From: Planctomycetota bacterium
GTDB lineage: Bacteria; Planctomycetota; Phycisphaerae; UBA1845; UTPLA1
Direction: 5' to 3'
NCBI GenBank assembly: GCA_016235815.1
Contig: JACRIM010000060.1
Span: forward strand, 62,001-126,000
DNA length: 64,000 nucleotides
Below are positions 1 through 64,000 of this stretch, piece by piece. A program made the translations under genes and the position numbers. Below the pieces are notes generated by a model. That model was not told the DNA's origin, did no database searches, and was given only the letters and a program-made list of their open reading frames with translations. Each line of letters opens with the position of its first letter. Within the stretch, counting starts at the first letter, position 1.

Positions 1-525
1 CTCTTTGTTAATCCCGTGTACGCTAATAACAGGCATAACCAGTTCCACAATTACGCACACCAGGGCACGCCGCGCTTGATTCGACAGTTGAAATCTCCGG
101 GCGGAAATCCGGGATCGCGGTGGCGTATGTATCGCTGAATGATGGCCGGCACTCTTGGGCGTGTGGGGCGAAACGACATAACTTCAGTCCCGGAAAGCTC
201 TTACACTCGGAAGTTTTTGGACATTCCCTCTTGCAGTTCCCACTACGCACCCTATACTAACTGGTCTCTCTGCACCGAAGGCGTAAACGGGTTGATCGGG
301 TGCGGGACTGGTCAACCCAACTAGATGGCTTTCGACGGCGGACAGTCCCCCGGACAAACAAGCAGGCGTCGCGCGGCTCAGTGGGTGCTTTGATCCGTCT
401 CGTTTTACAAACGAATGCGGTTGTTCTCCCAGAAGATCGGACCTCCATCCGATTCGACGATTCCGCGCGCCCCCTTTGCAGAACCCATTTCGATGTAGTC
501 ACGACGCAGGCAGGAAAGGATCCCC
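1..525. other. Non-coding region upstream of rpoB
   Basis: No convincing gene is visible; the short open frames here lack a ribosome site and resemble nothing known. The genes that usually precede rpoB (rplJ, rplL) do not reach into the window, so rpoB has at least 525 bp of non-coding DNA in front of it. A promoter candidate lies at 231-258, which would give rpoB a leader of roughly 260 nt. I see no clear terminator or riboswitch fold in it. Confidence 0.6.
231..258 (+). promoter_or_regulatory. Candidate sigma-70-type promoter for rpoB
   Basis: TTGCAG at 231-236 and TATACT at 253-258 are separated by 16 bp. The -10 hexamer matches consensus at five of six positions; the -35 is weaker. Transcription would start near 265 and read only into rpoB. 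This is inferred from sequence alone. Confidence 0.4.
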
Positions 526-4989
<4,464 letters not shown>

Positions 4990-5019
4990 AACGTGGTGAC
5001 GGCGATCAAGGAGCGAATC

Positions 5020-5499
5020 ATGGACGGCATAACCTGCGAAGTCGTCAAATCGCTGGATGTGACAGAGCTCAAGGCGTTCTACGACGCCCAGGGCTGCATC
5101 GTGCCTCAGTCCGTCGATAAGCTCTCGAAGATCGTTGACAACTCCGTCTGCTTTGTTGTGGCGCGCGATGGCGGCGGCCGCCTGATCGGCATCGCCCGCG
5201 GGCTGGCCGACGGCGTTCGCGGCTATCTGACCGAGTGCAAGCTCGACCCTGCCTGCCAGGGACCGGGCGCTGTCACGCACGTCGATGGACGTATTGAACA
5301 TGATCAATACGGCATCGCCCGTCAAATGGCGGACAACGTGATCTCATCGTTGGCCGCCATGGGTTGCGAGCGAATCGACGCCGCCGCCTACGGCACGGAA
5401 GTGGATTTCTGCGAAGAACTTGGTTTCAAGCGAGCAGCGGGCCTGGTGCCCATGTCGCTTGATGTGTCGTCGCGCGTGCGACGGCCTGCAACGGTGTAA
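5020..5499 (+). CDS. GNAT-like acetyltransferase fold protein between rpoB and rpoC
   Basis: A 159-residue protein inserted between the two large polymerase genes. The ATG at 5020 has AAGGAG six bases upstream and is preferred over in-frame GTG codons at 4993 and 4996. It resembles the GNAT N-acetyltransferase fold: a central strand GRLIGIARG, a following strand YLTECKLDP, a loop CQGPGA where the acetyl-CoA pyrophosphate loop should be, a helix, and the typical ending FCEELGFKRA near residue 137. The acetyl-CoA loop is not canonical and about 15 extra residues follow it, so catalytic activity is uncertain. It sits 30 bp after rpoB and must be co-transcribed with it. The substrate cannot be read from the sequence. 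Confidence 0.75.
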   Translation: MDGITCEVVKSLDVTELKAFYDAQGCIVPQSVDKLSKIVDNSVCFVVARDGGGRLIGIARGLADGVRGYLTECKLDPACQGPGAVTHVDGRIEHDQYGIARQMADNVISSLAAMGCERIDAAAYGTEVDFCEELGFKRAAGLVPMSLDVSSRVRRPATV

Positions 5500-5503
5500 C
5501 GAT

Positions 5504-5526
5504 GACGCGCCGGCCGCGTCTTGTTT
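5504..5526 (+). terminator. Terminator-like hairpin between the GNAT-like gene and rpoC
   Basis: GACGCG (5504-5509) pairs with CGCGTC (5515-5520) around a five-base loop and is followed at once by TTGTTT. The stem is short but all G-C except one pair, and it starts four bases past the GNAT stop codon. It could act as a partial terminator or attenuator that lowers rpoC relative to rpoB, or be incidental. Confidence 0.4.
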
Positions 5527-5567
5527 GATATGTGTGAATAGCCAATCACCCCAGAGGATGGTTGAAC

Positions 5568-10031
<4,464 letters not shown>

Positions 10032-10041
10032 ATGACTTTCC

Positions 10042-10074
10042 GGGCCGGTCGCTTGCAGGAATGGCGACCGGCCC
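10042..10074 (+). other. Stable hairpin between rpoC and rpsL
   Basis: An 11-bp perfect stem (GGGCCGGTCGC at 10042-10052 against 10064-10074) with an 11-base loop lies just after the rpoC stop. It lacks a T-run, so it is more likely an mRNA processing or stabilising element than an intrinsic terminator. Confidence 0.5.
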
Positions 10075-10136
10075 CTAAACTACGCGGCTCGACTTTGGCC
10101 AGGAAATCGCCAAGCCGAGCGATAACAGAGGTTTAC

Positions 10137-10529
10137 ATGCCAACGATCAATCAGCTTTGTAAGCGACCGCGGCTCTCCGAGGCTCGCAAGAGCAAGTCGA
10201 AAGACTTGGAAGTCTCCCCGCAGAAGCGCGGTGTCTGCCTCATCGTCAAGACGATGACGCCCAAGAAGCCGAACTCGGCCCTTCGAAAGGTTGCCCGCGT
10301 TCGCCTCTCAAACGGCCGCGAAATCACCGCTTACATCCCGGGGATCGGGCACAATCTTCAGGAACACTCGATCGTCCTTATCCGTGGCGGCCGCGTACGC
10401 GACCTCCCCGGTATTCGCTATCACATTGTCCGCGGCGTGCTCGACTGTGCCAGCGTCGAAGACCAGGATAAGTTCGGCGTTCGACGCAACAAGTCCCGCA
10501 GCAAGTACGGCACCAAGCGGAAGAAGTAA
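10137..10529 (+). CDS. rpsL: 30S ribosomal protein S12
   Basis: S12 of the small subunit, 130 residues, shaping the decoding centre. The ATG at 10137 has AGAGG five bases upstream. The two loops that touch 16S rRNA are present: [11 protein letters not shown] with Lys43, and [13 protein letters not shown]. Numbering is the same as E. coli with Met as 1. The position that is Lys88 in E. coli is Arg here (codon CGC at 10398-10400); Asp89, the usual methylthiolation target, is kept. The K88R change is a well-known streptomycin-resistance substitution in other bacteria. rpsG follows. Confidence 0.97.
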
Positions 10530-10645
10530 TCCGCAGATGAATTCCAAGGGTTGGCGCGTGGCCGGCCCAGTATGGCGTCCGGTGATTTATTCATCGGCAT
10601 CGTGCGACAAACCCGTCGCACACCAGAAACAAAGGATAACGATTC

Positions 10646-11122
10646 ATGGCTTTCAAGAAGTGGACCCATTCGGGCGAACAGCTTCGCCCCGACTCGAAAT
10701 ACAACAGCCGCCTCATCTCCAAGTTCATCAACTGCATGATGTGGTCCGGCAAGAAGACGGTCGCCCAAAAAATCTTCTACGACGCCCTCGACCAGATCAG
10801 CAATAAGGTAAAAGACACGCCTCCGAATGAAGTGTTCGAGCGTGCCCTGGAGAACGTCCGCCCCAGCGTTCAGATCCGCAGCAAGCGCGTCGGCGGCAGC
10901 AACTACCAGGTCCCCATGTCCGTCAACCCGCGCCGTGCACAGTCCCTGGCCATCCGCTGGGTGCTGGACGCCGCCCGCGCCAAGAAGGGTCGGCCGATGG
11001 CCCAGCGGCTCGCATCCGAACTGCTCGACGCCTACAACAATTCCGGCGCTGCGGTCACGACAAAGGAAAACGTCCACCGCATGGCCGATGCCAACAAGGC
11101 CTTCGCCCACTTCGCGTGGTAA
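10646..11122 (+). CDS. rpsG: 30S ribosomal protein S7
   Basis: S7, 158 residues, which nucleates assembly of the 30S head. AAGGAT lies eight bases before the ATG. Recognisable segments include FINCMMWSGKKTVAQ near the N-terminus and the central YQVPMSVNPRRAQSLAIRW. It is the last gene of the rpoB-rpoC-rpsL-rpsG run; fusA and tuf, which often follow, are absent and a terminator comes instead. Confidence 0.97.
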   Translation: MAFKKWTHSGEQLRPDSKYNSRLISKFINCMMWSGKKTVAQKIFYDALDQISNKVKDTPPNEVFERALENVRPSVQIRSKRVGGSNYQVPMSVNPRRAQSLAIRWVLDAARAKKGRPMAQRLASELLDAYNNSGAAVTTKENVHRMADANKAFAHFAW

Positions 11123-11139
11123 TGACATAACCGACCATT

Positions 11140-11186
11140 AGCCCGATCGGGTAGGCCCATCGCGCCTCATCCCATCGGGCTTTATT
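11140..11186 (+). terminator. Rho-independent terminator after rpsG
   Basis: AGCCCGAT (11140-11147) pairs with ATCGGGCT (11174-11181). Inner GGG/CCC and AGG/CCT pairs extend the stem, and TTTATT follows. It begins 18 bases past the rpsG stop and closes the polymerase/ribosomal transcription unit. Confidence 0.75.
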
Positions 11187-11265
11187 CTGCGCTGCTGATC
11201 GCGGACCACCCCCCTTTCGCCGGAGAAACAAACGCATAGACTCCACGCTCCGGAGCACGAACGCC

Positions 11266-12048
11266 ATGTGGTCCATCCTCAACGGAACACTCGTCAACAC
11301 GGCAACAGTCGCCATCGGAAGCACCGTCGGCCTTGCCGCATCGACGCGAATTCCCGATCGCTACCAGCGAATCATTCTCGACGCCCTCGGTCTCTTCACC
11401 ATTCTGCTCGGCCTCGACGCCTCCATCGGTGCGATGAACAAAATCGTCACTCGGTATGGCTCCGACATTCCAACCTATGGCGCTCGCGTCGGCATGGTGG
11501 CCATTGGTTCGCTCCTCGTTGGCTCGATCATCGGCACTGCCCTGCGCCTTCACGAGCGACTGGAAGGCCTTGGCGGCATCATCCACCGCCGCTTCGGTGG
11601 ACAAAGACAAGGCGGTCGTTTCGCCGAAGGCTTCCTCACGGCCAGTGTCATTTTCTGCGTCGGGCCCCTGACGCTTCTTGGGTGCCTCAACAATGGAACA
11701 CTGAAAGACCCGAGCCTTCTTTACATCAAGTCGTTCCTCGACGGCTTTTGCTCGATGGCGCTCGCCGCGTCGATGGGATTCGGAGTGCTGTTTAGCGTCT
11801 TTACCGTGCTGATCTTTCAAGGCGGGCTTGCCCTGGTCTCGCACTACGGAGCAAGCGGCCTGTCGGACGTGTCCATACAACTCATGAACGTGGTCGGCGG
11901 CGTGATCCTCATTGCCACGTCGCTGTTGCTTCTCGAAATAAAAAAGATTCCAGCGGCCAACTTGTTGCCCGGTGTATTCCTGCCGCCGCTTGTGGTAATG
12001 ATCGTTGAGGCAATCTCGAAAGGCATGCTGATAACCAAACCGAACTAA
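11266..12048 (+). CDS. DUF554 family membrane protein
   Basis: A 260-residue integral membrane protein of the DUF554 (YdfK/YqgA-like) family, with about seven hydrophobic segments. Family features seen are the N-terminal LNGTLVNTATVAIGSTVGL, a central FCVGPLTLLGCLNNG segment and the LYIKSFLDGFCSMALA segment. The biochemical role of the family is unknown; a transport role is often assumed. GGAG lies ten bases before the ATG. Its TAA stop overlaps the stop of the convergent bactofilin gene by four bases (CTAA). Confidence 0.85.
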   Translation: MWSILNGTLVNTATVAIGSTVGLAASTRIPDRYQRIILDALGLFTILLGLDASIGAMNKIVTRYGSDIPTYGARVGMVAIGSLLVGSIIGTALRLHERLEGLGGIIHRRFGGQRQGGRFAEGFLTASVIFCVGPLTLLGCLNNGTLKDPSLLYIKSFLDGFCSMALAASMGFGVLFSVFTVLIFQGGLALVSHYGASGLSDVSIQLMNVVGGVILIATSLLLLEIKKIPAANLLPGVFLPPLVVMIVEAISKGMLITKPN

Positions 12049-12599
12049 CCCTGCGCTTCAGGTCGAAGTAGCGGTCGCGGCCGTATCGGCGACGGCGATT
12101 CCTCGGTCGGCGTCGGCACCTCAATGTCATGCGATGCTGCCTCCGCCACCGGTGACTCGACCACCCGCGTCATCTCGCATCGCCCTTCGATCAGCCCGCC
12201 CTCCATCACCGTAATGCGCGGCGCGCGAATATCTCCGACCACATGCCCCGTGGCCCCCACTGTCACGGATTCATTCGCCACCACCGGCCCCTTGAGCTTG
12301 CCATGGATCTCAACCCGATTGCCGTATACTTCAACATGCAAACGAGCTGATCGTTCAATGCGAATATCTCCGCAGGTCATCAAGCTCTTGCCGGGATGCG
12401 ACCCCACGATGACCAAGTCTTCGAGACTGGCCCGCTTTTGACAGTGCGGGCAAAAGACGGACAACGCCCGAGCTGCCACCTTCATCATGCCCTTGCAATG
12501 CCAGCAACGCACGATTCGAGCATTTGCTGTTTGACTCAAAGGGATGCTCCGCAGGCCTGGGCCGATTAATGGACTCGCGAATTGTAACGATGCAGTCAC
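12045..12599 (-). CDS. Bactofilin-type polymer-forming protein with N-terminal zinc ribbon
   Basis: A 184-residue protein. Residues 32-53 hold a CxxC...CxxC zinc-ribbon pattern (Cys32, Cys35, Cys50, Cys53). Residues about 75-145 carry the short beta-helix repeats of bactofilins, cytoskeletal proteins that polymerise without nucleotide: IHGKLKGPVVANESVTVG and VVGDIRAPRITVMEGGLIEG. The tail is proline- and serine-rich and probably disordered. The GTG start has no clear ribosome site, so the true start could differ slightly. Joining a zinc ribbon to a bactofilin suggests that the filament recruits nucleic acid or protein, but that is inference. Confidence 0.75.
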   Translation of the reverse strand: MTASLQFASPLIGPGLRSIPLSQTANARIVRCWHCKGMMKVAARALSVFCPHCQKRASLEDLVIVGSHPGKSLMTCGDIRIERSARLHVEVYGNRVEIHGKLKGPVVANESVTVGATGHVVGDIRAPRITVMEGGLIEGRCEMTRVVESPVAEAASHDIEVPTPTEESPSPIRPRPLLRPEAQG

Positions 12600-12824
12600 A
12601 TCGCGTGGATTTCTGAACCCGTCGCACTTCTGATTCGTTTAAGTACCAGGTGGCAGATGAGCTGCGCGCCCGATAACTACGGCTGAATCGAACGCATTCA
12701 GGCCTGTGAGTTTGGGAAAAGTTTGGAAACTCTTTGAATAACAACAGGCAACATAACCAATGCCCGCTCAATGACTTACGGCTCATTGCCACCGGATTTT
12801 TCAAGCTCGAAACCCACCCCTTGT

Positions 12825-12853
12825 TTGACCAAAACACGCTTTTTCGCTAACAT
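12825..12853 (+). promoter_or_regulatory. Promoter abutting the folC start codon
   Basis: TTGACC (12825-12830) and TAACAT (12848-12853) are 17 bp apart. Transcription would begin near 12860, only a few bases before the ATG at 12863, which has no ribosome site. The folC mRNA is therefore probably leaderless. Confidence 0.5.
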
Positions 12854-12862
12854 GGTACCTAT

Positions 12863-14380
12863 ATGGGACGAACAGCAGCCCTAAATCGTACTCCCGCCGC
12901 AAAGGTCAAGCCTTCCCCGGCGAAGCCAAAAAACGGCAATCCATCCAAGGACGCCAAGCCCCCGGCGCTGCCCATGGGAATTGTTCCGCCCCGGCTTACC
13001 ATTAAGTCGCTGCCCCAGGTGCGGACTTACAAGTCCGCGCTCGACTACCTGAATCACCTGCCGAATTACGAGCGCCGGACCATGACGGCCCGCGACCGTG
13101 GCAACTTTACGCTCGCCCGCATCAAGCGAATCCTCGGCGATCTCGACAATCCGCACAAGGCCTACCGAAGCGTCCACATCGCCGGCACCAAGGGCAAGGG
13201 TTCGACCGCCGCCATGCTCGCCCGCATGCTTCAGGCAAACGGGCTTAAGGTCGGTCTCTACACCTCGCCGCATATCGTCGATGTTCGCGAGCGCATCACC
13301 ATCAATGGCGAGATGATCTCCGAAGCGGCCTTCGCAAAGGAAGCCGCTCGCATCGCCCATGTCGTGGAAAAGGCCAAAGCCGACATCCCCACTTATTTCG
13401 AATTTCTGACCGCGATCGCGTTTCAGTATTTCAAGGATCAGAAGATCGACGTCGCCGTCGTGGAAACCGGTCTCGGAGGCCGCCTCGATGCGACCAACGT
13501 GCTCAAGCCCGAGGTCTGCGGAATCACCAGCATCAGCTTCGACCACATGGCCGTGCTTGGCAATACGCTCGAAGACATCGCCACTGAAAAAGCCGGTATC
13601 TTCAAGGAACATGTGCCCATCGTCAGTGCGCCTCAGCCGCGGAACGTGAAAGTGGCCCTCAAAAAAGCCGCCGAGAAGCTTCACGCGCCGCTCATCGTTG
13701 CCGGCGAAGACATTGAGTTCAGCTACCGATTTGAATCATCGCGCGCCGCCGGTCCGCAGGCTCGTATTTGCGTCACCACGCCAACGAGCCACTTCGATCA
13801 CTTGCCCGTGCCGCTTGTCGGCGAGCATCAGGCCATCAACTGTGGCGTGGCCATCGGCATTCTCGACCAGCTCAAAAACCGCGGCTTCAAGCTTGATGAT
13901 GAAGCCTCGATCTCCGGTCTTGCGAAGGTCTCCCTCGAAGGTCGTATGGAAATGCTCTGCACGAAGCCGCGTGTCATTGCAGACGGCGCTCACAATGCAT
14001 CCAGCGTCGAGGCCCTTATGCGGGCCATCGGCCAGAACATCCAATACGACTCAATGGTCGTGATCTTCGGGTGCTGCTCCGACAAGGACGTGGAAGGCAT
14101 GATGCGCCTGATTCAGCTTGGCGCCGACAAGGTGATCTTCACCAATATCCAGTCTCCCCGGTCCGCCACCGCGTCTGATCTGGCCGCGAAGTTCGTCGAG
14201 GTCAGCGGCCGAATGGCCCAGACCGCGCCAACGCTTGCCGACGCCATGGTCATTGCCGAAAAGGCCATCACCCGCGACGACCTCGTGTGCATCACCGGCT
14301 CGTTTCATCTCGTCGCCGAAGCGAAGCAGCTTTTCGCAGATCATCCTCATCGCGCGGCGTCCACGACGAGTCCCGTTTAG
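12863..14380 (+). CDS. folC: Bifunctional folylpolyglutamate synthase / dihydrofolate synthase
   Basis: A 505-residue Mur-ligase-family enzyme that adds glutamate to folate (and possibly to dihydropteroate). The P-loop GTKGKGSTAAML lies near residue 110, followed by LYTSPHIVDVRERITING. The VVETGLGGRLDATNV segment, the EKAGIFK segment and the DGAHN motif of the C-terminal domain are also present. About 65 N-terminal residues, rich in Pro, Lys and Ala, precede the usual start of the family and are probably disordered; no better-supported downstream start is visible. The end overlaps the convergent membrane-protein gene by 89 bp. Confidence 0.93.
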   Translation: MGRTAALNRTPAAKVKPSPAKPKNGNPSKDAKPPALPMGIVPPRLTIKSLPQVRTYKSALDYLNHLPNYERRTMTARDRGNFTLARIKRILGDLDNPHKAYRSVHIAGTKGKGSTAAMLARMLQANGLKVGLYTSPHIVDVRERITINGEMISEAAFAKEAARIAHVVEKAKADIPTYFEFLTAIAFQYFKDQKIDVAVVETGLGGRLDATNVLKPEVCGITSISFDHMAVLGNTLEDIATEKAGIFKEHVPIVSAPQPRNVKVALKKAAEKLHAPLIVAGEDIEFSYRFESSRAAGPQARICVTTPTSHFDHLPVPLVGEHQAINCGVAIGILDQLKNRGFKLDDEASISGLAKVSLEGRMEMLCTKPRVIADGAHNASSVEALMRAIGQNIQYDSMVVIFGCCSDKDVEGMMRLIQLGADKVIFTNIQSPRSATASDLAAKFVEVSGRMAQTAPTLADAMVIAEKAITRDDLVCITGSFHLVAEAKQLFADHPHRAASTTSPV

Positions 14381-14858
14381 GCGGCGGATTCCGGCGTAGC
14401 TCTTCCGCGGACGCCCCGGCCAACAAGAACATTACGATCCACACACCGGCCATCACCAATGCCGTCGGGGTGCGCCCCCATCCCGGAAACGTCGCGATGC
14501 ACATCACGGAATAGGCCGTGAAAAACGCGGCAACTGCCCCGGTGAACCATTTGGCGAATCGTCCGCTCGCCGACATGTCGTGTTGCAGTGCAATCCCGGC
14601 AGCAACAAGCACAAGCCCGCCCACAAACGATGCACAAACCGCGGTCAAGCCCCACAACTGCGCCGGGGACGCATCGGTCATCACGTCGACGACCTGTCGC
14701 CCCGGCTCCGACGGGCGGGCTTCTGTTGCGACACGGCCCGCGAATGACCACCAGCAACAGGTCCCAAGTGTCAGCAGGAATCCGATGGTTTGGTAGACGA
14801 AACCTGTGGCCTGGCAGAATGCTCTCGGCGGGCGTTCCGGCGTCGGCGATTCAGACAT
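14292..14858 (-). CDS. Hypothetical membrane protein downstream of yidC
   Basis: I do not recognise this 188-residue protein. It has four predicted membrane segments (about residues 23-42, 68-90, 102-122 and 130-148) and a charged, Arg-rich C-terminal tail. The ATG has AAGGTGG upstream and lies 17 bp after the yidC stop on the same strand, so the two are probably co-transcribed. Its 3' end runs 89 bp into the convergent folC gene. Confidence 0.75.
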   Translation of the reverse strand: MSESPTPERPPRAFCQATGFVYQTIGFLLTLGTCCWWSFAGRVATEARPSEPGRQVVDVMTDASPAQLWGLTAVCASFVGGLVLVAAGIALQHDMSASGRFAKWFTGAVAAFFTAYSVMCIATFPGWGRTPTALVMAGVWIVMFLLAGASAEELRRNPPPKRDSSWTPRDEDDLRKAASLRRRDETSR

Positions 14859-14875
14859 GGCGCGCCACCTTGCAA

Positions 14876-17068
14876 CTATCGCGACTTCTTCGGCTTGCCC
14901 ACGCGGCGAATGTCGTCGGGCGACTGGGCCTGACGAATGTCTTCCACGCGCTTTTGCATTTTCTCAAACCACGACTGCTTCCGTGGGCCGCCCTTGGCCG
15001 CGAGTTTTGCCGGGTCGAAGTCCCCGCGCTCCTCGCGCACCTTGAGATGCGTCTTAATCCGGTATTGCTCGTACATTCCCATCAGGTTGCTGCAGAGAAT
15101 GTAAATGTTCAGGCCCGCCGGCATGTTGTAGAACATCAGCCCGAAGAACAGCATCATGAAGCCCATCATCTTCTGTTGCTGCTCCATGGGGTCGGGGATC
15201 GGCCGCCCTTCAGCGTCAAGCTTTTTCGGCGGTGGTACGGCCGGCTTGGTCAGCTTCTGCATGAACTTCTGCTGGGCGTACATCGTCGCCGTCATGATGA
15301 AGGGCAGCAGATTGAATCCGTTGATCGTGCCCGTCAGTGCGCCAATCAGCGGGATGTGAAGGTTCCACGGCGTCGCCGGCGTGAACATCCCGTCTGGAAT
15401 CGAAAGATCGTGAATCCACCAGAAAAACGGCTGATGCCGCAGATCGACGTTGGTGTTCAGACTCGTCCACAGCGCAACCCAGATCGGCATCTGCAGGAAC
15501 ATCGGCAAGCACCCAAACATCGAACTGGCCGGGTTGATGTGTTGCTCCCGGTAGAGCTTCATGGTCTCTTCGTTGAGCTTTTGCTTGTCGTTCTTGTACT
15601 GCTCCTGAAGGGCGTCGAGTTTGGGCTTCAGCGCGGCCATGCCCTTTTGCATCTTCATCATGCTGATTTGCCCGCTCTTGGTCACCGGGTGCAGGATGAG
15701 CCGCACGATGAACACCATGATGATGATGGCGATGCCGTAGTTGTGAACGAGCTTCTGCAGATTCGTCAGCAGCCACAGCATGAGCGTCGTGATGACCTGA
15801 AAGGTGCAGCCTGCCCGGTCGGCATTGCTCACGCGCTGATACTGGCGTCGCTGAATGTCCGGCGGCATGCTTGAAAACACGCTGTCACTCTTGGGCCCAC
15901 AGTAGATCTCGCGCCGCATTTCCACCGTCGCCCCCGCCGCAATCGGCGTGACCGGTCCGACCGCCTGCTCAAAGGTGACGTCGTTCACACGGTTTACGTC
16001 TGACGTGAGCGTGGGGTCGTCGACGCAGAACCGCGCGACGACCTTCGCCAGATACTCCGCAACCGGCGATGTGCTCCCCGTCGGCAGCCATGTCACGATG
16101 CAGCCAAAGTACTTATTCCCCAGGGCCGTCCAGAGCACGCGATTGCCCTCACCGGGCTTGATTTCCACGCCCTCGGCACCGGCCTTTTCGATGTCGGCCC
16201 GCATATGTGGAGGAGCATCCGTCACTGTGAGTATGGATTGCCCCTTGGCGTCGACCTTTGCGGCACCCTTTGCATCTTTATCGAAAGACGCCAGCGTCGT
16301 GACCACGCGCCGGCTGTCCCGCTGTGGGTCCTCGTTTTTGAATCCGATCGGTCCGCGCTCGGTCAGTACGACTCGGCGAGGCACTGCCGACAGATTCTCA
16401 AGCGCGATGGTGCTTGCAATGTGCGGGGACCCCTTTTCCACGCGATAGGTCTTCCGAATCGCCAGTATTGGTTTGCCTTCCTTGGAAATCGTTGTTCGAA
16501 GCGATGCCGTTTCGCCTTTTTCGTCGGCCTGCTTCTCCACCAACCAGTCGGCCCGCGACAAGTCAACCGTCTGATTCTCATCAACGAGGAGTGCCTTCAC
16601 CGACGCAAACGAAAGCAACGGCTCTCCGTCTGCTGTTGCGGTGAAAGGCTGCACAAGGTCATAGGGATCGGGATCGGGGTTCCGTTTGTCCTTCGGCACA
16701 TGATTGCGATACCGCGACAACCTGATCTGCTCAATCGCCCCTCCACGCGGTGCAATCGTCACAGCAAATTCATAGGGATTTGTATAGCCCGAACGCTTAT
16801 CGTTTTGCCGGGCATCGCCCAGCACCACCGGCTTCGCCGCATCCGCGTTGGTCACCGTGAACGCCCCCGCCGAGAGCGACGCGGACGAACTGACCGGCGA
16901 CGACGTCGGCGCACCCGCATCCGACACCGTCGATTCAGTCGGCACATCCGGCTCGGATGTAACCTGGAGAATCGGCGGGTTCAGAATCTCCTGCAGTTTC
17001 ATCCAGCCGAACAGAACCGCGAAGCACAGCGCGATCGCGATGACAGTACGTTTTCCTTGGGAATCCAT
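14876..17068 (-). CDS. yidC: Membrane protein insertase YidC
   Basis: A 730-residue YidC/Oxa1 insertase. It has an N-terminal membrane helix (residues about 8-25), a Ser/Thr/Pro-rich linker, a large periplasmic beta domain (about 85-410) and the Oxa1 core from about 420. The core shows the HPVTKSGQISMMKMQKGMA segment, the QMPIWVALWTSLNTNVDLR segment and the late MMGFMMLFFGLMFYNMPAGLNIY helix. The C-terminal tail is basic. It helps insert and fold inner-membrane proteins with or without SecYEG. The usual neighbours rnpA and rpmH are not here; instead it ends a minus-strand run that includes kdsA. Confidence 0.96.
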   Translation of the reverse strand: MDSQGKRTVIAIALCFAVLFGWMKLQEILNPPILQVTSEPDVPTESTVSDAGAPTSSPVSSSASLSAGAFTVTNADAAKPVVLGDARQNDKRSGYTNPYEFAVTIAPRGGAIEQIRLSRYRNHVPKDKRNPDPDPYDLVQPFTATADGEPLLSFASVKALLVDENQTVDLSRADWLVEKQADEKGETASLRTTISKEGKPILAIRKTYRVEKGSPHIASTIALENLSAVPRRVVLTERGPIGFKNEDPQRDSRRVVTTLASFDKDAKGAAKVDAKGQSILTVTDAPPHMRADIEKAGAEGVEIKPGEGNRVLWTALGNKYFGCIVTWLPTGSTSPVAEYLAKVVARFCVDDPTLTSDVNRVNDVTFEQAVGPVTPIAAGATVEMRREIYCGPKSDSVFSSMPPDIQRRQYQRVSNADRAGCTFQVITTLMLWLLTNLQKLVHNYGIAIIIMVFIVRLILHPVTKSGQISMMKMQKGMAALKPKLDALQEQYKNDKQKLNEETMKLYREQHINPASSMFGCLPMFLQMPIWVALWTSLNTNVDLRHQPFFWWIHDLSIPDGMFTPATPWNLHIPLIGALTGTINGFNLLPFIMTATMYAQQKFMQKLTKPAVPPPKKLDAEGRPIPDPMEQQQKMMGFMMLFFGLMFYNMPAGLNIYILCSNLMGMYEQYRIKTHLKVREERGDFDPAKLAAKGGPRKQSWFEKMQKRVEDIRQAQSPDDIRRVGKPKKSR

Positions 17069-17150
17069 GCGTTATCCAGCGGCGAGTGTCGTTGATTGGG
17101 AGACGATTGTCGAGTAATTCGCCTTGAGCGGCCGCGCCGTACCGGTCTGC

Positions 17151-17909
17151 TCATTTGCCTTCGAAGAGTCTCGTGCCGAGAAAGTCATCCAGATGGGGGT
17201 TGTCGTGAATCTTCCGCGCCGTCACATCGATGTCATACTCGATCCGCACGAACTGCACCTCATCCTCATTGAGAATGGCATAGGCCGCGCGCGGATCGCG
17301 ATCGCGCGGCTGGCCCACCGAGCCGACGTTGATGATCGCCTTCTCATCGCCGATGGCATAGGACTGTGAGTCGCCCAGTTCATCCGGCGGCTCGAAATAA
17401 GGATCATCCACAAACACGCCCGGCACGTGCGTATGACCGCAAAAGCACGTCATCTGGTTCATTCGCTCAAAGTTTTGCAGCAGCTTCTGCGGATTTGTAT
17501 AGACATCATCCGGGAATAGATACTCATTGATCGGCTTTCGGGGTGAGCCATGGACGAAAACCAGTCCGTCCATTTCATTTCGTGGGAGAAGCCCCGCGAG
17601 AAACTTCCAACGCCGATTTCGCTTGGCCGCATCCGGTTCTTCTTCCAAGGCCGTCCGCGTCCAAAACGCCGCCCGCTCGGCCGCCACGTTGAAATTCGCC
17701 GGCTCATAGAACACGGCGTGATCATGATTACCGCAAAGGCTGAAATTCGCCCGCTCCATGACCAGGTCTAAGCACTCGCGCGGATCCGGCCCATAGCCGA
17801 GAATGTCGCCGAGGCAATAGATCGTCTCGATGCCCCGCCGATCGATGTCGGCCAGCACCGTCTTCAACGCCTCGTGATTCGAGTGAATGTCCGAGATGAT
17901 CGCGATCAT
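17151..17909 (-). CDS. Calcineurin-like metallophosphoesterase
   Basis: A 252-residue YfcE/MJ0912-like phosphoesterase. All five metal-binding motifs of the calcineurin-like fold are visible: SDIHSN at residues 6-11, GDILGYGPDP near 34, GNHDH near 60, HGSP near 120 and GHTHVP near 158. Such proteins are Mn/Ni-dependent phosphodiesterases of broad or unknown specificity. An AGGAC sequence precedes the ATG. It lies 35 bp after the Trm112-like gene on the same strand. Confidence 0.88.
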   Translation of the reverse strand: MIAIISDIHSNHEALKTVLADIDRRGIETIYCLGDILGYGPDPRECLDLVMERANFSLCGNHDHAVFYEPANFNVAAERAAFWTRTALEEEPDAAKRNRRWKFLAGLLPRNEMDGLVFVHGSPRKPINEYLFPDDVYTNPQKLLQNFERMNQMTCFCGHTHVPGVFVDDPYFEPPDELGDSQSYAIGDEKAIINVGSVGQPRDRDPRAAYAILNEDEVQFVRIEYDIDVTARKIHDNPHLDDFLGTRLFEGK

Positions 17910-17944
17910 CGTCCTGCCGTATTGCCGATCGGTCGGGAATTATC

Positions 17945-18133
17945 CTACGCCTTGGCCGAAGCCGCCTCTTCGACCAGCATGATGGGAATGTCATCCCGGA
18001 CGGGAAAGCGCAACCCGCAGCCTGTGCAGACCAGCCACATCTGGGCATTATCCCCCGCCGCCGCGTCCTTCGGCTCCACCTTTTTCTTGCAACTCGGACA
18101 GACCAGAATCGCAAGCAAGTCGTTGCTAATCAT
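17945..18133 (-). CDS. Trm112/YcaR-like zinc ribbon protein
   Basis: A 62-residue protein with the Trm112-family pattern [13 protein letters not shown]...[18 protein letters not shown], that is two CxxC pairs and the conserved end. I set the start at the ATG at 18133, which matches the family length; the frame is open further upstream without a better start. Family members activate methyltransferases in eukaryotes and archaea; the bacterial ones (YcaR) have unclear roles but in E. coli lie beside Kdo/lipid A genes. Here it follows kdsA, which fits that pattern. Confidence 0.85.
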
Positions 18134-18246
18134 AGGGATACCGATTATTCGCCCAAGGCGCGCCAACGAAATGCAGCGCCCACGCGCCACAACTCTCGAC
18201 GATCCTAAGGGTTACGTTTCGAGGCGTCAATCAGAACCGTGCCCGG

Positions 18247-19068
18247 TCAGCCCGCCAGTGCCGCCCGAATGTTCAGGCACAATTTTAACAGGCCCTCCAG
18301 CCCCGCCATTGGAAATATGGTCGCTGGATCGGATTTCGCTTCGTCCGGCCGGTCGTGGATTTCGAGGAACAGTGCATCCGCCCCAGCCGCGACGCCGGTT
18401 CGCGCCACCATCGGAACATACTGCCTCAAGCCCCCGGATTGCGTGCCTTGCCCTCCCGGAATCTGGCAACTGTGCGTGGCGTCGATCACCACCGGGGCAA
18501 ACTCCTGCATGATCGGAATACACGCGAAGTCGTTCACGAGTCGACCATAGCCGAAGAACGTTCCGCGATCGGTCAACAACAAGTTCGAATTTCCAACGCT
18601 GCGCGCTTTGGTCACGGCCTGCCCCATCTGTTCCGGAGCCATGAATTGCCCCTTCTTGATATTCACCACGCGACCGGTTTTGGCAGCGGCGACGATGAGA
18701 TCGGTCTGTCGACAAAGGAACGCCGGAATCTGCAACACGTCGCACACCTCGCCCGCCGGGGCAGCCTGCTCGGGCAGGTGAATGTCCGTCAGCACCGGAA
18801 CGCCGATCTTTCGCTTCACCTCGGCCAGCGTCTTCAATCCCGACTCCAGCCCCGGCCCGCGAAAGCCCGTAACGCTCGTCCGGTTTGCCTTGTCGAAACT
18901 GCACTTGAAAATGTACGGCATTTTCAGGCGTTCACAGATCTTCTTAGCCGTCTCGGCGATCATGAGGCAATGATCGGTCGACTCGATGATGCATGGCCCG
19001 GCGATGAGCGCAAGCCCGCAACCGGGTCCGATCCTGACAGTGCCGATGCTAATTGCGGGGGCAGGCAT
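18247..19068 (-). CDS. kdsA: 3-deoxy-8-phosphooctulonate (Kdo-8-phosphate) synthase
   Basis: KdsA condenses phosphoenolpyruvate with arabinose 5-phosphate to Kdo-8-phosphate for lipopolysaccharide. Family segments are KCSFDKANRTS, RGPGLESGLK, LTDIHLPEQA, FLCRQTDLI, DRGTFFGYGRLVND and IDATHSCQIPGGQG. The AGPCIIES motif has Cys where E. coli KdsA has Asn, so this is the metal-dependent class. I chose the ATG at 19068 because GGAGA lies eight bases upstream; an in-frame ATG at 19092 has a weaker site. It supports a Kdo-containing outer membrane in this organism. Confidence 0.94.
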   Translation of the reverse strand: MPAPAISIGTVRIGPGCGLALIAGPCIIESTDHCLMIAETAKKICERLKMPYIFKCSFDKANRTSVTGFRGPGLESGLKTLAEVKRKIGVPVLTDIHLPEQAAPAGEVCDVLQIPAFLCRQTDLIVAAAKTGRVVNIKKGQFMAPEQMGQAVTKARSVGNSNLLLTDRGTFFGYGRLVNDFACIPIMQEFAPVVIDATHSCQIPGGQGTQSGGLRQYVPMVARTGVAAGADALFLEIHDRPDEAKSDPATIFPMAGLEGLLKLCLNIRAALAG

Positions 19069-19125
19069 GGGGGTTGTCTCCAAGCGGCTCATGATACGCC
19101 GCGCCTAAGTGCCGGGCAAAACACA

Positions 19126-19821
19126 TCACCAGTAATTCGACGGCGGCACGGCCTTTATCGTCAGGTCATCGTGGTAATTCGCCGCGATTGAGCTGGGCAA
19201 GCCACGAAGGTGCGACACCTCATTAAGGCACACGAGACTGCTAACGCCCTGATGAAAGCGAAGGGCCGTCAAAGCCGCATTGTCGATCACGAATCGAAAA
19301 GAAGGGCCCGGTGTGTTCGTGAGCCAGGCCTCAATCAGCCGAGCCACCGGGCTCCCATGGCTGGTCACAATCACAACATCCTCGGGGTGAGTCCACCGCC
19401 CTTTGACGAACGCCACGAACGACTGTACCCGGGCGATAAGGTCGCTAAGCGACTCGTCAATCATGGGCCAGACCAGGGGCCCCTCATGATCCGGGCATTC
19501 GATCGTTGCATCGCAGGCCTGAAGGATGGACTCAACCGGCGGGATCGCTCGGCGCGGGTCGCTTCCTGGTGCGACATGGTGATATTCACATAGCTCCGGC
19601 CGAAGGAGAATCGGCAGTCCGCGCGCCTTCGCCAGCGGTTGGACCGTGTCCAGGCACCGGCGAAACGGGCTGGAGTAAATCGCCACAATGCGCTGTGATT
19701 TGAGCCGCTCGGCCAGGCGCTGGGCTTGTGCTTGGCCCAGTTCCGAAAGGGCCGAATCAAGCCCGGGGTCCAATGCGGCATTGGCGAGCGATTGTGCATG
19801 TCGAACGGCGTAGAGCAGCAA
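19126..19821 (-). CDS. Histidine phosphatase (phosphoglycerate mutase-like) family protein
   Basis: A 231-residue protein with the catalytic RHAQS motif at residues 7-11, the SSPFRRCLDT motif near 50 and the second histidine in VTSHGSPVARL. This fold removes phosphate from sugars, nucleotides or proteins; the substrate is not evident. It begins with TTG, supported by GGGAG eight bases upstream. It is first in a minus-strand run leading to kdsA. Confidence 0.85.
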   Translation of the reverse strand: MLLYAVRHAQSLANAALDPGLDSALSELGQAQAQRLAERLKSQRIVAIYSSPFRRCLDTVQPLAKARGLPILLRPELCEYHHVAPGSDPRRAIPPVESILQACDATIECPDHEGPLVWPMIDESLSDLIARVQSFVAFVKGRWTHPEDVVIVTSHGSPVARLIEAWLTNTPGPSFRFVIDNAALTALRFHQGVSSLVCLNEVSHLRGLPSSIAANYHDDLTIKAVPPSNYW

Positions 19822-19889
19822 GCGTCAGGCTCCCGTAAGAGTTCGGGCATTCTAGCGAAGGCAGCCGATCAGAAAGAAGGGCGATTTCA

Positions 19890-19918
19890 TTGACAGTTCG
19901 CGGGCCGGGGCGTACATT
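19890..19918 (+). promoter_or_regulatory. Strong promoter candidate for the SH3-repeat protein gene
   Basis: A perfect TTGACA (19890-19895) is followed after 17 bp by TACATT (19913-19918). Transcription would start near 19925, giving a leader of about 60 nt that contains the ribosome site GGGAGG. Confidence 0.6.
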
Positions 19919-19984
19919 TTGTCTGTGAAAGTCGAAGGAATCCGCGCGCCCCGCTGCGCGCGTCGCCAACAGGGAGGTGCTTCC

Positions 19985-21583
19985 ATGACGAGAACTATTC
20001 AGTCGTTCGCATTGTCGTTTGCCGCATTGTCGGTTTGCGCATCGATTGCGATTGCAGAGCCGACGGAGAATACCGGAGCATTCCCCTGGGAAGGCGAAGT
20101 CACCGGTACGAATGTCTTCGTTCGCAGTGGCGCAGGCAACAATTGGTACCCCACCATGAAAGTGGGCGGCGGCGACCGCGTGCTCGTCACCGGCGAGAAG
20201 TTTGGCTGGTATCAAATCGCACCGCCGGCCGGTAGCTTCAGCTTTATCGACTCCACCATGGTGGATCGCAAGCCGGGCGCGAAGACGGGCACGGTCAAGC
20301 AGGATAAGGTCTATGTCCGCGCCGGCAGCAAACTGGAGAAGCGAAAGAGTTCCACGCAGCTTGTGCTCAACAAAGGCGCAACCGTGGAAATCACCGGCGA
20401 GGATGACGGATTCTATCAGATCAAGCCCCCGGCCGGTGCGACGCTGTTCATCTCGAAGCAATATGTGAAACCGGTTGGCGCCGGCGCGAAGACGGGTCTC
20501 GTCGAACAACATGTAAGCGGTACATCCGAACCCGCAACGCCGATCAAACCTGGCGATGTCCCGCCCGCCGGCGCGCAGCAATCCGAGCCTCCGAAGACCG
20601 ATCCCGCGACGCCGACAACGGACGCCAATAATGCAGGCCAGCCGACGACTCCGACTGAGCCTGGGCGTACTCCACTCCCGTCCGATGTCGAGCCGGATGC
20701 GGCTGAGGATGGTCAGCAGTTGGATTCGGATGACGGTCCGGCATCATCGGATTCGACAACGCCAACAGGAAAGCCCGCCGCGACGAAGAAGCCGGCAACG
20801 AAGCCGAAAGCGACCGGCAAGGACACCGTCACGAAAAAGAATGAACCCGCGCCGAACACTCCCCCGACGACCGGCCGCTACAAGGCGTTGCTGACCGTTG
20901 TGGAAGGCGACATGGCGGCGATGCTTCGCAAGCCTTTTGACGAGCAGGATTTCAACTCGATTATCAAAAAGTATGAACCGATCGCCAATCAGAGCGAGGA
21001 GCCGATCCCATCTCAAATCGCGAAGATTCGAATCAAGCAGTTGAACGACCGGGCAAGCTTTCGACTCGTCCATTCCGAGAATGAGAAGGACAACAAAGCA
21101 ATTGCCGACCTTCGCGCCAACATGGACCAGGAGCGAAAGAAGATCATGACCCGGCGCTACGAAAAGAGCGTCGAACGCTATGAACTTGAGGGCGAACTCA
21201 AGGAGAGTTTCGCATTCGCTCCAGAAAATCGGCGCTATCGCCTCGTCGATCCCACGACCAAGATGACGATTGCGTATGTTGATATTCCGGCCAGCGTCGA
21301 GGGCAACCCGCGTCATCTTGTCGGGCAACTCGTCGGGATCAAGGTGGAAACCAAGAGCTTCAGCCCGTCGGCCAGAGTGCCCATTGCCATCGCGAGGGAA
21401 GTCGTCGACCTTTCGCCGCGAAAGCTCATGAACGACGGCACGCACTCTCCGGACGCTCCAGCGCACGAAGTCATGCCGCCGCCGGAGGAACCGGTCGCCA
21501 AAGACGCCGCAGCCACCGGCAAGCCTGCCACAACGCACGAGCCTGCTGCAAACGCAGCCGGCCATATCGACTCGGACAACTAA
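19985..21583 (+). CDS. Exported protein with bacterial SH3-like repeats
   Basis: A 532-residue exported protein. A signal peptide (residues 1-24, ending ASIAIA) is followed by two SH3-type modules at about 35-85 and 95-155; they share the patterns TNVFVRSGAGNNWYP / VYVRAGSKLEKR and GWYQIAPPAG / GFYQIKPPAG. Then comes a long Pro/Thr/Lys/Asp-rich disordered linker (about 175-300) and an alpha/beta C-terminal region (about 300-470) of unknown type containing a charged helix. Bacterial SH3 modules often bind cell wall or protein partners in the periplasm. The ATG at 19985 is chosen for its GGGAGG site and signal peptide. Confidence 0.8.
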   Translation: MTRTIQSFALSFAALSVCASIAIAEPTENTGAFPWEGEVTGTNVFVRSGAGNNWYPTMKVGGGDRVLVTGEKFGWYQIAPPAGSFSFIDSTMVDRKPGAKTGTVKQDKVYVRAGSKLEKRKSSTQLVLNKGATVEITGEDDGFYQIKPPAGATLFISKQYVKPVGAGAKTGLVEQHVSGTSEPATPIKPGDVPPAGAQQSEPPKTDPATPTTDANNAGQPTTPTEPGRTPLPSDVEPDAAEDGQQLDSDDGPASSDSTTPTGKPAATKKPATKPKATGKDTVTKKNEPAPNTPPTTGRYKALLTVVEGDMAAMLRKPFDEQDFNSIIKKYEPIANQSEEPIPSQIAKIRIKQLNDRASFRLVHSENEKDNKAIADLRANMDQERKKIMTRRYEKSVERYELEGELKESFAFAPENRRYRLVDPTTKMTIAYVDIPASVEGNPRHLVGQLVGIKVETKSFSPSARVPIAIAREVVDLSPRKLMNDGTHSPDAPAHEVMPPPEEPVAKDAAATGKPATTHEPAANAAGHIDSDN

Positions 21584-21607
21584 CCTGCTCGGCGAGTTAA
21601 TGTTGCC

Positions 21608-22195
21608 GTGGTCTATTACTTTGTCATTGGAGGCGACGGTCAACGATACGGCCCCGCTGATATCGACGCGCTTGTGCAATGGGCATGTGAAGGCCGCCTC
21701 GTCGGCGAAACGACCCTGATCGAGCGCGGCACCGACCGCCAACTCCGTGCCGATTCCATCACGGCAATCAGCGTCGCGCTCCAACGGCTCTCCGGCATTG
21801 CACCACCAGTCACCGTCGAACCACGATCTGATATTTCGCGCGAGGCTCCGACGATGTCCGTGGTTCCTTCACCACGACCGTCTGCCCCACCACCCCCTCC
21901 ACCACCATCCGCTCAGTCGGCAGGGAGCCGGTCCCACCAAGTCTTATATGACGTCAGTTCGCGCAGTCGGCTCGCCGCCGGATTGCTCGGCATTTTCCTC
22001 GGCGGCCTCGGCATTCATCGGTTCTATCTGGGATACAAAGGCATGGGCCTGCTCATGCTCTTGCTCTCGTTGGGATTGGGCACTCTTACTGGCGGAGTAA
22101 CGTGCAGCGTTGTTCACTTGTGGGGGTTTATCGAAGGAATCGTGATTCTAAGTGGCGGTTTCAAGGACGCCGACGGACGCCCCCTGCGCAGCTAA
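21608..22195 (+). CDS. GYF_2-TM2 domain membrane protein
   Basis: A 195-residue protein with an N-terminal GYF_2 (DUF4339) module (YYFVIGGDGQRYGPADIDALVQWACEG, shown by its core GQRYGP), a Pro-rich linker with a run of seven prolines, and a C-terminal TM2 domain (about 125-190) with two membrane helices joined by the conserved GIHRFYLGYKG turn. TM2 proteins are common in planctomycetes; function is unknown. The GTG start lies 24 bp after the SH3-protein gene. Its TAA stop shares four bases (CTAA) with the convergent lipoprotein gene. Confidence 0.82.
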   Translation: MVYYFVIGGDGQRYGPADIDALVQWACEGRLVGETTLIERGTDRQLRADSITAISVALQRLSGIAPPVTVEPRSDISREAPTMSVVPSPRPSAPPPPPPPSAQSAGSRSHQVLYDVSSRSRLAAGLLGIFLGGLGIHRFYLGYKGMGLLMLLLSLGLGTLTGGVTCSVVHLWGFIEGIVILSGGFKDADGRPLRS

Positions 22196-22887
22196 CCGCC
22201 CATTTCGTCGGCCGCCGGCAGGTCGCCGGTACGAATTCCCGTGTAGTCGACGCTGATCTTTGCGGTAAGGCTCAGGTTTCCACCGCCGACGCCACCAGCA
22301 ATGACGAGCAATGTGCGGGCCAGCGTGCCCTCCGTGGTGAGCGCGGTCCTGTCGAATATCCCCTGGATACTGGCTGCCTGAAACAGCGCGCCACCGCCCT
22401 GGTTGTCGCCCGCCGCCGCGCCGGATACATCACCGATGAAAATGTAATTGCCACCCCCGTCGATGGCGCCTTCGATCGTCCGTGTCGGCTCCGAGACGTT
22501 CGTTAGATTCAAGACGCCGTAATGTGGGAACGTCACCCACACCTTCTCGGGCATGGCGGCATTGAGTGCCGCGTTCAAATCAGCAAGCCCGTTGTTCCAT
22601 GAGTCGATCATGGACGCCAATTCCGATGGATACTCCGATGGATCGAGCGGCTCCAATAAGGTGGTGGTTGAATCCTCCACTTTTTCGCCGCCGCCGTTGA
22701 TCGTCCATGACAGCGTCACCGTCACTTCGCTCCGAGTGATGGTCCACTCGCCGGCCAACGGTTCATTGAGCGCGACGCCCGGCGCAAGCCCCGTTGTGTT
22801 GGGGCAGCCGTTGCCTGTCATGCCCATCGCAACGAGAGGGATCGCGAGAACTATTCGTCTCAATGAGGAAGGCCAAAGACGGTGCAT
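22192..22887 (-). CDS. Hypothetical secreted protein or lipoprotein
   Basis: I do not recognise this 231-residue protein. It begins with a basic N-terminus and a hydrophobic signal segment ending near Cys28 (sequence GNGCP), a possible but non-standard lipobox. The remainder is beta-rich, with WTITRSEVTVTLSW near residue 50 and a Gly-rich C-terminal half. GGGAG lies eight bases before the ATG. Confidence 0.65.
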   Translation of the reverse strand: MHRLWPSSLRRIVLAIPLVAMGMTGNGCPNTTGLAPGVALNEPLAGEWTITRSEVTVTLSWTINGGGEKVEDSTTTLLEPLDPSEYPSELASMIDSWNNGLADLNAALNAAMPEKVWVTFPHYGVLNLTNVSEPTRTIEGAIDGGGNYIFIGDVSGAAAGDNQGGGALFQAASIQGIFDRTALTTEGTLARTLLVIAGGVGGGNLSLTAKISVDYTGIRTGDLPAADEMGG

Positions 22888-22970
22888 TGCGCGAACTCCC
22901 GGAGAATCAGGCGGCGAGGCACCCCTGGACTGTAGGGACGAGAGCGACGCGCGGCAAGTACCACGTCAAT

Positions 22971-24398
22971 TCAAATCGAGAAGCCCATGAGGGCTGACCA
23001 ACGACGCATCGCGGCCAACGGGAGCGAAGTCGCCGCATTCATCAGGTCCAGATTGGATAAATGCGTTCCAAATGCGCGACTCGTGGGCGGACTTGCCGAC
23101 CGCTCGGTCCATTCAGACGCGAGCGCGGTCGCCATCAAAGACACGAGCACGGCATCAAGGGAAACACTGGAGCACAAATCCGCCACAACGTTTTGCACGA
23201 TGTGCAGCGTCTTCCGGAAAAGCAGCAGATCAGCCGGAAACACTGCACCCACTGACGCAACGTCATCCATCATCCCCATAAGCCACGCCGGCCCGGGAAT
23301 GAGCGGTGCCGATCGAATCCACCGGCTGACAACGCTTCGCACCAACTCATCGTCGACAGGCCCGGAATTGAGCAAGGCCAATTCACTGGCAACAGCGCCC
23401 CTGTCCATCAGTCCGGCCGCGATGACAATCCGAATGAGTCCGCCCCGGACCGAACGCGACAATGCGCCTGTAAGACTCCAATCAAGAAATGCCACGCGAC
23501 CCTCCGGTGTCACGAACAGATTCCCCGCGTGGGGATCCGCATGAAAAATTGCGCGGTCGCTTCGATCGAGTATCGGTCCCGCGATGAGTCGCTCAATCAA
23601 GGTCCGCGCGAGGTGGTCCGAGGCGCTTCCGGAGTACTCCGTAACTTTCACGCCGCGAATGCGCGACATCGCCGTGATCGAAGCGCTCGAGAATGGGAGG
23701 ACCTTTGGCACGAGCACTTGATCATCATCTGCAAATCGATCCGCGGCGGCGGCAAGGTTGGTTCGCTCCAGATCGAATCGCACCTCGTTTTCCAGAAGTC
23801 GGCGCACGGTGTCAAACGTCTCTCGATACGCGAGTTCCGGCAACCCGAGCTGCGCTGCTTCACGATCCAAGTGGTCCGCCAACCGGGTGAGGATTTCCAA
23901 CTCCTCGGCGAGGCGTTTCGCGACACCGGGTTTCATTATTTTGAGGACGCCCTCAAGCGTCTGATGCGAGTCGCCCGAATTGCAATACGAAAAAGGCACC
24001 ACGACGGCTACACTCGCCTCGGCGAGCGGCGTCGGTTCGACGGTGATCGCATAGCGATCGACAAACGGGCGCAACTCGCGCTCGATCACCGGCGCGATCG
24101 CATTCCAGGGCGTGCGTGGCTCAAGTGACTCGAGCTGTTGCAATCCACGGCGCAACTCGGGATCCAGCGCACGATTACGCGCCAGCACCTGCCCAAGCTT
24201 GTGCATCGTCGGGCATTCGTGCATCACCCGGAGGATGCACGACACTGCGTCTTCTTTGTCAAACTTGGATACGAGCGCATCCCGCCGTTTTGGCGGAAGT
24301 TGCTCAATGAAGAATCTGAATCCTTCGACAACAAGCGGCCGCCACGCCGAATAGATGTCCGGAACAAGCGGTGCAATGTCGATCTCAGGCAAATTCAT
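22971..24398 (-). CDS. ABC1/UbiB family atypical kinase
   Basis: A 475-residue ABC1 (AarF/UbiB) family protein. It has the family N-terminal KLGQ motif (MHKLGQVLARN), the Ala-rich loop PLAEASVAVV, a lysine in GVLKIMKPGV, HADPHAGNLFV (catalytic loop) and LDW in place of DFG. Members bind ATP atypically and support ubiquinone or other isoprenoid-lipid pathways; the target here is unknown. I set the start at 24398, seven bases after the S9 peptidase stop, preceded by a weak TAGGGAC; the frame is open upstream inside the peptidase gene. The two genes are probably one operon. Confidence 0.85.
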   Translation of the reverse strand: MNLPEIDIAPLVPDIYSAWRPLVVEGFRFFIEQLPPKRRDALVSKFDKEDAVSCILRVMHECPTMHKLGQVLARNRALDPELRRGLQQLESLEPRTPWNAIAPVIERELRPFVDRYAITVEPTPLAEASVAVVVPFSYCNSGDSHQTLEGVLKIMKPGVAKRLAEELEILTRLADHLDREAAQLGLPELAYRETFDTVRRLLENEVRFDLERTNLAAAADRFADDDQVLVPKVLPFSSASITAMSRIRGVKVTEYSGSASDHLARTLIERLIAGPILDRSDRAIFHADPHAGNLFVTPEGRVAFLDWSLTGALSRSVRGGLIRIVIAAGLMDRGAVASELALLNSGPVDDELVRSVVSRWIRSAPLIPGPAWLMGMMDDVASVGAVFPADLLLFRKTLHIVQNVVADLCSSVSLDAVLVSLMATALASEWTERSASPPTSRAFGTHLSNLDLMNAATSLPLAAMRRWSALMGFSI

Positions 24399-24405
24399 TC
24401 GGTCC

Positions 24406-26448
24406 CTACGGCTTTTTCGTCCACTGATCCAGCCACCCCAACACCGTCTCATGCCAGAGAATGCTGTTGGCGGGCTTGAGCACCCAGTGATTCTCGTCGG
24501 GGAAATAGAGGAACTTGCTGGGTATCCCGCGCCGCTGAAGCGCCGTGAACGTCGACATACCCTGCGTTTCAACAACGCGGAAATCCTGACCGCCGTGGAT
24601 GACCAACATCGGCGTCTTCCAATTCTTCACGTAATTCTGCGGGTTATGCTTCTCGTAGTGTTCGGGTTTGTCCCACGGCGTGCCCATGTGATCCCACTCC
24701 GGAAACCACAATTCCTCCGTGTCGTAATACGCCATCCGCTCATCGAGATTGCCATCATGGCAGACCAAGCACTTGAATCCATCCGGCCAGTTTCCCGCGA
24801 TCCAGTTGATCATGTATCCGCCGTACGACGCACCGAGCGCTGCAACCCGATCGCCATCCATCCACGGATACTGCTTCAACGCCGCGGCCAACCCCTTCTG
24901 CAAGTCTTCCAGCGGCTTACCGCCCCAATCGCCGCGAATGGCGTCGCAAAATGCCTGGCCATAGCCGGTCGAGCCGTGGAAATCCACCATCACCGCGGCG
25001 TAGCCCGCGCCGGCGTAGGTCTGCGGATTCCAGCGATAGTGGAAATCATTCCCGAATGACCCTTGCGGGCCGCCGTGAATCAGAAACGCAACGGGGTATT
25101 TCTTTTTCTCATCGAGGCCGACGGGCTTCACAACATAGCCATATACCTTGTCGCCACCTGCGCCGGTGAAGGAGAACTGCTCCGGCTCGCCGAATTGAAT
25201 CTTCGCCAGTCGATCAGCATTGACTCTCGTAATCGGCTTGTTATCACTGCCGTCAAAATTCACGGAGTAGATATCCGTCGGACCCGCCAGGTGATGCATC
25301 GTGTAGATGAGTCGGTTTCCGGCGATGGACGGACTGCCGCAGGCCCCCTGCCCCACAACGATGCGATCTTTCCCCGTCGCCACGTCCATCGCAAAGATTG
25401 CATTCTGCCCGATGTGTTCGGCGGCCACGAAAAGCGTCTTGCCGTCCTCCGACCAGCACATGTCTCCGGCCGAGTGATCCCAACCTGGGGCGACTTCGCG
25501 ATCTTTCCCATTCACTCCGTCGCGCACCATGATTCGCTGTCGATCGGCCTCGTAGCCCGGCCGCGACATGGCTTTGTATACAAGCGTTTTCCCATCAGGC
25601 GAGAATTGCGGCGATCCATCAAGGGCTTTGTTGGACTCCGTAAGTCGCGCGGGCTTGCCAGACCCATCGAGCGATGCAATCCACAAATCCAAATTGGTCG
25701 ACCATGACTCGCTGCTGCCTTCATAGCGCGCACAGAACACGACGGACGTTCCATCCGGCGTGAATGCTATCTCCTCCGTGCCGCCGAACGGTTTGCTCGG
25801 CGCGTCGGCATCCATTTCCTTCATCACATCGACGGAATCCCCGCCACCGACCGGCATCACGAACACATGATTGCGACGACCGTCTTTCCAGGAATCCCAG
25901 TGCCTGAAGAACAGCTTGTCATAGACGCGACCTGTCGCCTTTCGCTTTGCCTGTTCATCGAGGCGCTTCTGTGTATCCTCCGGCGATGTGCCCGGAAAGA
26001 CCTCCATCGAAAATGCAAGATGCTTTCCATCGCCCGATACCACAAGAGACGACACATCCAATGGCAGCTTGGTCACCTGCTCGGCCTCACCACCGGCCAC
26101 GGAGATCTTCCAGACTTGTGATGAACCCGATCGCGTGGAGAGAAAGTAGATCGACCGCCCATCGGCCGACCAGCGCGGATTGTTGTCGGCGGCTTCATGT
26201 GCCGTGAGACGGCGCGTCGTTGCTCCGTCGGAACTCACTAGCCACAGGTCCGTGCGGCCCTTGTTGGCCTCCAGGTCGGTCGTGCGAAGCACATAGACGA
26301 TCCACTTGCCGTCGGGCGAGACCTGCGGGTCAGAGATTCGCTTCAATACGACGAGGTCGTGAACCGTAAACGGGTGCGGCTCTTCCGCCGAAACCGTCAG
26401 TGCAAGAAAAGTCGTGACAATAACTGCAGCAACTGGCATCAAACGCAT
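24406..26448 (-). CDS. Exported S9 family (prolyl oligopeptidase) serine peptidase
   Basis: A 680-residue exported peptidase. A signal peptide (residues 1-21, ending LTVSAEE) precedes a beta-propeller of TolB/DPP-like blades, with repeated SPDGKW-, SADGRSIYFLS- and SEDGKTLFVA-type motifs (about 35-410), and an alpha/beta hydrolase domain. The catalytic triad is readable: Ser541 in GASYGGYM, Asp622 in HGGQDFRV and His654 in DENHWVL. Such enzymes cut peptides after proline or acylated residues in the periplasm. GGAGGA sits upstream of the ATG at 26448, and the signal peptide confirms this start. Confidence 0.92.
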   Translation of the reverse strand: MRLMPVAAVIVTTFLALTVSAEEPHPFTVHDLVVLKRISDPQVSPDGKWIVYVLRTTDLEANKGRTDLWLVSSDGATTRRLTAHEAADNNPRWSADGRSIYFLSTRSGSSQVWKISVAGGEAEQVTKLPLDVSSLVVSGDGKHLAFSMEVFPGTSPEDTQKRLDEQAKRKATGRVYDKLFFRHWDSWKDGRRNHVFVMPVGGGDSVDVMKEMDADAPSKPFGGTEEIAFTPDGTSVVFCARYEGSSESWSTNLDLWIASLDGSGKPARLTESNKALDGSPQFSPDGKTLVYKAMSRPGYEADRQRIMVRDGVNGKDREVAPGWDHSAGDMCWSEDGKTLFVAAEHIGQNAIFAMDVATGKDRIVVGQGACGSPSIAGNRLIYTMHHLAGPTDIYSVNFDGSDNKPITRVNADRLAKIQFGEPEQFSFTGAGGDKVYGYVVKPVGLDEKKKYPVAFLIHGGPQGSFGNDFHYRWNPQTYAGAGYAAVMVDFHGSTGYGQAFCDAIRGDWGGKPLEDLQKGLAAALKQYPWMDGDRVAALGASYGGYMINWIAGNWPDGFKCLVCHDGNLDERMAYYDTEELWFPEWDHMGTPWDKPEHYEKHNPQNYVKNWKTPMLVIHGGQDFRVVETQGMSTFTALQRRGIPSKFLYFPDENHWVLKPANSILWHETVLGWLDQWTKKP

Positions 26449-26578
26449 ACAGGGTTTCCTCCAAATAATGCTCGCTACGCAAGTACCGATGCATTCTAAC
26501 GGCTCGTGGAAAACCGAACAGCGAGTAACACTTGCGTCGTGGCCGATACGGATAGAATCAGCACCACGGAGATAGGTA

Positions 26579-27547
26579 TTGTCACTTCGAGCCGTACGAC
26601 GCTGGTGTACCGCGAATGCGCTCATCGCCGGCGCGCGGTGTGCGCCGTTGATGCCCGAATTTGCAGTCGGCGGCGCGGAAAGCCTGGCGAAATTCTTCGG
26701 ACGTCGACTGCCACCGCTTGCGAGCATGGTTCGGGCGAATATGCAATCGGCCGGAGTCTATTCTCCGGAATTCTTCGCCGAGTATTTCTCACAAGTCGCC
26801 CGTCATCTTGGAAACGCGGCCCGCATCTTCAAATACCATGGCACGCCGGGCCGCGTACAAACCCTCGCTCGCGAGCAGGTCGAATTGGACCCTTCGCTTA
26901 AGCGATTGGCTGAAATCCGAGTTGAGGGCCGTGGAGCATTGCTGGCCCCCGCCCATGCGGTGAACTTCCTCCTCACAGCCACGCGCGTCCATCAGGAGTT
27001 TCCGATACGCGTATTTCTGCGTTGGTCGAAGGATGAGCGACGCGTCAAACTAAAACAACAGTGGTGCGAGGCCTGCGGGCTTAGCGTGCTCCTTGAACCC
27101 GGCCGCACGGTCAGCGCGACAACCCGCGCTGAAATGTGCGTGGACGCCCTCAAACGCGGCGAGATTCTGCTCATCACGCCCGACGTGGCCCAAAAGCGCG
27201 ACGAAGGCACGCCCGTCTCGCTGTTGGGCCGAACCGCATATCTGCCGACTGGTGCCGCCGCAATTGCCATGCTCGCCGAGGCGCCTCTTGTTCCAATGTT
27301 CAGCCGGCTTGAACGGGGCGTGCAGGTGATGTACATCGATAATCCAATCCCCATTCCGATGCGATCCCGTGCCGACGGTGGCCGGCCGGCGGCACTTGGC
27401 ACAGCGATGCAGCAATGGACCACTGGGTTTGATGCATATCTTCGCGCCTGCCCTGCGGCGTGGTTCCTCTGGGGCGACAGTCGTTGGACGCGGGTTTTTC
27501 GTGGCGATCCCGAATACTCTGATCTTTCCGGGAGAGGATCGCCATGA
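26579..27547 (+). CDS. LpxL/HtrB-like acyltransferase family protein with degenerate active site
   Basis: A 322-residue protein that follows the LpxL (lipid A acyltransferase) plan: an N-terminal hydrophobic part, RANMQSAGVY, a region around His126, GLSVLLEPGR..., a DALKRGEILLITPDVAQK segment and a Trp/Arg-rich end (WFLWGDSRWTR). The motif that is normally HxGNWE reads HAVNFL here: His126 and Asn129 are kept but the catalytic acid is Leu131. It may therefore be inactive or use a different mechanism. The start is TTG with GGAG seven bases upstream. It overlaps the CPBP gene by four bases (ATGA). Confidence 0.75.
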   Translation: MSLRAVRRWCTANALIAGARCAPLMPEFAVGGAESLAKFFGRRLPPLASMVRANMQSAGVYSPEFFAEYFSQVARHLGNAARIFKYHGTPGRVQTLAREQVELDPSLKRLAEIRVEGRGALLAPAHAVNFLLTATRVHQEFPIRVFLRWSKDERRVKLKQQWCEACGLSVLLEPGRTVSATTRAEMCVDALKRGEILLITPDVAQKRDEGTPVSLLGRTAYLPTGAAAIAMLAEAPLVPMFSRLERGVQVMYIDNPIPIPMRSRADGGRPAALGTAMQQWTTGFDAYLRACPAAWFLWGDSRWTRVFRGDPEYSDLSGRGSP

Positions 27548-28335
27548 CCGCACTGATCATGCTCGCCTGCGTCCCGCTCGTTATGTGGATTGTCCAGACC
27601 GTTGCGCTTCGCGTCGCCGGGATGCCCATACGCTGGCGAATTGATGCGCGAAATGCGTCGCCATCCATCCGTAACGCCGGACGCGTGACGACTCAGCTTT
27701 CACTCGTCGCGCTGATACTCCTCGTTCCCCTCACGCGGCATCGCTCGTTTGTCGCTCACTACGCAGCGCTCGTGCCGTGGAATCACACGGCCCGTCATTT
27801 CGCTCAGGGGTCTGCGGCGGCGACGCTCTGCCTCACGGTTCTCTTCCTCGCATGGATTGCATCCGGCCGCGTCCGCGTCGAACTGCATCAATCGCGTCGC
27901 AAATGGACCAAGCGGCTCATCATGCTCATCCCCACCGCCCTGTTCGGCGCGTTTGTCGAAGAGTTCATCTTTCGCGGAATCGTGATGGCAGAACTCCAAC
28001 GAACCAACCTCAATCCAACAACCGCGCTGCTACTCTCAGCGTTCGTATTTGCCGCGGCGCATTACGTCCGTGCTGTGAAGCGGCGATGGACGTTCCCCGG
28101 CCACTTCGCGCTCGGCTGCGTCCTCTGCATGGCGTTTGCTGCCACCGGATCGCTCTGGCTCGCGGCAGGCATTCACGCCGGCGGTATTTTCATGATCATG
28201 GGTATGAGGCCGTTCCTTCGATACGACGGCCCGGCATGGCTTACCGGCGCAAGCATTTTTCCATTCGCCGGCGTCGCCGGCCTCGGCGGTTTGGCGGTGT
28301 TGGCGTCATGGGTGGCGAGGTACTATCCATCATGA
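27544..28335 (+). CDS. CPBP family intramembrane metalloprotease
   Basis: A 263-residue multi-span membrane protein of the CPBP (CAAX protease / bacteriocin-processing) family. Motif 1 is EExxxR (Glu139, Glu140, Arg144 in VEEFIFRG), motif 2 holds His173 in FAAAHY, and motif 3 a later His in GIHAGG. These residues form the metal site of the family. Substrates here are unknown. It overlaps the LpxL-like gene and the next small gene by ATGA at each end, so the three are translationally coupled. Confidence 0.88.
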   Translation: MTALIMLACVPLVMWIVQTVALRVAGMPIRWRIDARNASPSIRNAGRVTTQLSLVALILLVPLTRHRSFVAHYAALVPWNHTARHFAQGSAAATLCLTVLFLAWIASGRVRVELHQSRRKWTKRLIMLIPTALFGAFVEEFIFRGIVMAELQRTNLNPTTALLLSAFVFAAAHYVRAVKRRWTFPGHFALGCVLCMAFAATGSLWLAAGIHAGGIFMIMGMRPFLRYDGPAWLTGASIFPFAGVAGLGGLAVLASWVARYYPS

Positions 28336-28778
28336 TGTCGCTGCCTACGAACTCGTTCACCGGAAAACGTGTCGCAGTCCGCTCGGTATCGGCGCGAGCC
28401 GATGTCGAACGCGCACTGACGGAGCGCGGTGCATCAAACATCCAGTGGTTTGAAGCCAAGGATGACGACGAACTGAATCACCTGGCGCTACAAGGCAAGT
28501 TTGATTGCATTGTCTATGAAAAACTGGATCTGATGCTGACTGCGATTTGGAAAGGCGACGTTGACTGGCAGCAATGGAAACAACGGGGCATTCGTGTCGA
28601 GATCGCCGAACAATGCGGCCCCCCCGATTGGCAGTCGATGATTGAATCAGTTGAGGGGAGCTACCGAACATGGCGACGGGGCGAGCGACGACGCCAGATC
28701 ATTGCGGCGATTCTGCTTAGTATCGCCGGCTTGATCGCACTTTTGACCATCCTTCAGGCAACCCCCGTGTCACCCTGA
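28332..28778 (+). CDS. Small tail-anchored protein coupled to the CPBP protease
   Basis: A 148-residue protein I do not recognise. Residues about 10-100 form an alternating alpha/beta pattern. The segment FDCIVYEKLDLMLTAIWKG followed by RGIRVEIAEQ weakly recalls the catalytic half of serine recombinases (FD..V..KLDRL), but the catalytic serine and arginines are not evident. A basic stretch RRGERRR precedes a single C-terminal membrane helix (about 123-142). Its ATG overlaps the CPBP stop by four bases. The context suggests it may be a partner or substrate of the protease. Confidence 0.7.
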   Translation: MMSLPTNSFTGKRVAVRSVSARADVERALTERGASNIQWFEAKDDDELNHLALQGKFDCIVYEKLDLMLTAIWKGDVDWQQWKQRGIRVEIAEQCGPPDWQSMIESVEGSYRTWRRGERRRQIIAAILLSIAGLIALLTILQATPVSP

Positions 28779-28799
28779 TTTGGTCCAAACGTTCAAGAC

Positions 28800-28882
28800 T
28801 GCCGAAGGGGGGACTCGAACCCCCATTCCCTTGCGGGAACCGGTTTTTGAAACCGGCGCGTATGCCATTCCGCCACTTCGGC
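28800..28882 (-). tRNA. tRNA-Leu (anticodon CAA)
   Basis: On the minus strand a complete class II tRNA folds. The acceptor stem is GCCGAAG/CTTCGGC with discriminator A, the D arm contains GGAATGGCAT, and the anticodon stem CCGGT/ACCGG encloses TTCAAAA with anticodon CAA (28847-28849). The variable arm TTCCCGCAAGGGAA is long and the T arm is GGGGGTTCGAGTCCCCC. It reads UUG leucine codons. The 3' CCA is not encoded (the next bases are GTC), so it must be added. Confidence 0.96.
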
Positions 28883-28906
28883 GCGATTTCCCCCTGGGGC
28901 TGACAA

Positions 28907-28935
28907 ATCCTAACTCTATGCCAGCCAAGGGGCAA
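28907..28935 (-). promoter_or_regulatory. Candidate promoter of tRNA-Leu
   Basis: On the minus strand TTGCCC (28935-28930) and TAGGAT (28912-28907) are 17 bp apart, which would start transcription about 17 bases before the tRNA. Both hexamers match consensus at four of six positions. Confidence 0.35.
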
Positions 28936-29338
28936 GCGTCGCCGCGATCGATTCCATGCTGTGCAATTTGGCACACCCAACCCACATCCTGCCCGTCACC
29001 CGTTAAGAGAATGCTAAGTAACGTACATGAAAGATTCGTCCGAAAACACCCTTGTTACGCTTCCGCTGGCGCGTACTCCTATGGTAAAATGCGACCATAT
29101 TGCATCGGGTGAAAGCAAGCAGAACCTGCCATGCGAAGGGGAATCGTTCGTCGGACTCCAGGACTATTTCGCGCATCCCCACTCGGCGCGCCTTCGAGTT
29201 CGCTCCCTCCCTCTCCTCATCGCTGCAAGTCATGGCAATTGCCCGGCGTGGAGTAGCATTCGAAAAACCCGAATTCGAGTCGTGGACACTCCGACGGACC
29301 CACGACATCGGAAAGTGAACCTAACAAGGAGACATTTG
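28936..29338 (+). promoter_or_regulatory. Intergenic region with an extended -10 promoter for the large exported protein
   Basis: No gene is supported here. At 29082-29090 TGGTAAAAT forms an extended -10 element (TGn plus TAAAAT), without a good -35. It would give the downstream gene a leader of about 240 nt. I see no terminator or riboswitch fold in that leader. The ribosome site AAGGAG lies at 29326-29331. Confidence 0.35.
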
Positions 29339-32300
29339 ATGTTTGCGAAGACAGGACGTCATGTTGGCCGGATCATTGCCGGCGTAGCGTTGGTTTGTTG
29401 TATCGGCCTTGCGTCGTCCCCCGCCTCGGCCGCGCTGATCGCCTATTGGGATTTCAATGACAGCGTCGGCACCAGCGGCCCGCCGAATCTCATTGTCGAT
29501 CAGGGCGCAGGCACGCTGACCCACAACTTCGACGACCCTACAGCCAACGTGACGCATTTCACCGGCACAAACATCGGCGCTTTGCCCGGTGTCCCGCTCG
29601 CAAACCGCGCGTTAGCGCTCGTGGCCGGAAGTGCAAGCATAAACAATGGGAAAGAAATCATCATAGCCGTCAACACAACCGGGAAAACCGGAATCGTGAT
29701 GACTTATGCAACTCAGCGAACTGCAGAGGGCTTTAATAATAACCAGGTCGCCTATTCAACCAACGGCGGCGGCAGCTTTACGGATTATCAGGCTGCATAC
29801 GACCCCGCAACAGCTTTTGCACTGCGCACCGTCGACTTTGGCAGTCTCCTTGATAACAACGCAAATATTCAGATTCGCATTCGATTCGACGGAGCGACCA
29901 GCAACACCGGTAACAACCGAATCGACAACATTCATATCTTCTCCGGAGGCATTCCTACCGGTGCATGCTGTACAGCCGGCGGCTCATGTACCATTGAGCT
30001 GCGCGACAACTGCTTGAACGTCATCAATGGAAACTACCTCGGCGATGGCACGACCTGCGGTGTATGCCCCAACTATGCAAACATCGTCATCAATGAAATC
30101 CGCATTGATCAGAATGCCGACGACGTCGATGAGTATTTCGAAATTGCCGGCCCGCCGAACACGAGCCTGAACGGCCTCTCCTATATCGTCATTGGAGATG
30201 GCGCTGTCGCGGATGGCAGCGGTGTCATTGAGTCAATTGTAGATCTCTCCGGAAAGACAACCGGTGCCGATGGCCGATTTTTCTGCGCGCTGGACAATGA
30301 CACGCTTCAGGTGCTGCCCGCCGGCGTCACGCACGCCGCCGCCGACCTGATCGCCGACTTCCAGTTTGAGAACAGCGACAACGTGACCCACATGCTCGTT
30401 TCCGGTTTCCGGGGCACGGCCGGGCAAGACTTGGACGTTGACGAGGATTGCAACCTCGACGCCGGCCTGCCGTGGGTTCAGGAAGTGGATGGCGTTTCGC
30501 TTGTTGAGAATCCCGGTCCGCCGCCATTTCCGGCTGGCGATGAGTGCTTCTATCGAATCTCTGTCGGCCCCGAATCGGTCGGCGTACTTACCTTCGTTCC
30601 CGGTCATATTTATCGTTACGACGGCGCTATGAATCCGGTTGACGGTCCAGGGCGCCCGTGGGTCATAGGTCCTTTCGATGCCGTTCAGGGAACGGACACT
30701 CCTGGGGCAGTGAATGCGATTTCGACTGGCGCGTGTTGCACGGGAAGCTGTGTCGTAAACACACGCGATCAATGCCTCGCCCTTACCGGTGTCTGGCAGG
30801 GTCGCAATACCACGTGCACACCGAATCCGTGCTCCGGTGCCTGTTGCAGCCCAACGGATGTTTGCACCATTACGAGCCGCGCATCGTGCGAAAGCGGCGG
30901 CGGCTCCTATCAGGGCGGCGGAACAACGTGTTCGCCAACTCCATGTACCTGCACCGATCTCGCGACCGCGCGAGCGGTCCTGCCTCCCCCGGTTTCACCC
31001 GATCCGACTGCGCCGAGTTGGAACAGCGGCGTCCGCATCTGTAACGCGGTTGTCACCTCAACGACCGATTTGGTTAGCTCGCCCAACCAGAAGAGCTTTG
31101 CAATTCAAGACACCAGTGGTGGAGACGGCCGATCTGCCATTACGGTCTTCGGCGCGAATGCCATCGTGGACACGGCGTTGGCCGGTGTGGTCCCAGGCAG
31201 CAGCATCAACATTCAGGGCGTGATCATCACGTTTAACGGGTTGTTGGAACTCGCGGATGGACCCACATCGACAAACCCGGCGCAAATCCTTCCACTCACC
31301 AACTTCAAGAACAACGGCGTCGTCGGCGTCCCGGCCCCGCGTATCACCACGCTCGCCGAACTGCAGGATGCAAACCCGACCGCCGAGACCATTGAAAGTG
31401 AGTATGTTCAGGTCAATTGCATTGCTTTTACACAGGGCGACGGCACGGCCGTCTTCAACGGCCCGGCCAACTACACGATTACGGACGGCACCAACTCGAT
31501 GCTCGTCCGTGTCGCAACCAACGCCCTCGACTGGCAAGGCGAGTTGATTCCGACGACTCCCTGCAACATCCGCGGCATCGTGACTCAATTCGACGGCTCG
31601 GTGCCTCGCGATGGTGGATATCAGATCCTCGTCCGCGGCCTCGGCTTCGCCGATCCGGACGACCTTGATAACCCGGCGAGCTGCGGCCCGACCGGCGGAT
31701 GCTGTCTGCCCGGCCCGACCTGCCGAACTGGTTTGACGGCGGCGCTGTGCGCCGGCTTGGGCGGCGTGTATCGAGGCGACGGCACGAACTGCATTAGCCC
31801 GAACTGTCCGACGACCGATGGTGTCGTGATCAACGAAATTCGCGTTGATCAACCGACCGCCGGCGATCCCGATGAGTACTTCGAGCTGAAGGGCCCGCCC
31901 AACGTTCCACTCGGTTCGCTGACCTACTTGGTTATCGGTGACGGCGCAGCGGCGTGCGGCAGTGGAGTGATCGAAGAGGTTACACCGCTGTCGCTCAAAG
32001 TCATGCCGGCAGGCGGACTTTTCCTATGTGCGGAATCAACCTATACGCTTGGCGGCGCGGTAGACCTTACAACCGTCCTTGACTTCGAAGATGACGACAA
32101 CACGACTCATATGTTGGTCGAAAACTATGTCGCACCTGCTAGTTCCGCATGCGGCAATATTGACCTCGACACCAACGACGACGGTATCCTGGATATCACG
32201 CCGTGGACCCGCGTCCTCAGCTCCATCGCCATCGTCAAGGATTCAACGAATCCGCCGGTCGGCACGGAGCGATATTACGGCCCCACGGTCGGCCCCGTCC

Positions 32301-33886
32301 CCGGTGGATTCTCCCCCGGTCACGTGATCCGATGCCCGGGTGCGTTGAATAACTTCATCATCGGCACCTTTGACATCCCGGCCAACGGCGGAAACGACAC
32401 GCCGCGCGCCGAGAATGACTGCACCGCCGCATGTCTGACATGCCCCGGCGACACGGACGGCAACGAGGCCGTGAATTTCAATGACATCGATGAATTCGTC
32501 AGCGCGTTGCTCGGCATCACGCCGAATCCCTGTGCCGACGTCAATGTCGATACGCGGACCGATGGTCTCGACATTCGCAACATGATCGCACTTGTTCTGG
32601 CAAACGGCGGCGTTGGAACGTCCTGCCTCCCGCCGGCCCAGATCGACATCGCTCGTTGCGATAATGCCAGCCCGCCCAATGACTGCCCGAACAGCGCCAA
32701 TCTGTGGTGCCTCTACACCGTCGATACCGGACAAGCAGGCTTGGCCTCATGTGTGGTCGTCGGTCCCTCCGGTGCAACCACAATCTCCGAAGGCGAGCAG
32801 TTCTGCGTCGAGTGCCCAGCGGCCAGCGGCCCCTGCGGTACGGCCGGAACCAAGGTCCAGTTCCGCTGGGTCAATCACAACGGTGCAGGCCAGGATTGTG
32901 TCTTCCTTGCGACGCTGCAATCGACAAGCTGCACCAACTGCAGCGGCCTGAATAAGCGATTCCAGGCCCCGCCGATTCCAAGTTCGATCAAAGTCCTCGA
33001 CTGGAACTTGCTCAACTACTCCGGAGGGCGAACCGCTGACTACCAGGCCGTGCTGAACGCCGTCCTGCCCGATGTCATCATCGCACAGGAAGTCGTTGGC
33101 ACGACCGGTCGCGATGCCTTCCTCGCCGTTCTCAACGGCGGTGGCGGTCCCGGTGGCTACAACGTGGCCACCTTTACCGACGGTCCAGATTCCGACAATG
33201 CCCTCTACTATCGAACCTCGAGGATCACCTTTGCCGGCGCCGGCGATTACACCACCGTCGCGACGACTCCGCGAATTACCGATCGATGGAAGATAGGCGT
33301 CGTCGGTTACACCAATCCCGATGCCAACATTTACATCTACTCGATGCATTTGAAGGCAGGCAGCACCGCACCGGATCAGGCCGATCGTTTGACGGCGGCA
33401 ACGGCGGTTCGCAATCACGCGAACAACCTCCCAGCCGGTTCAAACATCATCTTTGCCGGCGACTTCAACTTGCAATCCAGCGCGGAGGGAAGCTATCAGC
33501 AGTTCGTCGGCTCGCAGGTCGACAATGATGGTCGATGCTTCGATCCAATCAATTCGCCGGGAACGTGGAACATCAACCCCGCGTTCGCGCCGATTCACAC
33601 TCAGTCTCCGCACCAGGACAACCCGGGCTCTCCGCCGGGCGCCTCCAACGGCGGACTGGATGATCGCTTTGACTTCATCCTGATGTCGTCGGCTTTGCTT
33701 GATGGCTCTGGTACGGCCTACATGGCCGGCACTTATCGTGCTTATGGCAATGACGGCAACCACTTCAACAAGGACATCAACGATGCTCCGACCATTCCCG
33801 AGGGTGCGACAATTGCCAACGCACTCCACGCGTGCTCGGATCACCTGCCGGTCCTTTGCCAGATTCAGTTGCCGTCGAATCCGTAA
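29339..33886 (+). CDS. Giant exported protein with C-terminal endonuclease/exonuclease/phosphatase domain
   Basis: A 1,515-residue exported protein. The ATG at 29339 (AAGGAG upstream) begins a signal peptide ending near SSPASAA. In order: a jelly-roll-like N-domain (about 35-200); a Cys-rich GACC module (about 205-244); a lamin-tail-like beta domain (about 249-460) starting VINEIRIDQ; two further GACC modules (464-537); an OB-fold-like region (about 540-783); a fourth Cys-rich module (784-824); a second lamin-tail-like domain (829-1027); a dockerin-like pair (CPGDTDGNEAVNFNDID, about 1034-1085); a short Cys-rich domain; and an EEP domain from about 1215 with DWNLLNY, QEV, HLKAG, AGDFN, DDRFDFIL and CSDHLPV. 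EEP enzymes cleave nucleic acid or phosphoesters with a metal. It probably acts outside the cell. Confidence 0.85.
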   Translation: MFAKTGRHVGRIIAGVALVCCIGLASSPASAALIAYWDFNDSVGTSGPPNLIVDQGAGTLTHNFDDPTANVTHFTGTNIGALPGVPLANRALALVAGSASINNGKEIIIAVNTTGKTGIVMTYATQRTAEGFNNNQVAYSTNGGGSFTDYQAAYDPATAFALRTVDFGSLLDNNANIQIRIRFDGATSNTGNNRIDNIHIFSGGIPTGACCTAGGSCTIELRDNCLNVINGNYLGDGTTCGVCPNYANIVINEIRIDQNADDVDEYFEIAGPPNTSLNGLSYIVIGDGAVADGSGVIESIVDLSGKTTGADGRFFCALDNDTLQVLPAGVTHAAADLIADFQFENSDNVTHMLVSGFRGTAGQDLDVDEDCNLDAGLPWVQEVDGVSLVENPGPPPFPAGDECFYRISVGPESVGVLTFVPGHIYRYDGAMNPVDGPGRPWVIGPFDAVQGTDTPGAVNAISTGACCTGSCVVNTRDQCLALTGVWQGRNTTCTPNPCSGACCSPTDVCTITSRASCESGGGSYQGGGTTCSPTPCTCTDLATARAVLPPPVSPDPTAPSWNSGVRICNAVVTSTTDLVSSPNQKSFAIQDTSGGDGRSAITVFGANAIVDTALAGVVPGSSINIQGVIITFNGLLELADGPTSTNPAQILPLTNFKNNGVVGVPAPRITTLAELQDANPTAETIESEYVQVNCIAFTQGDGTAVFNGPANYTITDGTNSMLVRVATNALDWQGELIPTTPCNIRGIVTQFDGSVPRDGGYQILVRGLGFADPDDLDNPASCGPTGGCCLPGPTCRTGLTAALCAGLGGVYRGDGTNCISPNCPTTDGVVINEIRVDQPTAGDPDEYFELKGPPNVPLGSLTYLVIGDGAAACGSGVIEEVTPLSLKVMPAGGLFLCAESTYTLGGAVDLTTVLDFEDDDNTTHMLVENYVAPASSACGNIDLDTNDDGILDITPWTRVLSSIAIVKDSTNPPVGTERYYGPTVGPVPGGFSPGHVIRCPGALNNFIIGTFDIPANGGNDTPRAENDCTAACLTCPGDTDGNEAVNFNDIDEFVSALLGITPNPCADVNVDTRTDGLDIRNMIALVLANGGVGTSCLPPAQIDIARCDNASPPNDCPNSANLWCLYTVDTGQAGLASCVVVGPSGATTISEGEQFCVECPAASGPCGTAGTKVQFRWVNHNGAGQDCVFLATLQSTSCTNCSGLNKRFQAPPIPSSIKVLDWNLLNYSGGRTADYQAVLNAVLPDVIIAQEVVGTTGRDAFLAVLNGGGGPGGYNVATFTDGPDSDNALYYRTSRITFAGAGDYTTVATTPRITDRWKIGVVGYTNPDANIYIYSMHLKAGSTAPDQADRLTAATAVRNHANNLPAGSNIIFAGDFNLQSSAEGSYQQFVGSQVDNDGRCFDPINSPGTWNINPAFAPIHTQSPHQDNPGSPPGASNGGLDDRFDFILMSSALLDGSGTAYMAGTYRAYGNDGNHFNKDINDAPTIPEGATIANALHACSDHLPVLCQIQLPSNP

Positions 33887-33916
33887 GCGATCGACGACAC
33901 GCTGACCTGTCAATCA

Positions 33917-33957
33917 AAACGGGGCGTTCACTGACATGGTGAACGCCCCGTTTCTTT
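33917..33957 (+). terminator. Perfect 15-bp intrinsic terminator
   Basis: Bases 33917-33931 and 33939-33953 are exact inverted repeats around a seven-base loop, with a T-rich end (TTTCTTTT). It starts 31 bases past the large gene's stop. The A-rich left flank means it can also serve the convergent lipoprotein gene. Confidence 0.9.
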
Positions 33958-33986
33958 TCGTGTAAAAGAGAAAACGCGATGTTGAG

Positions 33987-35063
33987 TTACTGAGGAAGGA
34001 GTTTCAGCACACGCGGAAGCATGTACTGCATGGACTCTTCCTCGGCCGTCCACGTGCCGGCAAGAAACGACCCCTGAGCCGGCACAACACTGGCGCTTCG
34101 CACGATCTCATCCGTCGATTTGCCGATCAACCGCGAATACCGCGCATAGGCATCGTGCGCCGCCTTAATGGTCGGATAGTTCACTACCCATACCGTGTTT
34201 GGCCGCCGTGCGTCCGGCACGTCATAGCTGGCAATGCACATCAATGTGTCTTTCCCCAGCCCCAGAATTGCAGCGACCCCCGGTACATCCAGTGAATAAT
34301 CAAGTTCGATCGCATCTGGTCGAATGCTCGCCGGGTGTCGAACGAGCCACAATCGCCCCGGACGCCGGTTCTCTTCCGGCAGCGCATGAAGGATCGGCGG
34401 CAAATCCTCCCGCGTGATCTTTCCGCAGAGGTTCATCAGCAGGCGGATCATTTCCTCCGTCGTCTCGCTGTCGTCCTCGCCCGCCGAAAGGAAAACGTAG
34501 CACTTGCCTTGCCAGCAATGTAGGGCGAGGCCGCCGGCATGTTCGACGCGTGTCTCGCCGCCGATGCGATAGATCTCCGGCGAACTGGAGCGACACGTCA
34601 GAATTCCATAGGCATCCTCAGCGGATGTCGTTTCAATAACGCATAGTGCGGCCTTTACGGCTGGTTGCGATCCCCGACGTAGCGAATAGGTACATCGCGC
34701 CGCCGATTTGATCCGAAAATACCCCAATCGAGTCGCTTCGGCTTCCGAAAAAACGCGGGCCAGCGCCGCCGGCGCGAAGACCCTCACCGGCTCGACCTTG
34801 GTCCAGTTCCCATCTTTGTGCGACACGGGGATATAAGCGGGCGACCGTGGATCGTCTTCCCCGTCGACACCGACCGCCGCGCTCGTATTGCTGGAGATGC
34901 TCGATGCGGGTTGGCCGGCCGGCTGAGACGTGGACCCAGGGCGAAACCGGTCGCAACCCATCGGCGAACCGGCCAGCGCAAGGCCTGTGAATAGCGCGAC
35001 GCGCGTTCGCCATCGTTCGGCCCGCGACGGATTTGTTGTCGTTCGCACCGTCACGATCCGCAT
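33987..35063 (-). CDS. Planctomycete lipoprotein, possibly DUF6599-type
   Basis: A 358-residue protein with a basic N-terminus, a hydrophobic segment and Cys37 (SPMGC), a possible atypical lipid-attachment site. A Ser/Pro/Ala linker is followed by an alpha/beta region. It contains LGYFRIKSAARCTY, TSAEDAYGILTC and, later, KAAHDAYARYSRLIG, two halves that look like duplicated units. From memory it resembles DUF6599 proteins, which have no known function. The start was placed at 35063 because upstream sequence in this frame overlaps cmk. It faces cmk with 93 bp between start codons. Confidence 0.65.
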   Translation of the reverse strand: MRIVTVRTTTNPSRAERWRTRVALFTGLALAGSPMGCDRFRPGSTSQPAGQPASSISSNTSAAVGVDGEDDPRSPAYIPVSHKDGNWTKVEPVRVFAPAALARVFSEAEATRLGYFRIKSAARCTYSLRRGSQPAVKAALCVIETTSAEDAYGILTCRSSSPEIYRIGGETRVEHAGGLALHCWQGKCYVFLSAGEDDSETTEEMIRLLMNLCGKITREDLPPILHALPEENRRPGRLWLVRHPASIRPDAIELDYSLDVPGVAAILGLGKDTLMCIASYDVPDARRPNTVWVVNYPTIKAAHDAYARYSRLIGKSTDEIVRSASVVPAQGSFLAGTWTAEEESMQYMLPRVLKLLPQ

Positions 35064-35156
35064 TGTAGCTGCCGTGCCCGGTCCCGCAATTTCTTTTTTG
35101 ACCGACCCGCTCCTCGTTTGTATCATCAAGCCCCGGTATATGGGCGAGAACAACTC

Positions 35157-35825
35157 ATGATCATCACCATCGACGGACCGGCGGGATCGGGTAAGAGCAC
35201 GGCGGCTCGCAAACTGGCGGCCAAACTTGGCATCGCCTACCTGGATACCGGTGCGATGTACCGCGCCATCGCCTGGGCCGCGCTTCAAAAGGGACTTCGC
35301 CTTACCGACGCGGCAGGCCTTATCGACGTCGCCCGGACCAGCGACATCGAAGTGGACTGCGGTCCAACCCATACCCGTGTCACACTCAACGGAACGGAAG
35401 TTTCCGAAGCAATCCGCTCGATGGCAGTCAATCAGGCTACGAGTTTCGTTGCCCGGATTCCGGAGATCCGCCAGATTCTCGTGGAGAAGCAGCGACAAAT
35501 CGGAAATCGTCTGGGCGCACTCGTGACCGAGGGTCGCGATCAGGGCAGTGTGGTCTTTCCCAACGCCGATCTGAAGTTTTTCCTCGACGCCAGCATCGAT
35601 AAACGGTCGATGCGACGCTATCAGGAACTCATCGCCGACGGCGAAGAAGCAGCCTACGACATGATTAAGGAGAATCTCGAACAACGAGACGGTAACGACC
35701 GCCACCAGTGGGCTCCCCTGCTCGAACCGGCGACCGCCATTCACATCGATACGACCCAGATGACCATTCATGAGGTCATTGAGCGTCTATTGGAAGAGAT
35801 CCGGAAACGTAATCTGGCCCCGTGA
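35157..35825 (+). CDS. cmk: Cytidylate kinase
   Basis: A 222-residue (d)CMP kinase. The P-loop GPAGSGKST is at residues 6-14, then YLDTGAMYRAIAW, and TEGRDQGSVVFP, where most members have GRDIG. It phosphorylates CMP and dCMP for pyrimidine supply. The ATG at 35157 matches the family N-terminus. plsC follows after 54 bp, a common cmk-plsC arrangement, although rpsA and ispH are absent. Confidence 0.95.
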   Translation: MIITIDGPAGSGKSTAARKLAAKLGIAYLDTGAMYRAIAWAALQKGLRLTDAAGLIDVARTSDIEVDCGPTHTRVTLNGTEVSEAIRSMAVNQATSFVARIPEIRQILVEKQRQIGNRLGALVTEGRDQGSVVFPNADLKFFLDASIDKRSMRRYQELIADGEEAAYDMIKENLEQRDGNDRHQWAPLLEPATAIHIDTTQMTIHEVIERLLEEIRKRNLAP

Positions 35826-35879
35826 TCGTCACGGTCACGCATTTCTTTCGTCGCGACCATCATCGGTGCTGCTAATCAC

Positions 35880-36527
35880 ATGCGCTTGTACTATCACATC
35901 GTCCGGTACTTTACGAATTGGTTTCTCGTCATTTTTTTCCGGGGCCGCGTCTTCGGGCTCCGAAATTTTCCCGCGCAGGGCGGCGTTCTCCTCGCGTCGA
36001 ACCATCAAAGTTATCTTGATCCGGTGCTCGATGTCCTCGCCCTTCAGCGCGAAGGCAACTTCATGGCACGCGATACGTTGTTTAAGAATCCCCTGTTCAA
36101 GCGGCTCATCGAGTCGCTCAATGCCTTCCCCGTCAAGCGCGGAGCCGCGGATGTGGGAGCCGTAAAGGAGATCCTTCGCCGACTGCGCGATGGGCGAGTG
36201 GTCGTGGTTTACCCGGAAGGAACTCGTACGCTCACCGGCGAGATCGGACCGATCAACTCCAACACGCTGGCAATCGCCAAAAAGGCCGGGGTCGCGATTG
36301 TTCCCACGGTCATTGATGGAGCGTTCGAGTCCTGGCCTCGCACGCGCGTTGTTCCCTTTCCCTCTCGCATTTATGTAACGTACTGCGAGGCCATAACCGC
36401 AGTGCAGGTTCGTGAATGGTCGCTTGAGCAAATCACCGAAACTGTGGCTGTCCGATTGAAACAGGGACTTCAACACTCTCGTCGGCGGCGCGGTGTAAGC
36501 AACCGAATCCAATTCCCCCCACGCTGA
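35880..36527 (+). CDS. plsC: 1-acyl-sn-glycerol-3-phosphate acyltransferase
   Basis: A 215-residue PlsC-type acyltransferase that makes phosphatidic acid from lysophosphatidic acid at the inner membrane. It has an N-terminal hydrophobic segment, the NHQSYLDP catalytic HxxxxD motif near residue 42, an FPVKRG segment and YPEGTRT near 117. Downstream of cmk, probably co-transcribed. Confidence 0.92.
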   Translation: MRLYYHIVRYFTNWFLVIFFRGRVFGLRNFPAQGGVLLASNHQSYLDPVLDVLALQREGNFMARDTLFKNPLFKRLIESLNAFPVKRGAADVGAVKEILRRLRDGRVVVVYPEGTRTLTGEIGPINSNTLAIAKKAGVAIVPTVIDGAFESWPRTRVVPFPSRIYVTYCEAITAVQVREWSLEQITETVAVRLKQGLQHSRRRRGVSNRIQFPPR

Positions 36528-37039
36528 TCGCTGATTTTCGTAAAAAGCCGATGGGGGATGGCCGCCAGTGCGACGGCCACCCCCGTAGCGTGGTGTTGGG
36601 AAAGAAAGGGAGGAGTAGGGCTTGGAGGCGATTCTTCTCACCTCGTCGCTACAAGGAGCAAATGGCGTGCCAAGCTCCCCTAACCCGAGAATATGCCCTC
36701 GAAGCGTCGATTCGGCACATTGGGTAACTTGAAATCGTGTGCCAGGCTCGAAAACAGGGCTATATTTCTCAGCCGCCGCGGGGGCTTGGGTAACATTACC
36801 CATTTTATCACCAAGTCAAAGCCGCATTTCGCCAGAGTTGACGGTTTTCAGATGTGCATAAACTCACATAATGGCTGAGTTTACAGCACGCCGCTTTACC
36901 TGGGAATGCAGGGTCTTCCCTCTTGATTCGGCCTCGCTGTTGCCCTATTATTGTCGAGTAGCTTAGAAGGGGACAGCGCATCCTCTGCAACCTGCGGTTC
37001 AGGTGGCACGTGGACTCATCGGTTCCCTGCAAGGCATAG
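36528..37039 (+). other. Intergenic region with hairpin, palindrome and possible promoter
   Basis: No gene is supported. A stable hairpin at 36553-36584 (GGGGG, one bulged A, TGGCCG against CGGCCACCCCC) follows plsC; read on the minus strand it is followed by TTTTT, so it could terminate both ways. A perfect palindrome GGGTAACATTACCC lies at 36788-36801, with another GGGTAAC half-site at 36722-36728. A possible promoter TTTTCA (36845-36850), 16 bp, CATAAT (36867-36872) would serve the PEP-CTERM gene. Confidence 0.4.
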
Positions 37040-37711
37040 GTGGCAAGGGTGAAGCGAAGCGTATCGGTCCTATTTATCGCACTGCTTGTGGCGTCGGCGT
37101 TCCTTCCATGGCCGTCGATCGCAACGGCAACTCCCTGCACGTCGTTGCCGATGCAGATGACCCAGGTCGAGATGACTCCGACCAATTGGAGCAATCCGCT
37201 CCTCACCATCCCCAAGTTCGACCCCATCAATGGCAACCTGTGCATGGTTGTCGTGCGACTAAGTGCGAGTCTTGAGGCCGCCCTACACGCAACGAACACC
37301 GCAGCCGTCCCTGCTTCATTAACGGCCACCATGAATGTCAATGCAAATATCACGGCTCCGGCCCCGATCGCCAACTTCTCGGCAACGCCGATTGCGTCAA
37401 TGCAAACCATCAACGTTCCCGCGATGGGTTCAACCGATTTCCTTGCCGGCCCGGTGCCCTCGTTTGTCGAGCAGACCTTCACGACACCCGGCGATCTGAA
37501 CCAGTTCGTCGGACCCGGTACGCTCTTTTTCGGTGCCTCTGCCAACGGCAACTTCAGCTTTACCACCAATACCGGCAATGCCGATCTCACCGGAACGACG
37601 CGAGCCTCGGCGAAAATCATCGTCACCTACTACGTACCCGAACCCGGCACGATCTCACTGCTCGGCTTCGGAGCCTTCACGTTGGTTACACGACGCCGGA
37701 CGCGCCGCTAG
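37040..37711 (+). CDS. PEP-CTERM sorted exported protein (choice-of-anchor E-like)
   Basis: A 223-residue exported protein. It has a signal peptide (about 1-32), a beta-rich region containing NPLLTIPKFDPINGNL, typical of choice-of-anchor E domains, and a C-terminal PEP-CTERM signal (VPEPGTISLLGFGAFTLV then RRRTRR). Proteins of this kind are recognised by exosortase and delivered to the envelope or exopolysaccharide matrix. The start is GTG with AAGG five bases upstream. Confidence 0.85.
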   Translation: MARVKRSVSVLFIALLVASAFLPWPSIATATPCTSLPMQMTQVEMTPTNWSNPLLTIPKFDPINGNLCMVVVRLSASLEAALHATNTAAVPASLTATMNVNANITAPAPIANFSATPIASMQTINVPAMGSTDFLAGPVPSFVEQTFTTPGDLNQFVGPGTLFFGASANGNFSFTTNTGNADLTGTTRASAKIIVTYYVPEPGTISLLGFGAFTLVTRRRTRR

Positions 37712-37795
37712 TCCTTCTCTCATATCATCGTCCTCGTCAATTCTGCTGCTGTTTTTGCGCGCCCGTTTCCCGGCTAACGGATACACTCTCCGCGT

Positions 37796-38971
37796 ATGAA
37801 AAGTGACCGAATTCGAATCATTTCGACTGCCGACGCTCTTGAGACACTCATTCGCGACCTGCGCAAGCTCGGGTGGTTCGCTTTTGACACCGAATTCGTT
37901 GGCGAAGACCGCTATCAACCCGAAGTCTGCCTGATCCAGGTTTCGACCGATCATGTCGACGCCCTTATCGACCCGCTCACGCCGCTCGACGCCACTCCGC
38001 TATGGGAGCTTGTCGCCGATCCAACAATTGAAAAAGTCGTTCACGCCGGTTCGGAAGACCTCTCCCTGTGCCAGCTCCAAATTGGCAAGCCCGCAGCCAA
38101 CGTCGTGGACCTTCAGATCGCCGCCGGAATCGCCGGGCTGGGATATCCGATCAACCTCGCCCGACTTTGTCGCGTGACGACCGGCGAGTCCCTGCACAAG
38201 TCGCAAACGCTTACCGATTGGCGCCGCCGCCCGCTCAATCAGGAGCAGATCGAATACGCGGCTGAAGATGTACGACACCTGCCCGGTGCGCGCCGCCATC
38301 TTCACGCCCTTCTCACCAAGCTGGGACGCTGGCCCTGGCTTCAGGAGGAATGCGCCGAGCTGTGCAGGGAAACCGCGAAGCAAAAGGCGGAACCGACTCA
38401 GATCAGCCGACTCAAAGGCGCTGGCTCATTGCGCGGGCGTGAGTGGAACATCGCTGAAGCATTGTTGATTGAGCGAAACACCCTTGCCCAGCAACTCGAC
38501 CGCCCTCCGCGCGTCGTCCTGAAGGATCATCTCCTCATCGAGCTTGCCCGCCGCGGCTGGACCGATGTGGAACGAATGAGGACGCTTCGCGGATTGAATG
38601 TTAGTACCACGGGGCTCAAGCGATTTGCCGCTGCGATCGAGGCTGCCAAAAAGCTCCCGCCGCCCCAACACGTCGACCTGGATTCCGAGGGCGACTCCAA
38701 CGAAGAGGAAATGCTTCTGTCGCTGCTCACGGCCGTCCTGCGCGATTACTGCAATCGATCGACACTCTCCTACTCCATCCTTGCCACCAAAGACGACCTG
38801 CGAAAAGTTGTCCGGCCCTACACCCGCGCAGACAAGAAAGGCGAAAGCCCCCTCGAAAAGGGTTGGCGACGCGACGCCGTCGGGAGCCTGCTCGTGGACA
38901 TCATTGAAGGCCGCCGGAAACTTGCCGTAAATCGCTCAGGGGAGGGCTACGGCTTGACGATGATCGAATAG
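37796..38971 (+). CDS. rnd: Ribonuclease D
   Basis: A 391-residue 3'-5' exoribonuclease for tRNA and structured RNA ends. The DEDDy exonuclease domain shows Asp31/Glu33 (FDTEFVGE), Asp88 (HAGSED) and YAAEDVRHLPG. An HRDC domain follows (about 210-290), and then a second helical region. No ribosome site precedes the ATG; a TACACT box at 37782-37787 would place transcription near the start codon, so a leaderless mRNA is possible. Confidence 0.92.
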   Translation: MKSDRIRIISTADALETLIRDLRKLGWFAFDTEFVGEDRYQPEVCLIQVSTDHVDALIDPLTPLDATPLWELVADPTIEKVVHAGSEDLSLCQLQIGKPAANVVDLQIAAGIAGLGYPINLARLCRVTTGESLHKSQTLTDWRRRPLNQEQIEYAAEDVRHLPGARRHLHALLTKLGRWPWLQEECAELCRETAKQKAEPTQISRLKGAGSLRGREWNIAEALLIERNTLAQQLDRPPRVVLKDHLLIELARRGWTDVERMRTLRGLNVSTTGLKRFAAAIEAAKKLPPPQHVDLDSEGDSNEEEMLLSLLTAVLRDYCNRSTLSYSILATKDDLRKVVRPYTRADKKGESPLEKGWRRDAVGSLLVDIIEGRRKLAVNRSGEGYGLTMIE

Positions 38972-38995
38972 CCTTTCAGTGTGGTCGGGTGACGT

Positions 38996-39685
38996 ATGCC
39001 CAAGTCGATGATCGGCGTTAAAGAAGTGGCCGCGGCCCTGCACGTTTCCGTGCGAGAGGTAATCCGGCTTGCCGACGACAAAATACTTCCCGGTCGGCGT
39101 GTACGCGGTGAATGGGAATTCCGCGCCGGTGAAATCTGGAACTGGATCGAAGCGAACCTTCAGTCACTCCCGGAGCGCCGCGAACGAGACCGCCACCCCA
39201 CGCCGCCAAGCACGCTCCTCATTACCCCCACAATTAAGTTGGCCGCAATCAAAGTCGATCTTCACGCGAAAACGAAATCATCCGTACTTCGCGAACTTGC
39301 CGGGTTGGCGAGTACGGCAGACCAATCTCTGGATGAATCATCGCTGATTGCCGCGCTCACGGCCCGCGAAGCCGCCGGCAGCACCGCCTTGCAGGATGGC
39401 GTCGCCATTCCGCATCCGGCGTCCCCTCAATACTCCGAAGGTCCCGTCGTCGCCGCGGCACGCACGTCCGAGGGCGTCATTTTCGGCGAACGCGGGGGCG
39501 GACTCACTGATCTTTTCTTCCTCATTTGCTGCCCGCGACAAGTGGACCACCTGCTCTACCTCGGCCGTCTTTGCCGACTCCTGATCGATCGCCAACTTCA
39601 AATCACCCTTCGCGACGCCTCCAACGAAGACGCGTTCGCCGACGCCATCATCGCCGCCGAATCGCGGCTCTGCCGATCCGTCTGA
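38996..39685 (+). CDS. HTH - PTS EIIA (fructose/PtsN-type) fusion protein
   Basis: A 229-residue two-domain protein. Residues 1-55 are a MerR/excisionase-like DNA-binding helix-turn-helix (VKEVAAALHVSVREVIRLADDKILPGRRVRGEWEF in outline). Residues about 78-229 are a PTS EIIA type-2 domain with the phospho-acceptor His140 in GVAIPHPASPQY. The architecture suggests a regulator whose activity depends on phosphorylation from HPr/EI-type enzymes. No EI or HPr gene is in the window. It follows rnd by 24 bp. Confidence 0.85.
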   Translation: MPKSMIGVKEVAAALHVSVREVIRLADDKILPGRRVRGEWEFRAGEIWNWIEANLQSLPERRERDRHPTPPSTLLITPTIKLAAIKVDLHAKTKSSVLRELAGLASTADQSLDESSLIAALTAREAAGSTALQDGVAIPHPASPQYSEGPVVAAARTSEGVIFGERGGGLTDLFFLICCPRQVDHLLYLGRLCRLLIDRQLQITLRDASNEDAFADAIIAAESRLCRSV

Positions 39686-39823
39686 CCGTTTGGACACCCG
39701 CCGCCATTCGCCTAAAATCAGGGCAATGCAAAACGCCCTGCCACGAGAACTTGCCCAGCGATCAGACTTACTCCGGCCGCGCGCTGCGATGAGTCCCCGC
39801 GCGACACGCCGGAGACGCTGCGC

Positions 39824-40693
39824 ATGACCATGATCCAACCCCCTGATCCAAACAAGGCGATCGACACATTTCGCAAGGCCGCCGAACTGAACCTCGGCGA
39901 ATCCATGCGCGACGGTTCCACCGTTCGCCTTCCCGGCTATGGCCAGGCTGTCATGACCGGAGACCTGCACGGGCACAAGAAGAACTTCGACAAACTGACC
40001 AAATACGCGATGCTGGATCGCGTGGCCGCCCGGCATGTCATCCTGCACGAAATGGTCCACGCCGAACTGGACCCTCGTTATATGGACCATTCGCACGAGC
40101 TTCTGTTGATGGCCGCTGAGTACAAGTGCGAATACCCAGAGCAGGTTCACTTCCTGCAATCCAATCACGAGCTGGCCCAACTGACCGGTTACCCCATCGC
40201 CAAGAACGGCCGCGCTGTGATCGATGATTACAATCACACCGTCGAACTGACCTATGGCGCGAAGCACGCAAAGGACGTGCTGGCCGCCATGAACGCCTTC
40301 ATCGCCTCATTCGCGTTGGCCGTTTGCACCGAAAATCGAATCTGGATGTCGCATTCCCTGCCGAATACATATGACATGGTGAACTTCGACCCTTCCATTT
40401 TCTCGCGCACTCTGACGCTGGAGGATCTTCAGAAGAATCAGACCATCTTCAGTCTGGTCTGGGGCCGCCGCCACAATCAGGAACACATCGACAAACTCGC
40501 GGGCATTCTCAACGCCGACGTCTTCATCACCGGCCATCAGCCGCAGGAGATGGGCTTCACCATGCTCTTCGACCGGCTGATCATCCTGGCGAGCGACCAC
40601 AATCACGGAACATTCCTGCCGTTCGACCTCTCCAAGAGGCAGACCGCCGAGGAACTGGTTCGCAACATCCGAAAGTTCGTCGCGATTACTTAG
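39824..40693 (+). CDS. PPP-like metallophosphoesterase
   Basis: A 289-residue calcineurin-like phosphoesterase. Motifs present are MTGDLHGHKKNF (residues about 44-55), SNHE in place of the usual GNHE, MSHSLPN and TGHQPQEMGF. The spacing and the GDLHG form resemble serine/threonine PPP phosphatases more than the YfcE type. GGAG is nine bases before the ATG. Its TAG stop overlaps the convergent HTH gene by four bases (TTAG). Confidence 0.82.
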   Translation: MTMIQPPDPNKAIDTFRKAAELNLGESMRDGSTVRLPGYGQAVMTGDLHGHKKNFDKLTKYAMLDRVAARHVILHEMVHAELDPRYMDHSHELLLMAAEYKCEYPEQVHFLQSNHELAQLTGYPIAKNGRAVIDDYNHTVELTYGAKHAKDVLAAMNAFIASFALAVCTENRIWMSHSLPNTYDMVNFDPSIFSRTLTLEDLQKNQTIFSLVWGRRHNQEHIDKLAGILNADVFITGHQPQEMGFTMLFDRLIILASDHNHGTFLPFDLSKRQTAEELVRNIRKFVAIT

Positions 40694-40962
40694 CGCAGAC
40701 CCTTTGCCAACGCCGCATCGATCTTCGCCACGGCCATGTCGCGAATGTGTCGTCGACAATCGGCCGGCTTCATCTTGATCGTGTATTGCTTCTTCCTGCG
40801 AACGACGTTGATTCCGAGATGCTCAAGGGCCGTCATGTCGCGATAGGCCGTCCGGCGCGATGCTTTGAACTTCGTGCGGATCTGCATCAGCGTGAGGCCG
40901 TCGCCGGTGCCCAGTGCCTTGCCAAGTTTCATGAGACGAGTGATGTGTGATTCGTCGATCAT
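40690..40962 (-). CDS. Small HTH (DeoR/HTH_11-like) DNA-binding protein
   Basis: A 90-residue protein whose middle is a winged helix-turn-helix (LTLMQIRTKFKASRRTAYRDM, in the style of HTH_11 domains, then LEHLGINVVRRKKQYTI as wing). No ligand domain is present. AGGTG lies five bases before the ATG. It is convergent with the PPP-like gene. Confidence 0.75.
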   Translation of the reverse strand: MIDESHITRLMKLGKALGTGDGLTLMQIRTKFKASRRTAYRDMTALEHLGINVVRRKKQYTIKMKPADCRRHIRDMAVAKIDAALAKGLR

Positions 40963-41082
40963 GGTGACACCTTTCGAGAAGGGTCAAATGACGGGGGCGA
41001 GCCGAGGGGCTGCGCAAACCCCCGTCGCTGTGCCATCACTATACCCCTTCCGGCCCACGCCGCCAGTCGTGCCCCTGGCGCG

Positions 41083-42618
41083 TCAATTCCCCATCGAACG
41101 ATTGCCCGCCGACTGCCACCAATCCCGCAAATCCTCGGCCGAATAGGCCCGAACTCGCGTCCAAAGCCCCTCGATCCACGCCGTCAAATCAATCGTCCCC
41201 CGCTGCTCCTTCACGATCCGGAAGGGCTGCCCCCATACGCTGATCGTCAGGATCGTGTCACGATTAGGCCCGTGCGTACCGAGAATACGGAGTTCGTTGT
41301 CCTTCACCAACAGTCGAACGCCGCATTCCACATACGGCACTTTCTCCGGCAAAATCTCGCGCGGCAGACTCGACGGCCACGAAAACTGCAGCGCCTTTTC
41401 CGCCGCCGCGAGCAAAAGATCGCGATCCATCGTGCCGGTCTCCCCCGCCGATGGCTTAAGCGTCAACTCCACATCCGCCGACCGAATTCGTTCCCCTGCC
41501 AGCTCAACACTGTTTATTCGAATCGCCAGATTCCCCGTCGCGGCCCCGTGACCCAACGGCTGAAGCCATTCCTCAATCAACAATCCCGTAAGCTCGCCGC
41601 TGAGGCTGAGCCGTTTTAATCCATCCCGATGCACCTCAATGGACTCAATGCGGAGTGACGCCGCGCCCGACAGTGTCGGGAGATTGATCAACGGCGCGAC
41701 CGACCCGAGCGTCAATGAATCGATGCGCCCTCGCCCGCGAAGCTCCTCCAGTTTCCCGCCGACGATGAGCGACTGGTCAATCGAGATCGACAGCTTCCCA
41801 CTGACCTGCCCCGTGGGCACCATCAGCGTTAATTCGCTCAGTGACGCATTACTCAATTCGCCGGTCAGCGAAATCTCCGGAATCCCCGCCCGGCTTTCAT
41901 ACTGCAGTCTCCCCGAGAATAGTCCGCTCGACAGCGCCCCCACCTGCGGAACAACACCAACCGCAGACAGCGGAACCGACGGCAAATCGAGACTAATCTG
42001 GCGCACGTCGATCGCCCTCTTCGGACGGAAGTGGGCGAGAATCCGCACGCCCTGGCTCACCCTTACGCCGTTCAGCTCAAACGCTGTCAACGTCGCTACA
42101 CCGTCTTGCGGATTGCTCATGTCGATGGAGCCTGACGTCTCCCGACATCGAACGCCAAAACCGCCACGATCAAACGCCACCACGAATCGATCGAGCGACA
42201 CGTGCCGCAGACGCAAATCCTCAAAATCATGATCCAGCCCCGACGCGAGAAGCTGTTTGTAGTCATTCCTCGCCCATTCCTCGCTGCCAAGAATCAACTC
42301 TCCATCCGTCAGGGCCAGCTCGTTGAACTGCGGCTCCACATCCTCGTGCTCCTGCCAAATTGCCGATTTGCAGAAAAACACACGCCCGCGATTGCGCGGC
42401 AACTGAATATCCACATCCTCAAACATCCGGCTTGCAAATGTGTGACCGCGAATCCGCCCGATCGTGCAGGGCAGATCGAAGAAATCCGACAGCTTGCCCG
42501 TCATTTCAAGGCGAAACGACTCGCTGCGATGGTGCAGTCCGTACGTCGTCGTCCACCCCAACGAACCGGCGACCACCACGACGGAAAGGCCAAGCAATAC
42601 CTTGCGATGCAACTGCAT
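41083..42618 (-). CDS. AsmA-like envelope protein
   Basis: A 511-residue protein with one N-terminal membrane anchor (about 7-28) and a long beta-rich periplasmic region of short amphipathic strands. Patterns such as GRIRGHTFASRMFEDVDIQL and LNGVRVSQGVRILA recall AsmA/TamB-type repeats that line lipid-transport grooves. I assign it by style only. It starts 29 bp after the aroC stop and is probably in the same operon. Confidence 0.6.
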   Translation of the reverse strand: MQLHRKVLLGLSVVVVAGSLGWTTTYGLHHRSESFRLEMTGKLSDFFDLPCTIGRIRGHTFASRMFEDVDIQLPRNRGRVFFCKSAIWQEHEDVEPQFNELALTDGELILGSEEWARNDYKQLLASGLDHDFEDLRLRHVSLDRFVVAFDRGGFGVRCRETSGSIDMSNPQDGVATLTAFELNGVRVSQGVRILAHFRPKRAIDVRQISLDLPSVPLSAVGVVPQVGALSSGLFSGRLQYESRAGIPEISLTGELSNASLSELTLMVPTGQVSGKLSISIDQSLIVGGKLEELRGRGRIDSLTLGSVAPLINLPTLSGAASLRIESIEVHRDGLKRLSLSGELTGLLIEEWLQPLGHGAATGNLAIRINSVELAGERIRSADVELTLKPSAGETGTMDRDLLLAAAEKALQFSWPSSLPREILPEKVPYVECGVRLLVKDNELRILGTHGPNRDTILTISVWGQPFRIVKEQRGTIDLTAWIEGLWTRVRAYSAEDLRDWWQSAGNRSMGN

Positions 42619-42647
42619 AAGGAATCAAACGTGAACGGACACAATCC

Positions 42648-43820
42648 CTAACCCTTCGGCGCCAATCCACGCGCCGCATTCAAATAATACTCATACGCCG
42701 CGCGCACTTCTCGCAGTGTATCGCCGCCGAACTTCTCCAAAAACGACCGCGCGATCTCAAACGCCACCACATGTTCCGCCACCACGCTCGCCGCCGGCAC
42801 CGCGCAAATGTCGCTTCGCTCGTAGTCACTCCGCTCCGGCGACAGCGTTTCCAGGTTCACGCTATCCAAGCCGCGCAGCAGTGTGCTGATTGGCTTCATT
42901 GCCGCGCGCACGACGAGGGGCATCCCATTGGTCATCCCCGCTTCAAGCCCGCCCGCATTGTTCGTGCGTCGCCGAAATCCGAGATTCGCCGACCCGCGCT
43001 CCGACGCCACAAAGTCAATTTCATCATGCACCCGGCTACCCGGCCGCTCCGCGCAACCAAAGCCCAATCCGATCTCGACGCCCTTGATTGCCTGAATCGA
43101 ACCCACCGCCGCCATCAATCGCCCGTCCAGCTTGTCCTGCCAGCGCGCACACGACCCGATGCCGGGCGGCAGTCCGAACGCCCGCACCTCCACAACACCG
43201 CCAAGCGTGTCCTTGTCTGCCTTGGCCTGTTTGATCGCCGCGATCATCGCATCGACTGCGTCCGTCGCAGGGCAAAACACGTCATTCGCATCGCGCGTCG
43301 TGACAAGTTCCTCCGGCGTTCGATCCGCCCCCACCGCCGCCTTCACCGTTCCAATTTGCGACACGAATCCAACCACGCTGATTCCAAACTCACGCAACAA
43401 GAGTTTCGCCACCGCCCCCGCCGCCACACGTCCTGCCGTCTCTCGCGCGCTGGCCCGCTCCAGTGTCGTGCGACAGTCGGTCGTCAGCCACTTCATCGCT
43501 CCCGCGAAGTCCGCATGGCCCGGCCGAGGTCGATGGATCGGCGGCGTCTGATCGATCCGCCAATCCTTGTTTGGAATCTGCATCGCGATCGGAGTGCCGA
43601 TGCTTGCGCCGTTGAGAATGCCCGACAGAATGTTGACGGCATCCAGCTCGATCTTCATCCGTCCGCCGCGACCAAAGCCGCCCTGCCGCCGTTTCAGTGA
43701 TTCGTTGATGAAGGCACTATCGAGGGCCAATCCCGCAGGAAGCCCCTCCAACAGGACGATCAGTGCCTGTCCGTGCGACTCGCCAGCGGTTCGATAATCA
43801 AGCAGTGCCATGGTTCTCAT
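42648..43820 (-). CDS. aroC: Chorismate synthase
   Basis: A 390-residue enzyme making chorismate from EPSP with reduced FMN, the last shared step of aromatic biosynthesis. Family segments are RTAGESHGQAL near the start, KRRQGGFGRGGRM, HRPRPGHADFAGAMKW, ERASARETAGRVAAGA and FGCAERPGSRVHDE. Two ATGs (43820 and 43811) are possible; neither has a good ribosome site. Confidence 0.95.
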   Translation of the reverse strand: MRTMALLDYRTAGESHGQALIVLLEGLPAGLALDSAFINESLKRRQGGFGRGGRMKIELDAVNILSGILNGASIGTPIAMQIPNKDWRIDQTPPIHRPRPGHADFAGAMKWLTTDCRTTLERASARETAGRVAAGAVAKLLLREFGISVVGFVSQIGTVKAAVGADRTPEELVTTRDANDVFCPATDAVDAMIAAIKQAKADKDTLGGVVEVRAFGLPPGIGSCARWQDKLDGRLMAAVGSIQAIKGVEIGLGFGCAERPGSRVHDEIDFVASERGSANLGFRRRTNNAGGLEAGMTNGMPLVVRAAMKPISTLLRGLDSVNLETLSPERSDYERSDICAVPAASVVAEHVVAFEIARSFLEKFGGDTLREVRAAYEYYLNAARGLAPKG

Positions 43821-44013
43821 TATAAGTCGATAGGATCAGACCGGAGATAAAGCACGATTCCTCGTTGTTCCTCGCGCATCGCTGCATACCGGACCCTTAT
43901 CGGACGACTTTTGCATTAAGCACGACCGCCGCCCACCCGATTCTGAATTGGATAATTGCAGATCGGCGCGGCTTTCGACGCTCGCCGCTGCCCCACCCGA
44001 CGAGGAGCACTCG

Positions 44014-45363
44014 ATGTCCGCAACGCTTGCGCCACCACCCAAACCCGGCTCACTCGCCGAGCCGTCCATCGGCATTCCAGTTCAGACGAAGGGCGCCACC
44101 CCTTTCATCCCGAAGCCGCCGCGGAACTTTGCCGAGGCCGGTCTCGACCCGGGCGTCGTCGAATCGCTCATTCTGAAATATCTGCTCGGTGTCGGTTCGG
44201 CGCAGGGCGCCCGCATCGCCGAAGAGCTTTGCCTGCCCACGCAACCGGTTATCGACTACCTCAGCATGTTGAAGACGCAGCAGATCGTCGTCTATACCGG
44301 CACCGCGCACCTCGACGATTTCAATTACACCCTCACGGATGCCGGCCGCGATCGGGCCCGCCGATTCATGCTTGAATCGCTGTACGTCGGCCCCGCGCCC
44401 GTCACCGTCGAAAAATACATCGAGGGCATTCGCGCTCAGACGATCACGACGCTCACCGCCCGAAAAGCCGATTTGGAGAAAGCGTTCTCCGATCTGCTCG
44501 TCAGCCAGGAGATGTTCGATGTCCTCGGGCCCGCCATCAACTCCGGCCGCGGCATGTTCCTCTACGGCTACCCCGGCAACGGCAAGAGCAGCATCGCCGA
44601 GCGCATCACCCGCTGCTTCGGTGACAACATCTACATCCCCAAGTGTCTGATCATCGATGGCATGATCATGAAGGTCTTCGACGCCGCCAACCACGAGGAA
44701 ATCCCGCGGAAGAAAGATTCCATCTTCAAGGCTGACATGATCGACGACCGGTGGGTGCAGATTCGCCGCCCCACGATCATCGTCGGCGGCGAGTTGACGA
44801 TGGAATCCCTCGAAGTTCAATACAACTCGACCAGCAAGACCTGCGAGGCGCCGGTCCAGCTTAAGAGCAACTGCGGAACGCTGGTCATCGATGACTTCGG
44901 GCGGCAGCGGATGAAGCCGATCGAGCTGCTCAACCGCTGGATCGTGCCGCTGGAGAAGCGCTTCGACTTCCTCAACATGCCCAACGGCAAGAAGGTTCAG
45001 GTGCCTTTCGACCAGCTCATCATCTTCTCGACGAACCTGGAGCCGAAGGACCTCTGCGACGACGCGTTTCTTCGCCGAATTCCGTACAAGATCAACGTGC
45101 CGAACCCCGAGGAGCTTGCCTTCCGGAATCTCTTCGCGCTGGTCGGGCCGAAGATGGGCTTCGAGATGAACGACCAAACCCTGAAGGCCATCGACTACCT
45201 CGTGGACACGCACTACAAAAAGAAGGACCGCCCCTTCCGCTGCTGCCAGCCGCGCGACCTGCTACTCCAGATCCGCAACCGCTGCCTGTACATGGGCAAG
45301 CCTCTGGAAGTCACGCCGGACCTGTTCGATTACGCGGCGTCGGTATATTTCACGATCATGTAA
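44014..45363 (+). CDS. AAA ATPase with N-terminal winged-helix-like region
   Basis: A 449-residue AAA protein. The N-terminal part (about 40-130) looks like a winged-helix module (LILKYLLGVGSAQGARIAEEL...). The ATPase core has Walker A GYPGNGKSS near 188, Walker B LVIDDFGRQR near 292, a sensor-like FSTNLEP and RRIPYKINVPNP. GAGGAG lies six bases before the ATG. Similar predicted ATPases occur widely in planctomycetes without known role. It stands alone with no obvious partner. Confidence 0.82.
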   Translation: MSATLAPPPKPGSLAEPSIGIPVQTKGATPFIPKPPRNFAEAGLDPGVVESLILKYLLGVGSAQGARIAEELCLPTQPVIDYLSMLKTQQIVVYTGTAHLDDFNYTLTDAGRDRARRFMLESLYVGPAPVTVEKYIEGIRAQTITTLTARKADLEKAFSDLLVSQEMFDVLGPAINSGRGMFLYGYPGNGKSSIAERITRCFGDNIYIPKCLIIDGMIMKVFDAANHEEIPRKKDSIFKADMIDDRWVQIRRPTIIVGGELTMESLEVQYNSTSKTCEAPVQLKSNCGTLVIDDFGRQRMKPIELLNRWIVPLEKRFDFLNMPNGKKVQVPFDQLIIFSTNLEPKDLCDDAFLRRIPYKINVPNPEELAFRNLFALVGPKMGFEMNDQTLKAIDYLVDTHYKKKDRPFRCCQPRDLLLQIRNRCLYMGKPLEVTPDLFDYAASVYFTIM

Positions 45364-45599
45364 AGGTGAACGATCGGTTCCCCCTCGGTGTGGCATGGAT
45401 GAATGGGTCGGGAGGCATGGGTCAACTTTGTTAGCCCGTGGAGTTCTCACCAGCGGTCGGACAAAAAAGCTGAATGCCCCTGATCTACCGCCCGGCTGGT
45501 TTGCGTAGAAAAAACTACCCCCACAAAAAAGTGCGAAAAACCGTTTTACCGCGCACAAAAGCGCACAAACGGTTTGCGTGAGTTTTGGATCGACTTGGA

Positions 45600-45905
45600 T
45601 CACACTTCGAAGGCTCGGCCACAAAAAACGGGAGGTACCCGCAAATAGCCGCAAATCGCGGTTTTTGGGCCCAAGAAAGTGCAACTTGTTGCGGGTGTGA
45701 GGCACCTGGAGCCGCAACTTGTTGCGGGTGTGGATTGGGGCGAGCTGAAGCCGCAGCTTGCGCGGATGGACGCCGATTGGGTTGGAAAAGAAAAAACAGC
45801 CGGCATTTGCCGGCGTTTGCCGTCGTCCACCACCGGCGGATCATTCGATTTGCTGACACGCTCCCGTTGGGACTGAGAGAACGCGAATTGGGCCCGGGCA
45901 GTCAT
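45600..45905 (-). CDS. Possible small orphan protein
   Basis: A 101-residue frame with a proper expression start: AAGGAAG seven bases before the ATG, behind a -35/-10 pair. The product is rich in Ser, Pro, Arg and Cys and contains two copies of TPATSC. I recognise no domain. An overlapping frame on the same strand (45515-45859) carries two HPQQVA copies, so the protein repeat could simply reflect the DNA repeat. Real coding is doubtful. Confidence 0.3.
   Translation of the reverse strand: MTARAQFAFSQSQRERVSKSNDPPVVDDGKRRQMPAVFSFPTQSASIRASCGFSSPQSTPATSCGSRCLTPATSCTFLGPKTAICGYLRVPPVFCGRAFEV
45681..45732. repeat. Tandem 19-bp repeat containing a GCAAC-TT-GTTGC dyad
   Basis: The 19-bp unit at 45681-45699 recurs exactly at 45714-45732, a 33-bp period close to three helical turns. 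Each copy contains the inverted pair GCAAC/GTTGC. A diverged third copy begins near 45750. They could be paired protein-binding sites. Confidence 0.7.
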
Positions 45906-45946
45906 GGGCGACTTCCTTTCAGATCGATCCTAACTGTTACCTAACT

Positions 45947-45974
45947 AATATAGTGTCGCGGTCGGCGAAGGCAA
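45947..45974 (-). promoter_or_regulatory. Minus-strand promoter with 11-bp spaced GTTAGG repeats
   Basis: On the minus strand TTGCCT (45974-45969), 16 bp, TATATT (45952-45947). Just downstream two GTTAGG hexamers (CCTAAC on plus at 45929-45934 and 45940-45945) are 11 bp apart, one helical turn, overlapping the expected start point. It would drive RNA across the orphan region. Confidence 0.55.
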
Positions 45975-46096
45975 GGGAATTTTCGGATTATTTTTTCGAG
46001 GATCGTAAGGCTTGGGCCTGACGTGGGTTGGGGCAAAAAAGCCGGCGCGGTGGGCGGTCCGGCGCCAGCTAGTGTTCATCTACCAGTATTTTCAAC

Positions 46097-48928
46097 TTAC
46101 GGCATAGTCATTCCCAGTTCCGTGAGTTTGTTCACATAGGCTTGGAACTGCTCGCCCGTCGTCAACTCGCAGTCCAGGCCCCAACACTGCGAGAGGCTCC
46201 ATTCATAGAATGCCTCCCACGTCTCCTCGCTCGGGCCTTGAATCACCGTGGAAATGCCCGGTGCTTCGGCGTCAGTCAGCGCATCGGAGAAACCCGCTCC
46301 CTCACGGTCGCGGCTCTGATTCGGCGCGCGGCTCGGATGGCTGCCGGCGCGTAGCTCTTCCTCCTCACACTCATCCGGCACGCCGTTCTCGTTCGCATCG
46401 TCGCTGTATTCTGACGCGATGTCGCATTCATCGAGCGTTCCATTCTCATTGCAATCGAAGCTCCCATACGGCGGCGGCAGGGCCAGATTGCATTCGTCCG
46501 GCATTCCGTCCTCGTTGCAATCGTCACTGACGAACGTGTTGCCGTCGGGGTCGAGCGGGTCGATGTCGCAATCGTCGGGCACACCGTTTTCATTGCAATC
46601 AAGCTCGCACTCGTCTGGCGTTCCGTTAGCGTTACAGTCGTAGCTCCCCGCGAGACTGTTGCACGTGTTGCCTCCGCCGCAGGTGATGTCGAGATCATCC
46701 GGTCGGCCGTTCTCGTTGCAGTCCTTCTCACATTCATCGGGGATGTTGTTGCTGTTGGCGTCGTAGCTGCCCACGATTCCGCCGCAGGTGTTCCCGCCTC
46801 CGCACACGATGTCGGCACTGTCGGGCCGCGAGTTGATGTTGCAATCGGGTTGGCACTCGTCGGGTACGCCGTTGGCGTCGAGGTCGGGCGAGACGAGTTC
46901 ATTGCCGTCTGGGTCTTCGGTGTTAATGTCGCATTCGTCGGGGATGAGGTTGTTGTTACAGTCCTCGCTCGTTCCGTCAGCGATGTCGTTCGCGTCGGGG
47001 ACTTCGTTGGCGTTGCAGTCGGCGAGGCTTCGCGACTCGGTCTCACAGCTTGCACCCGCTAGAATGCGTTCGACGAATAACTGCACGTCCAATCCATTCG
47101 CTACACCATCCTCGTTGCAGTCCGCAGGGCAGATCAACGGGTATCCTGTGACAATATCCAAACAGCGAGGAACACCGGTGTTGCCAAGAAGTGTTGCAAC
47201 AAAAAGCGGCACGTCCACCAAGTTAACCGAGCCATTGCCGTCCATGTCGCCCTTGCAGCAGGTGTTGTTCGTATCGAGGACGTCCGCATAGCCCGCCGGA
47301 AGTTTTGTGAAATAGACTTGGTTGTTATTCCGGCAACAGTAGGGGCTGATCGGAATCGGATAATCGACCGCCGTCCACACACAGACGACTTCACCTTCGC
47401 GCCCATATCGAATGGTGTGTTGATTGCTGTTGGCGAGGCGGCGTTGAATGACGTTTGTTCCTCCATAACCGTTTGCGGTCGTGTCCTGATTCACCCGGAA
47501 ATTCGCCCCCATTGGTCGCCCGTTTTCAAAGTACTGAGCGAGAATCTCATCCGCTGAGCCGCTCGGGGCACCCGCGTTGTTGGTCCACGCCGCGATCCAA
47601 CGGCCATTGCCCTCACGGCTGATGGCCACCGTAGGACTGGCAACAGTGGGGTTGTAATTGCTTTGCGGAGGCGCATTGATAATGAACTCCGGTGAGATGG
47701 GGTAGGGCGCCGTCGCGCCGCCTGCCCATTTAAATCGGCGGGCGAAGACCTTGGCGTGATTCTGATTGCACGGACTAGGCAACGGGTCGCCATTCCAAAC
47801 CACTACAACATCGCTTCCGAAGAAATCGACAGCGGCAGAGAATTGAATGCTCGGATTGGCCTCAATGGTCGTGTCGTTCACGATGATTCCGTCGCCGCCG
47901 ATGACGCGATTGCCGCTCGAATCGACCATGTCTAAATGGATGTTGAAGGCGTCATTATTGAAAGAGCTTTCGGCATGAGCCCATAACACAACCGAATAGC
48001 CTTGATCCGTCGCAATGCAGGGTTGCCAGAGCGATTGCAGCCGGTCAGCACACGGTGATGCCCCTCCACAGTCGACAGAATCGAGTATGGTGGTTATTCC
48101 CGATCCCGGCGTTCGTGCAAAGCGAAGCGTCTTAGTCACGTCGCCGGTTGGACCGTATTCGGTGTAGGCCGTCGTCCGCAGGACGCTTGACAAGTAGGAG
48201 ATTCCAGCGGAGGGAGTGTAGTTTCTGCGAGTGGTCGTGGGCGTGGGCGGATTCGCAACGGGCCACGTGGCAGGATCATCGGTTTCGTCAAAATCCGCGA
48301 CAAGCAGTTCGCCGAAATATGCGCCAACGTCCGTGGTCAGCGTGTTACCGCTGCCGACGCCCGTCCATGCGACGCGAACCTCATGGCCGGTGATCGCAAT
48401 GGAAGGAGTGGCGTGCGTGGTGTTGCCGGTGATCTGCGGGTCCGCGAATTGAATAAGGCCCGACACCGTCCGAGGTCCATTGAGGCATTCCCCATCGGCA
48501 TCAAAGCGGGCGACAAGAATCTTGTAGTAATTGACCTGGCCCTCGTACTCGATAGGCACGCAGCCGTTGATGAATTCATCCGATCTCCATGCTACAAGAA
48601 ACGAATTGTCGGATTCACTGGAGTCGTCGATGGCGACGCTGGCACTTTCACCGCGCGTGAAGGCTTCGTCATAATTGGCCGGTTGAGAGCTGGCCGGGGC
48701 GACTCGACCCTCGATGATGCCGCTGCCGTACGTCGTTGGTGACGCGGCGCAGGGATGCTGGTAATACTCACAATCGTCCGCGAAAGAGGTTGCAGTAACG
48801 GCGGTCAAGCCGAGCAGAAGACCCAATGCGGCGACGAACCAAAATCGCCGCCGCCGCTCAATGGCCCTTCCGTCGTTCGTTTGAGTGGGTTGTTTTCGAT
48901 GTTTGAATTCGAGAGAACAGCGGGCCAT
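46097..48928 (-). CDS. Exported repeat protein with dockerin-like and calcium-type repeats
   Basis: A 943-residue exported protein. I chose the ATG at 48928 because of GGAGG upstream; a signal segment (WFVAALGLLLGLTAVTATSFA in outline, about 30-50) follows a basic N-terminus. Residues about 50-560 form a beta-rich domain of repeated VAWT/VVWN strands. Next come a dockerin-like pair (KGDMDGNGSVNLVDV and ADCNEDGVANGLDV) and about nine DCNENGxPDECDI-type repeats resembling calcium-binding thrombospondin type 3 or EF-hand loops. An unusual segment APNQSRDREGAGF interrupts the end, before a final 50-residue domain. It overlaps the upstream PEP-CTERM frame by 71 bp. Confidence 0.82.
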   Translation of the reverse strand: MARCSLEFKHRKQPTQTNDGRAIERRRRFWFVAALGLLLGLTAVTATSFADDCEYYQHPCAASPTTYGSGIIEGRVAPASSQPANYDEAFTRGESASVAIDDSSESDNSFLVAWRSDEFINGCVPIEYEGQVNYYKILVARFDADGECLNGPRTVSGLIQFADPQITGNTTHATPSIAITGHEVRVAWTGVGSGNTLTTDVGAYFGELLVADFDETDDPATWPVANPPTPTTTRRNYTPSAGISYLSSVLRTTAYTEYGPTGDVTKTLRFARTPGSGITTILDSVDCGGASPCADRLQSLWQPCIATDQGYSVVLWAHAESSFNNDAFNIHLDMVDSSGNRVIGGDGIIVNDTTIEANPSIQFSAAVDFFGSDVVVVWNGDPLPSPCNQNHAKVFARRFKWAGGATAPYPISPEFIINAPPQSNYNPTVASPTVAISREGNGRWIAAWTNNAGAPSGSADEILAQYFENGRPMGANFRVNQDTTANGYGGTNVIQRRLANSNQHTIRYGREGEVVCVWTAVDYPIPISPYCCRNNNQVYFTKLPAGYADVLDTNNTCCKGDMDGNGSVNLVDVPLFVATLLGNTGVPRCLDIVTGYPLICPADCNEDGVANGLDVQLFVERILAGASCETESRSLADCNANEVPDANDIADGTSEDCNNNLIPDECDINTEDPDGNELVSPDLDANGVPDECQPDCNINSRPDSADIVCGGGNTCGGIVGSYDANSNNIPDECEKDCNENGRPDDLDITCGGGNTCNSLAGSYDCNANGTPDECELDCNENGVPDDCDIDPLDPDGNTFVSDDCNEDGMPDECNLALPPPYGSFDCNENGTLDECDIASEYSDDANENGVPDECEEEELRAGSHPSRAPNQSRDREGAGFSDALTDAEAPGISTVIQGPSEETWEAFYEWSLSQCWGLDCELTTGEQFQAYVNKLTELGMTMP
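46295..46324. repeat. Probable dispersed repeat embedded in coding sequence
   Basis: The plus strand carries CGCTCCCTCACGGTCGCGGC and following bases, read on the minus strand as SRDREGA. From experience this nucleotide motif and its translations recur in many unrelated planctomycete proteins and intergenic regions, as a short interspersed palindromic-type repeat. Only one copy is in this window, so repeat status rests on prior knowledge. Confidence 0.5.
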
Positions 48929-49706
48929 GCGGTGCCTCCTTGCGGCATCTTGTCCCCCAACCATGGGATGAAGCGGAATCGAAACCACTTCGATACCGCG
49001 ATGAAACCAAACGTCGCCGCTTTTGACGCGACGAGAACGCCAATGCTATGAACAAAGTTGCGATTGTGGACGGCTCTGGAACATCGCTGAGTTGAAAAGC
49101 GAGGTTAACACCATTTCTGTAAGTCCAGCCGGAAACATCAGGGTTGATTCCTGCAATGGTATCGCCCGGCGCATTCGAAAACTCCCACCGAAACACGCTC
49201 TGCGGACTGCCCACCTGGACGATCTCCATCCAATACCGCGTCGACGCCGAGGCCGAAAAGGGAGTAGTCAAGTCAACATCAAACTCGTACTCACGCGCTC
49301 CGGTCGTGAAATCGACCGTACGGCCGGTCGACACGCGCGTTGGATTTAGGAACGACTCTTCGTATAGCATCGAGCCCGGAACGCCGTTATCGCCGGTGTC
49401 GTCGTAGAAACGAATGCGCATCACCTCGTCGCCCGCCGGCGGAAGGATTTGGCTGCCGCCTCCCCCGCCGATATTCCCGTAGAACCCCCACCACTTCACA
49501 TGAGCTACCGTTGCGCTCGTCGGCAACGTGAAATCATCCGCCAACAGTTGCCAATAGGGATCGCCGAATAACGTCACGAACTCCGTGTCAGCGGATGGGC
49601 CGTTGAACATGGGCGGATGGTCGACAATGATCCCGGCCTCCGCGCGCGAAGCAGCGCCCACGATCAGCGCCAGAACCACCACCATAATTCCAGTGATTCG
49701 TCTCAT
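48858..49706 (-). CDS. PEP-CTERM protein with an abnormal C-terminal extension
   Basis: A 282-residue exported protein. The ATG at 49706 begins a signal peptide (ending ASRAEAG). A beta-rich domain follows (FYDDTGDNGVPGSMLYEES, YWMEIVQVG), typical of planctomycete PEP-CTERM proteins. The sorting signal VPEPSTIATLFIALAF and its basic end RQKRRR occupy about residues 208-232, where such proteins normally stop. The frame instead runs on for 50 residues, into the first 71 bases of the downstream gene. The extension looks like a lost stop codon or a shifted frame. Confidence 0.75.
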   Translation of the reverse strand: MRRITGIMVVVLALIVGAASRAEAGIIVDHPPMFNGPSADTEFVTLFGDPYWQLLADDFTLPTSATVAHVKWWGFYGNIGGGGGSQILPPAGDEVMRIRFYDDTGDNGVPGSMLYEESFLNPTRVSTGRTVDFTTGAREYEFDVDLTTPFSASASTRYWMEIVQVGSPQSVFRWEFSNAPGDTIAGINPDVSGWTYRNGVNLAFQLSDVPEPSTIATLFIALAFSSRQKRRRLVSSRYRSGFDSASSHGWGTRCRKEAPHGPLFSRIQTSKTTHSNERRKGH

Positions 49707-50008
49707 CCCACAAGGCCCTCGGTCATGGCATGAAGCACGCGGATTCCCCGCATGCCCGATATTCATTTTCCCTCGATGGTCGTTGAAAGTCAAGAAATTG
49801 CCGCCATTTTTTCTTGCTTAACCCACATTTTACAAACACAGCTTGAACGCGACCTAATATCGAGTCCCATGGACTGGTGTTTGCCACAACTTTGATCGGC
49901 AGGTTTCCGCGTAATCCACTGAATCACCTTCCTCATGATTCCAAAGCGGAATCAGCATATCCTGATAACTAAACGGAATCAAATTAACAACACTGGATAG
50001 TGGCCTTT
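49707..50008. other. Divergent intergenic region between the PEP-CTERM and XRE genes
   Basis: About 300 bp without a gene, noticeably A/T-richer than its surroundings. It holds the palindromic operator at 49936-49954 and extra half-sites. No clear -35/-10 pair was found for either direction. Confidence 0.55.
49936..49981. promoter_or_regulatory. Palindromic operator with extra half-site upstream of XRE gene
   Basis: TGATTCC and GGAATCA form a perfect inverted repeat with a five-base spacer (49936-49954). A further GGAATCA lies at 49975-49981 and a near match TGAATCA at 49920-49926. The nearest gene is the XRE regulator 28 bp downstream of the last half-site, so autoregulation is the simplest reading. 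Confidence 0.6.
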
Positions 50009-50260
50009 ATGGCCAAGGCCCAGCACGCAGCCAGTTATCGCGGTTTTCCGGCCATGCTGCGCCGGATGCGAGAGGAGGCCCAATTCACGCAACGCGATCT
50101 GGCCAAACGGCTACGTCGAAGCCAGCCGTGGGTCCATAAGACTGAGATTGGGGAACGCCGGGCGGATATCACAGAATTTCTGGATTGGTGCATCGCATGC
50201 AAAGTTGATCCTGAGCAGGCATTTCACGAGCTTTGTCGCAACCGATCAAGGCGACCGTAG
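50009..50260 (+). CDS. XRE family transcriptional regulator
   Basis: An 83-residue single-domain regulator. Residues about 15-70 form an XRE helix-turn-helix (LRRMREEAQFTQRDLAKRL then SQPWVHKTEIGERR, DITEFLDWC). GGATAG is about eight bases before the ATG; an in-frame GTG at 50000 is less likely. It probably binds the palindrome just upstream. Confidence 0.82.
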   Translation: MAKAQHAASYRGFPAMLRRMREEAQFTQRDLAKRLRRSQPWVHKTEIGERRADITEFLDWCIACKVDPEQAFHELCRNRSRRP

Positions 50261-50465
50261 GCAATCTCGTGAAACGCCTCAGATACAATCATCGTCTACC
50301 CGTGCCGTCGGAGATTGTGACTCGAACGGAAAGGCGGATCGTCACTGTCTCACATTCCCCGACCAGCCTCCGTTTGACACCCCCCAAGGCCCCCCCTACC
50401 ATGGCTGGGCTATGGTTTGTTGCGTGGGGGCTGGCGATGCGTAACCCGCGTCGCCGAAAGGTCTT

Positions 50466-50924
50466 GTGACGCTGCGAATGACGTTGAGAACTCCGCTATT
50501 GTCGCTTCTTGGCCTGGCGTGTCTGGTGGTTGCCGGTTGTCCGTCCAAGGAATCCACCACGCCCACGGTGATGGATGCCCGGGCGCAGCCCTACGTCGTC
50601 GATATCCCGGTGCCCAAGTCCTTCGAGTTGGACGGCCGGCGGAGCGATCACAAGATCGTGGCGGGGCGGCGCAGCGTGAACCACTATTACTGCGGCAGCT
50701 CTGACATCATCCCGGTCCGCAGCTTCTATGCCCACTACATGCCGCTGGCTCAGTGGCAACTGGTGGATGAGAAGCTGTATGCCGGAACTTATGTGTTGAA
50801 CTTCCGGAAGAACGAGGAAAAGTGCGAGATCCGGATCGAACGTGTGCCCGCGGGCATGTTTGGCAAGCCGACTCAGATTCGCGCGGTCATTAAATCACTC
50901 TATGCGGAGACGCCGAACGACTAA
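50466..50924 (+). CDS. Small lipoprotein
   Basis: A 152-residue protein with a standard lipobox (LVVAGC, Cys25). The mature part begins with a Ser/Thr linker and contains DIPVPKSFELDGRRS and YYCGSSDIIPVRSFY, then a strand-rich end. I do not know the family. The GTG start has AAAGG about six bases upstream. It precedes the next gene by 15 bp and is likely co-transcribed. Confidence 0.75.
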   Translation: MTLRMTLRTPLLSLLGLACLVVAGCPSKESTTPTVMDARAQPYVVDIPVPKSFELDGRRSDHKIVAGRRSVNHYYCGSSDIIPVRSFYAHYMPLAQWQLVDEKLYAGTYVLNFRKNEEKCEIRIERVPAGMFGKPTQIRAVIKSLYAETPND

Positions 50925-50939
50925 TCGGCGCTGGTGCTT

Positions 50940-51716
50940 ATGAAGGCAGAACGACGACAAGAATTGCGTACCAACGAACTCGCCCAGCAGATCGACCATG
51001 CCGGCGACTACATGAAGCAGAACGCCGCGACGCTCGCCACCCTCGTGATCGTCGCGACGGCCGTGGTGGCCGCGGGTTTCTGGTATATGCAGAACCGCAA
51101 GAGCTCGCGCATGGAGGCGTGGGCCAAGATCTCGCAGCGGGCCGGCCTAATCGATACGGCCGCAGAGCCGGTCGATAAATACAAGGCCGTCGCCGAAGAG
51201 AACCTCGACCCGGCGCTGACAATTCAGGCCTACCTCAAGACCGCGCAGGCCGCCTATGCCGAACTCGGCAAGGCCAAGGCCGCCGGCAAGGAGCCTGCCA
51301 AGAACTTCGCCCAGATCGCCGAAGAGGCGTACACCAAGGTGCTCAGCCTGACGACGGCGCCGCTGACCATTGGTCAGGCCACTATCGGCCTCGGTCTTCT
51401 CGCGGAAGACAAGGGTGATTTCGCGAAGGCCAAGGAGTATTACAAGAAGGTGATTGACGACGCGCGGTTCGCGGATTCGGCCATTAAGACGCAGGCCGAG
51501 TATCGCTACAACAACATGGACAAGTGGACCTCCGCCGTCGTCTTTGCACCGCCGCCGCCGCCGGCATCGCAACCGGCCGCCGCCGACGCTTCGGGCATGA
51601 CACCTGCAGGCTTGGTGACACCGCAGGCTGTTACACCGGATCAGGTGCCTGATTCGGTGAAAAATCTTGCAAAACAGGCGGCACCGTCGCCGACAACGCA
51701 GCCGGCCGGAAACTAA
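50940..51716 (+). CDS. YfgM-like membrane-anchored TPR-type protein
   Basis: A 258-residue protein with a single membrane helix (about 33-50) after a basic, helical N-terminus. Helical repeats of TPR character follow (AYLKTAQAAYAELGKAKA and GDFAKAKEYYKKVIDDA), then a Pro/Ala-rich tail. The layout resembles YfgM, an envelope protein that works with SecYEG chaperones, but similarity is at the level of architecture. I prefer ATG 50940 over GTG 50934. Confidence 0.65.
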   Translation: MKAERRQELRTNELAQQIDHAGDYMKQNAATLATLVIVATAVVAAGFWYMQNRKSSRMEAWAKISQRAGLIDTAAEPVDKYKAVAEENLDPALTIQAYLKTAQAAYAELGKAKAAGKEPAKNFAQIAEEAYTKVLSLTTAPLTIGQATIGLGLLAEDKGDFAKAKEYYKKVIDDARFADSAIKTQAEYRYNNMDKWTSAVVFAPPPPPASQPAAADASGMTPAGLVTPQAVTPDQVPDSVKNLAKQAAPSPTTQPAGN

Positions 51717-51816
51717 GGGCCTATCCGCTTAACTGCTGCGCACCGGGTATCAGTCTGGTGCCACACGGGGTTATTCGGAGAGGCACTATTCGAAACGGCA
51801 AGGGGTCGTTCACGAT

Positions 51817-52509
51817 ATGCAGCCGCAAACACTCAAGACGCGTGGCCTCCACGTCGGCGTACGATTCGCCCCACCGGCCATACTCGACAAACAGCACAAA
51901 CAGGACTTCCAGCTCAAATGCGGCGACGGCTTCGACTGGCGGCGACAGGAATACCAGGACACCGCCTGGCACCTCGTCAGCCCGCAGAGCGAGGGCGACC
52001 CGCGAAGTCAGCTTAAACTTTCGCTCCAGCCCGACGTCGTCAACTTTGAGGATTATTTTCCAACCGCCCCGCTGGAGGTCTACACCGACAACCTGCGGCT
52101 GGTGCTGAAAACGGTGGCCGACGTTTTCAATCCACGGATCATCCTCGGCACCGGCGTGGTTATTCGCCTGACGGCGCAGTCGGACGGCAATGACGCCCGT
52201 GTCTTTCTCGGGCAGCGATGTCTTCGGCTCGACGATCGCCTCGCCGTACTTGGACGCCCAGTTCATGCGGTCGGGTTGAAGTTTCTCTTGCCGCCGCTTC
52301 CGGGCGAAGACATGCCCAACTGGCAGGCTGAGATCAAGATCGAATCACTGATCGAAGATGTGCGGCAACTGTTCATCGAAGTCGATGCCCGTTGGGCAAA
52401 TCCGATGGGCTGGGATGTCGATTCCGTTGTTGACCGGTTGAAGACAGCCCACGCATTCGCGACCGGGCCGGTCATTCAGATGATTCAGGGCATGGGCCGC
52501 GAAAGTTGA
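51817..52509 (+). CDS. Hypothetical protein (TIGR-type unknown)
   Basis: I do not recognise this 230-residue soluble protein. It looks like an alpha/beta fold with WRRQEYQDTAWHLVSP, LQPDVVNFEDYFP and a C-terminal helical part, and contains no signal peptide. AAGGGG lies about 11 bases before the ATG. It ends one base before the convergent ROK gene. Confidence 0.7.
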   Translation: MQPQTLKTRGLHVGVRFAPPAILDKQHKQDFQLKCGDGFDWRRQEYQDTAWHLVSPQSEGDPRSQLKLSLQPDVVNFEDYFPTAPLEVYTDNLRLVLKTVADVFNPRIILGTGVVIRLTAQSDGNDARVFLGQRCLRLDDRLAVLGRPVHAVGLKFLLPPLPGEDMPNWQAEIKIESLIEDVRQLFIEVDARWANPMGWDVDSVVDRLKTAHAFATGPVIQMIQGMGRES

Positions 52510-52510
52510 T

Positions 52511-53482
52511 TTACGCGCGGGTGTTTTCAAATACAGTCAAACCGGCGCCGACAAACCCTGCGTCATTTCCCAGTTCGGCAAGGCAAATCGTCGGTGGCTT
52601 GTTGATCATGCGCGACCCGTAATCTCGAACGGCATCCATCACAGGGTTCAACAGCCGCCGGCCCGCGGCGCACATGCCGCCCGCAAGCACGATAAGTTCG
52701 GGATTGACGGTGTGATGCAGATTGAGGCATGCAATGGCGAGGTAGCGACACGTCTCAGTCCAGATCTCATTCGCCAGCATATCACCCGTACCGGCGGCAT
52801 TTACAACATCGAGCGAACTAACCCGCCCCTTCGCCTGCATGACGTTCGACAGTGACGACGCTCTGCCGGCCTTGATCGCCTCTTCGGCACGCGCCGCCGT
52901 GCTCGACGCCGACGCATAGGCCTCGAGGCATCCGAGCTGCCCGCACCCGCAGCGTCGTCCTTGCACTTGTACGATTGTGTGGCCAACCTCCGCGGCGCAC
53001 TCGTCGGCACCGCGCCAGAGCCTGCCATCCAGCACGATGCCGCCACCGACACCGGTTCCAAGCGTGAGCAACACCAAGTGCCGCCGGCCTCGCCCCGCGC
53101 CGCAGGTGAACTCAGCCACGGCGGCACAATTCGCATCGTTTTCCAGCGACACCCGAATCCCGGTGCGTTCACGAAGAAGCGCGGCCACCGGAACATTCTT
53201 CCAACCGGGCAGATTCGGCGGCATGAACACGATGCCATCGCGATGGCTCAGGGTGCCTGGCATACCGAGGCCGATTCCCACGATGGTTGACCCATTTGGC
53301 GCGAGGTTGCGCAACCGCCCGGCGGCATCGGCCATGCGAACGATCATGTGTTCAGGGCCGCGACCGGCCTCGGATGCCGACTCATCCTTGGCGACGACCT
53401 CCCCTTCCGGCGACACCAGGCCGGCCTTGATAAAGGTGCCTCCGACGTCGATTCCAATTGCATATGTGGCGGCGTCGGTCAT
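52511..53482 (-). CDS. ROK family sugar kinase (glucokinase-like)
   Basis: A 323-residue ROK kinase. GIDVGGTFIKAGLV is the phosphate-binding start, then ENDANCAAVAE with the catalytic Asp, LGTGVGGGIV, and the ROK zinc site (GHTIVQ...CGCGQLGCLE). It probably phosphorylates glucose with ATP, though other sugars are possible. Its ATG overlaps the tatD stop by four bases, placing it last in the rpsP operon. Confidence 0.9.
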   Translation of the reverse strand: MTDAATYAIGIDVGGTFIKAGLVSPEGEVVAKDESASEAGRGPEHMIVRMADAAGRLRNLAPNGSTIVGIGLGMPGTLSHRDGIVFMPPNLPGWKNVPVAALLRERTGIRVSLENDANCAAVAEFTCGAGRGRRHLVLLTLGTGVGGGIVLDGRLWRGADECAAEVGHTIVQVQGRRCGCGQLGCLEAYASASSTAARAEEAIKAGRASSLSNVMQAKGRVSSLDVVNAAGTGDMLANEIWTETCRYLAIACLNLHHTVNPELIVLAGGMCAAGRRLLNPVMDAVRDYGSRMINKPPTICLAELGNDAGFVGAGLTVFENTRA

Positions 53483-54267
53483 GGTTCACCCGTGTTCGGC
53501 AGTCCGAAGAAACGATGTGTATTGCGCCGCGTCAGTGCCGTCAAATCGGGCAGGCTAAGACCGCGCACTTCGGCCATGCATTGGGCAGTGTAGGCCAGAT
53601 AGGCCGGCTCATTGGGCCGGGCACTGCGCACCGGCTCCGGGGAGAGATACGGGCTGTCGGTTTCGATCATGATCTGATCGGCGGGGAGCATTTTCGCGAC
53701 CTCGCGTAGTTCCTGTGATCGTTTGAAGGTCACCACGCCGGTCAACGAGAGCCAATAACCCCGGCCGAGGATGTCGATTGCTTCGGCTTTCGAGCCTGTG
53801 AAGCAATGGAACACGACGCCGGTGAGCATCGGGAAATCGGCGAGGATGGCGAGCACGTCGGCGTGGGCTTCTCGACAATGGATGACAACCGGCTTGTTCA
53901 CGTCGCAGGCGATCCCGAGTTGGCGTCGAAATACGCGGTGCTGGCTCGGTCGATCCGAGTAGTCGTAGTGATAGTCGAGACCCATCTCGCCGACGGCGCA
54001 TACATCCGGCCGCGAGGCGAGCGCGCCCAATTCCCGATCCCAGCCGTCGGTGACCTTGCCGGCTTCGTGTGGGTGAATCCCGCAGGCCATGTGGACGCTT
54101 GAATGTCGCGCCGCGAGTTCCTGTGCGCGTGCGGCGTCTTCAATATCTGTCGCGATGGTTACGAAATCGGTGACCCCGGCGGCCTTCGCGCGTGCGATTA
54201 CATCATCTGCTTGCGGCCAAAGGGCGTCCGAGGTGAGGTGACAATGCGAATCGATGAGGCCTTGCAC
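53479..54267 (-). CDS. tatD: TatD family hydrolase (3'-5' DNase)
   Basis: A 262-residue TIM-barrel metal-dependent nuclease. DSHCHL (metal ligands His8 and His10) opens the protein, followed by GIHPHEAG, GEMGLDYHYDY, PVVIHCREA, HCFTGS and ETDSPYLSPEP. Members degrade DNA or process RNA. The GTG start has GGAG eight bases upstream, three bases after the yraN stop. Confidence 0.93.
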   Translation of the reverse strand: MQGLIDSHCHLTSDALWPQADDVIARAKAAGVTDFVTIATDIEDAARAQELAARHSSVHMACGIHPHEAGKVTDGWDRELGALASRPDVCAVGEMGLDYHYDYSDRPSQHRVFRRQLGIACDVNKPVVIHCREAHADVLAILADFPMLTGVVFHCFTGSKAEAIDILGRGYWLSLTGVVTFKRSQELREVAKMLPADQIMIETDSPYLSPEPVRSARPNEPAYLAYTAQCMAEVRGLSLPDLTALTRRNTHRFFGLPNTGEP

Positions 54268-54270
54268 CGG

Positions 54271-54642
54271 TCAACTCCGTGGAATGAAGGCCTCGGGAAT
54301 ATGTCGCACGACGGGTTCGCGTCCATCGGCAATCACGACACTGACTGCATCAAATCGATACGCGCACTCTGGATGGCGATGCTTCGCCAACCAGAACTCC
54401 GCGACCTGCCGGAGTTTGCGCTGTTTGGCGGGCGTGATGTGACTTTCAGGATCATCGTGCCGGTCGCTGGCCAGCGACTTCACTTCCACAAAGACGATCG
54501 TGTTGCCAACCTGGGTGATGATATCGAGTTCACCCAATGGGCAGGTAAAGTTCTTTGCAAGAATCTTGTGCCCCAGCGCGCAGAGGAATTGCTGCGCGGC
54601 TTTCTCCCCGATGGTCCCAAGTTGTTTGGTGTTGCCGATCAC
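54271..54642 (-). CDS. YraN/UPF0102 family protein
   Basis: A 123-residue restriction-endonuclease-fold protein of the YraN (UPF0102) family. LGTIGEKAAQQFL at the N-terminus, then LGELDIITQVGNTIVFVEVKS with the D...ExK nuclease-type pattern, and ITPAKQRKLRQVAEFWL. Its cellular role is unknown. It starts with GTG 20 bp after rplS. Confidence 0.9.
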   Translation of the reverse strand: MIGNTKQLGTIGEKAAQQFLCALGHKILAKNFTCPLGELDIITQVGNTIVFVEVKSLASDRHDDPESHITPAKQRKLRQVAEFWLAKHRHPECAYRFDAVSVVIADGREPVVRHIPEAFIPRS

Positions 54643-54662
54643 GGCTGGATGAAGGCAGTGGT

Positions 54663-55109
54663 CTAGACCGTCGCCACGGCTTCCGGCTCAGCGGCCGGAC
54701 GTCGCGATCGAACTGGAGCACCTTCGGCCGGAGCCGAATCGGTGACGCCCTCGTCAGCAGCCGCCCGGCGTTCTCGTAGCTTGCGAGCCTTGCCGACGCG
54801 CTCACGCAGGTAATAGAGCTTCGCACGGCGAACTTTGCCGTGGCGAACCACTTCGACGCCCGCGATACGCGGCGACTGCATCGGGAAGGTTCGCTCAACG
54901 CCTTCGTTGTTGACGATGCGTCGGACCGTAAAGGTCTCGTTCAGGCCGCCGCCCTTGCGTGCGATCACCGTTCCGATGAAGGGCTGAACGCGCTCCTTGT
55001 TGCCTTCAATAATCTTGACCCCGACGGACACGGTATCGCCGATGTCGAACTGGAGCGCGCTTTTTCGCATCCGATCCTTCTCAACGCCTTCGATCAATCT
55101 GTTACGCAT
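54663..55109 (-). CDS. rplS: 50S ribosomal protein L19
   Basis: L19, 148 residues, located at the 30S-50S interface. [39 protein letters not shown] (outline) and [18 protein letters not shown] are typical. The C-terminal tail is about 30 residues longer than E. coli L19 and rich in Ala, Glu and Pro. GGAG precedes the ATG. Confidence 0.96.
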
Positions 55110-55205
55110 GGCACGACTCCAATCTCACACAGCGACTACGTCTTATCCTGTCCAAACAGGCGTCGGCGGCTTTTGCGGCCGCGTCTGCCTGGGGTTTTTT
55201 TCTTA

Positions 55206-55922
55206 TCATGAACCGCCGAGCAAATCGGGCCGGCGGTCTTGTGTTCTCTTCATCGCCTGCTCGGCCCGCCACGCTCGAATTCGGGCGTGATCACCGCTGA
55301 GCAGGATGTCCGGCACGGCCATACCCCGGAACTCCCGGGGCCGCGTGTATTGCGGGTACTCCAGGCACACGGCCTGCTCACCCGCGTCACGTGCCGAGGC
55401 GGGAACCGAAAACGATTCCTCCACGGCTGACTCATCGTGCCCGAGCGCGCCCGGCATCAACCGAACCACGGCATCGGCAATGACCATCGCCGCAGCCTCG
55501 CCACCGGAGAGGACATAATCTCCGATGGAGACTTCCTCGACGGCAAGTCCGTCGCGAACACGGTCGTCGAACCCTTCGTAATGACCGGCGATCAACATCA
55601 ATCGAGGCGACCGTGCCAGGTCCTCGACAAATCGCTGGTCTAATTTGCGACCCTGGGGGCAAAGCAACAGTCGCCTCGCCGGGGTCGAATCAATCTTTTC
55701 CACCGTCTCGACCGCGTCGAAGATCGGCTGGCACATCATGACCATGCCAGGTCCGCCGCCGAACGGTCGATCATCGACTTTCTTGTGCGGATCCGTTGAG
55801 TAATCCCGAATGTTGTGACATACAATTGTCACATGTCCGGCCTGTCTGGCCCGTCCCAGGATGCTGGCCGAAAGGAACGGCTCGCACGCTTCGGGAAACA
55901 ATGTCAGGATATCAATCCGCAT
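55206..55922 (-). CDS. trmD: tRNA (guanine37-N1)-methyltransferase
   Basis: A 238-residue SPOUT methyltransferase making m1G37 in tRNA, which prevents frameshifting. It shows the N-terminal [22 protein letters not shown], the [10 protein letters not shown] segment and the knot [12 protein letters not shown], plus the tail YPQYTRP. It follows rpsP by 41 bp; rimM, which usually lies between them, is absent. Confidence 0.96.
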
Positions 55923-55963
55923 GGGTGCACCGGCTTATCTTCCGGCGCGTCAATCGCCTATGC

Positions 55964-56227
55964 TCAGGCCTTCGCCGCTTTGGCGATCCCCTGCTTTTTC
56001 AGCAGATTCTTTACCGTGTCGGAAGTCTTCGCACCCAGGCCGAGCCAGTGCTCGATGCGTTCCTTTTTCAACACGACCTGTTTCTTCTCATCTTTGGTGA
56101 TCGGATCGACGTAGCCAAGGTCCTCAATAAAGCGACCCGTGGTGGCACTACGGCTGTCCGACGCGCGGAGCCTGTAGAATGCCCGGTTTCGACGACCTAA
56201 CCGCACTAATCGGAGCGTGACTGCCAT
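55964..56227 (-). CDS. rpsP: 30S ribosomal protein S16
   Basis: S16, 87 residues, starting MAVTLRLVRLGRRNRAFYR, a standard beginning. GRFIEDLGYVDP and VVLKKERIEHWLGLGAKTSDTV follow. GAGG lies six bases before the ATG. First gene of the rpsP-trmD-rplS-yraN-tatD-ROK operon. Confidence 0.97.
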   Translation of the reverse strand: MAVTLRLVRLGRRNRAFYRLRASDSRSATTGRFIEDLGYVDPITKDEKKQVVLKKERIEHWLGLGAKTSDTVKNLLKKQGIAKAAKA

Positions 56228-56311
56228 ATCAGCCTCAAAACACGTTCGTAGGAATTGGCCTTACCGCCGATGGCTCTTTGCCACTGCGGAAGGACCGATT
56301 TGGAACCCCCC

Positions 56312-56339
56312 ATGATAACACAAGCCGTGGAACCCGCAA
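56312..56339 (-). promoter_or_regulatory. Promoter of the rpsP operon
   Basis: On the minus strand TTGCGG (56339-56334), 16 bp, TATCAT (56317-56312) with TG one base before the -10, an extended -10 element. It would give rpsP a leader of about 80 nt. Confidence 0.55.
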
Positions 56340-56439
56340 CCGGCAACTGGGGCCTTGTGCAAACGCCACTTTCTGGGCCGACCCTGCCCGGTTACAATCT
56401 CGGAACCTATTGTCAATCCTACACTTGGGAGCGGTTTGC

Positions 56440-58182
56440 GTGCCCACTCACCAACTTTCCGACCTAATCGACGTTGCCGCTGGTCGCCGGCCTGCGGACC
56501 TGGTCCTCCGAAATGGCCGGATCGTCAATGTCGTGTCCAACGAAATCCATGAGGGCGATGTTGCCATCTTCGGGGAACGCATCGCGGGCATTGGCCGCTA
56601 TGAAGGAGCGACGTCCATCGATCTCCAGGGGCGCTATGTCTGCCCCGGGTTGATCGATGCGCATGTTCACATCGAATCCTCCATGCTTTCCGTACCCGAA
56701 TTTGCCCGAACCGTTGCGGCACATGGGACGACGAGCGTCGTTGCCGATCCGCACGAGTTCGCCAACGTCATGGGAACGGAGGGCATTTCGTATGTTCTTC
56801 GCACGGCCAAGTATGCGCCGATCAATGTCTATGTCATGCTTAGTTCGTGTGTGCCGGCCAGCCCGCTTGAATCGGCCGGGGCGGAACTCACCGCTGAGGA
56901 TCTCGAACCGTTTCTCGGAAACCCGTGGGTGCTCGGCCTCGCGGAAATGATGAACTATCCCGGCGTGGTTCATTCGCAGGGAGAGGTTCTTGAGAAAATC
57001 ATTGCGTGTCGCAATCGTGTCATCGACGGCCACGCACCGTCACTCTCCGGTCAGCCGCTCACGGCTTATGTCGCATCGGGAATCATGAGCGATCACGAGT
57101 GCATTACCGCGAATGAGGCCGCGGAGAAGCTCCGGCAAGGGTTGTGCATCATGATCCGGGAGGGGTCGCAGACACGAAATCTCGCCGCGTTGCTTCCGCT
57201 GGTCACGGCCGCCACGGCCGATCGCTTCATGTTTTGCACTGACGATAAGGATGTGCGGGAGCTGCTCTCGGAGGGCCAGATCGACCACATGATCCGCAAG
57301 GCGATCGGGATGGGGATGCCGCCGACGCTTGCGATTCGACTGGCAACGCATTCGACGGCCCGTTATTTCGGAATGCGCCAACTCGGCGCGGTCCTTCCCG
57401 GCTATCAGGCTGACCTTGCTGTCTTCGACGATCTCAAGAATTGCCGCGTGACCGAGGTTTTCCATCGGGGTTCGCTGGTCGCGGAAAACGGGCGTTGCAC
57501 CGTCGCCGCGGCGCAGCAAGAAGGTCGTGGCGCGATGCGGAGCAGTGTGAACACGCATTGGATCGCGGCAACCGATTTTGCCATCAAGCATGAACCGGCT
57601 GGAAGCGCCGAGAAGCCTCCGGCTGTCCACGTCATTCATGTGATGGAAAACCGGATTGACACCGAGCGAAGCATTGAAGTGGCAGCGACAAGGAACGGCG
57701 AGTTCGTTGCCGATCCGGACCGCGATCTTGCCAAGATGATTGTGATCGAACGCCATCGTGCCAGCGGCGAGATTGGGCGGGCCTTTGTGCGTGGTTTCAA
57801 CCTGCGCTCGGGCGCGATCGCGTCAACCGTCGCCCATGATGCACACAACCTGATCATCGTCGGCATGAACGATGATGATATGGCCCTGGCGGCCATTCAT
57901 CTCGTGAAATTGCATGGCGGTCTTGTTGTGGTCAATAAGGGACGAATCCTTGCGGACGTTGCCCTGCCCATTGCGGGGCTGGTGAGCGATCAGCCCGCCG
58001 AGAAGGTCTCCGAGAAACTTACAACGCTTGCGGATGCCGCGAAGTCGTTAGGCTGCACGCTCGATCAACCGTTCATGGCCTTGTCGTTTCTCAGTCTGTC
58101 GGTCATTGGAAAGCTGAAACTCACGAATCAGGGCCTTATTGACGTCGAGAAATTCGAGCGAATCCCCCTTGTTGCACAGTGA
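56440..58182 (+). CDS. ade: Adenine deaminase
   Basis: A 580-residue amidohydrolase that converts adenine to hypoxanthine. GLIDAHVHIESSM holds the first metal histidines. TTSVVADPHEFANVMG, LAEMMNYPGVVH, DGHAPSLSG and the C-terminal MIVIERHRASG, AHDAHNLIIVG and PFMALSFLSLSVIG segments are characteristic. The GTG start at 56440 has GGGAG eight bases upstream and gives the normal family length; sequence before it in frame is not coding-like. Confidence 0.94.
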   Translation: MPTHQLSDLIDVAAGRRPADLVLRNGRIVNVVSNEIHEGDVAIFGERIAGIGRYEGATSIDLQGRYVCPGLIDAHVHIESSMLSVPEFARTVAAHGTTSVVADPHEFANVMGTEGISYVLRTAKYAPINVYVMLSSCVPASPLESAGAELTAEDLEPFLGNPWVLGLAEMMNYPGVVHSQGEVLEKIIACRNRVIDGHAPSLSGQPLTAYVASGIMSDHECITANEAAEKLRQGLCIMIREGSQTRNLAALLPLVTAATADRFMFCTDDKDVRELLSEGQIDHMIRKAIGMGMPPTLAIRLATHSTARYFGMRQLGAVLPGYQADLAVFDDLKNCRVTEVFHRGSLVAENGRCTVAAAQQEGRGAMRSSVNTHWIAATDFAIKHEPAGSAEKPPAVHVIHVMENRIDTERSIEVAATRNGEFVADPDRDLAKMIVIERHRASGEIGRAFVRGFNLRSGAIASTVAHDAHNLIIVGMNDDDMALAAIHLVKLHGGLVVVNKGRILADVALPIAGLVSDQPAEKVSEKLTTLADAAKSLGCTLDQPFMALSFLSLSVIGKLKLTNQGLIDVEKFERIPLVAQ

Positions 58183-58188
58183 GCGACC

Positions 58189-58881
58189 ATGATCCGATTG
58201 GCCCATTGCGAAAAAGCCGGGACGCGGAGTGATATCGAGACTTTTGTCCGAAAGGCTGCTGCCGTCGGAGCGCAGGGGACGAGTCTACAAATCAACGACG
58301 ACTTTCTTCGCACTCTATCGTCATCGGATGGGGAGGCAATTGCGAAACTGGATTCAATTCGAAGTATCTCGCTCAACTGGAAGAATTCACCGGCTGACTT
58401 TCAACTGGATCGTGAGGCGGCCACGCGATTTCGAATTCAGGTTGCACATTGGCTGCACCAAGCCGCGAGTCTCGGCGCGAGAACACTGGCGTTGGATATT
58501 GAATCATGCTCGTCGGACCCAGCTTGCGACCAGTGGTCGATCCTGGTTGACCACCTACTTTCCCTCCGATTCGAGGCACAGCGTTATGCCGTCCGCCTCG
58601 CACTACGCCTTTCTCGCGGATCAACGCCGTTTTCCGTTTCGGACGCGTTTGCCGCGATGGATCGCATCAATTCTCCGTGGGTCGGGCTCGCCGCTTCTTG
58701 GCAGGACCTGGGCGATGGCATGACTTTCGAACACTCCATGGCACGACTCTCCCATCGAATCGCGTTAATCCGATTCGATGAACGTGCAACCGCGAAGTAC
58801 CTGGAGCCAATGCGTGACGCATTGCGGCGAACGCGACAGAATGTCCCCGTCCTATGCCCCCTCGATTTCTTCCCGGAATAG
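58189..58881 (+). CDS. Hypothetical protein, possibly TIM-barrel
   Basis: A 230-residue protein six bases after ade, probably in the same operon. Alternating strands and helices (for example WLHQAASLGARTLALDIES and VRLALRLSRG) and the absence of a signal peptide suggest a cytoplasmic, sugar-isomerase-like TIM barrel. No catalytic motif is recognised. Confidence 0.6.
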   Translation: MIRLAHCEKAGTRSDIETFVRKAAAVGAQGTSLQINDDFLRTLSSSDGEAIAKLDSIRSISLNWKNSPADFQLDREAATRFRIQVAHWLHQAASLGARTLALDIESCSSDPACDQWSILVDHLLSLRFEAQRYAVRLALRLSRGSTPFSVSDAFAAMDRINSPWVGLAASWQDLGDGMTFEHSMARLSHRIALIRFDERATAKYLEPMRDALRRTRQNVPVLCPLDFFPE

Positions 58882-58955
58882 GCCATGCGGATGTCACCCT
58901 GTTCCATCTCGTGAAATATTGTCAGCTCCGCCCTATACCCCACGACGCGGCCCTC

Positions 58956-58961
58956 TATAAT
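58956..58961 (+). promoter_or_regulatory. Consensus -10 box for lon
   Basis: A perfect TATAAT at 58956-58961 without a good -35. Transcription would start near 58968, so the leader before the ATG at 58979 is only about 11 bases and includes GAGG. Confidence 0.45.
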
Positions 58962-58978
58962 CGACGATCGAGGCCCTC

Positions 58979-61462
58979 ATGGATCCAAAAGACGAAGAAC
59001 AGGACGATCTCATGCCTGACGATGACTTCGATCCCACAGAATCGGGAGACGATATCCTCGAGGGAATGGGCGTACCGATGCCGGGGCCTATCACTCCCCC
59101 GGCCGAAACGAGCAATGCCCGCGACCTGACCATCCCCAAGATTCTGCCCATTCTTCCTGTACGTGATACGGTCGTTTTTCCGGGCACGATCATTCCGCTG
59201 TCCGTCGGGCGCGACAAATCCCGCAAGCTCGTGGCCGATGTCGCCGCCGGGGCGAAGGTGCTCGGAATTGTGGCGCAACGAAACGCGCAAGTTGAAGACC
59301 CCACTCTCGAGGACATCTATCGCGTCGGAACCGTCGTTAGTGTCCTGAAGGTTCTCAATCTCGCCGAGGGTCGCCAATCCATCATTGTTCACGGGCTGAT
59401 GCGTTTTGGAATTGAAAGTCTGGCGCAGACGTCGCCCTACCTTACGGCCGTTGCACACACTCGCGAGGACACGTTTGAAACCACGACGGAACTGGCCGCA
59501 TTGATTGACACCGCGCGCACCCAGGCAGCCCGCGTGATTGAATTGTCGCCCAATGTCTCGGACGACGCTCTGACGATTCTTAATAACATTGAAAAGCCCA
59601 GTTCGCTTGCGGATTTCCTTGCTGCCAATCTGAACCTGCGGCTCATTGAGAAGCAGGAGCTGCTGGAGACTTTCAACGTCCCCGACCGACTCCGTAAAAT
59701 CACCGAAGCCCTGGCTGCACAGATCGAGATGCTGGAGCTTTCCGAGAAGATTCAGAATCAGGTCCGCAGTTCCATTGAGAAATCTCAACGGGAGTATTTT
59801 CTTCACGAACAGCTTCGTGCCATCCAGAAGGAGCTTGGGGAGACGGACGGCCGCGAAATCGAACTGGAGGAAATGCGCAAGGCCATCGCCAAGTCGAAAA
59901 TGCCCGAGGCCGTTGAAAAAGAGGCGAAGCGGGAATTGGAGCGGCTGGAGCGCACTCCGCAGGCCTCGCCCGAATACAGCGGGGCACTCGACTATCTTCA
60001 CTGGCTTTGCGAGATTCCCTGGGCCGTTTCATCGCCCGAAACGCTCAATGTCGCCAATGCTGAGAAGGTTCTCAACGCCGACCATCACGACCTGGAGAAG
60101 GTCAAGAAACGCATCCTTGAGTTTCTCGCTGTTCGGAAACTCAAGCCCGATGGACGCGGGCCCATCCTTTGCTTCTCGGGTCCACCGGGTGTTGGTAAGA
60201 CGTCCCTCGGGCAGTCCATTGCCCGTGCGCTTGGCCGAAAATTTATTCGCATGTCCGTTGGCGGCGTGCGCGATGAGGCCGACATTCGCGGCCATCGTCG
60301 GACGTACATTGGGGCGTTGCCGGGGCGCATCATGCAGGAGATACGCAAGGCCGGTGCGAATAATCCACTGTTCATGATCGACGAGGTTGACAAGATCGGC
60401 GCCGACTTTCGTGGCGACCCGTCGTCCGCGCTGCTCGAAGTCCTCGACCCCGAGCAAAACAATTCGTTTCAGGACCATTACCTCGGCGTGCCGTTCGACC
60501 TTTCCAAGGTGTTCTTCATCTGCACGGCGAATTACATGGAAGCCGTGCCGCCGCCCCTCAAGGACCGCATGGAAGTCATCGATATCCCCGGCTACACGCG
60601 GCTCGACAAGCTGTTTATCGCCAAACGCTTTTTGGTCCCCCGTCGTCTGGAGGCCAGCGGACTCACGGCGTCGCAATTGAAAATTAACGACATCGCCCTT
60701 CAGACGATCATCGAGTCTTACACGGCCGAGGCCGGCGTGCGAAATCTTGAACGCGAGATCGGCTCGGTGTGTCGTGGCGTCGCAGCAAAAGTCGCACGAA
60801 AGCGAAAGCACCCGACGACAATCACGAAAAACGACCTTTCCGAATACCTCGGTCCGATCCGCTTCGAACCCGAACTCGCCCTTCGCACCAGCTTGCCCGG
60901 CGTCGTGACCGGCCTTGCCTGGACCCCTGCCGGAGGCGAGATTCTCTTCGTCGAAGCGACGGCGATGCCCGGCAAAGGCGTTTTCCAACTGACCGGCCAA
61001 CTTGGCGACGTTATGAAGGAAAGCGTGCAGGCTGCATTCAGCCTGCTTCGGTCGAACGCCAAGAAGTACGGCATCGACGCAAAGAAACTTGCGGAACAGG
61101 ACATCCACGTCCACGTCCCCGCCGGCGCAATTCCGAAGGATGGGCCATCCGCCGGCGTCGTCATGTTTACGGCACTTGTGTCACTGCTCACCGGTCGGCC
61201 GTGCCGCAGCGATGTCGCCATGACCGGCGAGATCACGCTTAGGGGTCTGGTGCTCCCGATCGGCGGTCTGAAGGAGAAGACATTGGCCGCCCACCGCGCC
61301 GGTATTCGCACCGTCCTTATCCCTGAGCGAAACAAAAAAGATCTTGTTGAGATCCCCGCGGAAGTTCGCAAGCAGATCAAGTTCGTGCCGTGCAAAACGG
61401 CGGATGACGTGCTTGGCGCGGCCCTGACATCCAAGCCAATTCATGGCAAGAAGCGCGCGTAA
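58979..61462 (+). CDS. lon: ATP-dependent protease Lon
   Basis: An 827-residue LonA protease. An acidic N-terminal extension of about 50 residues precedes the substrate-binding LON domain (ILPILPVRDTVVFPG). A coiled-coil region follows (to about 340), then the AAA domain with Walker A GPPGVGKT (Lys407) and FMIDEVDKIG, and the peptidase domain with the Ser724/Lys767 dyad (KDGPSAGV, GLKEKTLAA). It degrades damaged and regulatory proteins in the cytoplasm. Confidence 0.97.
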   Translation: MDPKDEEQDDLMPDDDFDPTESGDDILEGMGVPMPGPITPPAETSNARDLTIPKILPILPVRDTVVFPGTIIPLSVGRDKSRKLVADVAAGAKVLGIVAQRNAQVEDPTLEDIYRVGTVVSVLKVLNLAEGRQSIIVHGLMRFGIESLAQTSPYLTAVAHTREDTFETTTELAALIDTARTQAARVIELSPNVSDDALTILNNIEKPSSLADFLAANLNLRLIEKQELLETFNVPDRLRKITEALAAQIEMLELSEKIQNQVRSSIEKSQREYFLHEQLRAIQKELGETDGREIELEEMRKAIAKSKMPEAVEKEAKRELERLERTPQASPEYSGALDYLHWLCEIPWAVSSPETLNVANAEKVLNADHHDLEKVKKRILEFLAVRKLKPDGRGPILCFSGPPGVGKTSLGQSIARALGRKFIRMSVGGVRDEADIRGHRRTYIGALPGRIMQEIRKAGANNPLFMIDEVDKIGADFRGDPSSALLEVLDPEQNNSFQDHYLGVPFDLSKVFFICTANYMEAVPPPLKDRMEVIDIPGYTRLDKLFIAKRFLVPRRLEASGLTASQLKINDIALQTIIESYTAEAGVRNLEREIGSVCRGVAAKVARKRKHPTTITKNDLSEYLGPIRFEPELALRTSLPGVVTGLAWTPAGGEILFVEATAMPGKGVFQLTGQLGDVMKESVQAAFSLLRSNAKKYGIDAKKLAEQDIHVHVPAGAIPKDGPSAGVVMFTALVSLLTGRPCRSDVAMTGEITLRGLVLPIGGLKEKTLAAHRAGIRTVLIPERNKKDLVEIPAEVRKQIKFVPCKTADDVLGAALTSKPIHGKKRA

Positions 61463-61501
61463 GACCTGCGAACGGCTAATTCACGCGGTGTCGGTTGGAT
61501 A

Positions 61502-62605
61502 TCAAACAGGCACAGCCTGCGCCTGCGTTTCGACCGGCGTCTCCGGCTTGATGACCCGTGCTCGTTTCACGCCGGCCTTTGAGGCCTTGGGCTTCGAGGG
61601 CGGTGCGCTCTGGCTTTCGAAATAGGAGCCGAGCTGCCGCAGCCGGGCGTAGCGTCGCTTGAGGAGGGTGTCCGTCTTCACGCGCTTGAGATCGCGCAGG
61701 GTGTCGACGATGTATTTTTCGAGGCTCGCGGCGGCGGTGGCGGGGTCGCGGTGCGCTCCGCCGAGCGGCTCTTTGATGACGTCGTCGATCAGTTTCAGTT
61801 TGAGCAGGTCGCGCCCGGTGAACTTGAGGGCATGCGCTGCGGTCTTCGCGTGCTCTGCGGACTTCCAGAGAATGGCCGCGCAACCTTCAGGCGAGATCAC
61901 TGAGTAGTAGGCGTGTTCCATAATGGCCACGCGATCGCCGACGCCGATGCCCAGCGCGCCGCCCGATCCGCCCTCGCCGATGACGACGCAGACGATGGGC
62001 ACGCGAATCCGCGGCATTTCCATCAGGTTCACTGCGATGGCATGGGCAATGCCGCGTTCTTCGGACTGGATGCCCGGATAAGCACCCGCAGTGTCAATGA
62101 GGCAGACAATCGGCAGGCCGAATTTCTCGGCAAGGCGCATCTTGAGGAGGGCCTTGCGATAGCCCTCGGGGTGGGCCATGCCGAAGCAGTTTTCGAGTCG
62201 TTCCTTGGTGTCCCGGCCTTTGTTGTGGCCGATGAACATGCACTTGAGGTTTCCAATACGGCCAAAGCCGGTGATGATGGCCCTGTCATCGCGGAAGTTC
62301 TTATCGCCGCGGAGTTCGACAAAGTCGCGGACCATCAAGTTGAGGTAGTCGGGGGTGAGGGGCCGCTTGGGGTGGCGGGCCATTTGGACCGTTTCCCAGG
62401 GGTCGAGATTGGAGTAGAGCTTGCGCCTTGCGGCCAGAAGCTCACCGCGGACGGTGCGAATCATGGCGGAGTGATCCCGCCCGGTGACCGTCTGGCTGGC
62501 CTCCAGCTCCTCGATCTGCCGTTCGATCCGCTCCAGGGGCTTTTCAAACTCTAAGTAGGCAATTCCATTCGACGATGTTGTCGTCGAGGTCGGGGTCGTA
62601 CTCAT
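61502..62605 (-). CDS. accA: Acetyl-CoA carboxylase carboxyltransferase subunit alpha
   Basis: A 367-residue alpha subunit of the carboxyltransferase that makes malonyl-CoA for fatty acids. YLEFEKPLERIERQIEEL at the start, PKRPLTPDYL, GHNKGRDTKERLENCFGM, HPEGYRKALLKM, IDTAGAYPG and GEGGSGGALGIGVGD with the crotonase-fold oxyanion glycines. About 40 extra basic/Pro-rich residues form the tail. GAGGGA lies about five bases before the ATG. Confidence 0.96.
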   Translation of the reverse strand: MSTTPTSTTTSSNGIAYLEFEKPLERIERQIEELEASQTVTGRDHSAMIRTVRGELLAARRKLYSNLDPWETVQMARHPKRPLTPDYLNLMVRDFVELRGDKNFRDDRAIITGFGRIGNLKCMFIGHNKGRDTKERLENCFGMAHPEGYRKALLKMRLAEKFGLPIVCLIDTAGAYPGIQSEERGIAHAIAVNLMEMPRIRVPIVCVVIGEGGSGGALGIGVGDRVAIMEHAYYSVISPEGCAAILWKSAEHAKTAAHALKFTGRDLLKLKLIDDVIKEPLGGAHRDPATAAASLEKYIVDTLRDLKRVKTDTLLKRRYARLRQLGSYFESQSAPPSKPKASKAGVKRARVIKPETPVETQAQAVPV

Positions 62606-62837
62606 TAAGTCCCTCTCTGATAGGACCTTGGGCAGGCTCGCGGACCGCGCCGCCGGGAGAGCCTGGCTGGGACTATCAAAATAGCTCTGATCCTTGGCAT
62701 CGACAAGAAGAAATTGACGGCCTCAGCGAGGGGTGATACTCTTTATAGGCGTCCGCCACCCGCTAATCAACCGTAACTGCTGATATTCGCGTTATTTAGA
62801 TCACCGATCCGCAGGCAATCGGCGAGCGAAAAAAATT
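62606..62837. promoter_or_regulatory. Divergent accA-purL intergenic region
   Basis: A 232-bp region between divergent genes. TTGACG (62714-62719) followed by TACTCT after 17 bp, or GATACT after 15 bp, is a moderate promoter candidate toward purL. No PUR-box-like palindrome is obvious. Confidence 0.3.
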
Positions 62838-64000
62838 ATGGGACTATGGCGATTTGAGGTCAGTTCGATCGGCGCGGAACCGGACCCCGCCGGATTGTCA
62901 GTCCGGTCCCAACTCATCGATTTTGGCGTTCAGTCCGTGGAGCAAGTTCGCGCCTCCCGGGTCTTCGTCGTTGGACTTCCGCGCAGTGAACCAACTAAGG
63001 AACGGCAAACCGCTGACCGTATTGGGCGGTTCCTTCTGGCCGACCCGGTCGCCGAGACCTGCCGAATCACGGGCGAATCGGATCCCCTGCCGACCGCAAA
63101 CGGCCAAGCCGTCGAGATCCACTTGAAGCCCGGCGTCATGGACAATGTAGCGCTTTCGACGGCTGCGGCGTTGAGCGACATGGGAATTGCAGCGATCAGT
63201 GTTCGAACGGCGCGCCGCTTTGTGCTGCAACCAGCCCCTGTCGCTTCCGAGCTTGCCCGGATCCATCGACTCATGGGAAACGCCTGCATCGAAGACGTTT
63301 TCCTGGGGACGCGCCCGCTCATGCCGCCGCCTGAACCTCCGACGTATGAATATGAATTGCGACACGTGGCCATTCGAACGCTCGACGACTCGGGCCTGAT
63401 CACACTCAGCACGAATGGGCATTTGTTCCTTGCGCTCGACGAGATGCGGACCATCCAGGCTCACTATCTCAGGCTCGATCGCGGCCCGACCGATCTTGAA
63501 CTCGAGACCATTGCTCAAACATGGTCCGAGCACTGCGTTCACAAAACGCTTAAATCCGCCATTCTCTATCGCGGCGCAGCGATGCCCGGCGACACTTCAT
63601 CGACGACCGAGCGACGTTACGACAATCTCCTCAAGGACACCATCGCCCGCGCCACGGATGAACTCATCCGCGAGAAGCGCGGGCCGCAGTGCCTATCGGT
63701 TTTCAAAGACAACGCCGGCATCATCGCCTTCGACGATACCCACGCTGTCGCGTTCAAGGTGGAAACGCACAATCACCCGTCGGCGATTGAACCGTATGGC
63801 GGCGCGTCCACCGGCGTCGGCGGCGTGATTCGCGATGTGCTCGGCTGCGGACTCGGCGCGCAGCCCATTGCGAACACCGATGTTTTTTGCGTCGCTCCGC
63901 CGAGTTGGCCGAACGATGCGGTGCCCAAGGGTGTGATTCACCCCAAGACGGTACTAAAAGGCGTTGTTTGCGGCGTGCGCGATTACGGCAATCGGATGGG
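62838..64000 (+). CDS. purL: Phosphoribosylformylglycinamidine synthase, PurS-PurL fusion (partial)
   Basis: The first 387 residues of FGAM synthase, cut by the window end. It converts FGAR to FGAM in purine synthesis. Residues about 1-165 form two PurS-like alpha/beta units (VRSQLIDFGVQSVEQVR, and LKPGVMDNVALSTAAALSDMG with ISVRTARRF). The PurL domain starts near 195 and shows TWSEHCVHKTL with the conserved His, FKVETHNHPSAIEPYGGASTG and GGVIRDVLG. The ATG at 62838 has only a weak GGCGAG upstream. Confidence 0.9.
   Translation, partial: MGLWRFEVSSIGAEPDPAGLSVRSQLIDFGVQSVEQVRASRVFVVGLPRSEPTKERQTADRIGRFLLADPVAETCRITGESDPLPTANGQAVEIHLKPGVMDNVALSTAAALSDMGIAAISVRTARRFVLQPAPVASELARIHRLMGNACIEDVFLGTRPLMPPPEPPTYEYELRHVAIRTLDDSGLITLSTNGHLFLALDEMRTIQAHYLRLDRGPTDLELETIAQTWSEHCVHKTLKSAILYRGAAMPGDTSSTTERRYDNLLKDTIARATDELIREKRGPQCLSVFKDNAGIIAFDDTHAVAFKVETHNHPSAIEPYGGASTGVGGVIRDVLGCGLGAQPIANTDVFCVAPPSWPNDAVPKGVIHPKTVLKGVVCGVRDYGNRM

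Follow-up and report, generated by a model that had tools for sequence, protein, structure and literature searches.

A dispersed family of intergenic cassettes with a predicted LexA-controlled promoter in a planctomycete genome

Introduction

Why does a gap between two convergent genes carry signals for expression on one strand and no recognisable gene behind them? The question is raised by a 733-bp region at positions 45364-46096 of the window, a stretch of 64,000 nucleotides from a Planctomycetota bacterium. The gap is flanked by the 3′ ends of a plus-strand gene (43948-45363) and of a minus-strand dockerin-type gene (46097-48988), so that its limits are those given in the original prediction, which was made from the window sequence. 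That prediction described an orphan region with a minus-strand promoter, a ribosome site and a competing set of poorly coding frames, and offered a new small gene, a regulatory RNA or a decayed element as readings. From comparison with related sequences we propose, with moderate confidence, that the region represents one member of a set of dispersed intergenic cassettes, restricted to the lineage, that carry a LexA-controlled promoter and no conserved product.

Results

Signals on the minus strand of the gap

The features read in the gap are listed below, with positions counted in the window.

45364-46096, no strand: gap holding one copy of the dispersed element, between ORF ends 45363 (+) and 46097 (-)
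46026-46031, minus: upstream half-site CCAACC (module U), the left limit of conservation in the alignment of 16 copies
46005-46009, minus: upstream half-site CTTAC (module U), 22 bp or two helical turns from CCAACC
45980-45999, minus: A/T-rich stretch upstream of the -35 hexamer, from the sequence and the promoter alignment; we take it to be UP-like
45969-45974, minus: -35 hexamer TTGCCT, from the promoter search
45947-45952, minus: -10 hexamer TATATT, from the promoter search
45929-45945, minus: predicted LexA box, direct repeat GTTAGG-TAACA-GTTAGG with an 11-bp period, at the predicted transcription start
45912-45919, minus: ribosome-binding site AAAGGAAG, 6 nt before the ATG at 45905
45600-45905, minus: 101-codon open frame from the conserved ATG (ORF list), not a conserved protein
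45799-45814, minus: terminator-like hairpin GCCGGC-AAAT-GCCGGC followed by a T run, within the 10-bp tandem repeat GGCAAACGCCGGCAAATGCCGGC
45627-45696, minus: dispersed block C, 70 bp, 94% to 87% identity at other places
45642-45628, minus: second terminator-like site, inside block C, from the terminator search
45493-45587, minus: tail module T, hairpin-forming, with phased T runs, ending in GGGGGTAGTTTTTT (20-row alignment)
45390-45454, no strand: separate short dispersed repeat of GGCATGGGTCAAC type, outside the element, with matches at several places

The promoter that had been described is present, TTGCCT-16-TATATT (45974-45947, minus strand) giving 9/12 consensus matches; taken alone it is unremarkable, since one such promoter was found against 0.5 expected in shuffles. 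The box at 45929-45945 follows TATATT (45952-45947) directly, the predicted operator overlapping the promoter or its predicted start point; the motif scan returned it as the only site in the window with two or fewer mismatches. The ribosome site with its ATG and 101-codon frame was confirmed, and so were the A/T-rich patches and repeats. The hairpin at 45814-45799 is peculiar to the window copy: the related blocks read in other copies keep a tandem repeat and a T run, with an altered stem. A sequence similar to the GGCATGGGTCAAC-type repeat was seen after the phage head operon described below.

A dispersed repeat family

The region is not the orphan it had been taken for. Its sequence matched 62 places in the own genome (4.58 Mb in 60 contigs; E up to 10), and the copies are built from modules in fixed order and orientation: the U half-sites come first, then promoter P1, then a ribosome site with its ATG, and after these a mosaic body and tail T. 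The promoter-operator pattern CTATATTWGTTAGGTANNNGTTAG, with up to three mismatches, occurred 16 times in this genome, with no occurrence of the reversed control, and profile R1 of the same module matched 22 places. We count about 21 copies of this type-1 promoter module, which the alignment shows to be directional and about 105 bp long. No type-1 copy in the own genome clearly heads a real gene. Cassette copies were found at contig ends, where the assembly broke. Terminal inverted repeats, a MITE trait, were looked for at the conserved ends of one copy, that of the window, and none was seen. A plasmid copy (no match) and a viral copy (no exact promoter pattern in viral contigs) were both rejected.

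Other repeats accompany the cassettes. Heptamer tandem repeats of the CTCAGGA, GGGAACG and AGGCACA types fill cassette bodies and other intergenic stretches (L012, L016, L036, L040). On contig C4, the second promoter copy ends abruptly at a GTAG-REP-like palindrome, CGTAGGGTGGGTCGTACTCGACCCACC, which cuts it off (L010, about 2130-2160); a relative of this palindrome stands before the cassettes on C24 and C44 (L113, L114). Another palindrome, GTTCCACGTGGAAC, which is presumably parS-like, lies at seven places in the genome (including L113, L114, L116, L117 and L119) and adjoins related repeats with a TTGTTWGGTTTTAGTTA-like motif at the five places read.

Conservation was measured on 16 aligned type-1 copies that had been gathered with a pattern spanning the -10 and the operator. 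Mean column identity reached 99% for the -10 and 98% and 89% for the two operator halves, values owed in part to this selection, against 46% for the operator centre. The -35, the spacing, module U and the ribosome site lie outside the collecting pattern. Here the CCTTGCC columns of the -35 averaged 98%, and the U half-sites 93% (CCAACC) and 88% (CTTAC), with 48% in the flank outside U and 69% in the promoter spacer; the distance from TTGCC to TATATT was identical in 15 of the 16 copies. The operator halves stood 11 bp apart in all 15 measurable copies, and a ribosome site with an ATG 5-8 nt further on was present in 12 of 16. Tail T, in its 20-row alignment, had a mean column identity of 67% and ended in GTAG only in some copies.

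A second promoter type and a phage head operon

Tail copies that lack P1 carry another module, promoter type 2, with the core GAAAC-N2-YGAGCAAGATTGATAGGYGT. Allowing three mismatches, this core was found at 28 places in the own genome and nowhere in 113 other genomes of the order; profile R2 had 52 matches in the own genome (G000) and gave weak matches in 3 other genomes (17 searched). The type-2 module has the same U half-sites as type 1, the 22-bp distance between half-sites was read in its alignment too, and some copies carry CCAAC, CCTAAC and CCTAC at an 11-bp period.

Only two type-2 copies clearly head real ORFs. One precedes an operon encoding terminase large subunit, head protease, virion protein, major head protein and head-tail adaptor, a terminase-to-head gene order that we take to be Mu-like. 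This operon stands isolated (L173, 5698-12791, minus strand), with no recognised tail genes within its 16-kb stretch, and could be a gene transfer agent or a prophage remnant. The other copy, on C56, is followed by a short ORF and then a second ORF, neither with a PHROG match. In three further type-2 copies the frames are leaderless and 386, 509 and 508 codons long (codon scores +0.20, -0.02 and -0.17), and one copy, at L043, has a 223-codon frame (+0.14).

An apparent insertion sequence lies in the type-2 core at one constant point, GAAACnnYGAGC ^ AAGATTGATAGG. Nine contig ends (C6, C7, C23, C40, C46, C51, C52, C57 and C43; loci L207-L214 and L216) run from the left half of the core into one identical sequence; at five loci (L215, L223, L224, L018, L017) the right half leads into a second sequence, nearly identical among them. 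Judged from these junctions, it appears to be a site-specific insertion sequence with the type-2 repeat as its target.

The operator as a predicted LexA box

A search of the own genome for operator GTTAGGTANNNGTTAGG, with at most one mismatch, gave 18 sites: sixteen in type-1 cassettes, one in a type-2 cassette (C58:142851) and one at C28:20444, where an imuA-like gene begins 16 nt further on (ImuA model match of 44 bits, below the curated cut-off of 150). The frame that follows this gene is presumably imuB-like. Among relatives, the operator motif was found upstream of imuA at 7 of 10 loci, with 1-3 mismatches, and was missing from the other three (G006, G014, G038; 6 mismatches). These 10 loci come from 14 rows, after two pieces of a split gene in G016 and two weak matches had been left out.

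The lexA gene (PF01726) was found in 39 of 41 genomes; that of the own genome is at C35:131072. Immediately in front of lexA there is no box; locus L251 was excluded from this inspection and from the two flank scans that follow. When 1.5-kb flanks were scanned at 27 loci, the P1 motif (up to three mismatches) occurred upstream of lexA at 16 and downstream at none. The generalised motif GTTHGG-N5-GTTAGG, formulated after this result was seen, occurred with at most one mismatch upstream at 25 of 38 loci (16 of them perfect) and downstream at none of the 38; all 25 upstream sites point in the direction of lexA, and 13 of the 38 loci have no such site. They precede the lexA match by 400-1031 nt and stand before an upstream gene, and an operon with lexA is assumed for this reason. 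The own-genome site, which touches the beginning of the ORF preceding lexA, has one mismatch to the generalised motif and three to the P1 motif. On these positions taken together, the direct repeat GTTAGG-N5-GTTAGG is probably the LexA (SOS) box of the host bacterium.

Integron attC sites had been considered on the ground that GTTAGGY presumably fits the attC core box; they were set aside once lexA and imuA proved to carry the motif. In genome G060 (L166), a promoter-operator site with three mismatches lies upstream of a DNA polymerase frame that we take to be of the Y family.

Tests of the body for protein and RNA

The poor coding character that had been noted was borne out. The 101-codon frame scored -0.20 bits per codon, its codon use being unlike that of host genes; three competing frames scored -0.27 to -0.33, and the two neighbouring genes +0.43 and +0.19. 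Reading-frame use differs among copies, whose bodies are mosaic. Seven copies could be aligned over their start and show 194 codon differences there, 178 of them non-synonymous and 16 synonymous; between the window and its nearest copy, the differing sites fell at codon positions 1, 2 and 3 in numbers of 8, 12 and 14, and there was no excess of change at third positions among copies. Forward-strand stops numbered 16, 20 and 13 per frame against about 27 in shuffles, a depletion in all three frames. A Pfam search with the 101-residue frame, one of the checks suggested with the original prediction, gave no match. On the negative codon score, the Pfam result and a frame and peptide that are not conserved among copies, a protein-coding gene was rejected, and the proposed new small gene is not supported.

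The regulatory RNA reading received no positive support either. An Rfam search gave no match, and a known Rfam family was rejected. Covariation, also suggested as a check, was sought in the tail alignment: the consensus fold has 4 pairs without any compensatory change and gives no support to the tail as a conserved RNA fold. Relative to shuffles, folding was better for the tails of certain copies (z of -2.7 and -2.9) and no better for the leader-to-terminator stretch (z of +1.0).

Distribution among relatives

Profile R1 matched in 8 of 114 genomes of the order. Beyond the own genome, there were eight matches in G008, three in G001, two in G034 and one each in four others. G008 belongs to another genus of the same family, and its cassette set has diverged: read by eye, six of its eight matches have both operator halves after a stretch resembling TATATT, and several carry TTTGCG units of 10 nt in tandem and, downstream, a run of A. 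When the ORFs that neighbour R1 matches of G008, G001 and others were compared, no cassette position common to G000 and G008 was seen; the translated ORFs matched G000 loci at several places, namely large repeat proteins and other genes. The 41 genomes searched include no other species of the host genus. Among 84,980 named genomes, from which the own and near genomes may have been left out, the exact type-1 pattern had one match, in a cyanobacterium, which is taken as chance.

Discussion

At the sequence level, the copies make up a repeat family with a fixed promoter geometry, a common operator and no protein conservation; LexA binding, induction by damage and the length of the RNA are predicted. 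Each cassette opens with a strong promoter of sigma-70 type, and the direct-repeat operator lies over its predicted start point; a ribosome site and start codon usually come next, then a fast-changing mosaic body and often a T-rich tail. LexA bound over the start point would keep the promoter shut, and DNA damage would remove it and free the promoter. In the window, a short minus-strand RNA would then begin at about 45940 and may end at the hairpin 45814-45799 or continue to the tail. The original interpretation is thus partly upheld, LexA control having not been foreseen in it. Its decayed element is the nearest of its readings, because the region is a dispersed repeat, but plain decay looks unlikely because the promoter, operator and translation start are the parts best conserved among copies.

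The cassettes might have no present function or meaningful regulation at all, as purely selfish or dead non-autonomous copies of a mobile element that happen to retain a left-end promoter whose transposase or phage gene has been lost. They are intergenic and mosaic, they sit at contig ends where the assembly broke, and in recognisable form they are limited to the own genome, G008 having a diverged set. We consider this rather unlikely, given motif positions that are nearly fixed while spacers vary by about 30%, a constant promoter spacing, and no inverted-repeat ends in the window copy. Alternatively, the copies may act as decoys that hold LexA and set the SOS threshold, the transcript being a by-product. 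Such a reservoir fits the 17 of 18 operator sites (at most one mismatch) that lie in type-1 or type-2 cassettes, the other being at imuA; the ribosome site, the ATG and the fixed -35 spacing, however, are all kept although a decoy could do without them, which makes the idea quite improbable.

Two other explanations place the function in the transcript. SOS-induced small toxic or regulatory peptides, made from the conserved ATG in the manner of TisB, an SOS-controlled type I toxin, would agree with the presence of a ribosome site with ATG in 12 of the 16 copies and with the low number of stops (16, 20 and 13 against about 27 per frame). The stops are depleted in all three frames and not in the ATG frame alone, codon scores are negative, and the seven copies compared yield no common peptide (178 non-synonymous against 16 synonymous differences); we regard this account as very unlikely. 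Like TisB-type toxins, the cassettes combine a promoter of LexA type, here predicted, with a small frame and several intergenic copies; unlike them, they have no conserved peptide. Equally hard to credit is a structured regulatory RNA that terminates at the T-rich tail. The strong promoter, the terminator-like sites at 45814 and 45642 and the better-than-shuffled fold of some tails (z -2.7, -2.9) speak for it, against the lack of an Rfam match, a four-pair tail fold without compensatory change, a leader-to-terminator z of +1.0 and an unconserved body.

Under the reading we prefer, a cassette with a LexA-controlled promoter and no conserved product, the cassettes may be a selfish remnant, a LexA reservoir or a source of variable short products. 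As their origin we favour a phage-like mobile element inducible by the SOS response, of which they would be non-autonomous copies or leftovers. SOS-inducible Mu-like prophages and gene transfer agents exist, and the type-2 promoter that precedes a Mu-like terminase-to-head operon resembles them; nearly all cassettes, in contrast, have no phage gene. A more far-reaching and unlikely proposal is that about twenty type-1 and some fifty type-2 LexA-controlled promoter/ribosome-site/ATG cassettes are selectively kept while their encoded content is free to change, giving SOS-dependent variable short transcripts or peptides or a LexA reservoir, and that they derive from or are tied to an SOS-inducible Mu-like phage system.

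In the literature searched, outside which most subscription journals lie, we found no description of a planctomycete LexA motif, of the cassette repeat or of SOS-controlled intergenic repeats. According to excerpts of one report, the E. coli motif is not recognised by LexA of Planctomycetes (PMC3108266). Excerpts on Alphaproteobacteria give their LexA box as a direct repeat, GTTC-N7-GTTC, with GTT spaced 11 bp (PMC8565304, PMC9578287). The operator described here is similar to the box so given in having an 11-bp GTT direct repeat at a promoter and in lying upstream of lexA and imuA; it differs in its half-sites, GTTHGG and GTTAGG with N5, and, unlike the SOS regulons of Alphaproteobacteria as presented in those excerpts, most sites are at cassettes without a conserved gene. 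REP or GTAG-tagged palindromic repeats are, in the excerpt available, short, dispersed and intergenic, with Planctomycetes included (PMC3733652). The cassettes share these traits; the repeats so described are palindromes of 20-40 bp, whereas the conserved module here is a directional promoter. The GTAG-REP-like palindrome is a separate repeat adjoining one copy (C4b).

The analysis turns an apparently empty gap into a testable DNA-damage regulon. It supplies a candidate LexA box for a bacterial order without one in the literature searched, and a repeat family whose conserved part is not a gene but a controlled start for gene expression. If the proposal holds, one would have to ask why dozens of starts that are switched by damage and lead to no product are maintained in one genome, and these starts would be linked to phage genes.
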